From Flavobacteriales bacterium (GTDB lineage: Bacteria; Bacteroidota; Bacteroidia; Flavobacteriales_F; PHOS-HE28), in contig JADLBK010000050.1 in NCBI GenBank assembly GCA_020847755.1, positions 1-51,011 of the forward strand: 51,011 nucleotides of DNA, in the 5' to 3' direction. The translations under genes and the position numbers were made by a program. Of this stretch, positions 1 to 51,011 are shown in pieces. Each line of letters begins with the position of its first letter. Within the stretch, counting starts at the first letter, position 1. The notes under the pieces were generated by a model. It had not been told where the DNA came from and did not search any database. It was given only the letters and a program-made list of their open reading frames with translations.

Positions 1-482
1 GCGGTGAACGCGTGGATTGGCAGGCGGCCTATGTGGACGATGCGACCACGATCAGCAATCACAAGGCCGTCTCCCGCGATCAATTCCTACGCGCCATCGA
101 GACCAACCTCTTCCTGCTCCAACGTGATGGCGTGAAGGCCGTGCTCTGCCTTCAACCGATGCTCGTGCTCCGCGATACGGCGCTGCTGGCCGCCGAGGAG
201 CGCGCCTTCCTTCACGAGGACCCGAACGTGAAAGTGCTTCATCCCATCGTGCTGGACGAACTGAAGGAGGTGGCGCAACGCTGGCGCGTACCCCTGGTCG
301 ATCTCAATGTGACGTTCAACGACCCGGTCCATAAGGGAAGACAGCTCCTGATCGACTACTGCCACCTGAACGGATCCGGAGGGGAGGTCTGCGCTCAAGC
401 CCTCCTTCCCGTGGTCCAGGTGCTGCTTCGACCGACCGTGGCGGATAGCAGTGTTACAGCACCTGCAGGATCAGGCACTTGA
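1..482 (+). CDS. SGNH/GDSL-type hydrolase-like protein, C-terminal fragment (5' end outside window)
   Basis: ORF open from near the window edge; C-terminal LIDYCHLNGSGGEVCAQAL resembles the D-x-x-H block of SGNH hydrolases; resembles the complete SGNH-like ORF at 32503. Confidence 0.5.
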   Translation, partial: GERVDWQAAYVDDATTISNHKAVSRDQFLRAIETNLFLLQRDGVKAVLCLQPMLVLRDTALLAAEERAFLHEDPNVKVLHPIVLDELKEVAQRWRVPLVDLNVTFNDPVHKGRQLLIDYCHLNGSGGEVCAQALLPVVQVLLRPTVADSSVTAPAGSGT

Positions 483-1626
483 GGTAGAGGCTTTCCGGTA
501 TGCTCCAATGCACCGGATGGTCCGGGGGTTGCGTACCGTAGTGGACCTCCCGCAGGTGGCGACGCGCATCCTTGGCGGCATCCGCGACCATGGCCCGGAA
601 CAGGTCCGGGGTCATGTGCTGGCTGCAACTGCAGGTGACCAGGAACCCTCCGCGCGGAAGGCATTTCATGGCCCGCAGGTTGATCTCCTTGTAGCCCCGC
701 GTTGCGCCGGCGACCGTCGCACGGCTTTTCGCAAAGGCCGGTGGATCGAGCACGACCACATCCCACGTTCGGCCTGAACGACCGGCCTCGGCCAGGTGGT
801 CGAACACATTCGCCTCCCGGAACGAACAACGGTCGGTCAAGCCGTTCAACTCGGCATTGTCCACCGCCGCCCGGATGGCTGAGGGGCTGATGTCGAGGCC
901 CTCCACCCGCTTCGCGCCGTAGTGTGCGGCATGCAGGGCGAAGCCCCCCGTGTGGGTGAAGCAATCCAGCACATCCGCTCCTTCGACGACCGGAGCGATC
1001 GCGGCATGGTTGACGCGCTGATCGAGGAAGTGGCCCGTCTTCTGTCCCTCCGCCACATCCACGATCACCTTCAATCCGTTCTCCATGATCGGGAAGCGCG
1101 TCGTGAACGTGTCCCCGAGGAATCCCCTGATCGGTCGCAGACCTTCCTTTTCACGGATGGGCACGTCATTGCGCTCGTAGAACCGAGTCACACCGGTCAC
1201 CTCGCGGAGGGCCTCCACCAGGCTGTGCTTCCAGCGGTCCATGCCCAGGCTCAGCGTCTGTAGCACGATCGTGTCCTCGAACTTATCGGCCACACAGGCC
1301 GGCAGGCCATCCGATTCGCCGAAGATCACCCGGCAGGACGTGGTATCGACCATCCGCCGGCGAAAGGCCCATGCCTCCCTCACCTTCCGAAGGAAGAAGG
1401 CATCGTCGATCGGCTCGTCCAGGTCGGCGGTCAGGATGCGGACCTGGATCTTGCTGGCCGGGTTGAAATACCCCTGACCGATCGGGCGCCTGCGGTCATC
1501 GAAGACCTGCACCACATCGCCCGGCTTGGGATCGCCCTCCACGCGCACCACCTGGTTGTCGAAGATCCACGGATGGCCGTTGCGGACCCGGTCGCGTGGG
1601 TCGCGGATGATGGTACGATGGCGCAT
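454..1626 (-). CDS. rlmI: Class I SAM-dependent rRNA methyltransferase, RlmI-like (PUA + methyltransferase)
   Basis: 390 aa; N-terminal RDPRDRVRNGHPWIFDNQV (PUA), then VLDCFTHTGGFALHAA and VVLDPPAFAKS motifs typical of RlmI/YccW. Confidence 0.85.
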   Translation of the reverse strand: MRHRTIIRDPRDRVRNGHPWIFDNQVVRVEGDPKPGDVVQVFDDRRRPIGQGYFNPASKIQVRILTADLDEPIDDAFFLRKVREAWAFRRRMVDTTSCRVIFGESDGLPACVADKFEDTIVLQTLSLGMDRWKHSLVEALREVTGVTRFYERNDVPIREKEGLRPIRGFLGDTFTTRFPIMENGLKVIVDVAEGQKTGHFLDQRVNHAAIAPVVEGADVLDCFTHTGGFALHAAHYGAKRVEGLDISPSAIRAAVDNAELNGLTDRCSFREANVFDHLAEAGRSGRTWDVVVLDPPAFAKSRATVAGATRGYKEINLRAMKCLPRGGFLVTCSCSQHMTPDLFRAMVADAAKDARRHLREVHYGTQPPDHPVHWSIPESLYLKCLILQVL

Positions 1627-1666
1627 GCAGGGCGCAAGGTAGATGCTGGTCGGAGCAGCGTTCTGT

Positions 1667-1697
1667 CGACATATGTATGGCCAACCATACGTTTCGT
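1667..1697. repeat. Palindrome copy 1 (diverged): ATGTATGG-CCAA-CCATACGT
   Basis: Inverted repeat arms at 1673-1680 and 1685-1692; related to the three copies downstream. Confidence 0.75.
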
Positions 1698-1826
1698 CGT
1701 TCAGCCATGACCGCGGTGCGGTGACGGCTTCGGGCCTTCCACGTCTTCCCTCTGATGTTCTGACTAGTCAGGTTGTTTCTCCCCGGTCGTCCAGGCCGCT
1801 CAGTTGTACCTGTCCGTAGCGGGAAG

Positions 1827-1844
1827 TATGTATGGCCATACATA
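1827..1844. repeat. Palindrome copy 2: TATGTATGGCCATACATA
   Basis: Perfect 18-bp palindrome centred on GGCC (1834-1837). Confidence 0.9.
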
Positions 1845-1967
1845 TGTTCAGCGTACTTCAGACCAAGGTGAGAACATCGGTTGTCGGAACAATTCGCTTC
1901 AGCATCAGTCCTTTAAATCACCTCGACCCGTCCTGCTTCGCCGATCTACTGCCCTGACCACTTGTCA

Positions 1968-1995
1968 AAACATATGTATGGCCATACATGTGTTT
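1968..1995. repeat. Palindrome copy 3: AAACATATGTATGGCCATACATGTGTTT
   Basis: 28-bp dyad with a single non-Watson-Crick (T/G) position. Confidence 0.9.
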
Positions 1996-2124
1996 CGGCC
2001 CTCTTCGAGTGCAAGGAGCCCTAACGCCCCGAGAGCGCGCAGCCTCCGATCTGCTGAGGCCCAGCTGATCACCACCGAAGCTCGTATCTGATCCGGATCC
2101 GCGAACGCCGTGTTCTCCCCCTCG

Positions 2125-2150
2125 AAAGCATGTATGGCCATACATGCTTT
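2125..2150. repeat. Palindrome copy 4: AAAGCATGTATGGCCATACATGCTTT
   Basis: Perfect 26-bp palindrome. Confidence 0.95.
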
Positions 2151-2231
2151 TGCCAGCGCATCCGACCCTCAGCCAGTTCCCCGCCAGCCCCGAACTTCGC
2201 CACCTCAACCGCCAACAACGCGGTGTGCATC

Positions 2232-3401
2232 ATGGACAGCTCGATGGACGTGGCGGTGATCGGGGCCGGGGCGATGGGCAGCGGCATCGCGCAGGTGGCT
2301 GCTCAGGCGGGTCATCCGGTGCTGATGATGGATGCGCGGCCAGGGGCGGCGCAACGCGCCGTGGACGCCGTACGGACCACGCTCGGCAAGCTGGCCGAGA
2401 AAGGACGGCTCACTTCCGCCGAGGCCGCTGAGGCCGGTGCGCGCCTGCGGGCCGTGGGCTCCGTGGACGATCTCACCGGTTCGCGCCTGGTCATCGAGGC
2501 CATCGTCGAGGATCTCCCGGTCAAGCGCGGGTTGTTCACCGAACTCGAGTCCGTGGTCGGCACCGACTGCGTAATGGCCACGAACACCAGCAGCCTCAGC
2601 GTGACGGCCATCGCTGGGGCGTGCGCCCATCCCGAACGGATCATCGGCCTGCACTTCTTCAACCCCGCTCCACTGATGCCCCTGGTGGAGGTGGTGCCCG
2701 GCCTGGCCACCGCTCCGGGGCTGGCCGAGCGATGCAGCATGTGGATGAAGCAGTGGAGCAAGGTCCCGGTGCTGTGCAAGGACACCCCAGGCTTCATCGT
2801 CAACAGGGTGGCTCGACCGTTCTACGGCGAGGCCCTGCGCATCTATGAGGAGGGCCTGGCCGACATGGCCACCATCGACCACGCCATGCGCACGGTCGGT
2901 GGCTTCCGCATGGGGCCTTTCGAGCTGATGGACCTCATCGGCAACGACGTCAACTTCGCCGTCACCCGCAGCGTGTTCGAGGCCTTCTTCTTTGATCCCC
3001 GCTACCGGCCGAGCCTCACCCAGCAGCGCCAGGTGGAGAGCGGTCGGCTGGGGAGGAAGTCCGGTCGCGGGTACTACGACCACAGTAACGGATCGCTGCC
3101 TCCCACACCCAAGAACGACCCGGAACTGCTGGACATGATCTACCGCAGGATCCTCGTGATGCTCATCAACGAGGCTGCGGATGCCCTCTACCTGGGCATC
3201 GCCGACCGGGATGCCTTGGAACTGGCCATGACCAAGGGGGTCAATTACCCGAAGGGCCTGCTGAGGTGGGCGGATGAATTCGGTCTTGAACGATGCCTGT
3301 CCGCATTGCAGGACCTGCAGGCCGAATATGGAGAGGACCGCTATCGACCTTCACCCCTGCTGCGCAGGATGGTCCGCGAGGGAAGGCTGTTCCACGGGTG
3401 A
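2232..3401 (+). CDS. 3-hydroxyacyl-CoA / 3-hydroxybutyryl-CoA dehydrogenase
   Basis: MDSSMDVAVIGAGAMGSGIAQVAAQAGH Rossmann motif; IGLHFFNPAPLMPLVEVV and KDTPGFIVNR motifs. The track start at 2130 lies inside palindrome copy 4, so the start is set at ATG 2232. Confidence 0.85.
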   Translation: MDSSMDVAVIGAGAMGSGIAQVAAQAGHPVLMMDARPGAAQRAVDAVRTTLGKLAEKGRLTSAEAAEAGARLRAVGSVDDLTGSRLVIEAIVEDLPVKRGLFTELESVVGTDCVMATNTSSLSVTAIAGACAHPERIIGLHFFNPAPLMPLVEVVPGLATAPGLAERCSMWMKQWSKVPVLCKDTPGFIVNRVARPFYGEALRIYEEGLADMATIDHAMRTVGGFRMGPFELMDLIGNDVNFAVTRSVFEAFFFDPRYRPSLTQQRQVESGRLGRKSGRGYYDHSNGSLPPTPKNDPELLDMIYRRILVMLINEAADALYLGIADRDALELAMTKGVNYPKGLLRWADEFGLERCLSALQDLQAEYGEDRYRPSPLLRRMVREGRLFHG

Positions 3402-3451
3402 TCCGACACCGGTCCGTCGGTAATTTATTCTCCATGGCAACTTTCGGTGGC

Positions 3452-3459
3452 TACATTTG
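3452..3459 (+). promoter_or_regulatory. TACATTTG, matches the Bacteroidota -7 element TAnnTTTG
   Basis: Exact TAnnTTTG upstream of the YceI-family gene. Confidence 0.5.
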
Positions 3460-3486
3460 CCGCCCCAAACACCAACGACAGATCCC

Positions 3487-4116
3487 ATGAAGCTCCATTT
3501 GTTCAGCGCCACCGGCTTGGTGGCCCTCACGCTCGCCTCCTGTGGCGGCGGCGGAAGCACCGAAGGCCAAGGCACGATCGACAGCACGGCCGCGATGGCG
3601 GCCAAGGAAGTGACCTACGCCTTGGACGTTGCGGCCAGCAAGCTCACCTGGAAAGGGGTGATGATCGGCGTGAAGTACCACGAAGGGACCATGGCCTTCA
3701 CCGAGGGCAGCTTCACGGCAAAGGGTGGCCAGCTCGTCACCGGTGGCTTTGTGGTGGACATGAAGAGCATGGTGCCTCTCGATACCAACTACAACAAGGA
3801 CTACACCAAGGAGAAGCTCACCGGTCACCTGGCCAGCCCTGACTTCTTCGCGGTCGACAGCTTTCCGACCGCCAGCTTCAAGGTGACCTCGGTGAGCGGC
3901 AATTCCGCCACCGGTGAGTTGAACGTGCGTGGTCGCATCGGCACCGAAACGGTGACCGACATCGTGATCAGCGAGGAGAACGGCATGGCCAACGCCAGCG
4001 GCAAGCTGGTGTTCAACCGCCAGAAGTACGGCGTGTCCTGGGCCAACCCGATGAAGGACATGGTGCTCAGCGACGACATCGAGATCGTGGTGTCGCTGGT
4101 GGGCAAGGCGCAGTAA
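3487..4116 (+). CDS. YceI-family lipoprotein
   Basis: Lipobox-like LVALTLASC signal; YALDVAASKLTWKGVMIGVKYHEGTMAFTEGSF; internal start MKLHLF at 3487. Confidence 0.8.
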   Translation: MKLHLFSATGLVALTLASCGGGGSTEGQGTIDSTAAMAAKEVTYALDVAASKLTWKGVMIGVKYHEGTMAFTEGSFTAKGGQLVTGGFVVDMKSMVPLDTNYNKDYTKEKLTGHLASPDFFAVDSFPTASFKVTSVSGNSATGELNVRGRIGTETVTDIVISEENGMANASGKLVFNRQKYGVSWANPMKDMVLSDDIEIVVSLVGKAQ

Positions 4117-4134
4117 GCTCGTGCGGAGGTGTGC

Positions 4135-4160
4135 GGAAGGCGACCCCCGGGTCGCCTTCC
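4135..4160. terminator. Bidirectional hairpin between convergent genes
   Basis: GGAAGGCGACCC-CC-GGGTCGCCTTCC, 12-bp perfect stem between YceI and DUF2461 genes. Confidence 0.75.
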
Positions 4161-4166
4161 TTCGTT

Positions 4167-4829
4167 TCAGGCCTTGCCCAGTAGGAGATCGTTCAAGGGC
4201 CGCATGGCCGTGTAGTGCTCCATCATCACGTCGGCCAGGTCGGGCGAGGTGACCTTGGACGCGGGCAGCTCGGCGCACCAGTAGAACTGTTTGTTGTAGA
4301 GCAGCGGTTCACGTTCGGCCGCTTGGCGCAGGTCGGGGGGAAGCACCTTGTTCCGCTCCCCGAGCACCGTTCCGAACCGGCTGGTGAACGGCTTGGCCGT
4401 GTACAGTGATCGAAAGATGGCCGGCCTGGCGGCGATCCGTTCGCGGATCGCGAGCAGTGCCGCCTTCTCCGGCTGGTAGCTGCCCCCGTAGATCGCCACT
4501 TTCTCCGGACCCAGCTCGATGTACATGCCGGGGACACCATGGTCCTTGCGCCCGGCCGCGGAGATGATCGCTGAGCAGGCCAGCTTGTAGGGCGCCTTGT
4601 CCCTGCTGAAGCGCACGTCCCGATGGATGCGGAAGATCGCTTCCTGCGGGGTGATCCGGACCCGCTTGTCCACAGCGCCCACCCGGGCGATCAATTCGCC
4701 GACGAACGCCGTGAACGGCTCCTTCACGCTGACTTCGTAGCGCTTGCGCTGCCCGTCGAACCACTCCTTGTTGTTATGGGCCGCAAGCTCCTTGAAGAAC
4801 CGGTTGAAGTCGGGGCCGAACCACGCCAT
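4167..4829 (-). CDS. DUF2461 / TIGR02453-family protein
   Basis: 220 aa; FFKELAAHNNKEWFDGQRKRYE...RIHRDVRFSRDKAPYK...YIELGP signatures. Confidence 0.8.
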   Translation of the reverse strand: MAWFGPDFNRFFKELAAHNNKEWFDGQRKRYEVSVKEPFTAFVGELIARVGAVDKRVRITPQEAIFRIHRDVRFSRDKAPYKLACSAIISAAGRKDHGVPGMYIELGPEKVAIYGGSYQPEKAALLAIRERIAARPAIFRSLYTAKPFTSRFGTVLGERNKVLPPDLRQAAEREPLLYNKQFYWCAELPASKVTSPDLADVMMEHYTAMRPLNDLLLGKA

Positions 4830-4859
4830 GGCTGCCTATTTTGCGCGGAAGTTAACCCG

Positions 4860-5396
4860 ATGCCCATGCCCACGGCCGCCCGCAGGACCCGCGCACCTGA
4901 ACTGTTCGCCCCGCTTCACGTCGTGGCGGTGGACGGTCCGCTCGGCAAGGTCTTTCTGGAGAGCGATGGCGCGTTGATCACCCGTGTCTCCTTCGATGCC
5001 ATCACGGGCAATCGCAGCAAAACCCCTCCCCTGCTGACCGAGGCTGCGCGCCAGGTGGACCACTACTTCGCGGGAAAGCGGCGGACCTTCGAGCTGCCCC
5101 TGCAGCGGCTCGGCACCCGCTTCCAACGGCTGGTCTGGGCCGCGATCGACGACATCCCCTATGGGCGCACGCTGACGTACCAGGCCATCGGGGAGCGCAT
5201 CGGTGGCCGCGCCCTGGGCCGCACTGTGGGCCACGCCTGCGGCAGCAACCCGCTGCCCATCCTGGTGCCCTGCCACCGGGTGATCGCCAGCGACGGCCTC
5301 CTTACCGGTTACGTGGGTGGGCTCTGGCGCAAGAAATGGCTGCTGGAGCATGAAGGGGCCCTGCCCAAGGAGCTCTTTCCCGACCCACCCCGCTGA
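4860..5396 (+). CDS. ogt: Methylated-DNA--[protein]-cysteine S-methyltransferase
   Basis: Active site ILVPCHRVIASDG, PYGRTLTYQAIGERIG; internal start at 4860. Confidence 0.85.
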   Translation: MPMPTAARRTRAPELFAPLHVVAVDGPLGKVFLESDGALITRVSFDAITGNRSKTPPLLTEAARQVDHYFAGKRRTFELPLQRLGTRFQRLVWAAIDDIPYGRTLTYQAIGERIGGRALGRTVGHACGSNPLPILVPCHRVIASDGLLTGYVGGLWRKKWLLEHEGALPKELFPDPPR

Positions 5397-5455
5397 CCCG
5401 CCCGGGCCGTTAACGTTTTTTCGCTCACCTCCCGAAGCCCCCACGCGTGGCCGGA

Positions 5456-5463
5456 TATTTTTG
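5456..5463 (+). promoter_or_regulatory. TATTTTTG -7-like element
   Basis: Exact TAnnTTTG 10 nt before the gldA start codon. Confidence 0.45.
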
Positions 5464-5473
5464 CGCCGCTGCC

Positions 5474-6397
5474 ATGGACATCCGCATCGAAGGCCTCACC
5501 AAGCACTACGGCCCGCAGGCCGCGGTGGATGGCATCAGCTTCGTGGTCCGTCCCGGCGAGGTGCTCGGTTTCCTGGGTCCGAACGGCGCCGGGAAATCCA
5601 CCACCATGAAAATGATCTGCGGCCTGCTCGCCCCGGATGCGGGCGCCATCCATGTCGGCGGCCGTTCGGTGTTGAGCGAGCTCCAGGCCGTGCGTCGGCA
5701 CATCGGCTATCTGCCCGAGAACAACCCGCTTTACGAGGACATGCCCGTGCTCGACCACCTGCGCTTCGCGGCACGCTTGCAGGGCCTTTCCGAGGGCCGG
5801 ATCCGCGAGCGCCTGGCCGAGATGGTGCGCGTGTGCGGTCTCGACGCCGAGAAACACAAGCGCGTGGGCGAGCTCAGCAAGGGCTACCGCCAGCGTGTCG
5901 GGCTCGCACAGGCGATGGTGCACGATCCGGAGGTGCTCATCCTGGACGAGCCCACCACCGGCCTGGACCCCAACCAGATCGTGGAGATCAGGGAGCTGAT
6001 CAAGGAAGTGGGACGGGCCAAGACGGTCATCTTCAGCACACACATCCTGCCCGAAGTGGAGGCCACGTGCGATCGCATCCTCATCATCAACAAAGGACGG
6101 ATCGTGGCCGACGGCACCCCTGCCGACCTGCGGCGCCAGGCCCAAGGCCGGCCCTTGGTGCGTGTGCGGATCGAGGACGCTCCGTCAGGCGCTCCGCCCG
6201 AGGCCCTGCGCGAGCTGCCCGGCGTGGAAGGACTGGACCTCACCCCTGACGGAGCCTACCTGCTGCAGGCCGCCGTTGGAGCCCATATCGCCCGCCCCAT
6301 CTACCGCCTCTGCGTCGACCGGGGCTGGACCCTCACCGAACTGCATTCCCCGGGCTCGCGCCTCGAGGATGTCTTCCGCGACCTTACGCTGAACTGA
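5474..6397 (+). CDS. gldA: Gliding motility ABC transporter ATP-binding subunit GldA
   Basis: Walker A GPNGAGKST, LSKGYRQRVGLAQA, LILDEPTTGLD; followed by gldF and gldG. Confidence 0.85.
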   Translation: MDIRIEGLTKHYGPQAAVDGISFVVRPGEVLGFLGPNGAGKSTTMKMICGLLAPDAGAIHVGGRSVLSELQAVRRHIGYLPENNPLYEDMPVLDHLRFAARLQGLSEGRIRERLAEMVRVCGLDAEKHKRVGELSKGYRQRVGLAQAMVHDPEVLILDEPTTGLDPNQIVEIRELIKEVGRAKTVIFSTHILPEVEATCDRILIINKGRIVADGTPADLRRQAQGRPLVRVRIEDAPSGAPPEALRELPGVEGLDLTPDGAYLLQAAVGAHIARPIYRLCVDRGWTLTELHSPGSRLEDVFRDLTLN

Positions 6398-6403
6398 ACG
6401 ACC

Positions 6404-7129
6404 GTGCGCACGACCTGGACCATCGCCCGCCGGGAGCTCGCCTCCTTCTTCGACTCCCTCATGGCCTATATCCTGCTGGTGGTCTTCCTGGGCATCAGCG
6501 GCTTCTTCACCTGGTGGTTCGGCGCGGATGTGTTCATGCAGGGCCAGGCCGACCTCGGCAGCTTCTTCAACATCGCCTACTGGACGCTCTTTTTCTTCAT
6601 CCCCGCCCTCACCATGCGCACCCTGGCCGAGGAACGCCGCACCGGGACCCTCGACCTGCTGCTCACCAAGGCCGTCACCGACTGGCAGGTGGTGCTCGGC
6701 AAGTTCACCTCCTGCCTGCTGCTCATCGCGGTGGCCCTCCTGTGCACGCTCCCCTACTACATCACCGTGGCCCGCATCGGGCCCATCGACCATGGCGCCG
6801 CCATCTGCGGCTACCTGGCGCTCCTCCTGATGAGCGCCAGCTACATCGGCGTCGGTGTCTTCGCCAGCTCGATCACCAACAATCAGCTCATTGCCTTCCT
6901 CATCGCGCTGGTCATCGGCGCCTGTTTCCATCTCTTCTTCGGCATCGTGGCCGCATCGCTCACCGGCCCCGTGGGACGCGTGTTCGACTTCCTTGGGATG
7001 GGCGTTCATTTCGACTCCATGTCGCGCGGCGTGGTGGACAGCCGCGATGTGCTCTATTTCCTGAGCATCGCCACCGCCGGACTGGTGGGCGCCGAACTTC
7101 AACTGGCCAAACGCGGACTGCAGCGCTGA
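6404..7129 (+). CDS. gldF: Gliding motility ABC transporter permease GldF
   Basis: 241 aa ABC-2 type permease; gene order gldA-gldF-gldG. Confidence 0.85.
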   Translation: MRTTWTIARRELASFFDSLMAYILLVVFLGISGFFTWWFGADVFMQGQADLGSFFNIAYWTLFFFIPALTMRTLAEERRTGTLDLLLTKAVTDWQVVLGKFTSCLLLIAVALLCTLPYYITVARIGPIDHGAAICGYLALLLMSASYIGVGVFASSITNNQLIAFLIALVIGACFHLFFGIVAASLTGPVGRVFDFLGMGVHFDSMSRGVVDSRDVLYFLSIATAGLVGAELQLAKRGLQR

Positions 7130-7133
7130 TGCC

Positions 7134-8648
7134 ATGAGGACCAAGGCCACCATGCTCCGCTTCGGGCTGCTCTTCGCCGCCCTGCTGGTGCTGCTCAACC
7201 TCGTCGGATCGCGCTTCCACGTCCGCCTCGACCTCACCGGCGACCAGCGCTATACGCTCAGCAAGGCCACGCGCGACATCCTGAAGGACATGCCCGAGGC
7301 CGCCACCATCACCGGATACTTCACCGAGGAGCTGCCGCCCGACCTGGCCGTGGCCCGCGATGAGTTCCGCGATCTGCTGGTGGAGTACGCCGAACGCTCC
7401 GGCGGCAACGTGGTGTACGAGATGATCGACCCGGCCGCGGCCGACTCCCTCGAGCAGCAGGCCTTGGAGAGCGGCATCCGCCCCCTCCTGGTGAACACCC
7501 GGGAGAAGGACAAGGCCGAGCAGATCAAGGCCTTCATGGGCGCCGTCGTCCGCATGGGCGATCAGCAGGCCGTGATCCCCGTCGTACAACCAGGCTCACC
7601 CATGGAATGGGAGCTCAGCTCCCGCATCAAGGAGGTGAGCGTGCAGGAGAAGCCCGTGGTCGGCATCATGCAGGGCCATGGCGAACCCTCCGTGAACGCC
7701 ATGGCCCAGGCCATGCAGGGTCTCAGTGTCCTCTACAGTGTGGAGCCCATGGCCATCTATGACACGATGCCCGTGCATGGCCGCTTCCGCACCATCGCCA
7801 TCATCGACCCGGCGGATACCATCAGCCCCATGGCGCTCCAACGGCTGGAGGAGTTCATGGCCCGCGGTGGTGGGGTGGTCATCGCCTTCAGCAATGCCGC
7901 CGGCGACCTGCAACGTACACCGCTCGTGGAGCAGCGGACCACCGGCCTCGATGCATGGCTCGCCCGCCACGGCCTGCATGCCGAGCAGGATCTGGTGACC
8001 GACGCCCAATGCGGCCAGGTGCAGGTGATGCAGCAACGCGGCTTCTTCAACCTCCAGACGGCCATGGCCTTCCCCTACTTCCCCTTGGTGACCCGCTTCG
8101 GCGAGCACCCGGTGGCCTCGGGCCTCGAAGCCGTCGTCCTGCAGTTCGCCCGATCGTTCAGCGTCGTCGGCGACAGCACCTACCGCTACACCCCCTTGCT
8201 CACCACCAGCGACCGCACCGGCTCGGTGGCCCTGCCGCACGAGATCGACCTTCAGCGCCAATGGTCCGATGCGGACTTCACCCAGCCCCCCCGCCACCTC
8301 GCCTTCGCCATCGAAGGGCCCTTCGGCAATGGACCCGGCGCCCGGCTCGTGGTGATCGGCAGCGGCAACTTCGCGGTCGGCGCGGAAGGCGGCCAGCTGA
8401 ACCCGGACAACGTGAACCTGCTGGTGAACGCCGTGGACTGGGTCAGTGACCAGACCGGACTGATCGATCTGCGCGGCAAAGGCGTGAACTACCGACCCAT
8501 CGAGGAACTGAGCGAGGCCGAGCGCAGCACGCTCAAGTGGTCCAACCTGCTGCTGCCCATCCTGCTCGTGATCGCCGGCGGCGTGCTGCGCATGCAGTGG
8601 CGCCGGCGCCAACGAAAGGCCCGAACGGCCCCCGGCCATGTGGAGTAA
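7134..8648 (+). CDS. gldG: Gliding motility-associated ABC transporter substrate-binding protein GldG
   Basis: LNLVGSRFHVRLDLTGDQRYTLSKATRDIL; position after gldF. Confidence 0.85.
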   Translation: MRTKATMLRFGLLFAALLVLLNLVGSRFHVRLDLTGDQRYTLSKATRDILKDMPEAATITGYFTEELPPDLAVARDEFRDLLVEYAERSGGNVVYEMIDPAAADSLEQQALESGIRPLLVNTREKDKAEQIKAFMGAVVRMGDQQAVIPVVQPGSPMEWELSSRIKEVSVQEKPVVGIMQGHGEPSVNAMAQAMQGLSVLYSVEPMAIYDTMPVHGRFRTIAIIDPADTISPMALQRLEEFMARGGGVVIAFSNAAGDLQRTPLVEQRTTGLDAWLARHGLHAEQDLVTDAQCGQVQVMQQRGFFNLQTAMAFPYFPLVTRFGEHPVASGLEAVVLQFARSFSVVGDSTYRYTPLLTTSDRTGSVALPHEIDLQRQWSDADFTQPPRHLAFAIEGPFGNGPGARLVVIGSGNFAVGAEGGQLNPDNVNLLVNAVDWVSDQTGLIDLRGKGVNYRPIEELSEAERSTLKWSNLLLPILLVIAGGVLRMQWRRRQRKARTAPGHVE

Positions 8649-9573
8649 CCTCAGCACGCGGGCCCTGCTCATCGCGGTCGGCGTGCTCGCCCTGCTCTTC
8701 CTCATCTCCAACCTCTGGAGCCCGCGCACCAAGGATCGCAGCTTCCGCGACGTGGTGATGACCCTGGACACCGCCGCGGTCACCGGTTTCTCCCTCTTCC
8801 CCAGCGCGATGCGCCCCACCGAACTCCGCTTCGACCGCAGCCCCGATGGGTGGACGGTGAGCGTGGACGGCCGCATCCATCGCGCCGACGATGAACGTGT
8901 CCGCGAGTTCCTCGGAGGCCACGCCCACATGCGCAGCAAGCGGCTCACGGGCTTCATGGACCTGGTGAAGGATCGCTATGACCTCACCGACAGCCTTCGC
9001 GAGACCGCGATCTTCCGGCTGGTGGACGGTCCGGAGCGCACCGTGCATTACGGGCGCAACACCTTCGCCCCGGGACAGGTGGGCATGTGGTCCACCGTGA
9101 ACCTGCCGGGCGAGGAAGAGGTCTTCTCGGTGGAGGGCACCATGAGCATGCTGGCGGAACAACCCCTGGCCGAGTGGCGGCCCAAGTGGCTGGTGCGCGG
9201 TGATCCCGCACGCATCCAACGCCTTCGGTTCAGCTATTCGATGGACACGGCCTTCGTGGTGGAGCGCGTGGGCAACACCTGGATGGTGGACGCCGACACC
9301 GCGGACCAGAGCAAGGTGGACGGCTACCTCGCCCCCCTCGTCCGCGCTCGCACCCAGGCCTTCGCCGACACGGTGAACATCGCCGGTCTGAACCCCGACT
9401 ACGGCCTGGAAGTGAGCTTCGACGATGGCCGAGCGCCCATCACGGTCAGCATCTACACCGGTTGGTCGGGCTTGGTGGCCACCACCTCGCTCGACCCCGG
9501 ATCGAAAATGCGCTTCGACCCCTCGCGTGAGCTGACGCGCATGTTCAAGACACGCGGCTTCTTCCTGCCCTGA
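8638..9573 (+). CDS. DUF4340 domain-containing protein
   Basis: N-terminal TM segment; overlaps the gldG 3' end; lipoprotein-processing-like DUF4340 pattern. Confidence 0.65.
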   Translation: MWSNLSTRALLIAVGVLALLFLISNLWSPRTKDRSFRDVVMTLDTAAVTGFSLFPSAMRPTELRFDRSPDGWTVSVDGRIHRADDERVREFLGGHAHMRSKRLTGFMDLVKDRYDLTDSLRETAIFRLVDGPERTVHYGRNTFAPGQVGMWSTVNLPGEEEVFSVEGTMSMLAEQPLAEWRPKWLVRGDPARIQRLRFSYSMDTAFVVERVGNTWMVDADTADQSKVDGYLAPLVRARTQAFADTVNIAGLNPDYGLEVSFDDGRAPITVSIYTGWSGLVATTSLDPGSKMRFDPSRELTRMFKTRGFFLP

Positions 9574-9671
9574 CGCGCCATGAACGGCGGGCTGTTCATG
9601 GCCGGTCGTCGCCCGACCGCGCGCACGACCCGGTCCCGTTCACCTTTGCATGGTCCGCCCCAACGGCTTCC

Positions 9672-10430
9672 ATGCCCAGGCTCCACATCCTCCCCCAGCC
9701 CGATGACAACACCTGCGGGCCCACGGCCTTGCAGGCGGTGTACGCGCACCTGGGCCTCGACCTGCCGCTGGACCAGGTGATCCGGGAGGTGCACGCCCTG
9801 GAGGACGGTGGCACCCTGGCGGTCTTCCTCGGCCTGCACGCACTGAAACAGGGCTTCCATGCGCGCATCCACAGCTACAACCTCCGCGTGTTCGACCCCT
9901 CGTGGGAGGGCCTGCCGGGCGATATGCTTCGCAAGAAGCTCGTGGCCCAGACCCGCTTCAAGGACGGCAAGAAGCTCACCGCGGCCTGCCTGGCCTACGC
10001 CCGCTTCCTGAAGATGGGCGGCGAGGTCCGGTTCGATGACCCCACGCCCGAGCTCCTGCGCGACTACCTGGACCGGGACCTGCCGATCCTCACCGGGCTC
10101 AGCGCCACCTACCTCTACCGCAGCAAGCGCGAACACACCGGCGCCAGCGGGCAGAGCGTCTTCGATGACCTCCGCGGGAAGCCCATGGGGCACTTCGTGG
10201 TGCTCACCTCCATGGAGGGCAAGACCGTGAATGTGGCGGACCCTTACATGGACAACCCATACAGCCGCGAGCATCATTACCCGGTGCATGTGGGCCGTCT
10301 GATCAACTCCATCATGCTCGGCATCGTCACCTACGATGCGAACATGCTCATCCTGTCCCGCTCGCCCCTTCCCCCCCCGCTGGTGAAGGAACGCGCCCCG
10401 AAGCGTCCGAACCCCTCCGACAGCCCATGA
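9672..10430 (+). CDS. Peptidase C39-like (papain-fold) protein of a RimK/GCS2 cluster
   Basis: NTCGPTALQAVY (Cys), GHFVVLTS (His), VADPYMDNPY (Asp) catalytic-triad-like motifs; ATGA overlap with next gene. Confidence 0.75.
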   Translation: MPRLHILPQPDDNTCGPTALQAVYAHLGLDLPLDQVIREVHALEDGGTLAVFLGLHALKQGFHARIHSYNLRVFDPSWEGLPGDMLRKKLVAQTRFKDGKKLTAACLAYARFLKMGGEVRFDDPTPELLRDYLDRDLPILTGLSATYLYRSKREHTGASGQSVFDDLRGKPMGHFVVLTSMEGKTVNVADPYMDNPYSREHHYPVHVGRLINSIMLGIVTYDANMLILSRSPLPPPLVKERAPKRPNPSDSP

Positions 10431-11935
10431 GGAAGATCATCGTGGTGCGCGATCCGCGTGAGTTCCACCTCGGCCTTTCCGGCGTGGAGGTGGTGTCCAG
10501 CAAGGATTACCTCACCGACCCCACCTACGCCGCGCTGCGCAACGTGCGCATCTTCAACCTGGCCCGCAGTTACAGCTATCAGAGCCGCGGCTACTACGTG
10601 AGCCTGCTGGCCGAGGCCCGCGGCCACAAGGTGATCCCGGACGCGAAGAGCATCCTCGACCTGCGTTCGCCACGCCTGGTGAAGGTCATGGGACGTGACC
10701 TGCACGGCCACATCCAGCAGCAGCTGGCGGACAGGAAGAAGGACCAGTTCGACCTCAGCATCTACTTCGGCCGCAATGTCAACCGCAAGTACGACCGCCT
10801 CGCGCACGAACTCTACAAGGTGTTCCGGTCGCCGCTCCTGCGCGCCCGTTTCCAGCGCACCGGCGGTGAATGGGAACTGCGCACCATCCGTCCCATCCCG
10901 TACAACGACATCCCCGAGGACCATCTGCCCTTCCTGCGGCGCTTCGCCAGCGAGTACTTCTCCAAGAAGCGCTACGACCGCGCCCGCGAGGACCACAGCA
11001 GCTACGACCTGGCCATCCTGGTGAACCCCGAGGACCAGGCCTCACCCAGCAACAAGCGTGCGGTGGTCAAGTTCCGCCAGGCCGCCGAGCGGCTCGGCTT
11101 CAAGGTGGACATCCTCGGCCCGGACGACATCGATCGTGTGGGTGAGTACGACGCCCTGTTCATCCGTGAGAACACCCACGTGGACCACCACACCTACCGC
11201 TTCGCACGGAAGGCTCAGAAAGAGGGCCTCGCCGTGATGGACGCGCCGGACGCCATCCTCAAGTGCAACAACAAGGTCTTTCTCGCCGAGGTGATGGAGG
11301 CGCACGCTGTGCCCACGCCGCGCACCATGATCGTGCACGCTGAGAATCGCCACGAGGTGATCGCCCGTTTCGGCCTGCCCGTGGTCCTGAAGCTACCGGA
11401 CAGCACCTTCAGCCGGGGGGTCACCAAGGCGCACAGCCCCGAGGAGCTGGAAAGCAAGCTCGACGAGCTCCTGGGCGAGAGCGACCTGGTGATCGCCCAG
11501 GAGTTCATGCCCAGCGACTTCGACTGGCGGGTGGGCGTGCTCGACGGCCGGCCGCTTTACGCCTGCAAGTATTACATGGCCCGCGGCCATTGGCAGATCT
11601 ACAACTGGAGCAGCGGCACCAAGAAGGACCAGACGGGCGACTTCGCCACACTGCCGGTCGACCAGGCGCCCAAGGCCATCGTGGACGCCGCTGTGAAGGC
11701 CGTGCTCGCCGTTGTGGGCGACCAGGGCCTCTTCGGGGTGGACGTGAAGGAGCACGACGGGCGCCCCTATGTGATCGAGGTGAACGAGTGCCCCAACATC
11801 GATCATGGCGTGGAGGACGTCGTTCTCGGCGACGCCCTGTATGAGGCCATCATCTGTTCCCTGAAACACCGCATCGAACGCAGGATCGGCATCCGACCGA
11901 CCGCCGCACCGGCCGCGCCGGCACAACGCACATGA
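10427..11935 (+). CDS. RimK-family ATP-grasp ligase with N-terminal RLAN-like domain
   Basis: 502 aa; C-terminal ATP-grasp: VVLKLPDSTFSRGVTKA...VIAQEFMPSDFDWRVGVLDGRPLYACKYYMA...VDVKEHDGRPYVIEVNECPNIDHGVED. Confidence 0.85.
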   Translation: MRKIIVVRDPREFHLGLSGVEVVSSKDYLTDPTYAALRNVRIFNLARSYSYQSRGYYVSLLAEARGHKVIPDAKSILDLRSPRLVKVMGRDLHGHIQQQLADRKKDQFDLSIYFGRNVNRKYDRLAHELYKVFRSPLLRARFQRTGGEWELRTIRPIPYNDIPEDHLPFLRRFASEYFSKKRYDRAREDHSSYDLAILVNPEDQASPSNKRAVVKFRQAAERLGFKVDILGPDDIDRVGEYDALFIRENTHVDHHTYRFARKAQKEGLAVMDAPDAILKCNNKVFLAEVMEAHAVPTPRTMIVHAENRHEVIARFGLPVVLKLPDSTFSRGVTKAHSPEELESKLDELLGESDLVIAQEFMPSDFDWRVGVLDGRPLYACKYYMARGHWQIYNWSSGTKKDQTGDFATLPVDQAPKAIVDAAVKAVLAVVGDQGLFGVDVKEHDGRPYVIEVNECPNIDHGVEDVVLGDALYEAIICSLKHRIERRIGIRPTAAPAAPAQRT

Positions 11936-13173
11936 CCCCTCCCAAGCGGAACGCCTTCAAGCTCTTCGAGGTCACCGGCATCGAACTGGAGTACATGGTG
12001 GTGCAGCGCGGTACGCTGCGTGTGATGCCCATCGTGGACCAGCTCTTCAAGGATGTCACCGGCCGCATCACCAGCGATGTGGAACGCGGTGATGTGGAAT
12101 GGAGCAACGAGCTCGTCAGCCACGTCGTGGAACTGAAGACCGCGCGCCCCACGCGGCGCATACCCGCCTTCCGGCGGAAGTTCGCCACGGAGGTGCGCGC
12201 CATCAACGCGGCACTCGCCGCACACGACGCCATGCTGCTGCCCACGGCCGCCCATCCGCTCATGGACCCCTTCACCGAAACGGTGATCTGGCCGCACGAA
12301 CACAATGAGGTGTACGCCCTGTACAACCGCATCTTCGATTGCCGGGGCCACGGCTGGAGCAACCTCCAGAGCACCCACATCAACCTCCCCTTCGCCAATG
12401 ATGAGGAGTTCGGCAAGCTGCACGCCGCCGTGCGCATGGTGCTGCCCATCATCCCCGCGCTCTCCGCCAGCTCACCCCTCCTCGATGGCAAGCCCACCGG
12501 GTTCCTCGACTCGCGCATGGAAGCCTACCTGCACCATCAGGAACGCCTTCCCGCCCTTATGGGCTCCCTGATCCCCGAAGCGGTGTTCACCCAGGAGGAC
12601 TACTACCGCGAAGTGTTCGACCCCATCGGCCGCGCCCTCGCCCCGTTCGATACAGAACACGTGATGGACCACCACTTCGCCAACTCGCGGGGGGCCATCG
12701 CGCGGTTCGACCGTGGTGCCATCGAACTGCGCGTCATCGACATCCAGGAATGCCCGGGGGCCGATCTGGCCATCGCCGAACTGATCATGGTCCTCTGCCG
12801 CGCCATGACCAAAGGCCGCTGGACCAGCACCTACCTGCAACGCGCCTGGGGCGAGACCGACCTGCTGCCCATCTTCCTGCAGACCATCAAGGACGCCGGC
12901 AAGGCCGTCATCGCGAACAAGGACTATCTGCTGATGTTCGGCGTGATGAAGGAGCAGCGGATGACCGCGCAGCGCCTGTGGGAGCACATCGTGCAGGAGC
13001 TGCGGGGCGAACTGAGCGAGGAAGCGCGTGCCGTGATCGATCATCTGCTTGCCAAGGGCTGCCTGGCCCAGCGCATCCTGGCCCGCACCGGTCGAAAGCC
13101 CTCGGCGGACAGGATCCGGCAGGTCTACATCGAACTCGCGGCCTGCCTGCAGGACGACCGGCTCTTCGTATGA
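11932..13173 (+). CDS. Glutamate-cysteine ligase family 2 (GCS2)-like carboxylate-amine ligase
   Basis: TGIELEYMVV, STHINLPF, GAIELRVIDIQECPGADLAIAELI; ATGA overlaps at both ends. Confidence 0.8.
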   Translation: MTPPKRNAFKLFEVTGIELEYMVVQRGTLRVMPIVDQLFKDVTGRITSDVERGDVEWSNELVSHVVELKTARPTRRIPAFRRKFATEVRAINAALAAHDAMLLPTAAHPLMDPFTETVIWPHEHNEVYALYNRIFDCRGHGWSNLQSTHINLPFANDEEFGKLHAAVRMVLPIIPALSASSPLLDGKPTGFLDSRMEAYLHHQERLPALMGSLIPEAVFTQEDYYREVFDPIGRALAPFDTEHVMDHHFANSRGAIARFDRGAIELRVIDIQECPGADLAIAELIMVLCRAMTKGRWTSTYLQRAWGETDLLPIFLQTIKDAGKAVIANKDYLLMFGVMKEQRMTAQRLWEHIVQELRGELSEEARAVIDHLLAKGCLAQRILARTGRKPSADRIRQVYIELAACLQDDRLFV

Positions 13174-13883
13174 CGCGCGTGCTGCTCACCTGCGAGCATG
13201 GCGGCCATGAGGTGCCCACCGAGCTGCGCGCCCTCTTCGCCGGGGCCGGCGAGGTCCTTCGCTCCCACTGCGGTTGGGACCCCGGCGCCCTGGACCTGTT
13301 CACGGCCCTGCGCCCTCTGGCCCACCTCGCGCTGGAAGGCACCACCTCCCGCCTGGTGGTGGAGCTGAACCGCTCGCTCGACAGCCCGGCCCTGTTCTCC
13401 GCGTTCACGCGCGACCTGCCGCACGCCCAGCGCAGCCACCTCATCGACGAGCACTACACCCCCTTCCGCACGGCCGCCGCCGATGCCGTGGCCACCTGGC
13501 GTGCCGACCGACCGAGTGTCCTTCACCTCAGCGTGCACACCTTCACCCCAGTGCTGGACGGTGTGCAGCGTCCGATGGACATCGGTCTGTTGTACGACCC
13601 TGCACGCAGTTGGGAAAGGGCGCTGGTCGAGGCATGGGAGCAACTGTTGAACGCCGCGGCGCCGGACCTCGTGATCCGCCACAACGAGCCTTACAGGGGC
13701 ACCGATGACGGCCATACCACGGCCCTGCGGGCCGCCCACGCCGTGGGGTATGCCGGGATCGAGCTGGAGGTGAACCAGCGCTTCGCTTCGGCCGATGGCC
13801 TTCGCATGGACGAGCGTGTCACCGGGGCGGTCGTGAGCAGCTTCCAGGCCTTGCTCGCCCACCCCGTGGCGACCACCCCCTGA
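13170..13883 (+). CDS. N-formylglutamate amidohydrolase family protein
   Basis: VLLTCEHGGHEVP, VELNRSLDSPALFS, HLSVHTFTP, GIELEVNQRF motifs; start 13170 overlaps the upstream stop. Confidence 0.85.
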   Translation: MTRVLLTCEHGGHEVPTELRALFAGAGEVLRSHCGWDPGALDLFTALRPLAHLALEGTTSRLVVELNRSLDSPALFSAFTRDLPHAQRSHLIDEHYTPFRTAAADAVATWRADRPSVLHLSVHTFTPVLDGVQRPMDIGLLYDPARSWERALVEAWEQLLNAAAPDLVIRHNEPYRGTDDGHTTALRAAHAVGYAGIELEVNQRFASADGLRMDERVTGAVVSSFQALLAHPVATTP

Positions 13884-13922
13884 ACGCGAGCGCCCCGGGG
13901 ATCCCCCGGGGCGCTCGTGTTC
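13882..13922. terminator. Bidirectional strong hairpin terminator
   Basis: 14-bp perfect core CGAGCGCCCCGGGG-ATC-CCCCGGGGCGCTCG, extended by further pairs, between convergent genes. Confidence 0.85.
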
Positions 13923-13933
13923 GGCACGGATGA

Positions 13934-16879
13934 TCAACGCACCACCTGGAAGCGCTCCTCACCCCGCGCCCGATCGGTGATCACCTGCAGCACGTAGCTG
14001 CCGGGTGCAAGGCCTGCGATGTTCAGGACGATGCGATCGCGCAGCGCAGCGCCGCTCACCTGCTGTCGCACGACCACACGGCCCGAGGCGTCGAGCACGA
14101 CCAGCTCCGCCGAGCGCGCATCGCCCATGGCCCCGCGCACCTGCAATTGGTCCTGCGCCGGTTTCGGGAAGACGAGCAGCTCGACCGTGGAGGCTTCCTC
14201 GATCCCGATGCCGTCGGCCAGGTCCCACAGCTGGATGTCATCCACCGCGGCCTCCACCAGGCTGCCGCCGTCCAGGTTCTGCCCGGGCCGGATGCTGTCC
14301 GAGGCGTTGTACTTGATGTACACCGTGGAATTCGGGCTCACGAAGTCGCCCACCCGGAAAGCCACCCGGCGCCAGCTCCGGTCGCTCGTCCTCGTGTTCT
14401 CGACGGGGACCCAGTTGCTGCCATCGTTGCTCAACCACACCTGCCACCAGTCCGCGCCGGGGTTGGCGCCGCTCGGGGGATCGTTCACGTACCAGCGCCA
14501 GTAGGACATGGCCGGCTCCTGCATGTTCGACATGTCCAGCGCGGCGCTCCGCAGCGTGGTGGTGCCACCGTCCACATCGTTCTCCCCCAGCGGGGCGAGC
14601 TCGCTCGATGCGTTGCCCGTCACATAACAGATCTCTCCACCCGGAGTGTGCTGGTATCCGGGCTGCACCACCGTGCTCAGGTCGCCCGGGGTGGCATAGC
14701 TGCCCACGGGCATGTTGAACTCCCACTCGCCGGTGGTGGCATTGTCCGTGGGGAGTCCGATGTCCCAATTCCCGAGCTGGGTGTTGTTGTCCGCATCGTC
14801 CGTGGCCACCAGCCCGAAGCCCACCATGATGTAATAGGGCACGTTCGGGTCGGGTTCGGCCGCACCGATCGGCACCACCGCGCTCAGCTGCTGGAAGCTG
14901 TCCTCCACCCCCATGTAGTACGCGATCACCGTGCCCGCAGGCTGCGCAGGAATGGTGACGTGGTAGTCGTTGCTGCCGAAGTCCACCATCGGCAGGGTGT
15001 TCCATGTGGCGCCGTCATTCACCCGGTAGAACAGCTTCACCTCCGAGAGGAAGGGCAGGAAATCGAAGTCCAGGACGAGCTGTGCATCCAGCTCGATCCC
15101 CTGCGCTTCGGGCGCCGTCTCCAGGTTGCTGTGCACCAGGGTGGCGTTGCTCAGCAGGGTGATCCCGTGCAGGGCGAAGGCCTCCACGATGGCCGCGGCG
15201 TTCGGCGTGCCGTTGGTGATGTCGCCGTCCGTGTCATCCGCCTGCAGCACGTCCAGCAGCACATCGCGGAACGCCTGCCCTTCATTGCCGTTCACCGTGT
15301 TCGCCTGCAGACCCGGAAAGGCCTCGACGAACAAGGTGAGCATCGCGTTCATGTCATTGCCCAACAGCAGGTAGGTGTCCCACCAGGCCCCGGCGATGAT
15401 CTCCCCGTCCGCATGCACCTGGCCCACCAGGTCCACCGGGTACACCTTGCGGTTCTCGTCATAACGCCGGATGAAGTTGTCAGGGTCGCTCAGCGAACTG
15501 CCTTCGGCCAGGATCGGGTCCTCGGTGATCGAAAGGGCCCACACATCCGCATAGCCTTCGTTCATGGCCCCGTTGGTGAACTGGCTCAGCAACGAACCAT
15601 AGAACTTGTCGTTGATGCCGTGCCCATACTCGTGGTACACCACCTCGGCGATCTGCGCGTAGCTCTGGCAGTCCCCGCCCTCCTGATAGAAGTTGATGGA
15701 ACCGCCATCGTAGAAGGCGTTGCAGGTCCCGGCCACATCGACGTTCGTGGCGAAGGGGACGTCAAGGGAAGTGAAGTTCGGCAGCCACGTCTTCATGTGG
15801 TCGTGCACCACGTTCACATGGTAATAGGCACTGCGCTCACGGAGGTTGGCGTTCGCGTCGAAGCTCACCGCGTTCGGACCCTCCTGCAACGTGGTCTGGA
15901 AGCTCGGGGTGCTGCCTCCCGTCTTCACATTGCACCAACGGCCGTCCAGGAAGAAGGTGGCGTTCACCGGACCGCCCACACCGGTGTTCAGATAGCCCTG
16001 GTCATCCAGGTATTGGCTCAGTCCGTTCACGACCACGCGCAGGTCGGGCAGCACCTCGGTGGTGGCCGGCACGTACGGGTTCACCGTGTGGGCCGCGGCG
16101 GTGGCGGCGATCTCCGCCCCGGCGGAGGCCGGGGGCGCATGATGCACCACCAGGTCCTGCCGGTAGAGCAGCTCGCCCGAATGTGCATCCACCCAGCACG
16201 ACCAGCGGCCGGGCACCCCCTGCTCCATGGTGTTGATCATGACCTCATGCACCAACCGGTGCTCCACGGTCCGATGGCCCGGGACCGGCAGGATGCGCAG
16301 CCCGTTGACCGCAGCGCCCACGATACCGGTCAACCCGCTCGAGGCGTTCACCACCGCCGCGGCTTCACTGATGCCCGGCTGCGTCTCCACCTGGATCCCC
16401 GGATACAGATCGGTGCCGAACGCGATCACCCGGCCTTGGGCGTCCAGCTTCACCATCGCCTGGCCGAACACGACGGGCAGGCCGGCGTGGGTCTGGGCAA
16501 AGTGCACATAGGTGTGCTTGGCGGTGGGATACACGGACCTCACGCTGACCTCTGCGAGGGGCAGGTTGAAGCCCGCGAGCTGGTGCTGGAGGAAGTCCCA
16601 TGCCTTCGACACGGGATCCGCGCCCATCGCCGGGATGGGCCTGCCGAAGGCCCGATGCGGAAGCCCGCTGGCCTCGTTGAACTCCGTCCACCACGTGCCA
16701 TGTTCGGCCACGAAGGCCCGCCACTGGGGCCGTGCACGCAGCTCGGCCTGCCAGGGGATGTCGGGCGTACGCTGCGGATCGCGGATGAAGGTGATGCTCC
16801 GTTCATCGCGGCCGCCTTCCACGGCCATGGCATTGAGGGTGCCGGCGATCAGACCGGCGACGAGGAGGACTTGACGCAT
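13934..16879 (-). CDS. M36 (fungalysin)-family secreted metallopeptidase with T9SS C-terminal domain
   Basis: 981 aa; HEYGHGINDKFYG zinc motif, NEGYADVWALS; C-terminal VFPKPAQDQLQVRG...LAPGSYVLQVITDRARGEERFQVVR. Confidence 0.85.
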   Translation of the reverse strand: MRQVLLVAGLIAGTLNAMAVEGGRDERSITFIRDPQRTPDIPWQAELRARPQWRAFVAEHGTWWTEFNEASGLPHRAFGRPIPAMGADPVSKAWDFLQHQLAGFNLPLAEVSVRSVYPTAKHTYVHFAQTHAGLPVVFGQAMVKLDAQGRVIAFGTDLYPGIQVETQPGISEAAAVVNASSGLTGIVGAAVNGLRILPVPGHRTVEHRLVHEVMINTMEQGVPGRWSCWVDAHSGELLYRQDLVVHHAPPASAGAEIAATAAAHTVNPYVPATTEVLPDLRVVVNGLSQYLDDQGYLNTGVGGPVNATFFLDGRWCNVKTGGSTPSFQTTLQEGPNAVSFDANANLRERSAYYHVNVVHDHMKTWLPNFTSLDVPFATNVDVAGTCNAFYDGGSINFYQEGGDCQSYAQIAEVVYHEYGHGINDKFYGSLLSQFTNGAMNEGYADVWALSITEDPILAEGSSLSDPDNFIRRYDENRKVYPVDLVGQVHADGEIIAGAWWDTYLLLGNDMNAMLTLFVEAFPGLQANTVNGNEGQAFRDVLLDVLQADDTDGDITNGTPNAAAIVEAFALHGITLLSNATLVHSNLETAPEAQGIELDAQLVLDFDFLPFLSEVKLFYRVNDGATWNTLPMVDFGSNDYHVTIPAQPAGTVIAYYMGVEDSFQQLSAVVPIGAAEPDPNVPYYIMVGFGLVATDDADNNTQLGNWDIGLPTDNATTGEWEFNMPVGSYATPGDLSTVVQPGYQHTPGGEICYVTGNASSELAPLGENDVDGGTTTLRSAALDMSNMQEPAMSYWRWYVNDPPSGANPGADWWQVWLSNDGSNWVPVENTRTSDRSWRRVAFRVGDFVSPNSTVYIKYNASDSIRPGQNLDGGSLVEAAVDDIQLWDLADGIGIEEASTVELLVFPKPAQDQLQVRGAMGDARSAELVVLDASGRVVVRQQVSGAALRDRIVLNIAGLAPGSYVLQVITDRARGEERFQVVR

Positions 16880-16961
16880 TGCGCAACAGGTTGGTGGAAC
16901 GAAGTTCGGGTTCGGTCAGCTACCGAACAACTCCGACCACCGCCATGTGCGGGGAAGTCCA

Positions 16962-17732
16962 TCAGGCGTCGGGCAGCACCATCGATAGGCCATCGTAGGC
17001 CAGTTCCACGCCTTCCGGCAGGGTGCGCTGCACATCGGCATGCCTGCCAAGCAAATGGCTGATGTGGGTGAGGAAGGTGCGGCGTGCGCCCAGTTCCCGG
17101 GCCAGGTCCAGCGCCTCCTCCAGGTTGAGGTGGGCCGCATGCGGCTCGTGACGCAGCGCGTTGAGCACCAGCACCTCGGAACCTCCCACGCGCTCCTTGG
17201 TCGAAGGTGGCAGCTCCTTCGCGTCGGTGATGTAGGAAAGGCCGCCGATCCGGAAACCCAGCACCGGCATCCCCAGGTGCAGCACCTCCACGGCTTCGAG
17301 ACCGACACCGGCGGCGGTGAAGGGTCCGGGAGCGATGGGATGCAGCTCCAGCTCGGGCACTCCGGGGTAGCGCACTGCGGCGAAGGCGTATGCGTAGATG
17401 CGCCGTACGGCGGCCAGGGTGGCCTCGGAGGCATGCACCGGCATCACCGCGCGCTGACGGTGGTTGAAGCTGCGCAGTTCGTCCATGCCGCTGATGTGGT
17501 CCATGTGCTCGTGGGTGAGCAGCACGGCGTCCACATGATCGATCCCGGCACGGAGGCTCTGTTGCCGCAGATCGGGCCCGGCGTCGATGAGGATGGACCG
17601 CCCCCCCACCTCCAGCCAGCCCGAGGTGCGCAGTCGCCGATCCCGTGCATCGCTGCTCGTGCACACCGCGCACCGGCAGCCGATCACCGGCACACCCTGG
17701 CTGGTGCCCGTTCCAAGGAAGGTGAAGCGCAT
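16962..17732 (-). CDS. MBL-fold metallo-hydrolase (PhnP/RNase Z-like)
   Basis: MRFTFLGTGTSQGVPVIGCRCAVC, LLTHEHMDHISGMD; internal start at 17732. Confidence 0.8.
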   Translation of the reverse strand: MRFTFLGTGTSQGVPVIGCRCAVCTSSDARDRRLRTSGWLEVGGRSILIDAGPDLRQQSLRAGIDHVDAVLLTHEHMDHISGMDELRSFNHRQRAVMPVHASEATLAAVRRIYAYAFAAVRYPGVPELELHPIAPGPFTAAGVGLEAVEVLHLGMPVLGFRIGGLSYITDAKELPPSTKERVGGSEVLVLNALRHEPHAAHLNLEEALDLARELGARRTFLTHISHLLGRHADVQRTLPEGVELAYDGLSMVLPDA

Positions 17733-17782
17733 GAGCGGTGCGCAAATTACCCGATCGCCGGGCGCTACCTTCGCCGCCGCTC

Positions 17783-17872
17783 GGAGAGGTGGCAGAGCGG
17801 TCGAATGCGGCGGTCTTGAAAACCGCTTTACCCGCAAGGGTAACGGGGGTTCGAATCCCTCCCTCTCCGCCA
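17783..17872 (+). tRNA. tRNA-Ser (anticodon UGA)
   Basis: GGAGAGG acceptor pairs with CCTCTCC, discriminator G, encoded CCA; anticodon loop CTTGAAA with TGA at 17817-17819; long variable arm; T-arm GGTTCGAATCC. Confidence 0.97.
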
Positions 17873-17877
17873 AGCCC

Positions 17878-17893
17878 CCCCGCGGAAGCGGGG
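17878..17893 (+). terminator. Short GC hairpin after tRNA
   Basis: CCCCGC-GGAA-GCGGGG (GNRA-type loop) immediately 3' of the tRNA. Confidence 0.5.
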
Positions 17894-18094
17894 CGTGTTC
17901 GGGCCGGGCTTCGGACCGAGCGGCCCCGGCCGAACGGAGCGGTGCGAACAGCAGCCCGTGCATCGGGTGTGGCGTGAACCTTCGCACAGGAGCGCGCAGC
18001 CATCCCTTACCGCGCCCCTCGTTCCGAACAGCGGATGCCGCGGGAACGGTGGCGCGATCCCAGGGAACGGTGATGATCCGCCCGACGGCCGAAG

Positions 18095-18102
18095 TACCTT
18101 TG
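18095..18102 (+). promoter_or_regulatory. TACCTTTG -7-like element adjacent to start codon
   Basis: Exact TAnnTTTG, 5 nt before ATG 18108. Confidence 0.5.
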
Positions 18103-18107
18103 AAAGC

Positions 18108-19559
18108 ATGTCACGCTCCATCCTCCCGCTGGCCCTGATGTCCCTCGCCCTTCCCATCGGAGCCCAATCGCTGCCCGAGTTCCTGGTGGAGGTCCGGCGC
18201 TTCGAGGTGCCGGAGCAGGGCCCCTTCGTGGACCTCAGCGTGGCCGTGCTCGGGGCCTCGGTCCATCACGAGGACTCCGCTGCGGGCCTGTCCCAGGCCC
18301 GGTTGGAGCTGGTGGCCCTGGTGGAGAAGGCCGGTGCCATCGTCGACCACCGGAAAGTGGAGCTCACGGGCCCGCCACGCACCACCGAGGTCCCACCCGA
18401 TCTTCTGTACACGACCGCATTCGCCCTTCCCGCCGGTGAATACACGCTGGAGATCCAGGTCCGGGACCTTCAGGGAGCGGACTCGGCGCGGACGGAGCGC
18501 CGCCCGCTGCTTGTGCCGGCCTTGCCGGACGGACCCACGTTCTCCGATGTGCTGCTGGTCTCCGGCACCGGGGAAGCGGGCTCCTCAGGACACGCCCACG
18601 CGGGCCGGACCTTCATTCCCTTCGTGGGCGCCTACTACCCCAGCTCCGTGGAGCGCATGGACCTGTATGCCGAGCTCTACGGCATGGACGTCCGCCTCGG
18701 GGGTGACAGCCTCTACCTGCTGAGCTATCAGATCGAGGGTCAGGGGACGGGCACCCCGATCGGTGCGTTCCGCGCGGCGGCACGCGTAAAGGCGCGCCCT
18801 GTGGAACCTTTGCTGGGCGGCTTCGACATCCGCTCGCTGCCCAGCGGGAACTACGTGCTCGCCTTGGAGGCACGCGATCGATCAGGGCAGCTCCTGGCCC
18901 GCACTGAACGGTTCCTGCAGCGCAACAACCCGATCTCCTACCGGATGGACGACCTGTCCACCGTGGCCATGGGCGGCACTTTCGCCGACCGCATCACCGA
19001 GCCGGACAGCCTGGCCGAGTTCATCCACTGCCTGCGCCCCATCGCCGACGACCTGGAGCGCAAGATGATCGACGACCGTTGGACGGACCGCGAGATGGAC
19101 CTCATGCGCCGCTTCTTCTACAGCTTCTGGTTCAACCGCAATGGGCTGGACCCGGAAGGAGCGTGGAAGGCCTACCGTGCGGAGGTCCTGCGGGTCAACC
19201 GGATGTACGGCTCGCGTATCAAGCGGGGCTATGAGACCGACCGCGGCTACGTGCACCTCAAGTACGGGGCACCCAACACCATCGTCGACCGGCCCAGCGA
19301 CATGGGCGTGTATCCTTATCAGATCTGGCACTATTACCGCGCCGGCCGTTACACCGACCGCCGCTTCGTGTTCTATCTGCCGGACATGGTGACGAACGAC
19401 TACGAGCTGTTGCACTCCGAGGTGCCCGGCGAGATCCAGAACCCCCGCTGGAACCAGGTGCTGCACGCCCGCGACACGCCGATGAACAACGTGCAGCCCG
19501 GCTCGGTGAACTCCCTGAGCGGTGAACGTTCGGACGAGTTCTTCATGAACCCACGCTGA
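18108..19559 (+). CDS. GWxTD domain-containing secreted protein
   Basis: Signal peptide MSRSILPLALMSLALPIGAQS; KRGYETDRGYVHLKYGAPNTIVDRPSD and IWHYYRAGRYTDRRFVFYLPDM match the GWxTD-domain pattern. Confidence 0.75.
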   Translation: MSRSILPLALMSLALPIGAQSLPEFLVEVRRFEVPEQGPFVDLSVAVLGASVHHEDSAAGLSQARLELVALVEKAGAIVDHRKVELTGPPRTTEVPPDLLYTTAFALPAGEYTLEIQVRDLQGADSARTERRPLLVPALPDGPTFSDVLLVSGTGEAGSSGHAHAGRTFIPFVGAYYPSSVERMDLYAELYGMDVRLGGDSLYLLSYQIEGQGTGTPIGAFRAAARVKARPVEPLLGGFDIRSLPSGNYVLALEARDRSGQLLARTERFLQRNNPISYRMDDLSTVAMGGTFADRITEPDSLAEFIHCLRPIADDLERKMIDDRWTDREMDLMRRFFYSFWFNRNGLDPEGAWKAYRAEVLRVNRMYGSRIKRGYETDRGYVHLKYGAPNTIVDRPSDMGVYPYQIWHYYRAGRYTDRRFVFYLPDMVTNDYELLHSEVPGEIQNPRWNQVLHARDTPMNNVQPGSVNSLSGERSDEFFMNPR

Positions 19560-19603
19560 CGGTCGCGCAGCCTCGGCCATCTTTGCCGCCGCACGCAGCC
19601 CCC

Positions 19604-20641
19604 ATGCGCGATACGGCGATCGTGATCCTGAACTGGAACGGCCTCACCTGGCTGCAACGCTTCCTGCCCGGCGTGGTGCAGGCCGCCGAGGGCGCCGAGG
19701 TCGTCGTGGCCGACAACGGCAGCTCCGATGGTTCGCTGCGCTGGCTGAAGGCCTCCATGCCCGGCGTGCGTACCATCGCCCTGGAACGGAACCTAGGCTT
19801 CGCGGGTGGCTACAACGCCGCGCTGGAGCGGGTGAAGGCCTCGTACTTCGTGCTGCTGAACTCCGATGTGGAGGTCCGCCCAGGCTGGCTCTCGGGCATG
19901 CGGGCTTTGTTGGACGCCGATCCGCACATGGCGGCCTGCCAGCCCAAAGTGCTGGCCCATGCCCACCCCGAACGCTTCGAACATGCCGGCGCCGCAGGCG
20001 GATACATCGACCGCAACGGCTACCCTTTCTGCCGCGGGCGGATCTTCGAGATCACCGAATCGGACCATGGGCAGTACGATGACGACCGCGAGGTCTTCTG
20101 GGCCACCGGGGCCTGTCTGATGGTGCGGGCGCAGGCCTTCCGTGATGCCGGCGGCTTCGATGCCTCACTGTTCGCGCACATGGAGGAGATCGACCTGTGC
20201 TGGCGGCTGCGCCGCCGCGGCTGGCGAATCGGCTACACGGCCCGGGCCAGCGTTCTCCATGTCGGCGGCGGGGCGCTCGGGTACGGCAGCCCGCGCAAGA
20301 CCTACCTCAACTTCCGCAACAGCCTCATCGTGCTCACCAAGAACCTGCACACGGGCTGGCTGCCGGGCCGCCTGTTGCGCCGTTTCCTGCTGGACGGTGC
20401 GGCCGGCTGGAAGTTCCTGCTCGAAGGGCACGGTGCGCACAGCTGGCAGGTGGCCCGTGCCCATGTCCACTTCCTCGGCCGTCTACCGGGGCTGCTGCGC
20501 GAACGCGCACGGCTCATGCGGGAGGAGGACGAGCCCGACCTCACCGGCATGTACACGCGCAACATCGCGTTCGACCGGTTCATCCTCAAGCACGCCCGCT
20601 TCAGCGACCTCCCGCGGGAGGCCTTCGTGCAACGCACCTAA
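19604..20641 (+). CDS. Glycosyltransferase family 2
   Basis: MRDTAIVILNWNGLTWLQRFLP, VVVADNGSSDGS, NSDVEVRPGWL, EEIDLCWRLRRRGW. Confidence 0.9.
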   Translation: MRDTAIVILNWNGLTWLQRFLPGVVQAAEGAEVVVADNGSSDGSLRWLKASMPGVRTIALERNLGFAGGYNAALERVKASYFVLLNSDVEVRPGWLSGMRALLDADPHMAACQPKVLAHAHPERFEHAGAAGGYIDRNGYPFCRGRIFEITESDHGQYDDDREVFWATGACLMVRAQAFRDAGGFDASLFAHMEEIDLCWRLRRRGWRIGYTARASVLHVGGGALGYGSPRKTYLNFRNSLIVLTKNLHTGWLPGRLLRRFLLDGAAGWKFLLEGHGAHSWQVARAHVHFLGRLPGLLRERARLMREEDEPDLTGMYTRNIAFDRFILKHARFSDLPREAFVQRT

Positions 20642-21072
20642 CTGGCGGCCGCGCGGCGCAAAAGGTGGTCCACGGCAAGGCGGTAGCTCTCGGTCCCCAG
20701 TCCCATGATGCTGCCCACGCACACCGCTCCCACGAGCGACGTGTGGCGGAAGGGCTCACGCGCGAGCAGGTTGGAGAGATGCACCTCCAACACGGGTACG
20801 GCCACCGAAGCCACCGCATCACGCAGCGCCACCGAAGTGTGGCTGTAGCCGCCCGCGTTCAGCACCACACCGGCGTACACGCCGTCCGCCTCGTGAAGCC
20901 AGCGGATCAGTTCCCCCTCCAGTTCGCTCTGGCGGTGGTCGATCCGATGCCCGGGGAACGCCCTGCGCAACCCCGCGATCAGGCCATCCAGGTCCGTGCC
21001 GCCGTAGATCGAGGGCTCACGACGACCGAGCAGCCCGAGGTTCGGGCCGTTGACCACCAGGATGTCCGCCAT
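20638..21072 (-). CDS. aroQ: Type II 3-dehydroquinate dehydratase
   Basis: VVNGPNLGLLGRREPSIYGG, VLNAGGYSHTSVALRDA, EVHLSN. Confidence 0.95.
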   Translation of the reverse strand: MADILVVNGPNLGLLGRREPSIYGGTDLDGLIAGLRRAFPGHRIDHRQSELEGELIRWLHEADGVYAGVVLNAGGYSHTSVALRDAVASVAVPVLEVHLSNLLAREPFRHTSLVGAVCVGSIMGLGTESYRLAVDHLLRRAAAS

Positions 21073-21116
21073 GCGGGCGAAGTAACGAAAGGCCCGCCCG
21101 ATGGCATCTTTGTGCG

Positions 21117-22034
21117 GTGGACTGGCCCCGCGCGCTCACCCTGTTCCGCACCCACCTCAAGCTGGAGCGCTCCCTGAGCGACCGCACCGTGGAGGCCTAC
21201 CTCTCCGACCTGGCCAAGCTGCGAGCCTTCGCCGAATCCCATTCTCCGGCATTGCCGGCGGATGCCCTGCGCTTGGAGGACCTGCAGGCCTTCCTCACGC
21301 ACACCGTGAAGAAGGGGCTCGGTCCGCGTAGCCAGGCCCGGCTCCTCAGCGCCGTCCGCGCCTTCCATCACGCCCTGCTCGTCGATCGGCGCATCGGAAC
21401 GGACCCCACCGAACTGCTCGAGGCGCCGCGGCTTGGGCGTCACCTGCCGGAGTTCCTCAGCGTGGCCGAGATCGACGCCATCGTCGCGGCCATCGACCTG
21501 TCCAAGCCCCTGGCCCATCGCGACCGGGCCATCGTGGAATCATTGTACGGCTGTGGCCTTCGCGTGAGCGAACTGTGCGGCCTGCGGATGAGCGACATCC
21601 ACGAGCAGGAACGCTTCATCCGTGTGCTCGGAAAAGGCGACAAGGAGCGCCTGGTGCCCATCGCCTCCCACACGCTCGACCGCATCAGGGCGTATCGCGA
21701 GCATGAACGCGTGCATCAGCCCAGGGTGCCCCGCGCCGGGGACACCCTCTTCCTGAACGCCCGCGGAGGTCCACTCTCCCGTGTCGCGGTCTTCAACCTG
21801 GTACGCACGCTCGCCGCAAAGGCCGGCATCTCCAAGGCCATCAGCCCGCACACCTTCCGCCATAGTTTCGCCACCCACCTTGTGGAGGGCGGGGCCGACC
21901 TGCGTGCCGTTCAGGAGATGCTCGGCCACGCCAGCATCACCACCACCGAGATCTACACCCACCTGGACCGCGAGTTCCTCCGCAGCAACATCCTCCAGCA
22001 TCATCCCCGTGCCCGGGGGCGCTCGACAGGTTGA
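21117..22034 (+). CDS. xerD: Site-specific tyrosine recombinase XerD-like
   Basis: GTG start; LYGCGLRVSELCGL, HTFRHSFATHLVEGGADLRAVQEMLGHASITTTEIYTHL; adjacent to aroQ. Confidence 0.85.
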   Translation: MDWPRALTLFRTHLKLERSLSDRTVEAYLSDLAKLRAFAESHSPALPADALRLEDLQAFLTHTVKKGLGPRSQARLLSAVRAFHHALLVDRRIGTDPTELLEAPRLGRHLPEFLSVAEIDAIVAAIDLSKPLAHRDRAIVESLYGCGLRVSELCGLRMSDIHEQERFIRVLGKGDKERLVPIASHTLDRIRAYREHERVHQPRVPRAGDTLFLNARGGPLSRVAVFNLVRTLAAKAGISKAISPHTFRHSFATHLVEGGADLRAVQEMLGHASITTTEIYTHLDREFLRSNILQHHPRARGRSTG

Positions 22035-22562
22035 TCAGTTCAGCTTCGCCAGGGCGCCCCGGGCGGCCAGCGCGCGCGTCACCTCCTCCATCAGCACCGC
22101 CACTTCACCGCGGATCCGACCGTCGTACTTCTCGTCCCAATCCATCCGTCCGTCCAGCGGGTCGAACCGCGCAATGCCCATGGGCAGGTCGAAAAAGGAC
22201 AGGTCCATACCGGGCACACGCTCGAACATGGTCATCTCGATGAAGACCTCCTTGACGCTGTGGTCCCCCTCCCAGATAGGTCCGTGGGTGGTGACCGTGA
22301 AGCACTTGGTGACATGGCCTGGAAGGACAAAGCGGATCACATAGTCCGCATTGTTGTCCAACAGCAGTTCGTAGCGCCCGCTCTGGCCGGTGGACAGGGT
22401 CCTCACACGCTCGCCGTTGCGGTATACACGCACCTGGGCATCCGCCAGGGGAGCCGCGGTGAACTTGTCCGTCACCGTGCCGACGATCCGGAGCTGGGCC
22501 GCTTCCACGGTCCATGTCAGCAATACGGCGGCCAGCAGCATCAGGTCACGCAGACGTTCCAT
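22035..22562 (-). CDS. Carboxypeptidase-regulatory-like domain secreted protein
   Basis: Signal peptide; LRIVGTVTDKFTAAPLADAQVRVYRNGERVRTLSTGQSGRYELLL. Confidence 0.7.
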   Translation of the reverse strand: MERLRDLMLLAAVLLTWTVEAAQLRIVGTVTDKFTAAPLADAQVRVYRNGERVRTLSTGQSGRYELLLDNNADYVIRFVLPGHVTKCFTVTTHGPIWEGDHSVKEVFIEMTMFERVPGMDLSFFDLPMGIARFDPLDGRMDWDEKYDGRIRGEVAVLMEEVTRALAARGALAKLN

Positions 22563-22699
22563 GCGAGCGGTGGTCCGGCTGGTGCGCGGACCGGGCGGCG
22601 AAACTATCCGCGAGGGGTGCGGGATCCAAGGCCAGGAGCCGATGTGATGGGACGATCGATCAACAGCACCCTGTTCACAACCGTGCAGGCCGGGAACGA

Positions 22700-22728
22700 A
22701 GCGGGGCGGCCCTGTGGACCGCCCCGCT
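22700..22728 (-). terminator. Hairpin downstream of the repeat-protein gene
   Basis: AGCGGGGCGG ... CCGCCCCGCT 10-bp stem just 3' (minus strand) of the stop at 22747. Confidence 0.7.
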
Positions 22729-22746
22729 CCTCATCGGTCGAACGGC

Positions 22747-25700
22747 TTACTGCACCACGAGGCGCTGTTCGCTGGTCGTATCGTCAGTGCTGACACGCAG
22801 GATGTACGTGCCCGCCATGAGCGTTTCGGCGCCATCGCGCACCAGGTTCATCCCGGTGTTCAATGTGCGCCGGTCGCTCCACACCACCCTCCCGGTGGCG
22901 TCAAAGAGCTCCAGCCGCGCATCGGTCGCCGCCGCAGGCCACACGACGGAAACGGAGCCTTCGGTCGGGTTCGGGAACACCGTCCAGCCGTCCACCACGG
23001 ACCCGGTGAGCGCGGTGCTGATCGCTGCGGAGAGGCAGATCTCGAAATCACCACCGCCGCCGTACTGGGTGTTGGAGTAGACGCGCACCACGTGGTCCGT
23101 GTTCGGGGCCACGGTGACATCATAAGGCGCGGCTGGATTGATGTCGCAGCCAAGCTCCGCACCATTGCACCCATCATACACGACCACCACGGCATCCCCC
23201 ATGCTGATGTTGTTGAAGGTGATCGTGACGGCATTGTTGGGCCCGGAGTTGAACGCATACCACATGTCCAGATAGGTGCCGGTGGTCGCATCGCAGCTGG
23301 GATCGCCCGCATCCTGGGTCGCCTGGACATTGTTGCCCTGAGCGCTGTTCTGGGGGCAGTCCGTGGTCGCCCACACCGGGAGGCCGATGGCGTTGGCGCA
23401 GTCGTTGTTCGAAGGAGGACCGGCGCACGCCACCGCGCTCACGGACATGGTATACGGTCCGGTGGTGCCCGACCCGAATTGTCCGACGGGGAGCCAATAG
23501 GTGCCCGGCTGCAGGTTCACGAACCCGATGGTGATGTTGCCATCGGTGCAGCTGGTGAAGTCGAAGGTGCCCGCGTAGAACGTATCCGCCAGGCAGGTGG
23601 TCCACACGATGTAGGCCTCGTCGAACACCGGGGTCGTACCACAGTACGAGACGGTGACATCCGCACAATCGGACAGCGTGAAGGCGTGCCACACCTTGGG
23701 TACGTTGTCGTCCATCGGCGAACCGGGGACCGCATCACCCGTGGCGGTGGCGCCCACCGTGGTGCCGGAGAAGGTCAGGCCACCGCCCACGGCCAACGCC
23801 TGCGGTGTCACGTTGGCGCAGTTGTCGTTCGCCGGGGCCGCGCCGCCGCCGAACACGCAGATATCGAAGGTGGTGGTGACCGGGATGTCCGAATAGTAGT
23901 GGTACACCCGGACGTGATAGGTCTGACCCACCGTAAGGCCGCTGGCCTGGATCACTTCGGTGCCTCCCTCCAGGGTCGCATCCGCGCAACCGATGCTCGT
24001 CGGGTTCGCACAGCCGCCGGAGAAGAGCTCGACGACCGCATCGAGCGAATCGGATCCGGCCACTTCCACCGTGAGCTGCGCAGCCGTGGCCACGAAGCTG
24101 AACCACACATCGTCGTTCGCATCACCGGTGAAACCGTTGCACGCAAGCGCCGGCAGGGACTCGGTGGCGTTCGCGACGTCACCGGTCACATACTGGCAGG
24201 TGGTACCCGCCGTGAGCGACGTGGCCCCTCCGCAGTCATCATTGGCCGGCGCACCGGCACAGGCCGTGGCCGTCAACGCCAGGCTGTACGGCCCGGTCGT
24301 GGCGGATCCGAACTGGCCGATGGGCAGGTGGTAGGTGCCTGCTGGCAGGGCATTGAAGAACACCGTGCCATTGCCGTCCACACAGGTGGTGAAGTCGAAG
24401 GTGCCGAGGTTGAACGTGCTCGCCGGACAGTCCGTCCACACGATGTAGATCTCGTCGAACACCGGGGTCGTGTTGCAGTATGAAACCGCGACGTTCGCGC
24501 AGGTGCTGAGCGTGAAGGCATGCCACACCTTGGGGACCCCATCGTCCATGTCGGACAAGGGCACTGCATCATTGGTGGTCGTGGCTCCCACGGTGGTGCC
24601 CGTGAAGTTGAGCGAACCGCCCACGCTCAGCGCCTGCGGAACGATGTTCTGGCACTGATCGTTCACAGGTGCCGTGCCGCCGCCGTAGACGCAGATGGTG
24701 AAGGTGGTGGTGGTGGGGAAGCCGGCGGCATAGTCGTACACCCGCACGTAGTAGGTCTGCCCCACCGTCAGCCCGGTGGCCTGGATGGTCTCCACCCCGT
24801 CGGCCACGGTCGCGTCCGCGCAGGCGATGTTCGTTCCGGCGCAGGCTCCGCTGCGCAGGTCCACCACCGCGTCGAAGTTGGTCGATCCGTCCACCTCGAT
24901 GGTGAGCGCCGCGGCCGTGGCCACGAAGCTGTACCATACATCATCGTTGGCATCCCCCGTGAAGGTGGCGCAGGTGAGCGCGGCGATGGACTGGGTGGCA
25001 CCGGCCACGTCACCCGTCACCGGCGTGCAGGTCGTGCTCACCGCCAGCTGCTGGGCGCCGGAGCATTCATTGTTCGCCGGCGCAGCCCCGCAGGCCGTGG
25101 CGTTCAGTTCGATGGTGTACGGGCCCGTGCTCCCGGCGCCGAACTGGCCGACAGGGACGTAGTAGCTGCCCGCAGGCAGTTGCGCGAAGACGACGGTGCC
25201 GTTGCCATCCACGCAGGTGGTGAAGTCGAAGGTTCCGATGATGCCCGCGTCGGCCGGGCAACCGGTCGCCAGGGCGATGTAGATCTGGTCGAACACCGGG
25301 GTGGTCCCGCAGTAGTCCAACGTCACGTTCGAGCAGGTGCTCGTGGTGAACCGATGCCACACCTTGGGGATCGCGTCATCGAAGTCGCCCCCGGTAACGA
25401 CGTCATTCGTGACCGTGGCCCCGGCGGTGCTGCCCGTGAAGGTGAGCGATCCGCCGACGCTCAGGTTCTGCGCCACCACGTTCGCGCACTGGTCGTTGGC
25501 CGGTGGTGGTGGTGTGCCGAACACACAGATCGTGAAGTCCGTGGTCGGAGCCGCGCCCGTGTAATAGTCATACACCCGCACGTAGTAGCTCGCACCCACC
25601 GTGAGGCCGGCGAGGGAGACCTGCTCGATGCCGTCCTCCACGGTGGCATCGGCGCAGCCGATGTTGGTGCCATTGCAGGCCCCGCTGCGCACATCCACCA

Positions 25701-26139
25701 CGGCATCGAAGTCCAGCGACCCGTCGACGCGAACGGTCAGCGCTGCTGCCGTTGCCGTGAACGTGTACCACACATCATCATCGGCATCGCCGGTGAAGGT
25801 GTTGCACGAAACGGCGGCCAGGCTGTTGGTCGCTCCCGCGGTGTTCCCCGTCACCGGGTTGCACGTGGCGCCCACCGTGAGGGTGATGGCTCCGCCGCAG
25901 TTGTCGTTCACCGGTGCGCCACCCCGGAACACCCCGGTGTTCGTCGGGCGCAGTGATTTGGGGACCGCTCCGGAATGCACAAGCAGCTGTTTCTCCCCCG
26001 GGGCCGCCGCACGGTCGGTGCTCGCCTTTCGAGCGACCGGGGTCCGTTCCATGTCCTGTTTCGTCCGTTGCGCGGAAGCATCCAAGGCCGGCAGGGCCAG
26101 GAGCGCCAAGGCCACGCTCATCGCGTAGGGTCTGATCAT
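22747..26139 (-). CDS. Large secreted repeat protein with T9SS type A-like C-terminal domain
   Basis: 1130 aa; three ~275-aa tandem units (module pair DDVWYxF / VPKVWHxFT); C-terminal GWTVFPNPTEGSVSVVWPAAATDARLELFDATGRVVW...AGTYILRVSTDDTTSEQRLVVQ. Confidence 0.85.
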   Translation of the reverse strand: MIRPYAMSVALALLALPALDASAQRTKQDMERTPVARKASTDRAAAPGEKQLLVHSGAVPKSLRPTNTGVFRGGAPVNDNCGGAITLTVGATCNPVTGNTAGATNSLAAVSCNTFTGDADDDVWYTFTATAAALTVRVDGSLDFDAVVDVRSGACNGTNIGCADATVEDGIEQVSLAGLTVGASYYVRVYDYYTGAAPTTDFTICVFGTPPPPANDQCANVVAQNLSVGGSLTFTGSTAGATVTNDVVTGGDFDDAIPKVWHRFTTSTCSNVTLDYCGTTPVFDQIYIALATGCPADAGIIGTFDFTTCVDGNGTVVFAQLPAGSYYVPVGQFGAGSTGPYTIELNATACGAAPANNECSGAQQLAVSTTCTPVTGDVAGATQSIAALTCATFTGDANDDVWYSFVATAAALTIEVDGSTNFDAVVDLRSGACAGTNIACADATVADGVETIQATGLTVGQTYYVRVYDYAAGFPTTTTFTICVYGGGTAPVNDQCQNIVPQALSVGGSLNFTGTTVGATTTNDAVPLSDMDDGVPKVWHAFTLSTCANVAVSYCNTTPVFDEIYIVWTDCPASTFNLGTFDFTTCVDGNGTVFFNALPAGTYHLPIGQFGSATTGPYSLALTATACAGAPANDDCGGATSLTAGTTCQYVTGDVANATESLPALACNGFTGDANDDVWFSFVATAAQLTVEVAGSDSLDAVVELFSGGCANPTSIGCADATLEGGTEVIQASGLTVGQTYHVRVYHYYSDIPVTTTFDICVFGGGAAPANDNCANVTPQALAVGGGLTFSGTTVGATATGDAVPGSPMDDNVPKVWHAFTLSDCADVTVSYCGTTPVFDEAYIVWTTCLADTFYAGTFDFTSCTDGNITIGFVNLQPGTYWLPVGQFGSGTTGPYTMSVSAVACAGPPSNNDCANAIGLPVWATTDCPQNSAQGNNVQATQDAGDPSCDATTGTYLDMWYAFNSGPNNAVTITFNNISMGDAVVVVYDGCNGAELGCDINPAAPYDVTVAPNTDHVVRVYSNTQYGGGGDFEICLSAAISTALTGSVVDGWTVFPNPTEGSVSVVWPAAATDARLELFDATGRVVWSDRRTLNTGMNLVRDGAETLMAGTYILRVSTDDTTSEQRLVVQ
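23410..25908 (-). repeat. Three tandem ~0.83-kb intragenic repeat units (approximate boundaries)
   Basis: Units begin at NDNCGGA (~25908), NNECSGA (~25077) and NDDCGGA (~24246) and end near the TAC/VAC-xGxP motif; visible at both protein and DNA level. Confidence 0.8.
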
Positions 26140-26220
26140 GGGTGTGGGTGTTGAGGCGCCGAAACTAGCGCCCCCCCCCCATGCCCGGTCGCCCGGTACA
26201 TGGCAACTTATCGACAGTCC

Positions 26221-28647
26221 TCAGCGCCGCACCACCACCGGCTTCCGCAAAAGGCCGCCTTCCTTCGAGCGGACCTCCAGCACATGCGCGCCCGGGGGCA
26301 GACCGGAAACGGCCATCCGCTGGATGGGCTCCCGGGTGGACCGCTGCCGCACCAGTTCCCTTCCATCGGCTGCGATCATGCGAAGCTCTTCGGCCTTGAA
26401 GCCGGCGGGAACCTCCACAAGCAGCTCGTCCGAGGCCGGCACGGGGAAGACGGTCAGCTCCGGAGCTCCGTCCGGATCCAGCCCGGAGATGGAAGCGATC
26501 GCCCCGCTCTTACCCAGCGCGTACTCTCCCGGAAGAAGGGAGTCCAGCTCCATGTAGCCCGTGCCGTTGGTGAGCGAGCCGGCCACCACCACCTGATGCG
26601 GATAGGTGGTCCAAGGCTGCCCGGGATGCGCGCGGTACAAGACAGCAGCGCCGGCTTCCGTGGCGTCGTAGAGGTCGAAGTCCAGCTGGCTGGTCGAGGC
26701 ACCGTAATAGTTGATCCGGGCCGAGAGGTGCATACCCGCCGGCCAGAGCCCGTCCACCACCCAGTAGTGCGTCCCACTGATGGCCTCGACCTCCGCAGTG
26801 GTCTGCGATGCTTCCGGCGCGGCCCAGATGTGGTCGATGCGGAAGAGGGCCGAATCAGGGACCGCCTCCGGGAACAGGCGGAAGTCCACCCGCGGCAGCG
26901 TGGAACTGAAGCTCTCGCCCGGGTGGATGACGAACTCATGGTCCATGCGCGCCTGGTTCAATCGTCGGTGACCGTTCACCACGGCCATCACCGGCTCGAA
27001 CGGCGCCGTGAGGGTCACCGTGGTGAGCTCCCCGCCGCCCAGCACGTGATGCTCGCTGCGTTGCCACCCCGCACCGATCAAGGTGACATCCAGTGGCACC
27101 TGCTGATGGAAGGTGGTCGTGCCGCGCAGCCGTTGGCGAAGGGTAAGGTCCACCGACCAGGACCCGCCCTGTGTCACAGAGCTCATCGCGTCAACGACGA
27201 ACACGCTGAAGCCGGGCGCGAACACCCAGGCATCGAAGAACGGATCGAGGTCGGTCCCGGTGACCTGCTCCAAGGCGTCGCGGAAACCTGCCGCGTCCAG
27301 GGCCGTGTCCGCAAAGGCCAGCTGCACACCGGTCATCGCCTGCCGGAACAGCGTGTCGCCCAGGTAGCCACGCAGGTTGTGCATCACCGAGGCCCCCTTG
27401 TAGTAGGTGTGGTGACCGTAGATGTACGGATCGGGCATCGGCGAAAGGGGCTGGAAACCGCCGTCCTGCAGGTGACTGTTCTTCAGCACATCGTACTGAT
27501 TGTTCAGCACCGTGGTGATGAACTGGTCGTGGCCATAGACCCATTCATCCACGAGGTGGCCGCTGTATTCGGCAGGACCTTCCTTGAGCCACATGTCGTT
27601 GTGGATGTACGGTGTCACGATGTCGCCCCACCAATGGTGCCCCAGCTCGTGGCTCAGCAGCTGGCGGTTGTCGGATACCGGCTGCCCGGTCATGAACTGG
27701 GGATAGGCGATGTTGGTGGGGATCTCCAGGGCCCCGTCGGTCGTCAGCACATAACCCACCCGGCCCCAGCCGTAGGGTCCGTACCAGTGCTCGCACGCGT
27801 CGATGGCCCCGCCCAGGTCGCCGAACCGGGAGACCATGCCGGCCAGCTGCGCCGGCTTGGCGGTCAGGGTCACCGGGATGGTCCCGAACGCACCGGTGTG
27901 CAGGTAGGTGCTGTCCACATAGTTGGAAACCGCCACCGCTGACACGTGCGTGGGGAGCGCACGGCCGATGCCATAGGAGCGCACCACGGTATCACCGCCC
28001 AGCTGCACCTCGCCCAGGAAGTCGCCCTGGCCCCGCAGGCGATAGGTGCCCGCGCTCTTCACATGATACGTGTACGTGGCCCGTTCCACGAACGAGTCGA
28101 AGCACGGATACCACACCTTGCCGAAGTTGGGCGGGATGGTGCTGATGCCGATGCCGAGGTTGTAGATGTACCCGCTCTCGAAGTAGAAGCCGCCCCAATC
28201 GGGGTCGCGGTGCGGCGCTCCCTGATAATGCACGGTCAGCGTGCGTTGCTCGCCCACCGCAGGCACGCCCAACAGGTCCACCGTGAGGAACGCCCCGTCG
28301 TAGCTGTACGGATGCACGCCCAGGGCGCTGGTCACTGAATCCACCGTGAGGTCGTACAGGTCGAAGCGGATGCTGTTCTGGCCGGCCAGTCGTGGCGTGA
28401 AGGACACGGCGCACATGCCGGCGATCCACTGGTCCTGCACCAGGGTCACGTCCAACCGGATGTCGTAGTGCAGGATGTCGAACGTATCGCTGCGCGCGAT
28501 GGTCTGGTCGATCTGGGTGCGCTGGAGCGCGGTGAGCGCAGGCCCCGGACGGTAGGGCTCGTGCAGGATCCTGCAGCCCATCCGGTAGGGCTGGGCCAGG
28601 GCGGCGATGAAGGATAAGAGGGTGATGGGGAGGACAACAAGGCGCAT
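26221..28647 (-). CDS. M1-family (gluzincin) aminopeptidase with T9SS C-terminal domain
   Basis: HELGHHWWGDIVTPYIHNDMWLKEGPAEY; GALEIPTNI; C-terminal LTVFPVPASDELLVEVP...GLPPGAHVLEVRSKEGGLLRKPVVVRR; start at MRLVVLP (28647). Confidence 0.85.
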   Translation of the reverse strand: MRLVVLPITLLSFIAALAQPYRMGCRILHEPYRPGPALTALQRTQIDQTIARSDTFDILHYDIRLDVTLVQDQWIAGMCAVSFTPRLAGQNSIRFDLYDLTVDSVTSALGVHPYSYDGAFLTVDLLGVPAVGEQRTLTVHYQGAPHRDPDWGGFYFESGYIYNLGIGISTIPPNFGKVWYPCFDSFVERATYTYHVKSAGTYRLRGQGDFLGEVQLGGDTVVRSYGIGRALPTHVSAVAVSNYVDSTYLHTGAFGTIPVTLTAKPAQLAGMVSRFGDLGGAIDACEHWYGPYGWGRVGYVLTTDGALEIPTNIAYPQFMTGQPVSDNRQLLSHELGHHWWGDIVTPYIHNDMWLKEGPAEYSGHLVDEWVYGHDQFITTVLNNQYDVLKNSHLQDGGFQPLSPMPDPYIYGHHTYYKGASVMHNLRGYLGDTLFRQAMTGVQLAFADTALDAAGFRDALEQVTGTDLDPFFDAWVFAPGFSVFVVDAMSSVTQGGSWSVDLTLRQRLRGTTTFHQQVPLDVTLIGAGWQRSEHHVLGGGELTTVTLTAPFEPVMAVVNGHRRLNQARMDHEFVIHPGESFSSTLPRVDFRLFPEAVPDSALFRIDHIWAAPEASQTTAEVEAISGTHYWVVDGLWPAGMHLSARINYYGASTSQLDFDLYDATEAGAAVLYRAHPGQPWTTYPHQVVVAGSLTNGTGYMELDSLLPGEYALGKSGAIASISGLDPDGAPELTVFPVPASDELLVEVPAGFKAEELRMIAADGRELVRQRSTREPIQRMAVSGLPPGAHVLEVRSKEGGLLRKPVVVRR

Positions 28648-28746
28648 GGAACAAGGGTCAGGTCGCACGAAGCTACGGGCCCGCTACCTTCACTCTGCGG
28701 ACAACTGCTCCGCTACCCGTGACGTCAACCCGAAAACCGGACCCAC

Positions 28747-30465
28747 ATGCACCGCCTTGTTGCGCTCGCCTTGCTCGTCCTACCAGGACTGTTACCCACG
28801 GTGAAGGCCACCCATATCATGGGCGGTGAGCTCACGTACCGATGGCTCGGTGGATCGGACTACCTCGTCAGTCTCGTCCTGTACAGGGACTGCGCCGGCG
28901 TTCCGGTGGTCTCCCAGGAGAACGTGTACATCTCGTCGAGCACCTGCGGCTACAGCCAGTTGCTGCCCGTGAACCTGGTCGACACGGCCGTCATCGCATC
29001 GCCCTGCGCGGGGCTGTTGTCCACCTGCGACGGGGGGCAGGCACCTGGATTGGAGGTCTATGTTTATCGCGACACCATCGCGCTGGCCCAGGCCTGCCCG
29101 GACTATGAATTCACCTGGACCACCTGCTGCCGGAACGCGGCGGTGACCAACCTTGTGGATCCGAGCACACAAAGCGGCTTCCTGCAGGCATGGCTCAACA
29201 CCGTCGATGGCCCGGGCAATTCCGCACCGGTATACCAGGAGCTCCAGATGCCCTTCATCTGCTCCAATGTGATGTACTGCCAGGACAACAGCACCTTCGA
29301 TGTCGATGGGGATTCGCTCGTGTTCAGCATGGTGCCCGTCCAGAACGGAACGCTGGGACCCGCGTCCTACGCCGCGCCCTTCAGCCCCACGGACCCCTTT
29401 CCGACCGTGAACGGTCACGCGTTCGATGTATCCGGTGGGAACCACTGCGCCATCCCCACCACGGTCGGCGCCTGGGTGGTGGCCTATCGCATCGATGAGT
29501 ACCGCAACGGGGCGTGGATCGGCAGCACGATGCGCGAGGTGCAGCTGTGGGTGGTGAACTGTCCGTCCGCCATGCTCGGCTTCACCGGCACCGTGAAGGA
29601 CTCCACCGGCACACCGGTCAGCAGCGGCACGGTGGAACTGTGGGAGTACGGGCTCAACAGCCTCAGTTCCACGCTCATCGCCACCACACCGGTGAACTCA
29701 CAAGGGGAATATGCCTTCTCCGGCCAGCCGAACGGCCAATACATCCTGCGCGCCATCCCCGACTCGACCAATACCCCGGGGCACGCCACCTCCTATCACC
29801 TGAACACCCACTACTGGGACTTCGCCGAAGTGCTCGGCGCCGTATGCGATACGACCATCGACGCTGACATCACCCTGGTCGGTGTGGGGAACCTGGTCGG
29901 GACCGGCCATGTGAGCGGCTACCTGGGCGACCTCGGCATTGTGCGCAGCCAGCAGGGCACTCCATGGGAAGGCGTCAGTGTGTTCCTGGAAGCCTGGCCG
30001 TCCCACGAACCGGTGGCCTTCGATCGCACGGATGCCGACGGGCTCTTCGCTTTCGTCAACGTGCCCTTCGGTGAGTACCGCGTGGTGTTCGACCACCCCG
30101 GACTGCCCATGCTCGGTTACTACCGCTTCACGGTCAGCGCCCAGAACCCGAGCTTCACCGGTCTTGACCATGGCGCCGACCCGGACGGATTCTTCCCCAC
30201 GGGCATCTCCACGGGCATGCGCGAGGACGCGCCGCTCAGCCTGGTGGTGGCCCCCAATCCGGTGGGCCAGGGCCGGGTGACGATCGGGGGCCTGCCCGAT
30301 GGACCGGTGACACTGTTGGTGGAGGACGCGACCGGCCGCACCGTCGACGTGCAACGGGCGATGGTCGGCAACGGCCGCACGTCGATGGCCACCGACGCCC
30401 TCCCCGCCGGCACCTTCCTGATCCGGATCGCAGGGGCCGGTGCCATCCGCCTCGTGAAACAATGA
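28747..30465 (+). CDS. Secreted protein with ATHIMGGELTY N-terminus, Cna/CarboxypepD-like domains and T9SS C-terminal domain
   Basis: VKATHIMGGELTYRWLGGSDYLVSLVLYRDC typical of Bacteroidota adhesin N-termini; C-terminal VAPNPVGQGRVTIGGLPDGPVTLLVEDATGR...PAGTFLIRIAGAGAIRLVKQ. Confidence 0.8.
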   Translation: MHRLVALALLVLPGLLPTVKATHIMGGELTYRWLGGSDYLVSLVLYRDCAGVPVVSQENVYISSSTCGYSQLLPVNLVDTAVIASPCAGLLSTCDGGQAPGLEVYVYRDTIALAQACPDYEFTWTTCCRNAAVTNLVDPSTQSGFLQAWLNTVDGPGNSAPVYQELQMPFICSNVMYCQDNSTFDVDGDSLVFSMVPVQNGTLGPASYAAPFSPTDPFPTVNGHAFDVSGGNHCAIPTTVGAWVVAYRIDEYRNGAWIGSTMREVQLWVVNCPSAMLGFTGTVKDSTGTPVSSGTVELWEYGLNSLSSTLIATTPVNSQGEYAFSGQPNGQYILRAIPDSTNTPGHATSYHLNTHYWDFAEVLGAVCDTTIDADITLVGVGNLVGTGHVSGYLGDLGIVRSQQGTPWEGVSVFLEAWPSHEPVAFDRTDADGLFAFVNVPFGEYRVVFDHPGLPMLGYYRFTVSAQNPSFTGLDHGADPDGFFPTGISTGMREDAPLSLVVAPNPVGQGRVTIGGLPDGPVTLLVEDATGRTVDVQRAMVGNGRTSMATDALPAGTFLIRIAGAGAIRLVKQ

Positions 30466-30611
30466 CATCCCATGGAGCGCTCATCCCTCGGCAGGGATGC
30501 CCTCTCCATCGCTCTTCCATCCCGCTTCGTCGAGATCGGCATACCATCCGAGCACGATGAACGTATTGTTGTAAGCGTCGCCCATCGGACCGCCAGCTAA
30601 ACCTCCCTCCC

Positions 30612-31364
30612 ATGAATCAAGCCCGCATCCTGGTCGTTGAGGACGAAGCCCTCATCCGCAAGGACATCGAACGCAGCCTAGCGCTGCTGGGCTATGATCT
30701 GGCCGGCAGCACCGGCGATGCTGAGGAAGCCGTGCATCTGGCCATGGAACAGCGGCCGGACATGGTTCTCATGGACATCCGGCTGCGGAGCGCCATGACG
30801 GGCATTGAGGCCGCCAAGGTGATCCGCACGAGCATGGGCATACCCGTGGTCTTCCTCACCGCATTCTCCGAGGATAGCACGCTCCATGAAGCCAAGGTCG
30901 CCGAGCCACTGGGTTACATTGTGAAACCCTTCACCGAGGCGGCCCTGCGCTCCAACATCGAGATCGCGCTGTTCAAGGGTGGCGAGGAGGTCAAGCTCCG
31001 CATGGAACGCGACCGACTGATGCGCTCGGTGGGCAAAGGCCAGGATGAGGAGCACGTGTTCATCAAGCACAAGGGACGCGCGGTGCGTGTCGCCTACCGG
31101 GAGATCGAGCATATCGAGGCCCTCAAGGACTACGCGTCCTTCCACCTCAAGGACCGCAGGTATGTGGTGCATGGTACCATGCAGGAGTTCGAAGCCATGA
31201 TGCCCACGCGCGACTTCATGCGCATCCACCGCTCGCACATCGTGCGTCTCGACCGGATCCAGAGCATCGACGACGGCGATGTGGTCCTGGAGGGTGGTGC
31301 CAAGCGCATCCCCATCGGCCGCACGTACATGAGCCGCCTGCTGGCGCTCATCCCCCAGGTCTGA
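30612..31364 (+). CDS. LytTR-family response regulator
   Basis: Receiver ILVVEDEALIRKDIERSLALLGYDL...MDIRL...VVFLTAFSE...YIVKPF; LytTR IEHIEALKDYASFHL...FMRIHRSHIVRLDRIQSID. Confidence 0.9.
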   Translation: MNQARILVVEDEALIRKDIERSLALLGYDLAGSTGDAEEAVHLAMEQRPDMVLMDIRLRSAMTGIEAAKVIRTSMGIPVVFLTAFSEDSTLHEAKVAEPLGYIVKPFTEAALRSNIEIALFKGGEEVKLRMERDRLMRSVGKGQDEEHVFIKHKGRAVRVAYREIEHIEALKDYASFHLKDRRYVVHGTMQEFEAMMPTRDFMRIHRSHIVRLDRIQSIDDGDVVLEGGAKRIPIGRTYMSRLLALIPQV

Positions 31365-31386
31365 GCCATTTCGGTGCGTATGTGAA

Positions 31387-31394
31387 TAGGTTTG
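31387..31394 (+). promoter_or_regulatory. TAGGTTTG -7-like element adjacent to start codon
   Basis: Exact TAnnTTTG 5 nt before ATG 31400. Confidence 0.45.
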
Positions 31395-31399
31395 TGGGC

Positions 31400-31705
31400 A
31401 TGGAGCGCCTGTGCCCGGTCCGTGCGTTCGTCCTCATCGCCCTGCTGCTCCTGGGCGGTGTGGGGCGCGATGGCTGGCACCTGGCCTTCCATGCGGATGA
31501 TGTGTCGCATGCAGGCCTGGGGCCGACGCTCTCCGAGTCCTGTTCGTTCTGTACCGAAGGCCTTCCCACCGCGCTCGCAGCGGTCGCACCGGTCATTCAG
31601 CCTCCTGTGGCGCTCGCCTGGGAAGCGGTGAACGGGTGCGAGCGTTCCAAACTGGCGGCTCCGGCGCGGATCCCTTCCGATCGGGGACCTCCACAACGCG
31701 GTTGA
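31400..31705 (+). CDS. Small hypothetical membrane/secreted protein with C-terminal RGPP motif (DUF2946-like pattern)
   Basis: N-terminal TM/signal segment, H..H, CSFC and terminal SDRGPPQRG. Confidence 0.5.
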   Translation: MERLCPVRAFVLIALLLLGGVGRDGWHLAFHADDVSHAGLGPTLSESCSFCTEGLPTALAAVAPVIQPPVALAWEAVNGCERSKLAAPARIPSDRGPPQRG

Positions 31706-31836
31706 TCCACCGCCGGACGGGAACCGTCCGTGCGGCCCAGGGCTTCGACCGAAGCCCGCACACCCGGGGTCGTCCAACGCCACGTGCAGGTCGGACCATC
31801 AACCCAACGGCGCACAGCGCCACAGCATTCCTTGCC

Positions 31837-32424
31837 ATGACCACGACGTTCCACGCCGCGCAGCGCGGCCTTGCCCTCCTCCTTCTGACCACCTTCATCC
31901 TGCCCGGTTGCAAAAAAGAGGAACCCGGAGCCAGTGGCCCTCCGGCCAACGAAGAAGAGCTCATCACCACCGTTCGCCTCCACTTGCGCTCGGTGGGCGG
32001 CACCGAGCACAAGCACTGGACCTACCGCGACATCGACGGCCCTGGTGGCAACGATCCCGTTCTTGAGGTGGACACCCTTTCGGCCGATTCGGTCTACCAT
32101 GTGGAGATCGACGTGCTCAACGAGAGCGCGAGCCCGGTGGACACCATCACCCACGAGATCGACGATGAAGGCGCCGAGCACCAGTTCTTCTTCCAACCCA
32201 GCGGGGTGAACATCACCGTCGCCTACGACGATGCCGACCTGAACGGCCGTCCCATCGGTCTTCGCTCGATCTGGACGGTCGGCGCTTCCAGCACCGGTTC
32301 CATGCTGATCACCCTGCGCCACGGACCGGACAAAACAGCGCCCGGGGTGATCGATGGGGACATCACCAATGCCGGGGGAGAGACGGACATCGCAGTGGTT
32401 TTTTCACCCGTGGTGGTGGACTGA
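31837..32424 (+). CDS. Lipoprotein resembling 'type 1 periplasmic binding fold' lipoproteins associated with TonB receptors
   Basis: Lipobox FILPGCKKEE; NEEELITTVRLHLRSVGG...DTITHEIDDEGAEHQFFFQPSG pattern. Confidence 0.65.
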   Translation: MTTTFHAAQRGLALLLLTTFILPGCKKEEPGASGPPANEEELITTVRLHLRSVGGTEHKHWTYRDIDGPGGNDPVLEVDTLSADSVYHVEIDVLNESASPVDTITHEIDDEGAEHQFFFQPSGVNITVAYDDADLNGRPIGLRSIWTVGASSTGSMLITLRHGPDKTAPGVIDGDITNAGGETDIAVVFSPVVVD

Positions 32425-32502
32425 CCCGTGTGGGAACGCGAACGGAAGGTGGGCAGGAGCCCGACCTCCGTGTTTCAGGCCGCTCGGGGCGATCTTCGAC
32501 GC

Positions 32503-33396
32503 ATGCGACGGATAGGGGTGCTCCTGACGTTCGGCCTTCTGGCCGGCCTGGTCTCCACGGAGCTTCTGCTCAGGGCCTTGGGACGTCTGAACCATCCCCT
32601 GTTCGAGGCCGATCCCCAGTATGAGTACCTGATGCGTCCCGATCAGGATGTGCGGTACGGGCGCATCCACTACGTGACCAATGCGCTCGGGCTTCGGTCG
32701 CCTCCGATCGGTCCCAAGCGCGGCCGCCGCGTCCTCATCATCGGCGACTCGGTGATCAATGGGGGGCAGCAGACCACACAGGACAGCCTGGCCACCGAAC
32801 AGGCCGCACGACGGACCGGGGTCGAACTGATCAACCTCAGCGCGGGCAGCTGGGGCACCGAGAACGCGATGGCGTGGATCCGGGCCCATGGCCTGATGCA
32901 GGCGGACGCCCTGATCATCGTCCTCAGCAGCCACGACGCCTACGACCGGATGACCTTCGAGCCGGTGGTCGGCCATCATCCCTCGTATCCGGCCGAGCGC
33001 CCGCAACTTGCCCTATCGGCCGAGTTGGACCGCTGGACCCATCGCAGGAGGGATCGGAGAGCGGTGAGCGACCGCACATTCGCGAGCGGATGGCGGGCCC
33101 TTCGGGACACCGCTGTCGTCCGTGGACTGCAGCTCACGGTGGTCCTTCATCCCGAACTGGGCGAATTGGCCATGGGTCGCTACGACGTCCGCGGTGCACG
33201 GATCCTCGACTCGCTCACGACCTGGAACGTTGCCGTAGTGACCACGATCGATCGGATGGACAGCGCGATGTACACGGACCGCATCCACCTCAATGATCGC
33301 GGGCAGGCCGCCCTTGCCGATGTCCTGGTGGAGGTGATCGACCGGTCGACACCCGCGAATACCTTCGGCCATGATCCGTCCTCTCCCACCCGCTGA
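32503..33396 (+). CDS. SGNH/GDSL hydrolase-family protein
   Basis: VLIIGDSVINGG (GDS block), LSAGSWGTENAMAWI, DRIHLNDRGQAALADVL; start at MRRIGVLL. Confidence 0.7.
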   Translation: MRRIGVLLTFGLLAGLVSTELLLRALGRLNHPLFEADPQYEYLMRPDQDVRYGRIHYVTNALGLRSPPIGPKRGRRVLIIGDSVINGGQQTTQDSLATEQAARRTGVELINLSAGSWGTENAMAWIRAHGLMQADALIIVLSSHDAYDRMTFEPVVGHHPSYPAERPQLALSAELDRWTHRRRDRRAVSDRTFASGWRALRDTAVVRGLQLTVVLHPELGELAMGRYDVRGARILDSLTTWNVAVVTTIDRMDSAMYTDRIHLNDRGQAALADVLVEVIDRSTPANTFGHDPSSPTR

Positions 33397-34408
33397 ACTG
33401 CTGGAGCAGGCGGACCGCGTTCCCTTGATCGACGTGCGCTCCCCTTCGGAACACGCACGCGGTCACATCCCCGGAAGCGTCAACATCCCACTCTTCTCGG
33501 ACGCGGAGCGCGGTGAGGTCGGAACCTGCTACAAGCAACGCGGACGCGATGAGGCCGTCCTGCTCGGGCTTCGCTTGGTGGGTCCCCGTTTGGGCGACCT
33601 GGTGGAGCAGGCCCGCGCGATCGCACCGGAAGGCCGCATCGCCGTGCATTGCTGGCGCGGCGGAGAGCGCAGTGCCAGTGTGGCCTGGTTGCTCGACAAA
33701 GCCGGCTTCGCCGACGTCCGCACCATGCGCGGCGGATACAAGGCATTCCGCAGGCACATCCAGGAATGGTTCAGCCGGCCCTGGGACCTGCGTGTCCTGG
33801 GTGGTTATACGGGCAGCGGCAAGACCGAGCTGCTGGCCCTGTTGAGGGAACTGGGTGAGCAGGTCGTGGACCTTGAGGGGCTCGCGCAGCACAAAGGTTC
33901 GGCCTTCGGTGGGCTTGGTCAGGCCCCACAGCCCAGCACCGAGCACTTCGAGAACGTGCTCTGGCAGGTGTTGGGGACCGTTGACCCGAGCAGGCCCATC
34001 TGGGTGGAGGACGAGAGCCTGATGATCGGGCGTGTTCGCATACCGGATGCGCTTTTCGCACGCTTGCGCGCAGCCGACCTGTACTTCGTGGACATGCCTA
34101 TCGAGGACAGGGTCCAAAGGCTGGTGTCGGACTATGGTGGCACCAGCGCGGAAGAGCTGAAGGAACCCGTGCGCCGGATCGAGAAGCGACTGGGGCCGCA
34201 GCACTGCAAGGCCGCACTGGAGGCCTTGGACCGCGGAGACCTTGCCGAAGTGGCGCGCATCACGCTGCGCTACTACGACAAAGCCTACCTGCGGGGCGCG
34301 CGTGAACGCGATCCAGCCCGTGTTCGGACCATCCCGGGCCGGGCCACCGATCTTCGCGGCCTTGCCCAACGACTCGCCGACCATGTCCGCCACGAACACC
34401 TCCCCTGA
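33371..34408 (+). CDS. mnmH: tRNA 2-selenouridine synthase
   Basis: Rhodanese LIDVRSPSEHARGHIPGSVNIPLFSDAERGEVGTCYKQRGRDEA, HCWRGGERS; P-loop GGYTGSGKTELL. Confidence 0.92.
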   Translation: MIRPLPPAELLEQADRVPLIDVRSPSEHARGHIPGSVNIPLFSDAERGEVGTCYKQRGRDEAVLLGLRLVGPRLGDLVEQARAIAPEGRIAVHCWRGGERSASVAWLLDKAGFADVRTMRGGYKAFRRHIQEWFSRPWDLRVLGGYTGSGKTELLALLRELGEQVVDLEGLAQHKGSAFGGLGQAPQPSTEHFENVLWQVLGTVDPSRPIWVEDESLMIGRVRIPDALFARLRAADLYFVDMPIEDRVQRLVSDYGGTSAEELKEPVRRIEKRLGPQHCKAALEALDRGDLAEVARITLRYYDKAYLRGARERDPARVRTIPGRATDLRGLAQRLADHVRHEHLP

Positions 34409-35438
34409 CCCCCCGGTGTTGCTCACGCAGTTCAGCCGCGGCTCCGGCTGTGGCTGCAAGCTCGCACCGGATGTGCTCGACCGCATCCTTCGCAGCGACC
34501 GCGTCGGTGCCGTCGACCCCCGGCTGCTCGTGGGACCGTCCACCAAGGATGACGCCGCCATCTATGCGCTGGACGACGACCAGGCATTGATCAGCACGGT
34601 GGACTTCTTCACTCCCATCGTTGACGATGCCCGGATGTTCGGCCGCATCGCCGCAGCGAACGCCCTCAGCGATGTCTATGCGATGGGCGGTTCGCCCCTT
34701 TTCGCCATCGCCGTGCTGGGCTGGCCGACCGACAAGCTTTCACCCGGGCTGGCCGCGGAGGTCATCGAGGGTGGGCGCGACACATGCCGTGAGGCGGGCA
34801 TCGTGCTCGCTGGGGGCCACAGCATCGATGCACCCGAACCGTTCTTCGGCCTGGCGGTCACCGGATCGGTCAAGCGCGCTTTCGTGAAACGCAACGACAC
34901 GGCACGGGTCGGCGACGTGCTCCTGCTCACCAAACCCCTCGGCACCGGGGTGCTGGCCACCGCCCTGAAGCGTGCGCAGCTCGATGACAACGGCCTTGCG
35001 GCGCTTACGGCACAGCTCGCCACGTTGAACCGGGCCGGCAGCATCCTGGGGCCCGTTGATGCCGTGCACGCCATGACGGACGTGACCGGATTCGGGCTGC
35101 TGGGGCACCTCTGGGAGATGTGCAACGGTGCAGGCTGCGCAGCCGAGCTCGAATGGCATGCGATCCCCTTCATCGAAGGTGCTTCGGCCCTCGTGGCGCA
35201 AGGTATCTATGCCGATGGCGGCATGCGGAATTGGCGGTCCGTGCATGCGCATGTGGAGGGTGCGAACACCATGGAACGCATGATCCTCGCCGCAGACCCC
35301 CAGACCAACGGCGGTCTACTGATCGCCGTCGATCCGCGAGCAGTGGACGAGGTGCACCGCATGATCCAGCGCACGGGGGTCACGGCCCAACGGGTCGGGA
35401 TCTTCGTGCAGGGCCCACCCGGCATCCGCATCCATTGA
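34383..35438 (+). CDS. selD: Selenide, water dikinase (Cys form)
   Basis: LLTQFSRGSGCGCKLAPDVLDRIL, TVDFFTPIVDDARMFGRIAAANALSDVYAMGG, DVTGFGLLGHL. Confidence 0.93.
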   Translation: MSATNTSPDPPVLLTQFSRGSGCGCKLAPDVLDRILRSDRVGAVDPRLLVGPSTKDDAAIYALDDDQALISTVDFFTPIVDDARMFGRIAAANALSDVYAMGGSPLFAIAVLGWPTDKLSPGLAAEVIEGGRDTCREAGIVLAGGHSIDAPEPFFGLAVTGSVKRAFVKRNDTARVGDVLLLTKPLGTGVLATALKRAQLDDNGLAALTAQLATLNRAGSILGPVDAVHAMTDVTGFGLLGHLWEMCNGAGCAAELEWHAIPFIEGASALVAQGIYADGGMRNWRSVHAHVEGANTMERMILAADPQTNGGLLIAVDPRAVDEVHRMIQRTGVTAQRVGIFVQGPPGIRIH

Positions 35439-35544
35439 CCGGCACCCTCGATCGGCGAAGCAGCTTTCATCGGGATCTTGCGAGGAACACCGTAAGTTCG
35501 CCCCTGATATCTGCTCTACAACGCCTCACTTAAACACGAAAGGA

Positions 35545-36090
35545 ATGGCAACGAAGCGTTTCTCTGAAAAGGACATCCATCAACTGCTGCAACATTACCG
35601 CGGCGAACGCCGGCGTCTGGCCTATCAGCTGGAAGGGGTGAAAAAGGCCCTCCGCGAACTTCGGGCCCTTCGCGCGGGAAAACCGGTCCCCGAAGAGGAC
35701 AAGAAGTCCACCCGGAAAGCGGCCGCCGGCAGCAAGCGTAAACCGGGCCGCCGTAAGAAGCGGACCATCACTGGTGGCGGATATCGCCTCAGTGGCTGGG
35801 ACACCGCCATCATGACCGCCGTGACCAACAACAACCGCATGATGACCAAACAGCAGTTGTTCGATGTGGTGAAGAAGTGGGCCAGCAAGAACGAACCGAA
35901 GACCACCGCGGCCGAGACCGAGGCCAAGTTGACGCGTTCGCTCCAGAAGCTCAGCGGTCGCCGCGGGCTCCTTGGCACCTACCGCACCGGCCTGCAGCGC
36001 GGCTATCACTATGGACTGAAGGACTGGTTCTTCAAGAGCACCGGAAAGCTCCGGCCCTCTCACTTGGACAAGCTCATCATCGAGCGGTGA
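35545..36090 (+). CDS. Hypothetical basic protein, possible DNA/RNA-binding
   Basis: 181 aa with Lys/Arg-rich linker KKSTRKAAAGSKRKPGRRKKR and a folded, helix-rich C-terminal half; independent gene with its own terminator. Confidence 0.7.
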   Translation: MATKRFSEKDIHQLLQHYRGERRRLAYQLEGVKKALRELRALRAGKPVPEEDKKSTRKAAAGSKRKPGRRKKRTITGGGYRLSGWDTAIMTAVTNNNRMMTKQQLFDVVKKWASKNEPKTTAAETEAKLTRSLQKLSGRRGLLGTYRTGLQRGYHYGLKDWFFKSTGKLRPSHLDKLIIER

Positions 36091-36104
36091 ACCGCATGCC
36101 CCCG

Positions 36105-36138
36105 TGACGAAGGGCGGCCGCGTGGCCGCCCTTCGTCA
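36105..36138 (+). terminator. Strong hairpin terminator
   Basis: TGACGAAGGGCGGCC-GCGT-GGCCGCCCTTCGTCA, 15-bp perfect stem. Confidence 0.85.
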
Positions 36139-36173
36139 TTCCGGGCGACCACGGCCATGACGTACCTTCGGAT

Positions 36174-36623
36174 ATGCCCATGAAGAACATCCTGGCCGCC
36201 GTTGACCTATCCCCCATCACCCATGAGGTGCTTCGCATGGCCGTTGATCTGGCCCGTGAGCACGGTGCGACCCTATGGATCGTTCATGTGGCCGCCCCCG
36301 ACCCGGACCTCGTCGGATTCGAACCCGGCCCGCAGCACATCCGCGATCACAGAGCGAATGAGCTGCGCGATGAGCACCTGGAGCTGCAGCAGCTCGCCGC
36401 GGAGCGGACCGCGGCAGGTGTCGACGCGCGGGCACTGCTTGTCCAAGGCCCCACCGTGGCCACCATCCTTGACCAGGCTGCACGGCTTCAAGCGGACCTT
36501 GTCGTCATGGGCTCCCACGGCCATGGGGCCCTGCACCGGTTCTTCGTGGGCAGCGTCTGTCAGCAGGTCCTGACCTCCACCCGCACGCCCCTGCTCATCG
36601 TCCCGTCAAGCGCCTCGGAATGA
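36174..36623 (+). CDS. Universal stress protein (UspA) family
   Basis: KNILAAVDLSPITHEVLRMAVDLAREHGATLWIVHV...VVMGSHGHGALHRFFVGSVCQQVL. Confidence 0.9.
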   Translation: MPMKNILAAVDLSPITHEVLRMAVDLAREHGATLWIVHVAAPDPDLVGFEPGPQHIRDHRANELRDEHLELQQLAAERTAAGVDARALLVQGPTVATILDQAARLQADLVVMGSHGHGALHRFFVGSVCQQVLTSTRTPLLIVPSSASE

Positions 36624-37759
36624 TCCACCGTGGCACCCGGGCGCTCGTCATCGTCTGTTCCTCATGGTCGCTGCTCGGAGGAGTATGCATGCCCACCATC
36701 CGATCCAGCCCTCCGGCCCTGGATGACATCGAACTGCCCGAGGGCTTCCACATCAGCGTATTCGCCGAGGGCGTGACCAATGCACGGGCCATGTGCTGGG
36801 GCGAGCGAGGCACCCTGTTCGTGGGAAGCCGGGCCGAAGGGGTCGTGCACGCGCTCACGGACACGGACCAGGACGGTCGGGCTGATATCCATCGCATCAT
36901 CGCCAGGGACCTCCGGATGCCCGCGGGTGTGGCCTTTCGGCAGGGCGCCTTGTATGTCTCCGCCGTGGACCGCATCCTCCGGTACGACTCCATCGAGGAC
37001 CGTCTTGAGAACCCACCGGCGCCGGCGGTGCTGCCCCAGTTGTTCCCCGCCGAGGACCACCATGGCTGGAAGTTCATCGCATTCGGCCCGGACGACCGCC
37101 TGTATGTGCCTGTGGGCGCTCCTTGCAACAACTGCCTCAGCGCGGACAGCCTCTTCGCCACCATCACGAGCATGACGGCGGACGGGAAGGACCTCCGTAT
37201 CGAGGCCCATGGGGTGCGCAATTCCGTGGGGTTCGACTGGCGGCCCGGGACCGGGGAGCTTTGGTTCACCGACAACGGGCGCGACTGGATGGGAGATGAT
37301 GCGCCGGACTGCGAGCTGGACCGGCTGGACGCCCGTGGTCGGCACTTCGGTTATCCCTACTGCCATGCGGGTGAGGTCACCGATCCGGAGTTCGGCGAGC
37401 AGCGCCCCTGCAGCATCTTCACCGCCCCCGCGGCACGGCTTGGCGCCCATGTGGCCCCCCTGGGAATGCGATTCCTCAGGAGTGACGCCTTCCCGGCAAA
37501 GTACAGGGGTGCGATCCTGGTCGCCGAGCATGGCAGCTGGAACCGCAGCACCCCGGTCGGCTACCGGGTGGTGGCCGCCTTTCCTCAGCCCGACGGCACG
37601 GCCCGGACCGAGGTCTTCGCCGACGGATGGCTGAAGGGCAACAGCGCCTGGGGCAGGCCGGTGGATGTGCTGGAGGCCCCCGACGGGAGCGTGCTCATCA
37701 GCGATGACGCGGCCGACCTGATCTACCGCGTGTGGTACACGGGTACCAACATCCGATAG
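36620..37759 (+). CDS. PQQ-dependent sugar (sorbosone) dehydrogenase-like protein
   Basis: ELPEGFHISVFAEGVTNARAMCWGERGTLFVGS; DDRLYVPVGAPCNNC; NSVGFDWRPGTGELWFTDNGRDW; ATGA overlap with the upstream gene. Confidence 0.85.
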   Translation: MIHRGTRALVIVCSSWSLLGGVCMPTIRSSPPALDDIELPEGFHISVFAEGVTNARAMCWGERGTLFVGSRAEGVVHALTDTDQDGRADIHRIIARDLRMPAGVAFRQGALYVSAVDRILRYDSIEDRLENPPAPAVLPQLFPAEDHHGWKFIAFGPDDRLYVPVGAPCNNCLSADSLFATITSMTADGKDLRIEAHGVRNSVGFDWRPGTGELWFTDNGRDWMGDDAPDCELDRLDARGRHFGYPYCHAGEVTDPEFGEQRPCSIFTAPAARLGAHVAPLGMRFLRSDAFPAKYRGAILVAEHGSWNRSTPVGYRVVAAFPQPDGTARTEVFADGWLKGNSAWGRPVDVLEAPDGSVLISDDAADLIYRVWYTGTNIR

Positions 37760-37846
37760 CTTTACTATCGCCTTCACTTGTATTTATGTCATGAACAATA
37801 GCTTTGGCACATCTGTTGATAGTCATCCCATAACGCCGCGACCCCG

Positions 37847-38530
37847 ATGCAGCGACTTGCCCAGCTCGACATGCACGTCCAGGAACGCGTGTTCCTGAAG
37901 GACCCGTCCACCACGGACCTCGGACGGCGCATCATTGAACGCTCGATCGGCCTGATCGACGAGCTCGGGTTCGAGCGGTTCACCTTCGCCAAGCTCGCCC
38001 AAGCCCTGGGCACCGCGGAAAGCTCCATCTATCGCTACTTCGAGAACAAGCACCTGCTCCTGGTCTACCTCATCGGCTGGTATTGGAGCTGGCGCGAGTA
38101 CAAGCTCGTGTTCGACACGGCCAACCTCCCCGACCACAAGCAGCTCCTCGAGCGGGCCATCCGTTCCTTGACCGAACCGGTGGAGGACCGCGGGGCCTTC
38201 AACCATGTGGACCTTCGCGCCTTGTATCGCATCGCCAAGGCCGAGAGCCCGAAGGCCTATCTGGTGAAGGAGGTGGATGCCCGCGGTCGAGATGGCCATT
38301 TCACGTCGTTCGGCCGGCTATGCGACCGACTTCGTGAGCTCATCCTCCTGGTGCGGCGCGACCATCCGTTCCCGGCAGCATTGGCCTGCACCATCGCCGA
38401 GGGGTCCCTCGACCTGCACTTCTTCCATGAGCACATCCCCGGGCTGTCCGGTTTCGGGCGCAAGGACCGTACGGCCGACTTCCTCGTCCACCTTGCACAG
38501 GCCTCCATCACCCACCGCCCCCGCACATGA
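37847..38530 (+). CDS. TetR/AcrR-family transcriptional regulator
   Basis: N-terminal HTH: RRIIERSIGLIDELGFERFTFAKLAQALGTAESSIYRYFENKHLLLVYLI. Confidence 0.85.
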   Translation: MQRLAQLDMHVQERVFLKDPSTTDLGRRIIERSIGLIDELGFERFTFAKLAQALGTAESSIYRYFENKHLLLVYLIGWYWSWREYKLVFDTANLPDHKQLLERAIRSLTEPVEDRGAFNHVDLRALYRIAKAESPKAYLVKEVDARGRDGHFTSFGRLCDRLRELILLVRRDHPFPAALACTIAEGSLDLHFFHEHIPGLSGFGRKDRTADFLVHLAQASITHRPRT

Positions 38531-40206
38531 GCCCGGTCATCACTCCGTTCCAGCGGCTCGTCCGCCTGCTGAGCATGGACCGGCGCGAGCTGGCTTACAT
38601 CTACCTCTACGCCCTGGTCAGCGGGGCCATCAACCTCACACTACCGCTGGGCATCCAGGCCATCATCAACCTCATCAGCGGCGGCCAGATCGCCACCAGC
38701 TGGGGCGTGCTCATCGCGTTCGTCACCGTAGGCGTGGCGTTCGCCGGTGTCATGCAGATCCTGCAGCTCACCATCGGGGAGACCATCAAGCAGCGCCTTT
38801 TCGCCAGAAGCGCCTTCGACTTCGCCTATCGACTGCCCCGCCTGCGCGCTGAGGCCGTTCAGGGCAGGTACCTCCCCGAGCTCGTCAACCGCTTCTTCGA
38901 CACCCTCACCATCCAGAAAGGCCTCACCAAGGTGCTGATCGATGTGCCGGTGGCATCGCTGCAGATCATCCTCAGCCTGGTGCTCCTGTCCTTCTATCAC
39001 CCCTTCTTCATCGCCTTCGGTCTCTTCCTCGTCGCGCTCCTCTACGCCATCTTCCGGTGGACCGGCATGCGCGGTCTCCGCACCAGCCTCGAGGAGTCCA
39101 AGTACAAGTATGAGGTGGCCTTCTGGCTCGAGGAGCTCGGCCGGAACATGAACACCTTCAAGCTGGCGGGACGCACCCGCCTGGCCCTGGACCGCACCGA
39201 CCAGATCACGTCGAAGTACATCCTTGCGCGCAACGGCCATTTCAGGGTCCTGTTGCAGCAGTACGGGGCCATGGTGTTCTTCAAGGTCATCATCACCGTG
39301 AGCCTGCTGATCCTCGGCGGGCTTCTGGTGATGGGCGAACAGATGAACCTCGGCCAGTTCGTTGCCGCGGAGATCATCATCCTGCTGGTGATGGCCGCCG
39401 TGGAGAAGCTCACCATCAGCATCGAAGCCATCTATGACGTGCTCACCGCCCTGGAGAAGATCGGCAATGTGACCGACCTTCCCCTCGAACAGGGCGGGCG
39501 CGTGCACATCCCGGCATCGGCAGATGGCGCTGCAGGAATGGAGGTGGCCTTCCACGGTGTGACGTTCCGGTCACCCTGGACCGGACAGGACGTGATCGGC
39601 GGTGTGGACCTCACCATCGCCCCGGGCCAAAAGGTCTGCCTCAGTGGGCCCAATGGCAGTGGCAAGACCACACTTTTGCAGATGATCGGTGGCCTGGTGA
39701 GCCCCACCTCGGGCACGATCGCGCTGGACGGTCACCCCCTGGGCAGCCTCGACCTCGACCATGCGCGCGGCATGATGGGCGACAGCCTGAACCAGGACGA
39801 AGTGTTCAGTGGGACCATCCAGGACAACATCACCATGGGCCGGCCCTGGGTCACCTCCGAGGATGTGCGCCTCGCCGCCGAACGCACGGGCCTGGCATCC
39901 CGCATCGCGCGCCTGCCGTTGGGGCTGCTGACGCCACTGGACCCGAACGGCACACGCCTGCCGAGATCGCTCGTCAAGCGTGTCATCCTTTCGCGATGCC
40001 TCGCCTCCCGGCCACGGCTGTTGCTCATCGAGGATGACCTGGCCATGTTCGACGCAGCCGACCGCGATGCGCTGCTCAGGGAGCTCACCGCCCGGGAGGC
40101 CCCCTGGACGTTGGTGCTCGTCAGCAACGATCCCGCGGTGCAGGCGATCTGCGAACGCCACGTCCATCTGGACGGTGGGAAGCTCCACGAACTCCGCAAC
40201 GCCTGA
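38527..40206 (+). CDS. ABC exporter (fused TM + ATP-binding) with degenerate catalytic motifs
   Basis: Six-TM-like N-terminus; Walker A LSGPNGSGKTTLL; LPRSLVKR in place of LSGGQ; LLLIEDD; SNDP at switch-His position; ATGA overlap with tetR gene. Confidence 0.8.
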   Translation: MSPVITPFQRLVRLLSMDRRELAYIYLYALVSGAINLTLPLGIQAIINLISGGQIATSWGVLIAFVTVGVAFAGVMQILQLTIGETIKQRLFARSAFDFAYRLPRLRAEAVQGRYLPELVNRFFDTLTIQKGLTKVLIDVPVASLQIILSLVLLSFYHPFFIAFGLFLVALLYAIFRWTGMRGLRTSLEESKYKYEVAFWLEELGRNMNTFKLAGRTRLALDRTDQITSKYILARNGHFRVLLQQYGAMVFFKVIITVSLLILGGLLVMGEQMNLGQFVAAEIIILLVMAAVEKLTISIEAIYDVLTALEKIGNVTDLPLEQGGRVHIPASADGAAGMEVAFHGVTFRSPWTGQDVIGGVDLTIAPGQKVCLSGPNGSGKTTLLQMIGGLVSPTSGTIALDGHPLGSLDLDHARGMMGDSLNQDEVFSGTIQDNITMGRPWVTSEDVRLAAERTGLASRIARLPLGLLTPLDPNGTRLPRSLVKRVILSRCLASRPRLLLIEDDLAMFDAADRDALLRELTAREAPWTLVLVSNDPAVQAICERHVHLDGGKLHELRNA

Positions 40207-40216
40207 GCCCTGCGCG

Positions 40217-41608
40217 ATGCTGAACATCTCCCCCGCCCCCGAGTGCGCCACGCCCGAGCTCGATCGGACCAGCTTCGAGTCGTTCCGCCGTGTGCTGCCC
40301 GCGCGCGCCGGCAAGTTCTTCGGCCGGCTCACGGCGCTCGCCCTGGTCCTCTTCATCACCGGGCTTTTCCTTCCATGGACCCAGAACATCCGCGCCCGTG
40401 GCGTGGTCACCAGTCTGGCACCGCAACAGCGTCCCCAGACCATTCCCAGCATCATCGCCGGCCGCATCGAGCAATGGTATGTGCAGGAAGGCCAACTCGT
40501 GGAACGGGGGGACACCATCCTCCGGTTGAGCGAAGTGAAGCCCGAGTACATGGACCCCAAGCTGCTGGACCGCACCAAGGAACAGATCATGGCCAAAGAG
40601 GCCACGGCCCGCAGCTATGCTGAAAAGGTCAACAGCCTGGATGCCCAGATCGATGCGCTGAGCGGCGCGCTCTCGATCAAGCTGGAGCAGACCCGCAACA
40701 AGATCAAGCAGGCGGGCCTTCAGGTGCAGAGCGACAGCATCCGCGTGGTGGCGGCGCGCACCGAGATCAAGGTCGCCCAGGACCAGCTGAAACGCGGCGA
40801 GGAGCAGTTCAGGGAAGGCCTGCTGAGCATGGTGGAGCTCGAACGCCGACGGGTGACCGAACAGCGGGCGAACGCCACGATGATCGACGCGGAGAACAAG
40901 CTGCTCGACAGCCGCAACGAGCTGCTCAACGCCCAGCTCGACCTGAACGGCATCCGACAGGATTACCGCGACAAGCTGAGCAAGGCCGAGAGCGAGAAGT
41001 TCTCCAGCCTCAGCCAGATGTACACCACCGAAGGCGAGGTCACCAAGCTGCAGAACGACTACGCCAACTACAGCGTGCGTTCCGGCTTCTACTACATCAC
41101 CGCACCGCAGAAGGGCTACATCACGAAGGCCGTTCGCCAGGGCATCGGTGAGACGGTGAAGGAGGGCGAACCTTTGGTGACCGTGATGCCCGCCCGATTC
41201 GACCTGGCCGTGGAGCTGTACATCCGACCGATGGACATGCCCCTTATCCGCACCGGCAACACGGTGCGTTTCATGTTCGACGGATGGCCGAGCATCGTGT
41301 TCAGCGGATGGCCCAACACGAGCTACGGCACTTTCGGTGGCCGGGTGGTCGCCATTGACAACTTCATCAGCGCGAACGGCAAGTACCGCATCCTGGTCGG
41401 CCCCGACACTGCGGACATCGCCTGGCCCGAGGCCCTTCGGGTGGGCAGCGGCGCCATCGGCTTCGCCCTGCTTCAGGACGTACCCATCTGGTACGAGCTA
41501 TGGCGGCAGCTGAACGGATTTCCCCCGGACCTCTACCTGGAACCATCCACCCCCTCCAATTCCTCTTCGAACGGACCGGGGACCGCCTCGGCGGAAGTGA
41601 GCAAGTGA
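40217..41608 (+). CDS. HlyD-family membrane-fusion/periplasmic adaptor protein
   Basis: N-terminal TM, GRIEQWYVQEGQLVERGDTILRLSE biotinyl-lipoyl motif, long coiled coil. Confidence 0.85.
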   Translation: MLNISPAPECATPELDRTSFESFRRVLPARAGKFFGRLTALALVLFITGLFLPWTQNIRARGVVTSLAPQQRPQTIPSIIAGRIEQWYVQEGQLVERGDTILRLSEVKPEYMDPKLLDRTKEQIMAKEATARSYAEKVNSLDAQIDALSGALSIKLEQTRNKIKQAGLQVQSDSIRVVAARTEIKVAQDQLKRGEEQFREGLLSMVELERRRVTEQRANATMIDAENKLLDSRNELLNAQLDLNGIRQDYRDKLSKAESEKFSSLSQMYTTEGEVTKLQNDYANYSVRSGFYYITAPQKGYITKAVRQGIGETVKEGEPLVTVMPARFDLAVELYIRPMDMPLIRTGNTVRFMFDGWPSIVFSGWPNTSYGTFGGRVVAIDNFISANGKYRILVGPDTADIAWPEALRVGSGAIGFALLQDVPIWYELWRQLNGFPPDLYLEPSTPSNSSSNGPGTASAEVSK

Positions 41609-43026
41609 TGCGCATCGCCCTCGCCATCGGTCTGCTGATCCCCCTGGGGCTTTCCGCGCAGGAGATCGCCCCCACCTTGTCCCGCGAGGCCCTGGTGCGG
41701 CTGGTGCTGGACCATCACCCCATGGCCCGTCAGGCCGCGCTTCGTCCCGAACTCGGGGTCGCCACCGTACGCAGTGCCCGTGGCGGATTCGACCCGGTGG
41801 TCCAGGCCGAACTGGAGGAGAAGACCTTCGACGACAAGGACTACTTCCGCCTGCTCGACGTGGGATTGAAGGTGCCCACCTGGTGGGGCATCGAGGTCCT
41901 GGCCGGATACCAGGACAACTCGGGCGACCTGCTGGACCCCATGCTGACCACCCCGAACGACGGGCTCATGAAGGCCGGGGTCAACCTCGCGCTGGGCCAG
42001 GGTATGCTGATGGACCAGCGGAGAGCGGCGCTGCGCCGTGCGCAGGCCTTTCAGGATGCCGCACTGGCCGAGCAGGAGCAGATGTTGAACGCCGTGCTGT
42101 TCGCGGCGCTCTCCGATCATGTCGACTGGGTGGCCGCCCATCAGGCCCTCCGGATCGCGCAGGAGGCTGTGCAATTGGCCCGGCTACGGAACGACTTCGT
42201 GCGCGGCAGCTGGCGCGGTGGCGATCGACCAGCGATCGACACGCTCGAAGCCTTCCTTCAGCTGCAGGACCGCGAGATGCGGCTCGCCCAAGCCGAGCTG
42301 AACGTCCGCAACACGGCCCTGCGCCTCTCCAACCACCTGTGGGACCAAGCCCTTCGCCCGCTTGAGCTCGATCCGGCCACGCGCCCCATGGAACGCGACC
42401 TGGAAAGCCCGGACGGCGCGCCGTCCTTGGACAGCCTGGTCGTCCGCGCGGAGCGGACCCATCCCCTGCTGCTCCAGGCACAGGCGCGCATCGACCAACT
42501 GGAAGTGGACCGCCGGCTCCGTGCCGAGATGCTCCGTCCCCAGTTGGACCTGAAGTACATGGTGCTGGGCGATGCCCGTCGCCTCAACGGCGAGAGCGGG
42601 AGCTGGGTGGACGGCGGCGACCAGCAATGGGGGGTGGGGTTCCGCATGCCGCTGCTGTTGCGGAGGGAACGTGGTGAGCTCAGCCTGGCCAGGCTCCGGG
42701 TGACGGAGGCCGAGCTGGGCTTGGAGCGCGACCGTACGGTCATCGCCAACCGGGTGGCCGAACGCGCCAACGAAACAGGCACCCTTCGCCAACAGACCGA
42801 CCTCGGCGCGCTGACCGTCCGGAACTATGGCGCGCTGCTGGAGGGCGAGAACCGCCGATTCGAGGTCGGAGAGAGCTCGCTCTTCCTGGTGAATGCCCGC
42901 GAAGTGGCCCTGCTTGAAGCGCGCATCAAGCAGGTCGATCTGGAAGCCAGGCTGCGCAAGGCCTGGTTCGCCACCGACCTGGAGGCCGGCGTTCTGTGGC
43001 GCACCCTGACCGGACAAACCCCCTGA
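41608..43026 (+). CDS. TolC-family outer membrane protein
   Basis: Signal peptide; outer-membrane-efflux helical repeats; TGATG overlap with the HlyD gene. Confidence 0.8.
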   Translation: MRIALAIGLLIPLGLSAQEIAPTLSREALVRLVLDHHPMARQAALRPELGVATVRSARGGFDPVVQAELEEKTFDDKDYFRLLDVGLKVPTWWGIEVLAGYQDNSGDLLDPMLTTPNDGLMKAGVNLALGQGMLMDQRRAALRRAQAFQDAALAEQEQMLNAVLFAALSDHVDWVAAHQALRIAQEAVQLARLRNDFVRGSWRGGDRPAIDTLEAFLQLQDREMRLAQAELNVRNTALRLSNHLWDQALRPLELDPATRPMERDLESPDGAPSLDSLVVRAERTHPLLLQAQARIDQLEVDRRLRAEMLRPQLDLKYMVLGDARRLNGESGSWVDGGDQQWGVGFRMPLLLRRERGELSLARLRVTEAELGLERDRTVIANRVAERANETGTLRQQTDLGALTVRNYGALLEGENRRFEVGESSLFLVNAREVALLEARIKQVDLEARLRKAWFATDLEAGVLWRTLTGQTP

Positions 43027-43028
43027 TC

Positions 43029-43340
43029 ATGCTGAGGATCTCCTTCCTGACCCGCCAGCGGACCGAGGCGGTCGAACTGGCACGCTCGCTCCACAACGCG
43101 AAACTGGCCCTCTTCCTTACGGTCGAAGCGCATACGGAGATCGAGCTCCAGGGTGACTCGATCATCGACACGCCCCTGGTCCACCTCAGTGGCATGACGA
43201 AGGCCCTGCTCTACCGGCAGGTGGAGGAACATGCACAGACCCTGCTCGGTGAACGTCTTGTGCGCACCTGGGCCGAAGCCGTCACCAGCCTGGACCCGGC
43301 CAGTACCGAGCAGCTCTTTCATCTTGTGAGACCGGTGTAG
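43029..43340 (+). CDS. Small CutA1-like protein (tentative)
   Basis: 103 aa; MLRISFLTRQRTEAVELARSLHNAKLALFLTVE...GMTKALLYRQVEEHAQTLLGERL loosely resembles CutA-like proteins; 2 nt after the TolC stop. Confidence 0.4.
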   Translation: MLRISFLTRQRTEAVELARSLHNAKLALFLTVEAHTEIELQGDSIIDTPLVHLSGMTKALLYRQVEEHAQTLLGERLVRTWAEAVTSLDPASTEQLFHLVRPV

Positions 43341-43346
43341 ACACCC

Positions 43347-44006
43347 TCATGCGGTGTGCCCCGTGGGCCAGGGTCGTCGTCCGAGCCAGGCTGCACGGGA
43401 CCATGATGAACGGTACAGGATGAACCACATCAGTACACCCGTGGCCACCCCCAAGGCAGCTCCGGCCAGCACATCCTCGGTGAAGTGCTGCGAGAGGTAT
43501 ACACGCGTGAACGCCAGCACCGCAGCCACCAGCGCCCAGGCAGCAGCGCGGCCCGCCCCCCTGTCCATCACCGCGAACGACAGGCACATGGCAAAGGCGC
43601 ACGTGGCATGGCCCGATGGAAAACTGAAGTGGTGGTTCATCGTAACGCCGTCGACCAGATGGAGCAGGGGCATGTCGTGTGCGAACATCACCGGACGGTC
43701 GTGGTCCCCGAAGACCTGCCGCTTGAGCACCTGCGCCACCACCGCGCTCAGCCCGGTGCTCAGGCCGAGCAGGAAGAAGCTCCGCCAGGTCCCCACGAAG
43801 AGCAGCACCACGGCGATCGCGGCGGGGACCAAACCGTCCGCCAGGTGGGTGAGCACGCTCATCACCGCGTCGCTCCATGGCGCGTGCCATCGGTTCACCG
43901 CGGCGTGCAGAGCCACCTGATCCGTGCGCCACACCGCGATCGCGGCAGGCATGGCCAGCACGAAGGCGGTGCCCGTGAAGGCGGAAACGTTCCCTGAGCG
44001 GTCCAT
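43347..44006 (-). CDS. PAP2-family phosphatase
   Basis: KRQVFGDHDRP, FSFPSGHATCAFAMCLS, YLSQHFTEDVLAGAALG match KX6RP-PSGH-SRX5HX3D. Confidence 0.9.
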   Translation of the reverse strand: MDRSGNVSAFTGTAFVLAMPAAIAVWRTDQVALHAAVNRWHAPWSDAVMSVLTHLADGLVPAAIAVVLLFVGTWRSFFLLGLSTGLSAVVAQVLKRQVFGDHDRPVMFAHDMPLLHLVDGVTMNHHFSFPSGHATCAFAMCLSFAVMDRGAGRAAAWALVAAVLAFTRVYLSQHFTEDVLAGAALGVATGVLMWFILYRSSWSRAAWLGRRPWPTGHTA

Positions 44007-44046
44007 GCGCCAAAACTAACCGCGGCCACCGGTGCTACTTTCGGGC

Positions 44047-45189
44047 ATGCGTTCCACCGCCATCCCCGCATCGTTCCTCTGCCTCCTGGTAACAGCGCCC
44101 TTTCCAGCACAGTCGTTCGAGACCCGGTGGGGAGCGGCCGGCACCATCGGTCTCGGTCCCGTCCCACAAGGGTCGGGCGTGGTGGCTGCTGTTTCGGCAT
44201 TGTCCGGCGATCAGGAACGGACCGCCGCCCTGGTGACCTTGACCGGCACGGGACAGGTCACCGGGTCCACGACCGTACCGCTGGCCGGACGCACATTCGG
44301 CCAGGCCTTCGTACCTGCTACCGGAGGCGGTGGCTACCTGGTGGGAAGCCACATTCCCCCCGGGAGTGACGATCACGACCTGCTGGTGGTGAGGATCAAC
44401 GCGCAGAACGCGGTGCAATGGATCGTGACCCAGGCCCTTCCGCACGACCAGCAGGTGCTGGCCGCGGCGGAAGCGGGCGCCAGTGGGCTGCACATCACGG
44501 GCATCGACAACACCAGCGGCTCGCACGATGTACTGCTCGGGAGCGTCAGCACCACCGGGGTGCTGCTGTGGACGACCGTGGAGGGCGGGCCGCTCGACGA
44601 AGAGGGTTGGGCCGTGGCCGGGGATGCCAACGGCGCGATGGTGACCGGCCGGCAGATGAACTTCAGCGGGGAGAGCGATGTCCTCTTCATCGGTGTGGAT
44701 GCGAACGGAAGCGTGTCCTGGTCCTCGAGCTGGGGCGGCGTGGCGAACGACGTCGGGCACGCGTTGATCCGACGCTCCAACGGCACCTATGTGATGGCGG
44801 GCACCACACGCAGCTACGGCATCACCGACCAACTGGGACGTCGCAAGGACCAGGTGTGGTTGATGGCGCTGGAAAGCGACGGCGACACGCTTTGGACGAG
44901 GGCCGTCGGCGACACCTTGGATGCCCGCTCGGCGTTCGGGCTCACTGAAGCCGCCAATGGCGATCTGCTTGTGGCCGGCGAAGTGGGCCTGGACCATTCC
45001 ACCGACGCGATGTTGCTCCGCCTGACGGCACTTGGTGCGTCGGTCTGGGAGCGCCGTTACGATATCGGCCAGGAGGAACGCCTCTCGCGCATCCGCGAGG
45101 ACGCCTCCGGCATCTGGGCCGTGGGCCGCACCTTCGACGCCTCGGGACTACAGCTGCTGGCACTGCGGAAGAACGGCCAGGGCCTCTGA
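44047..45189 (+). CDS. Secreted beta-propeller-like hypothetical protein
   Basis: Signal peptide; repeated strands such as DVLLGSVSTTGVLLWTTVEGG, DVLFIGVDANGSVSWSSSWGG, QVWLMALESDGDTLWTRAVGD. Confidence 0.7.
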   Translation: MRSTAIPASFLCLLVTAPFPAQSFETRWGAAGTIGLGPVPQGSGVVAAVSALSGDQERTAALVTLTGTGQVTGSTTVPLAGRTFGQAFVPATGGGGYLVGSHIPPGSDDHDLLVVRINAQNAVQWIVTQALPHDQQVLAAAEAGASGLHITGIDNTSGSHDVLLGSVSTTGVLLWTTVEGGPLDEEGWAVAGDANGAMVTGRQMNFSGESDVLFIGVDANGSVSWSSSWGGVANDVGHALIRRSNGTYVMAGTTRSYGITDQLGRRKDQVWLMALESDGDTLWTRAVGDTLDARSAFGLTEAANGDLLVAGEVGLDHSTDAMLLRLTALGASVWERRYDIGQEERLSRIREDASGIWAVGRTFDASGLQLLALRKNGQGL

Positions 45190-45298
45190 CCGGCGATCGT
45201 TCACGATCCGCGGTTCATCGTTCGGGCACCTGCTCCCCCGATCGTGGTATAGGAACAGGCCCGTGCGGACGAGCACCTTCGCATCAACCGACGAAGCC

Positions 45299-45472
45299 AT
45301 GTCCACCACCGGAAAACGTTACACCGATCGCACCGGCGACCGTTCCGTGCGTCGCATCCTCGACCACCGGACCAGAAGTGTGCTCGATCGTGTCCTGTCC
45401 GAACAACGGGGCCAGCGGCTCGAAGCCTACCTCATGGCCTTGGGAGAGCGCCGCTCGGAGCGCGGTCGCTGA
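45299..45472 (+). CDS. Possible small basic protein (57 aa)
   Basis: MSTTGKRYTDRTGDRSVRRILDHRTRSVLDRVLSEQRGQRLEAYLMALGERRSERGR; no recognised domain. Confidence 0.3.
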   Translation: MSTTGKRYTDRTGDRSVRRILDHRTRSVLDRVLSEQRGQRLEAYLMALGERRSERGR

Positions 45473-45473
45473 G

Positions 45474-48400
45474 TCAGGGCAACTGCTCCAGCCGCACCGC
45501 CGTGGGCAGCGTGCCTCCGATGTTGAACAGGATGGGGTCACGGTCGTTGGACGATCCGGCGTACTTCACCACGCCGTCGAGGTTCACGTCCTCGCTCCAG
45601 TATCCGCTGGTGGTGGCCGTGGGAACCGCCCCCCCGATCCGCACCAGGATGGGGTCACGGTCGTTGGCGGATCCGGCGTACTTCAACTGGGTGTCACGCA
45701 ACACGTTCCCGGACCACAGGGCCCGTTTACCGTTCGACAGCACGGCGCGCGCATTCGTTCCATGCACCGCCGTGGTCCCCAGGGACAGGTCCACGAGCTT
45801 CTGGTCCTTGTTCAGTAAGGTGCTGGTCGCCGTCATCACCCCGAGGTGGTTGCGGTGCCGCACCGCCACATAGTAGTTGTCCGTGGCCACGTTGAAGAGC
45901 AGACGGGGACGCCCGTTCGTGCCCACGATGTCGCCCTCGCGCTGCAGCAGCGCACTGCGGGTGGCCACCACCTGGGCCGGATTGTTCTTGTTGCGCAGCT
46001 CCACGAGCACCCAGTCCACCACGGCGTTCGCCCCGGTGATGGCCAGCACGCCGGCACCCACCGTTTCGCCGCCACCGCCGCCCGTATGCGTGAACCCGAG
46101 CGCGGTGAAGGGTTCGGTGCCGGGGATCAGGCCGTTGCTGCGGAGCGCATCACGCATCAGATTGGCCTGGGCATCGAACGCACCCTGCAGGACCGCGCGC
46201 AGGTTCACGCTCGGCGGGCAGTCCTGCCAGCGCGACAGCACGCTGCCCGGAATGATCGTGCGGGTGGTGTTCGTCGGGGTCTGCCAGTAGAGGGCAAGAT
46301 GGTCACCGCCCGATCCTTCCTTATGCAGCATCTCGACGTAGTAGTAAATGCCGGCCTGCAGGGTGATGCCCGCGCTCGTCTGCTGCGGATATTTGGTGAA
46401 CTCCGCTTCGTTGGTCCAGCCCGGCACCGAACAGATCTGCTGCTTGTAGCGCGGGTCGGCGTTCGGGCTCAGGTACACGATGGACTCATCGTCGGAGACC
46501 GCAGTGAACACATAGGTGCCCGTCGTCGGCGCCAGGATGTAGCCGCGCATACGGGTGCCGTAGTTGTTGCCATACGCCACGGAGTTGGCCTGGAAGCTCG
46601 TGGGGAAGCTGGTGCTCGTGGGGTTGTCCGGATAATTGGGGCTGGACACGAGCGTGGAGACCGTTGATCCCGAGATCCCGCTCCAATACTGGCGCAAAAC
46701 GCTTCCTGAGGCACCGATGCACTGCGGCGGGTCCAGCGTGATCACCGTGATCACCACCGTGGCCTGGCCCGTCAACCCATCATCGTCGGTCACTGTCAAG
46801 GTCACCGTCCGGTCGCCCGTGTCCGTGAAGGTCTTCGCCGGGTTCATCTGCGTGGACGTGGTGCCATCGCCGAAATCCCAGAAGTAGCTCACGATGGTCC
46901 CGGGATCGTGCGAGGCCTCCCCGTTGAACTGGACGTTGAGCGGACCTGCGCCGACCGTGACGTTCGTCCCGATCACCGCCGTCGGGGCGATCGCATTGCA
47001 GCGCGGGTACAACCAATGCGTGTCCGTGGTGCTCAGTCCGCCGGCGTCGGTCACCGTCAATGTGATCTGGTAGCTGTAGGTCTCTCCGTCACATCCCACA
47101 CCGCTGATCACCGTGCTGGTCACCGGGGCGGCATCGATGGGTTCGGGGTGCGTATGCGTGTTGTGGTGCAATGTGGTACGCCAGGCATAGGTGAGCTGCG
47201 CCTGTCCGTGCTCAAGGTCGTTCACGGCCGCTTCCAACAAGTAGGTGGTGTCCACGCCCACCGGGTAGGTGCCGCCATCAGCGAAGCTGGTGATGTTCAC
47301 CGCAGGGGGCGTATTGTTCACGCTCACCAACAACGAGGTCTGGTTCGACTGTCCGTTGTTGTCCGTCACCGTGAGCGTCACCGTGTAGCTCGTGGGGGTG
47401 TTGGGCGGTGCGGTGAACACATGGCTCGGGTTCACCGCCGTGCTGGTCTGGCCATTGCCGAAGTTCCACAGGTGGGTCAGCGGGCCGGATTCGGGATCAT
47501 AGGACGCGCTGCCGGTGAACTGAACGTTGAGCGGCCCGGGGCCGTACTGCACGTTCTGGGAGGCCACCGCGACGGGCGGCAGGTTCACCGCCAGCGTGTA
47601 GCAGATCCTGCGGATCTCGTTCGTCGCGTAGTTCGAGTAGTAGAGGCATCCTTCCGGCCCCTCGCCCACCCACACGACCGCACCGAGCGAGGCCCCGAAA
47701 TCGTGGGCGCTCAACGGCTGGTCCTGCCCATTGAACACGAAGCGTTTGATCCAGGCTCCGGGGTAGTCGGCGTGGAAGTACACGTTCTGGTAGCCGGCGG
47801 GCCAACCTGTTCCGCTGATCCACGTGCCGCCGATGGAGGCGTATCCGCCGAACATGGGGCCCGGTACCGGTGAGTTCGGGTCGTTCAGGTCGGTGGCCGT
47901 GGCCGTGCTGCCGTTGAAGGTGGCCGTGCGCGCCCAGTTCTGTCCGTGCCGCCAGTCGATCGCCGGACGGGCATGGTAGAACTTGTGGATGGTGTTGGGG
48001 ATCTGCACCCCGCTGTTGCACGGGTTGGGATGGCCGTTGAGGTGGATCGGCGTGTCCTGCTTGCACAGGTCCTGAAAGCGGAGGTAAGGGAGCGTGCAAT
48101 TGATGCCGTCGTACAGCGGGTTGGGCACGTCCATGTTGTACGTCAGCGTGTTCATGTAGCTGTTCAAGGGGGTCATTCCCTCGAACAAGGGCCAGCCGAA
48201 GTTCATGCCGCCCTCGTAGCACACGTTCATGTCCTCCCATGTGTTCCACTGCACATCGCCGATGTAGATGGTGCCCGGATCGCCGGCCGCCGGATCGGTG
48301 CTCCCCGAGCCCGGCCGCAGCGTGCAGCGGTAGGGGTTGCGAAGACCAAGGGCCCAGGTGCGGCTCTGCGGCGACCTCGGCTGGGCCGCATTCCAGAACG

Positions 48401-49169
48401 GGTTCGACGGCAGGCCGTTCCCCGTGGCCGGGTCCAGGCGCAGGATCTTCCCGTTGAAGCTGTTCACCATCTGGGAGCGGAACGCGCCCACGTTCTCGGC
48501 CGGCCGGATGATGCCATCCGTGAGCGCCTGCTGCCAGTACGTCTCCGAAGCGCTGCCGACATCGGTGCTCGAGTAGCTCGCGCCATCGCCCAGGCTCACG
48601 AGCAAGGTGCCGTCCGTGCCGAACATGATGGTACCCGTGCTGTGCGATTCATGCAGCAACGGCACACCCGTGGAGGGGCTCTCCCCCAGCAGCACCAGGC
48701 GGCTGCCGGTGTTCACCGTGTTGAAGGTGGGACCCACCGCGGTATAGCGCGTCAGGCGCATGATGGTCGCGCTGAAATACTCGTTGGTGTTCGCGTTGTA
48801 GCTGCCTGTGCCGAAGTTCATCAAGTGGTGCCGGTCCACCGCGTAGAGCAGGTAGATGTAGCCGTTCGTCAGGAAGTTCGGGTCCAGCGCGAAGCCCAGA
48901 CATCCGTGGTCGCGCCAGTCGCCCACCTCGGGACTGATGTCGATCAACGGGTTGGGCAGCCGTACGCCGTTCTCCACGATCCACACCTTGCCGGCCTTCT
49001 CCCATACGTACATGCGGTCGTTGGCATCCCACACCGCGCCCTGCGGTGCGTTCCAGCCGCCCATCACCAGCACGTCAGCGAAACCCGAGGGCACCGATTG
49101 TGCCCACGCCCCGAACGCGGTGGAACCGATGGAACAGGCGAGCAACAGGCGGTGGATGGTGTGCTTCAT
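45474..49169 (-). CDS. Large secreted PQQ sugar-dehydrogenase-like / PKD / PA14 multidomain protein with duplicated dockerin-like C-terminus
   Basis: Signal peptide MKHTIHRLLLACSIGSTAFGAWAQ; propeller IYLLYAVDRHHLMNF, TWALGLRNPYRCTLRPGSG; PKD YFWDFGDGTTSTQMNPAKTF; PA14 YGTRMRGYILAPTTGTYVFTAVSDDESIVYLS; C-terminal KYAGSxNDRDPIL x2. Confidence 0.85.
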   Translation of the reverse strand: MKHTIHRLLLACSIGSTAFGAWAQSVPSGFADVLVMGGWNAPQGAVWDANDRMYVWEKAGKVWIVENGVRLPNPLIDISPEVGDWRDHGCLGFALDPNFLTNGYIYLLYAVDRHHLMNFGTGSYNANTNEYFSATIMRLTRYTAVGPTFNTVNTGSRLVLLGESPSTGVPLLHESHSTGTIMFGTDGTLLVSLGDGASYSSTDVGSASETYWQQALTDGIIRPAENVGAFRSQMVNSFNGKILRLDPATGNGLPSNPFWNAAQPRSPQSRTWALGLRNPYRCTLRPGSGSTDPAAGDPGTIYIGDVQWNTWEDMNVCYEGGMNFGWPLFEGMTPLNSYMNTLTYNMDVPNPLYDGINCTLPYLRFQDLCKQDTPIHLNGHPNPCNSGVQIPNTIHKFYHARPAIDWRHGQNWARTATFNGSTATATDLNDPNSPVPGPMFGGYASIGGTWISGTGWPAGYQNVYFHADYPGAWIKRFVFNGQDQPLSAHDFGASLGAVVWVGEGPEGCLYYSNYATNEIRRICYTLAVNLPPVAVASQNVQYGPGPLNVQFTGSASYDPESGPLTHLWNFGNGQTSTAVNPSHVFTAPPNTPTSYTVTLTVTDNNGQSNQTSLLVSVNNTPPAVNITSFADGGTYPVGVDTTYLLEAAVNDLEHGQAQLTYAWRTTLHHNTHTHPEPIDAAPVTSTVISGVGCDGETYSYQITLTVTDAGGLSTTDTHWLYPRCNAIAPTAVIGTNVTVGAGPLNVQFNGEASHDPGTIVSYFWDFGDGTTSTQMNPAKTFTDTGDRTVTLTVTDDDGLTGQATVVITVITLDPPQCIGASGSVLRQYWSGISGSTVSTLVSSPNYPDNPTSTSFPTSFQANSVAYGNNYGTRMRGYILAPTTGTYVFTAVSDDESIVYLSPNADPRYKQQICSVPGWTNEAEFTKYPQQTSAGITLQAGIYYYVEMLHKEGSGGDHLALYWQTPTNTTRTIIPGSVLSRWQDCPPSVNLRAVLQGAFDAQANLMRDALRSNGLIPGTEPFTALGFTHTGGGGGETVGAGVLAITGANAVVDWVLVELRNKNNPAQVVATRSALLQREGDIVGTNGRPRLLFNVATDNYYVAVRHRNHLGVMTATSTLLNKDQKLVDLSLGTTAVHGTNARAVLSNGKRALWSGNVLRDTQLKYAGSANDRDPILVRIGGAVPTATTSGYWSEDVNLDGVVKYAGSSNDRDPILFNIGGTLPTAVRLEQLP
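45529..45685 (-). repeat. Direct repeat pair encoding KYAGS(A/S)NDRDPIL
   Basis: AGGATGGGGTCACGGTCGTTGGnnGATCCGGCGTACTTCA-like copies at 45529-45568 and 45646-45685 (117-bp period). Confidence 0.85.
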
Positions 49170-49265
49170 GGTGAGGTGGCTTGCGCGATATGCTTCGACC
49201 AACAGATCGAAAATGTCGACGAATCTACCACGACTCCCCACCACCTGTCAAGCGACCTTTGCCCC

Positions 49266-49544
49266 ATGCCCCCCACCATCCGGCTCCGCCTGCACATCGA
49301 AGGCACCGTTCAGGGCGTGTGGTACCGCAAGCATGCCGCCGAGGAGGCGCTTCGCCTGGGCCTCACCGGCTGGGTGCGCAACCTGCCGGACGGTGGTGTG
49401 GAGGCCGCGGCCGAAGGACCGCCCGATGCGGTGGACCGCTTCGTGGCCTGGTGCCGCAGCGGTCCGCCGCTCGCCCGGGTGACCCGGGTGACCGTTCGGT
49501 CTGAACCACCAGAGCAAGGCACCGGCTTCCCCATCCTGCGCTGA
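49266..49544 (+). CDS. acyP: Acylphosphatase
   Basis: LRLHIEGTVQGVWYRKHAAEEALRLGLTGWVRNLPDGGVEAAAEGP. Confidence 0.92.
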   Translation: MPPTIRLRLHIEGTVQGVWYRKHAAEEALRLGLTGWVRNLPDGGVEAAAEGPPDAVDRFVAWCRSGPPLARVTRVTVRSEPPEQGTGFPILR

Positions 49545-49547
49545 CCG

Positions 49548-50066
49548 ATGCGCCTGTTCATCGCCGCTCCTCTGCCGGCCGTGTGGTCGACCCGACTGTG
49601 CGACGCGCTCGCCGCACAGGACCTCACAAGCTGGGCCCCCACCGACCCGGACGGCTGGCACCTTACCGTGCGCTTCATCGGTGAGCGGGCAGCGGACGAG
49701 CTCGACACGATCCACGCCGTGCTTCAGGCTGTTTGCGCAACGAGCCTTCCGTATGCACTCCACGACGCCTTCCTCTGCACAATGCCGGAGGACCGCCCCC
49801 GCATGATCTGGTCGCGCTTTGCGCCGCACCCGGCCCACCGCGACCTGCATCACCGGTTGTCGCACGCGCTCGGTCTCACACCCGACGATCGCGAACCGTT
49901 CTGGCCGCATGTGACCCTGGCCCGCGCTGCGGTCCCACACCCTTCGGCGGTCACCGCCCGCCCCTTGCCCGGTTAGCTGGTGGTGGACCGGTTGGCGCTG
50001 TACGAAAGCCGTCGCACGGCCGAAGGCCTGCGGTACACGCCACTGCTCACCCTTGCCCTGTCGTGA
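49548..50066 (+). pseudogene. thpR: RNA 2',3'-cyclic phosphodiesterase (thpR) interrupted by in-frame TAG at 49974-49976
   Basis: Both HxT motifs (WHLTVRFIG, HVTLAR) precede the TAG; the same frame continues as LVVDRLALYESRRTAEGLRYTPLLTLALS*, a typical ThpR C-terminus. Confidence 0.75.
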
Positions 50067-51011
50067 ACAGCTCCAGCTGCCCCTGCGGCGGGCGGTTGAA
50101 GCCACTGCTGTCCAGCGCGGGGAAGGCGCTCTGTCCGAAGATGCGCCGCCGCATGACCGTGAAGAGGCGGTTGATCTGCAGCGCGAAGGCCCCCTCGCCC
50201 CGCATGCGGACGCCGGAGCGGCCATCGCTCATGCGGCCGCCGTGCAGTGCGCTGGTCTGCGCGATCACCTTGGCGGCGCGATCGGGGAAGTGGTGCTGCA
50301 GCCAGGCGCGGAAGAGGGGTTCCACCGGACCGTTGGTGCGCAGCACGGTGTAGCCCGCGCCCACCGCTCCGGCCTCCCGGGCGGCGCGCAGCAGCGCAGG
50401 GATCTCGGGCTCATTGAGCGCGGGGATCACCGGGGCGATCATGGCGAACACCGGAACGCCGGCCGCCGCGAGCAGCTCCATGGCCTTCAGGCGGTTCGCC
50501 GCGGTGCTCGTGCGGGGCTCCAGCACCCGGCGCAGGTCCTCGTTCAGCGTGGTGAGGCTGATGGCCACCGCGGCGCGGCGGTCCCGGGCCAGCTCGGCCA
50601 GCAGGTCGACGTCACGCGTCACCAGCGCGTTCTTCGTGATCACGCTCACGGGCTGGCCGAAGCGCAGGCACAGCTCCAGGCAGGCCCGCGTCAGCCGCTC
50701 CCGGCGTTCCACCGGTTGGTAGGGGTCGGTGGCCCCGGAGAGCATGATCGGCTCGCCGCGCCAGGACGGGGCGCGCAAGGCCTTTTCGAGCAGCGCGGCC
50801 GCCACACGCTTCACGAGGATCACGCGTTCGAAGTCGAGGCCCGCGCTGTAGCCCCAGTACTCGTGGGTGGGCCGCGCATAGCAGTAGCTGCAGCCGTGCT
50901 CGCAGCCCTGGTACGGGTTCAGGCTCCAGGTGAAGGGCAGGTCCGGGCTGTCCACCCGGTTCAGGATGGTGCGGGGGAAGGTGGGCAGCACCTGCGTGGC
51001 CTGGTCCACCC
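50047..51011 (-). CDS. PA0069-family radical SAM protein (N-terminus at or beyond window edge)
   Basis: NPYQGCEHGCSYCYARPTHEYWGYSAGLDFE (CxxxCxxC), MLSGATDPYQPVERRERLTR, VLRTNGPVEPLFRAWL. Confidence 0.9.
   Translation of the reverse strand, partial: VDQATQVLPTFPRTILNRVDSPDLPFTWSLNPYQGCEHGCSYCYARPTHEYWGYSAGLDFERVILVKRVAAALLEKALRAPSWRGEPIMLSGATDPYQPVERRERLTRACLELCLRFGQPVSVITKNALVTRDVDLLAELARDRRAAVAISLTTLNEDLRRVLEPRTSTAANRLKAMELLAAAGVPVFAMIAPVIPALNEPEIPALLRAAREAGAVGAGYTVLRTNGPVEPLFRAWLQHHFPDRAAKVIAQTSALHGGRMSDGRSGVRMRGEGAFALQINRLFTVMRRRIFGQSAFPALDSSGFNRPPQGQLELFTTGQG

Follow-up and report, generated by a model that had tools for sequence, protein, structure and literature searches.

Why should the intergenic region between two divergently transcribed genes, an rlmI-like and an hbd-like gene, contain a regularly spaced series of palindromes? 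The window, by which we mean the whole stretch of 51,011 nucleotides from a Flavobacteriales bacterium that was analyzed, carries four in-register copies of ATGTATGGCCATACAT between these genes, at positions 1673-1688 (two mismatches) and, as exact copies, at 1828-1843, 1974-1989 and 2130-2145 (Table 1). By chance, 0.02 copies would be expected, and none of the shuffled sequences contained four, so that the palindromes described in the initial annotation are real. It was also right that there is no further copy, a fifth being absent across the whole window. The first copy had been given a CCAA centre at about 1682.5, but when read in register as ATGTATGG|CCAACCAT its centre is unaltered at 1680.5 and two substitutions (TA to AC) fall in the right half-site; the start-to-start spacings thereby become 155, 146 and 156 bp, instead of 153, 146 and 156 bp. 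The ortholog of this copy is intact in two related genomes, G033 and G008. Rfam returned a single match in the window, a tRNA gene at 17783-17869.

Table 1. Features of the palindrome array and its flanking genes, in positions of the window.
Feature	Position	Strand	Basis or remark
rlmI-like 23S rRNA methyltransferase gene, left flank	454..1626	-	ORF; same-place orthologs in G033, G008, G024 and G026; name from the initial annotation
Whole array, inserted or expanded block between divergent genes	1668..2150		Comparison with array-free relatives
Palindrome copy 1 with outer arms, GACAT-ATGTATGGCCAACCAT-ACGTT	1668..1693		Two substitutions in right half-site
Spacer 1	1694..1822		No relation to the array's other spacers; weak similarity to spacers of the G033 array
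Palindrome copy 2, GAAGT-ATGTATGGCCATACAT-ATGTT	1823..1848		Motif search
Spacer 2	1849..1968		Spacer comparison within the array and with G033
Palindrome copy 3, AACAT-ATGTATGGCCATACAT-GTGTT	1969..1994		Motif search
Spacer 3	1995..2124		Spacer comparison within the array and with G033
Palindrome copy 4, AAAGC-ATGTATGGCCATACAT-GCTTT	2125..2150		Motif search
hbd-like 3-hydroxyacyl-CoA dehydrogenase gene, right flank	2232..3401	+	ORF; orthologs in 45/45 congeners; name from the initial annotation

A comparison of the orthologous gap in relatives, which had been proposed in the initial annotation, was informative about the origin of the array. From start to start, the gap measures 605 bp in the window, 742 bp in G033 (five palindromes) and 744 bp in G008 (four palindromes), as against 113 bp in G024 and 91 bp in G026, two relatives that lack both the array and the MarR gene discussed below. 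Both ends of the gap are recognizably homologous between the array carriers and G024/G026, and the array must therefore be an inserted or expanded block. No target-site duplication is visible at the empty site, which is itself diverged. The rlmI-like gene has no known relation to what the array does.

A genome-wide motif search, likewise proposed in the initial annotation, identified 38 sites with at most three mismatches to TATGTATGGCCATACATA in the genome of the window (a 3.67-Mb draft, 83% complete) and none with the reversed control. All of them are intergenic; they are spread over 14 contigs, in clusters of two to six that are spaced 113-218 bp apart. The single site at the end of contig C74 and the start of C181 match one locus in G008/G033, which gives about 13 loci. 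The genes next to these arrays are unrelated to each other and include those for IF-2, thiolase, an FKBP isomerase, aroE, an Rrf2 regulator, an epimerase and YjeF/NAD(P)H-hydrate dehydratase, in divergent, tandem or convergent orientation. It is therefore highly improbable that the palindromes are operators of rlmI and/or hbd only, in a local circuit. Such a circuit would agree with the placement of the array between divergent genes and near both starts, but with 38 sites in the genome it is refuted as a complete explanation, the same motif forms about 13 arrays at unrelated genes, and relatives keep rlmI and hbd yet lack the array. Nor are these CRISPR arrays, as had been stated from the outset. 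Their spacers are about 85-190 bp long and mostly unrelated within an array, with some tandem duplicates (at contig C175, pairs at 93% and a chimera), and they occupy about 13 housekeeping-gene loci, whereas CRISPR repeats are short, lie beside cas genes and are separated by unique spacers of about 25-40 bp.

A search of 98 genomes showed the exact 16-mer to be confined to this genus, with 30 copies in G000 (the genome of the window), 33 in G033, 31 in G008, 14 in G027, 8 in G037, two each in G006 and G009, one each in G023 and G026, and none in the rest. The multi-copy carriers are Flavobacteriales/Bacteroidetes MAGs. Orthologous array loci are common to G000, G033 and G008, where the number of copies differs by whole units. 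Stray 18-mer matches in Paenibacillus, Mycobacterium, WOR-3, Lokiarchaeota and others were taken as chance; those in WOR-3 lie inside paralogous coding genes, and the rest are single copies.

The only array locus common to all close bearers is located at a gene for a 145-amino-acid MarR-family protein (G000:C125:4053-4487, minus strand), on a contig other than that of the window, and we consider this protein the probable binder. It matches the Pfam MarR family (7.6e-12), its AlphaFold model has a pLDDT of 87 and PDB matches to MarR, SlyA and MexR, the best-scoring of which (TM-score 0.81) include a SlyA-DNA complex, and profile searches match MarR structures; we are confident that the predicted fold is the MarR winged helix. 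Homologs at E<1e-20 were found in 15 of the 45 congeners, and palindrome arrays in 14 of these 15 versus one of the 30 without the homolog (Fisher P about 1e-9, kinship ignored). The one carrier that lacks the MarR gene, G026, has two sites, probably relics, at a single locus where three relatives carry sites as well. In G035 the homolog is present and arrays are absent; weaker dyad-like sequences lie near its MarR genes. Searches of phage and plasmid collections gave only distant homologs of the MarR protein. A second, related group of MarR genes, located at L186 (G018:C133), L187 (G035:C304), L188 (G035:C399) and L189 (G027:C105), is array-free, and some of its members have weaker dyad-like sequences of their own nearby, such as TTTGCGTGGCTGGCCAAGCAAA upstream in L189 and CGTGCGTGTACATGCACG downstream in L186.

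In 11 genomes a palindrome core lies upstream of the MarR gene and stops 11-19 bp short of its start codon, which is the position of a putative autoregulatory operator; in G002 and G023 the palindrome is found only downstream of the gene. Furthermore, the spelling of the motif follows the protein. The G020 homolog (57%) is accompanied by a ATGCATGGCCATGCAT palindrome, and differently spelled arrays were predicted near the genes of six distant homologs (41-52% identity), where they were indeed found: ATTCATGGCCATGAAT in G018, TTGCATGGCCATGCAA in G013, G004, G023 and G002, and TTGCTTGTACAAGCAA in G041, each dispersed in its own genome. Residues 70-72 of the recognition helix vary with the motif; in the MarR alignment, T70-K71-T72 goes with CCATACAT, T70-K71-A72 with CCATGCAT and CCATGAAT, and S70-R71 with CCATGCAA. 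Since the homologs of sister species have matching, differently spelled palindromes, it appears that the protein and the sites scattered through the genome have co-evolved. The idea of the initial annotation that the palindromes are operators of a dimeric regulator has thus gained from the co-occurrence, the site at the protein's start codon and the co-variation of motif and helix. The specific control of rlmI or hbd with which that idea was coupled has not, because the arrays adjoin unrelated housekeeping genes in every orientation, convergent ends included.

We also considered the possibility that the palindromes form hairpins in RNA or single-stranded DNA, with the pairing itself under selection. 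The dyads are perfect, the change to ATGCATGGCCATGCAT in G020 is two-sided, and the initial annotation had suggested that both arms change in a matched way so as to maintain the symmetry. This does not hold in general. Among 37 sites of the genome of the window, the arms match no more than shuffled arms at the variable positions 10 (16 versus 18.2 expected) and 13 (13 versus 17.1), and weakly above them at positions 9 and 11 (P about 0.03 and 0.07). Pooling the species gives a slight excess of matching at positions 9-11, which speaks for pairing. However, core changes on one side only (ATGCATGGCCATACAT) are common, Rfam has no match at the array, and the change in G020 coincides with a change in the MarR helix. 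Selection for pairing is thus very improbable. The symmetry is mainly that of a putative consensus half-site, GRACRT-ATGTATGG/CCATACAT-AYGTYC, which over 142 sites reads CCATACAT-A-Y-[GTA]-T-Y, and the largely independent variation of the arms in this genome is as expected of two protomers and not of a hairpin.

A survey of 395 genomes of the class provides a view of the state outside the genus. Fourteen genomes outside it have a homolog at 102-133 bits, with other MarR proteins at 54 or less, and in 13 of the 14 a dyad of the TTTGTATATACAAA type flanks the gene on its upstream side, its downstream side or both; these genomes contain one to five copies of the dyad. The downstream neighbours in eight of the nine cases tested are SDR, NmrA/NAD-binding or OYE oxidoreductases, and an SDR neighbour is also found at the MarR gene of G041, inside the genus. 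Because the dyads outside the genus are few and placed at the MarR gene, the ancestral state was likely a local operator, and the arrays are peculiar to this genus. In this respect the system resembles the MarR repressors of the SlyA, MexR and HucR type with an autoregulatory palindromic operator (PMC5487221), with which it shares the winged-helix fold, the palindrome at its own gene and, in the genomes outside the genus, the presence of one or two local operators next to a gene that is probably the target. It differs from them in that the operator, whose spelling varies among congeners, is present in up to about 38 near-invariant copies. These form arrays of regular spacing, which have been inserted as blocks into unrelated intergenic regions.

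How the arrays may have spread is indicated by several loci. In G013, a homologous segment of 171 bp (71% identity) that ends exactly at palindromes links the MarR locus with another locus. The same spacer occurs in both orientations within one array in G018, and the MarR array of G004 consists of seven steps of 99-100 bp with spacers that are mostly 86-97% similar. The MarR gene itself is found at several loci, with folP, DUF3078, transketolase, glycosyltransferase/SDR, MFS or OmpA/peptidase neighbours, and arrays of different motifs occupy corresponding positions downstream of aroE (G000, G018) and of gcvP (G004, G020). Two unlinked arrays, L016 and L022 (G000:C17 and C100; with L043 and L067), have in common a homologous stretch, several hundred bp long, that on one side extends about 240 bp past the palindrome, so that not every dispersed copy is palindrome-bounded. 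The 500-bp flanks of L022 each contain a copy of a 96-bp segment, the two copies being 95% identical.

The spacers have drifted, whereas their lengths have mostly been kept. Spacer interiors are mostly unrelated between loci, and in orthologous arrays the core is 98.4% identical, the outer arms 70% and the spacers 67%, with a random level of 63% in the scheme used. The palindrome spacing nevertheless differs by 0-2 bp between most orthologous pairs, and several pairs have spacers with an identity of only 45-53% yet no more than one small indel. In L028/L058, indels offset each other and leave the 131-bp spacing unchanged. Spacers at about the random level, with the spacing kept in most pairs, were also observed in L018/L062, L017/L031, L021/L040, L023/L042 and others. 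The pattern suggests that the spacing is under selection, with the comparable gaps in the window too few to give a neutral background. Helical phasing of the palindrome spacing was tested and none was found, and spacer inversion was tested and ruled out as the cause of the unalignable orthologous spacers.

The evidence for spread brings selfish elements into consideration, namely REP/REPIN-like repeats moved by a Y1 transposase (RAYT/TnpA-REP or IS200-like), for which MarR binding would be incidental or only regulatory. The palindrome-bounded dispersed unit in G013, the tandem and inverted copies, the insertion at rlmI/hbd and the intergenic placement in any orientation all agree with such an origin, as does the presence of Y1_Tnp in 15 of 15 genomes with the MarR gene versus 18 of 30 others (P=0.004). 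However, Y1_Tnp is common in array-free congeners and is therefore not specific to the arrays, and G037 has arrays yet a single IS200-like match; the transposase was accordingly rejected as the obvious partner. The motif follows the MarR helix, the arms show no hairpin-stem covariation in the genome of the window, and the one-sided GTAG or CGTC tag, left unpaired, by which REP/REPINs are recognized (PMC3733652) is absent, both ends having the same symmetric GRAC/GTYC-like arm. We therefore regard this explanation as unlikely, although more credible than hairpins or a local circuit.

With REP/REPINs (PMC3116915, PMC3733652) the palindromes share a dispersed, extragenic placement and a conserved 16-mer. 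Both occur as doublets and in tandem arrays, have spacers whose length is kept although their sequence is weakly conserved, fall into lineage-specific families and flank a dedicated gene. Here, the copies number tens rather than hundreds and the dedicated gene encodes a MarR protein, not a RAYT transposase. MITEs have terminal inverted repeats, a target-site duplication and related interiors; here palindromes bound the G013 unit and interiors are mostly unrelated. ParB/parS-type chromosomal sites are, like the sites described here, near-invariant 16-bp palindromes that are multi-copy and dispersed over the chromosome, but the arrays differ from them in sequence, in the protein (MarR instead of ParB), in their insertion as blocks and in a motif that differs between congeners. 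The other proposal of the initial annotation, a family of mobile or structural palindromes, is supported in some of its elements, with about 38 dispersed copies.

Taken together, we consider it probable that the palindromes are operators of the MarR-family protein encoded elsewhere in the genome, which have proliferated into dispersed arrays. The binding of the protein to the palindromes, its effect on transcription and the mechanism of spread are what we infer from these comparisons. Each half-site CCATACAT-AYGTY would be read by one protomer of the MarR dimer. In the ancestral arrangement, which persists in other families of the Bacteroidia, the MarR gene would have one or two operators next to it and, usually, an oxidoreductase neighbour. 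In this genus the operators may have been dispersed over intergenic regions, in part at least as units of palindrome, spacer and palindrome, and arrays may have grown by tandem duplication, the rlmI/hbd array being one such inserted block. MarR binding would keep the core fixed while the spacers drift, and changes in the recognition helix would accompany changes in the motif. A bound array close upstream of rlmI and hbd could repress or insulate their promoters, but many arrays are located between convergent genes, where promoter control is impossible.

A bolder interpretation, which we put forward tentatively and with distinctly less conviction, is that the arrays represent a new class of dispersed palindrome-bounded repeats whose sole dedicated protein is of the MarR family. 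A local operator would have turned into a spreading element, the MarR gene would be a palindrome-bracketed cassette at several loci of sister species, and the spacing, not the sequence of the spacers, would be selected. A search of the literature for MarR operator arrays found no description of them. The system looks like a natural experiment in which a local regulator with one or two sites has given rise to dozens of near-invariant arrayed sites within one genus. The apparent proliferation of operators within a single genus makes it testable whether operators can spread like REPINs. Likewise, the lineage-specific palindromes, matched to the recognition helix, make it testable how a transcription factor changes its specificity in step with dozens of its sites, and they may offer natural protein/DNA pairs for the study of MarR recognition.

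Follow-up and report, generated by a model that had tools for sequence, protein, structure and literature searches.

A modular operon of two dissimilar ligases and two hydrolases in a Flavobacteriales bacterium that probably makes and recycles a small glutamate-containing peptide

Neighbourhoods of RLAN/RimK amidoligases (PF14401), in which an RLAN-ATP-grasp protein accompanies a papain-like peptidase, were reportedly predicted by Iyer et al. in 2009 (Mol BioSyst), and GCS2 is said to be one of their occasional partners. The operon described here is a variant of these neighbourhoods. It shares the RLAN-ATP-grasp protein and the papain-like partner, but the latter is a stand-alone protein with no GNAT on or beside it, unlike the GNAT-papain fusion, and is accompanied by GCS2 and FGase instead. 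Short non-ribosomal peptides are also known from the osmolyte operon of NAGGN (N-acetylglutaminylglutamine amide), which relies on an ATP-grasp enzyme and a linked peptidase; the likeness lies in these two proteins, whereas the GNAT and the amidotransferase of that operon are both absent here. In the same way, glutathione synthesis by GshA and GshB uses a GCS-fold ligase, then an ATP-grasp ligase, as in the present operon; however, the two ligases studied here fall outside the GshA (PF04262) and GshB (TIGR01380) families, and the operon adds two hydrolases and an RLAN domain. The RimK/RimB and RloABC systems likewise hold a RimK-type ATP-grasp enzyme and a peptidase in one operon (PMC12239564). 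Their peptidase is a retropepsin, whereas it is a C39-like protein here, and they lack GCS2, FGase and RLAN. A search of the available literature found no paper on the present gene combination; nor did it yield a defined product for any RLAN-type ligase, and we know of none.

The features of the operon within the window, i.e., the whole stretch of 51,011 nucleotides that was analysed, are as follows.

9672 to 10430, forward strand: C39-like gene (252 aa), papain-fold cysteine peptidase/transferase
10427 to 11935, forward strand: gene of the RLAN and RimK-type ATP-grasp carboxylate-amine ligase (502 aa)
10502 to 10936, forward strand: RLAN domain (residues 26-170, Pfam limits), with a predicted fold like a shortened ATP-grasp module
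11264 to 11785, forward strand: catalytic ATP-grasp domain of the same protein (residues 280-453, from Pfam limits and conserved residues)
11932 to 13173, forward strand: gene of the GCS2-family carboxylate-amine ligase (413 aa)
13170 to 13883, forward strand: FGase gene (N-formylglutamate amidohydrolase family; 237 aa, ATG at 13170)
13880 to 13924, forward strand: G+C-rich hairpin with a 21-bp stem (arms 13880-13900 and 13904-13924), overlapping the FGase stop codon

An earlier note on this DNA had described four genes joined by ATGA overlaps at 10427-10430, 11932-11935 and 13170-13173 and followed by a strong hairpin at 13882-13922. The sequence check confirmed all the open reading frames and the three overlaps (C39/RLAN, RLAN/GCS2 and GCS2/FGase). 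The open reading frame listed for FGase opens upstream, at 12750, and the Pfam domain begins at residue 3 from the ATG at 13170. The hairpin is real, with slightly wider limits (-48.3 kcal/mol; z = -6.9 versus shuffled sequences); it sits between convergent genes, has no T-run and was not called as an intrinsic terminator. ATGA overlaps are in themselves frequent among bacteria and have little evidential weight, and it is the conserved gene order that counts. The 4-bp xTGA overlap is found in 33 of 60 loci at the C39-RLAN junction, in 34 of 89 at the RLAN-GCS2 junction and in 41 of 76 at the GCS2-FGase junction, the genes being mostly less than 30 bp apart elsewhere. Since such close or overlapping junctions recur across loci, they are not due to chance.

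The four family names proposed in the earlier note agree with Pfam, its division into two ligases and two hydrolases is supported, and the catalytic residues are kept in alignments. The C39-like protein matches Peptidase_C39 (PF03412, 1.4e-6) and has no GNAT family match in Pfam. Q9, C15 (9714-9716), H174 (10191-10193) and D190 are invariant in alignments of 52 and 22 sequences. It thus has the Cys-His-Asp triad of the C39 bacteriocin-processing peptidases, but these have an ABC-transporter fusion or a linked precursor, neither of which is seen with this 252-aa stand-alone protein, and no obvious signal peptide was found. Its AF2 model (pLDDT 89.9) has Foldseek matches to the peptidase domains of ComA/PCAT1, to PeiR, to CtaG and, weakly (0.009), to the phytochelatin synthase Alr0975.

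The second protein carries RLAN (1.5e-46; 158.2 bits versus a curated cut-off of 25), ATP-grasp_3 (2.7e-9) and RimK (6.6e-6), all above cut-off, whereas it misses the cut-offs of the RimK S6 glutamate ligases (TIGR00768, 67.2 versus 143.4 bits; NF007764, 21.6 versus 331). Its ATP-grasp residues K283, K322, R368 and D439 are invariant, and E451 and N453 near-invariant or invariant. The third protein belongs to GCS2 (PF04107, 8.8e-24; 84.8 bits versus 21), keeps E18, E20, E60, E67, H149, E265 and R267 invariant and has the equivalent motifs in register when aligned to YbdK. Its best score against the NCBIfam subfamilies of YbdK and of cyanobacterial, plant or other GCLs is 55.5 bits versus a cut-off of 176.4, and it is distant from all solved GCL or YbdK structures (best 0.0016), so that glutamate as its substrate would follow from family membership only. 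The fourth protein matches FGase (PF05013, 2.6e-23; 1.5e-20 for 2odf), with E9, H10, R61, N67, R68, H119, H123, E198 and E200 invariant; only this broad family fits, the score for the HutG N-formylglutamate deformylase (TIGR02017) being 16.2 versus 278.75 bits.

As the pathway proposed in the earlier note would require, the genes co-occur in other genomes. The order C39-RLAN-GCS2-FGase is found elsewhere in Bacteroidota and in Fibrobacter, and Legionella adelaidensis has RLAN-GCS2-FGase. Among 118 genomes of the phylum, strong C39 and GCS2 matches occur in an identical set of 9, from 6 families; RLAN occurs in the same 9 and in only 3 more, all of them GNAT-RLAN fusions. Furthermore, RLAN and GCS2 adjoin in all loci with sufficient flank, bar GNAT-linked or stand-alone RLANs. 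The genus of the window's genome constitutes a natural experiment, in which near relatives have the full set, lack FGase or keep only a decaying GCS2. C39 and RLAN are present in the same 30 of its 44 genomes, GCS2 in 41 and FGase in 18, all within the RLAN-positive set, 12 of which lack it. C39 and RLAN were lost jointly about three times, GCS2 being retained at the same syntenic site. In most of the older losses, E18, E20, E60, E67 and H149 have gone from this orphan GCS2, and the dN/dS of its N-terminal half is 0.32-0.70 in old orphans versus 0.03-0.11 in intact pairs; apart from the orphans, the catalytic residues of the four proteins are invariant. Because the metal/ATP residues have decayed in most orphans, GCS2 catalysis is selected for only alongside the C39 and RLAN partners.

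Other lineages reveal different combinations. Flavobacteriaceae with RLAN-GCS2-FGase lack C39, and genomes whose RLAN has no adjoining C39 have none elsewhere, apart from a single short weak match. Azospirillum and Tistrella pair a GNAT-C39 fusion (DUF3335) with RLAN, GCS2 and FGase being absent, which ties C39 to the RLAN step. These operons share the RLAN-ATP-grasp protein and a C39-like partner with the window, and the Bacteroidota GNAT-RLAN fusions share the former, but GNAT stands in place of GCS2 and FGase in both. The window-type and GNAT-C39 profiles align weakly (hhalign probability 80). The cassette is therefore modular, RLAN and GCS2 being constant, FGase optional and C39 missing from one family. 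Thus, the dedicated multi-enzyme pathway put forward earlier gains support from co-occurrence, co-loss and conserved catalytic residues, whereas the idea of a fixed four-gene set has to be given up.

Since two amide-making and two amide-cutting enzymes are inherited and lost together, the four genes probably make and recycle a small intracellular glutamate-containing peptide. The preferred reading, to which we give a probability of about 0.5, is a small cytoplasmic non-ribosomal peptide or amide pathway with two ligases acting in sequence and two cognate hydrolases. GCS2 would use ATP to activate a carboxylate, in all likelihood that at the gamma position of glutamate, and couple this group to an amine. 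In a second step, comparable to that of GshB after GshA, the RLAN ATP-grasp enzyme would extend the product by a further ATP-dependent amide bond. The C39-like papain fold, with its Cys-His-Asp triad, may hydrolyse or transfer the bond made by the RLAN enzyme, and the FGase-type amidohydrolase may cut the GCS2-type amide, so that one cognate hydrolase per ligase would allow turnover of the product pool. The analysis establishes the order of the genes, their joint inheritance and loss, the conservation of their catalytic residues, the decay of orphan GCS2 and the lack of a conserved precursor, carrier or exporter nearby. We infer the order of steps, the glutamate substrate, the pairing of hydrolases with ligases and the retention of the product as a metabolite. 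This model is not universal, because Flavobacteriaceae lack C39 and 12 of the 30 RLAN-positive members of the genus lack FGase. The operon reduces the problem of the product to two ligases under joint selection. Within 6 kb, no further broadly conserved partner gene was found, only lineage-specific synteny, and no conserved GNAT partner lies near window-type operons.

The two ligases could also put amino acids or a short tag on a protein encoded elsewhere, C39 and FGase removing it, which we hold to be rather improbable. RimK adds glutamate to ribosomal protein S6 and RimB takes it off (PMC12239564), processing peptidases are among the Foldseek matches of C39, as is the isopeptidase PeiR, and neither precursor nor exporter lies near the operon. 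However, the window's genome has a separate RimK-like ATP-grasp, so that S6 modification is probably served elsewhere, and neither a target protein nor a tag gene is linked. The GCS2 fold is related to that of the Pup ligase, but FGase-family enzymes are known to act on small N-acyl amino acids.

A glutathione-like thiol, with GCS2 making gamma-Glu-Cys and the RLAN enzyme adding a third residue in place of GshA and GshB, is unlikely. The chemistry would follow the same order, the C39 model is weakly like phytochelatin synthase and the canonical glutathione enzymes are absent from the genus (classical GshA in 0 of 44 genomes, GshB above cut-off in 0 of 20). However, 19 of 20 genomes of the genus have the bacillithiol enzyme BshC, so that bacillithiol is likely its main thiol; the patchy operon (9 of the 118 phylum genomes) is unlike a housekeeping thiol pathway, and GCS2 resembles GCLs weakly.

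Slightly less probable still is a cluster that makes a specialised metabolite for secretion (an antibiotic or a signal) or a graspetide-type RiPP. C39-like proteins process RiPPs or serve as closthioamide-type acyltransferases (PMC6772006), in line with the CtaG match, and the distribution is patchy, but no RiPP precursor was seen near the operon, and neither a precursor ORF nor a carrier protein, a tailoring enzyme, a transporter or an exporter is conserved around it; the C39 protein also lacks an ABC-transporter part. Unrelated housekeeping genes might stay adjacent through the strong local synteny of the genus alone, but this very improbable reading is contradicted by the recurrence of the association across six families of Bacteroidota as well as in Fibrobacter and Legionella, by the co-loss of C39 and RLAN and by the decay of orphan GCS2.

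The cytoplasmic peptide or amide pathway can be taken further, in a tentative form that we consider possible but doubtful: a new intracellular gamma-glutamyl-type pathway of two dissimilar ligases, each with a cognate hydrolase, in which the RLAN domain would be a decayed second ATP-grasp module, so that the RLAN enzyme would hold two ATP-grasp halves in tandem, one of them dead. A search of the PDB with the RLAN profile (hmmsearch) found no ATP-grasp protein, and an internal duplication was rejected at the sequence level, hhalign against the catalytic half giving a shared boundary or noise only. RLAN relatives were not found in phages. It is the fold comparison, not the sequence profiles, that suggests the likeness to ATP-grasp: in an AF2 model (pLDDT 90.5), the RLAN domain has Foldseek matches to ArgX/LysX (1.9e-5) and RimK (5e-4).

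The four genes that the earlier note presented as a translationally coupled amidoligase cassette, and their overlaps, were read directly as ORFs in the window and stand as it described them. The proteins belong to the Pfam families C39, RLAN plus ATP-grasp, GCS2 and FGase.

9672-10430, forward strand, C39-like protein
10427-11935, forward strand, RLAN-ATP-grasp ligase
11932-13173, forward strand, GCS2 ligase
13170-13883, forward strand, FGase
13934-16879, reverse strand, large protease-like secreted protein carrying an FTP (thermolysin propeptide) motif and a T9SS sorting tail, downstream of the operon and convergent to it

The hairpin said to close the cassette is indeed very stable, but it lacks a T-run and lies between convergent genes, so that a terminator function can only be presumed. 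An ABC-transporter/GldG-like/DUF4340 gene set is located upstream of the operon. The protease-like gene keeps its position in much of the genus, even in genomes devoid of C39, RLAN and FGase.

Iyer et al. are said to have described, in 2009, RLAN neighbourhoods with GNAT-papain fusions and to have mentioned GCS2, as the Pfam entry for RLAN reportedly does as well. The operon is thus filed as a variant of these already described but biochemically uncharacterised neighbourhoods.

The expected co-occurrence was found in the phylum sample: strong C39 and strong GCS2 matches occur in the same 9 of 118 genomes, belonging to six families. The probability of identical sets by chance is about 1e-13 (1 over 118 choose 9) if genomes are independent, a figure made too strong by their relatedness. 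RLAN is present in these 9 genomes and in three more, which encode GNAT-RLAN fusions of 648-654 aa with the other operon genes not nearby.

The active-site residues expected for activity are retained in all four proteins. Over 52-81 relatives per protein (64 for FGase), Q9/C15/H174/D190 of C39, K283, K322, R368, D439, E451 and N453 of the ATP-grasp, E18, E20, E60, E67, H149, E265 and R267 of GCS2, and E9, H10, H119, H123, E198 and E200 of FGase are invariant or nearly so. The motifs of E. coli YbdK align with those of the operon GCS2. None of the operon proteins reaches the NCBIfam cut-offs for GCL, YbdK, RimK, GshB or HutG, and therefore no known reaction can be transferred to them.

The genus constitutes a natural experiment on the loss of operon partners. 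RLAN and C39 are found in an identical set of 30 of the 44 genomes, which includes all 18 that carry FGase, and GCS2 in 41. Most of the RLAN-negative genomes read hold GCS2 alone at the same syntenic site (L142 deviates in composition and context). In the GCS2 tree, these GCS2-only rows are nested among RLAN-positive ones; parsimony counts three changes, and supported branches force at least two. C39 and RLAN were thus jointly lost about three times. Almost none of the conserved residues is missing from the two least diverged orphan GCS2 (L140, L141). In seven others (L143-L147, L149, L150), the ORF is intact and E18, E20, E60, E67 and H149 are lost in most cases. Among old orphans, dN/dS reaches 0.32-0.70 in the N-terminal half, versus 0.03-0.11 in intact pairs, and 0.22-0.40 versus 0.04-0.15 in the C-terminal half. 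This residue loss and raised dN/dS indicate that GCS2 catalysis is kept only together with RLAN/C39, which is the best functional evidence obtained here. The C-terminal half of the same seven orphans is conserved despite the loss of catalytic Glu/His. They could persist either because they decay slowly or because they have taken on a new role as pseudoenzymes.

The C39 model (pLDDT 89.9) matches PeiR, an isopeptidase, as well as the peptidase domains of ComA and PCAT1; its matches to phytochelatin synthase, CtaG and the azinomycin protein AziU3 are weaker. As CtaG is described (PMC6772006) as acting in closthioamide biosynthesis as a peptidyl transferase, the C39 protein might possibly carry out transfer instead of hydrolysis. 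For the RLAN domain modelled on its own (pLDDT 90.5), Foldseek matches to ArgX/LysX, synapsin, PPIP5K and RimK reach E values as low as 1.9e-5, with TM mostly 0.5-0.6 on the query; the superpositions are loose (rmsd 8-10). These matches, notably ArgX/LysX and RimK, suggest that the domain (10427-10996, residues 1-190) may be a degenerate, dead and shortened ATP-grasp module preceding the active one; sequence profiles give no support to such a copy.

Concerning the product, the possibility of a known compound, glutathione, was checked: classical GshA is absent from the genus and GshB was not found there above cut-off. BshC is present in 19 of 20 genus genomes, a separate RimK-like ATP-grasp is encoded in the genome of the window, and no conserved precursor, carrier or transporter was found near the operon. 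Taken jointly, these findings make a small intracellular product more likely than a RiPP, an exported antibiotic, S6 modification or glutathione. The sequence of steps, glutamate as substrate and the pairings C39-RLAN and FGase-GCS2 are all inferred. Pairing of C39 with RLAN finds some support in the genus, where the two were lost together, and in GNAT-C39 plus RLAN operons devoid of GCS2 and FGase; the profile link between the C39 of these operons and that of the window is only moderate.

A scan of 84,980 species (one genome each) for RLAN relatives gave 317 stretches, of which 80 were kept. Except for GNAT-linked or stand-alone RLANs, RLAN is followed by GCS2 in all loci with enough sequence. 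The order C39-RLAN-GCS2-FGase is found in the genus of the window, Cesiribacteraceae, Pontibacter, Marinilabiliaceae and Fibrobacter, and RLAN-GCS2-FGase with no adjoining C39 in 26/26 Flavobacteriaceae loci. No full-length C39 relative was detected elsewhere in nine genomes, mostly Flavobacteriaceae, in which RLAN has no adjacent C39. Junctions are tight, with 4-bp xTGA overlaps in 33/60 (C39-RLAN), 34/89 (RLAN-GCS2) and 41/76 (GCS2-FGase) loci. In rumen Fibrobacter loci (L093, L095, L099, L103), FGase is found downstream of GCS2 at a distance of more than 1.3 kb; the gap in L093 encodes a lipoprotein-like protein of 436 aa, which has a tyrosine-phosphatase-like motif (HCTYGMDRTG).

RLAN-GCS2-FGase is also present in Legionella adelaidensis (L124), followed by a DUF4332 gene (3310-3714), on a 9-kb "plasmid" that includes fur and dapF and is possibly a chromosome fragment that was misassembled. 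A stand-alone RLAN ligase is encoded by a P. aeruginosa plasmid (L125, 7908-9497). In its vicinity are pagP, an SDR gene and a glutamate/aspartate ABC transporter accompanied by genes for gamma-glutamyltransferase and asparaginase, surroundings that could possibly link the ligase to glutamate metabolism.
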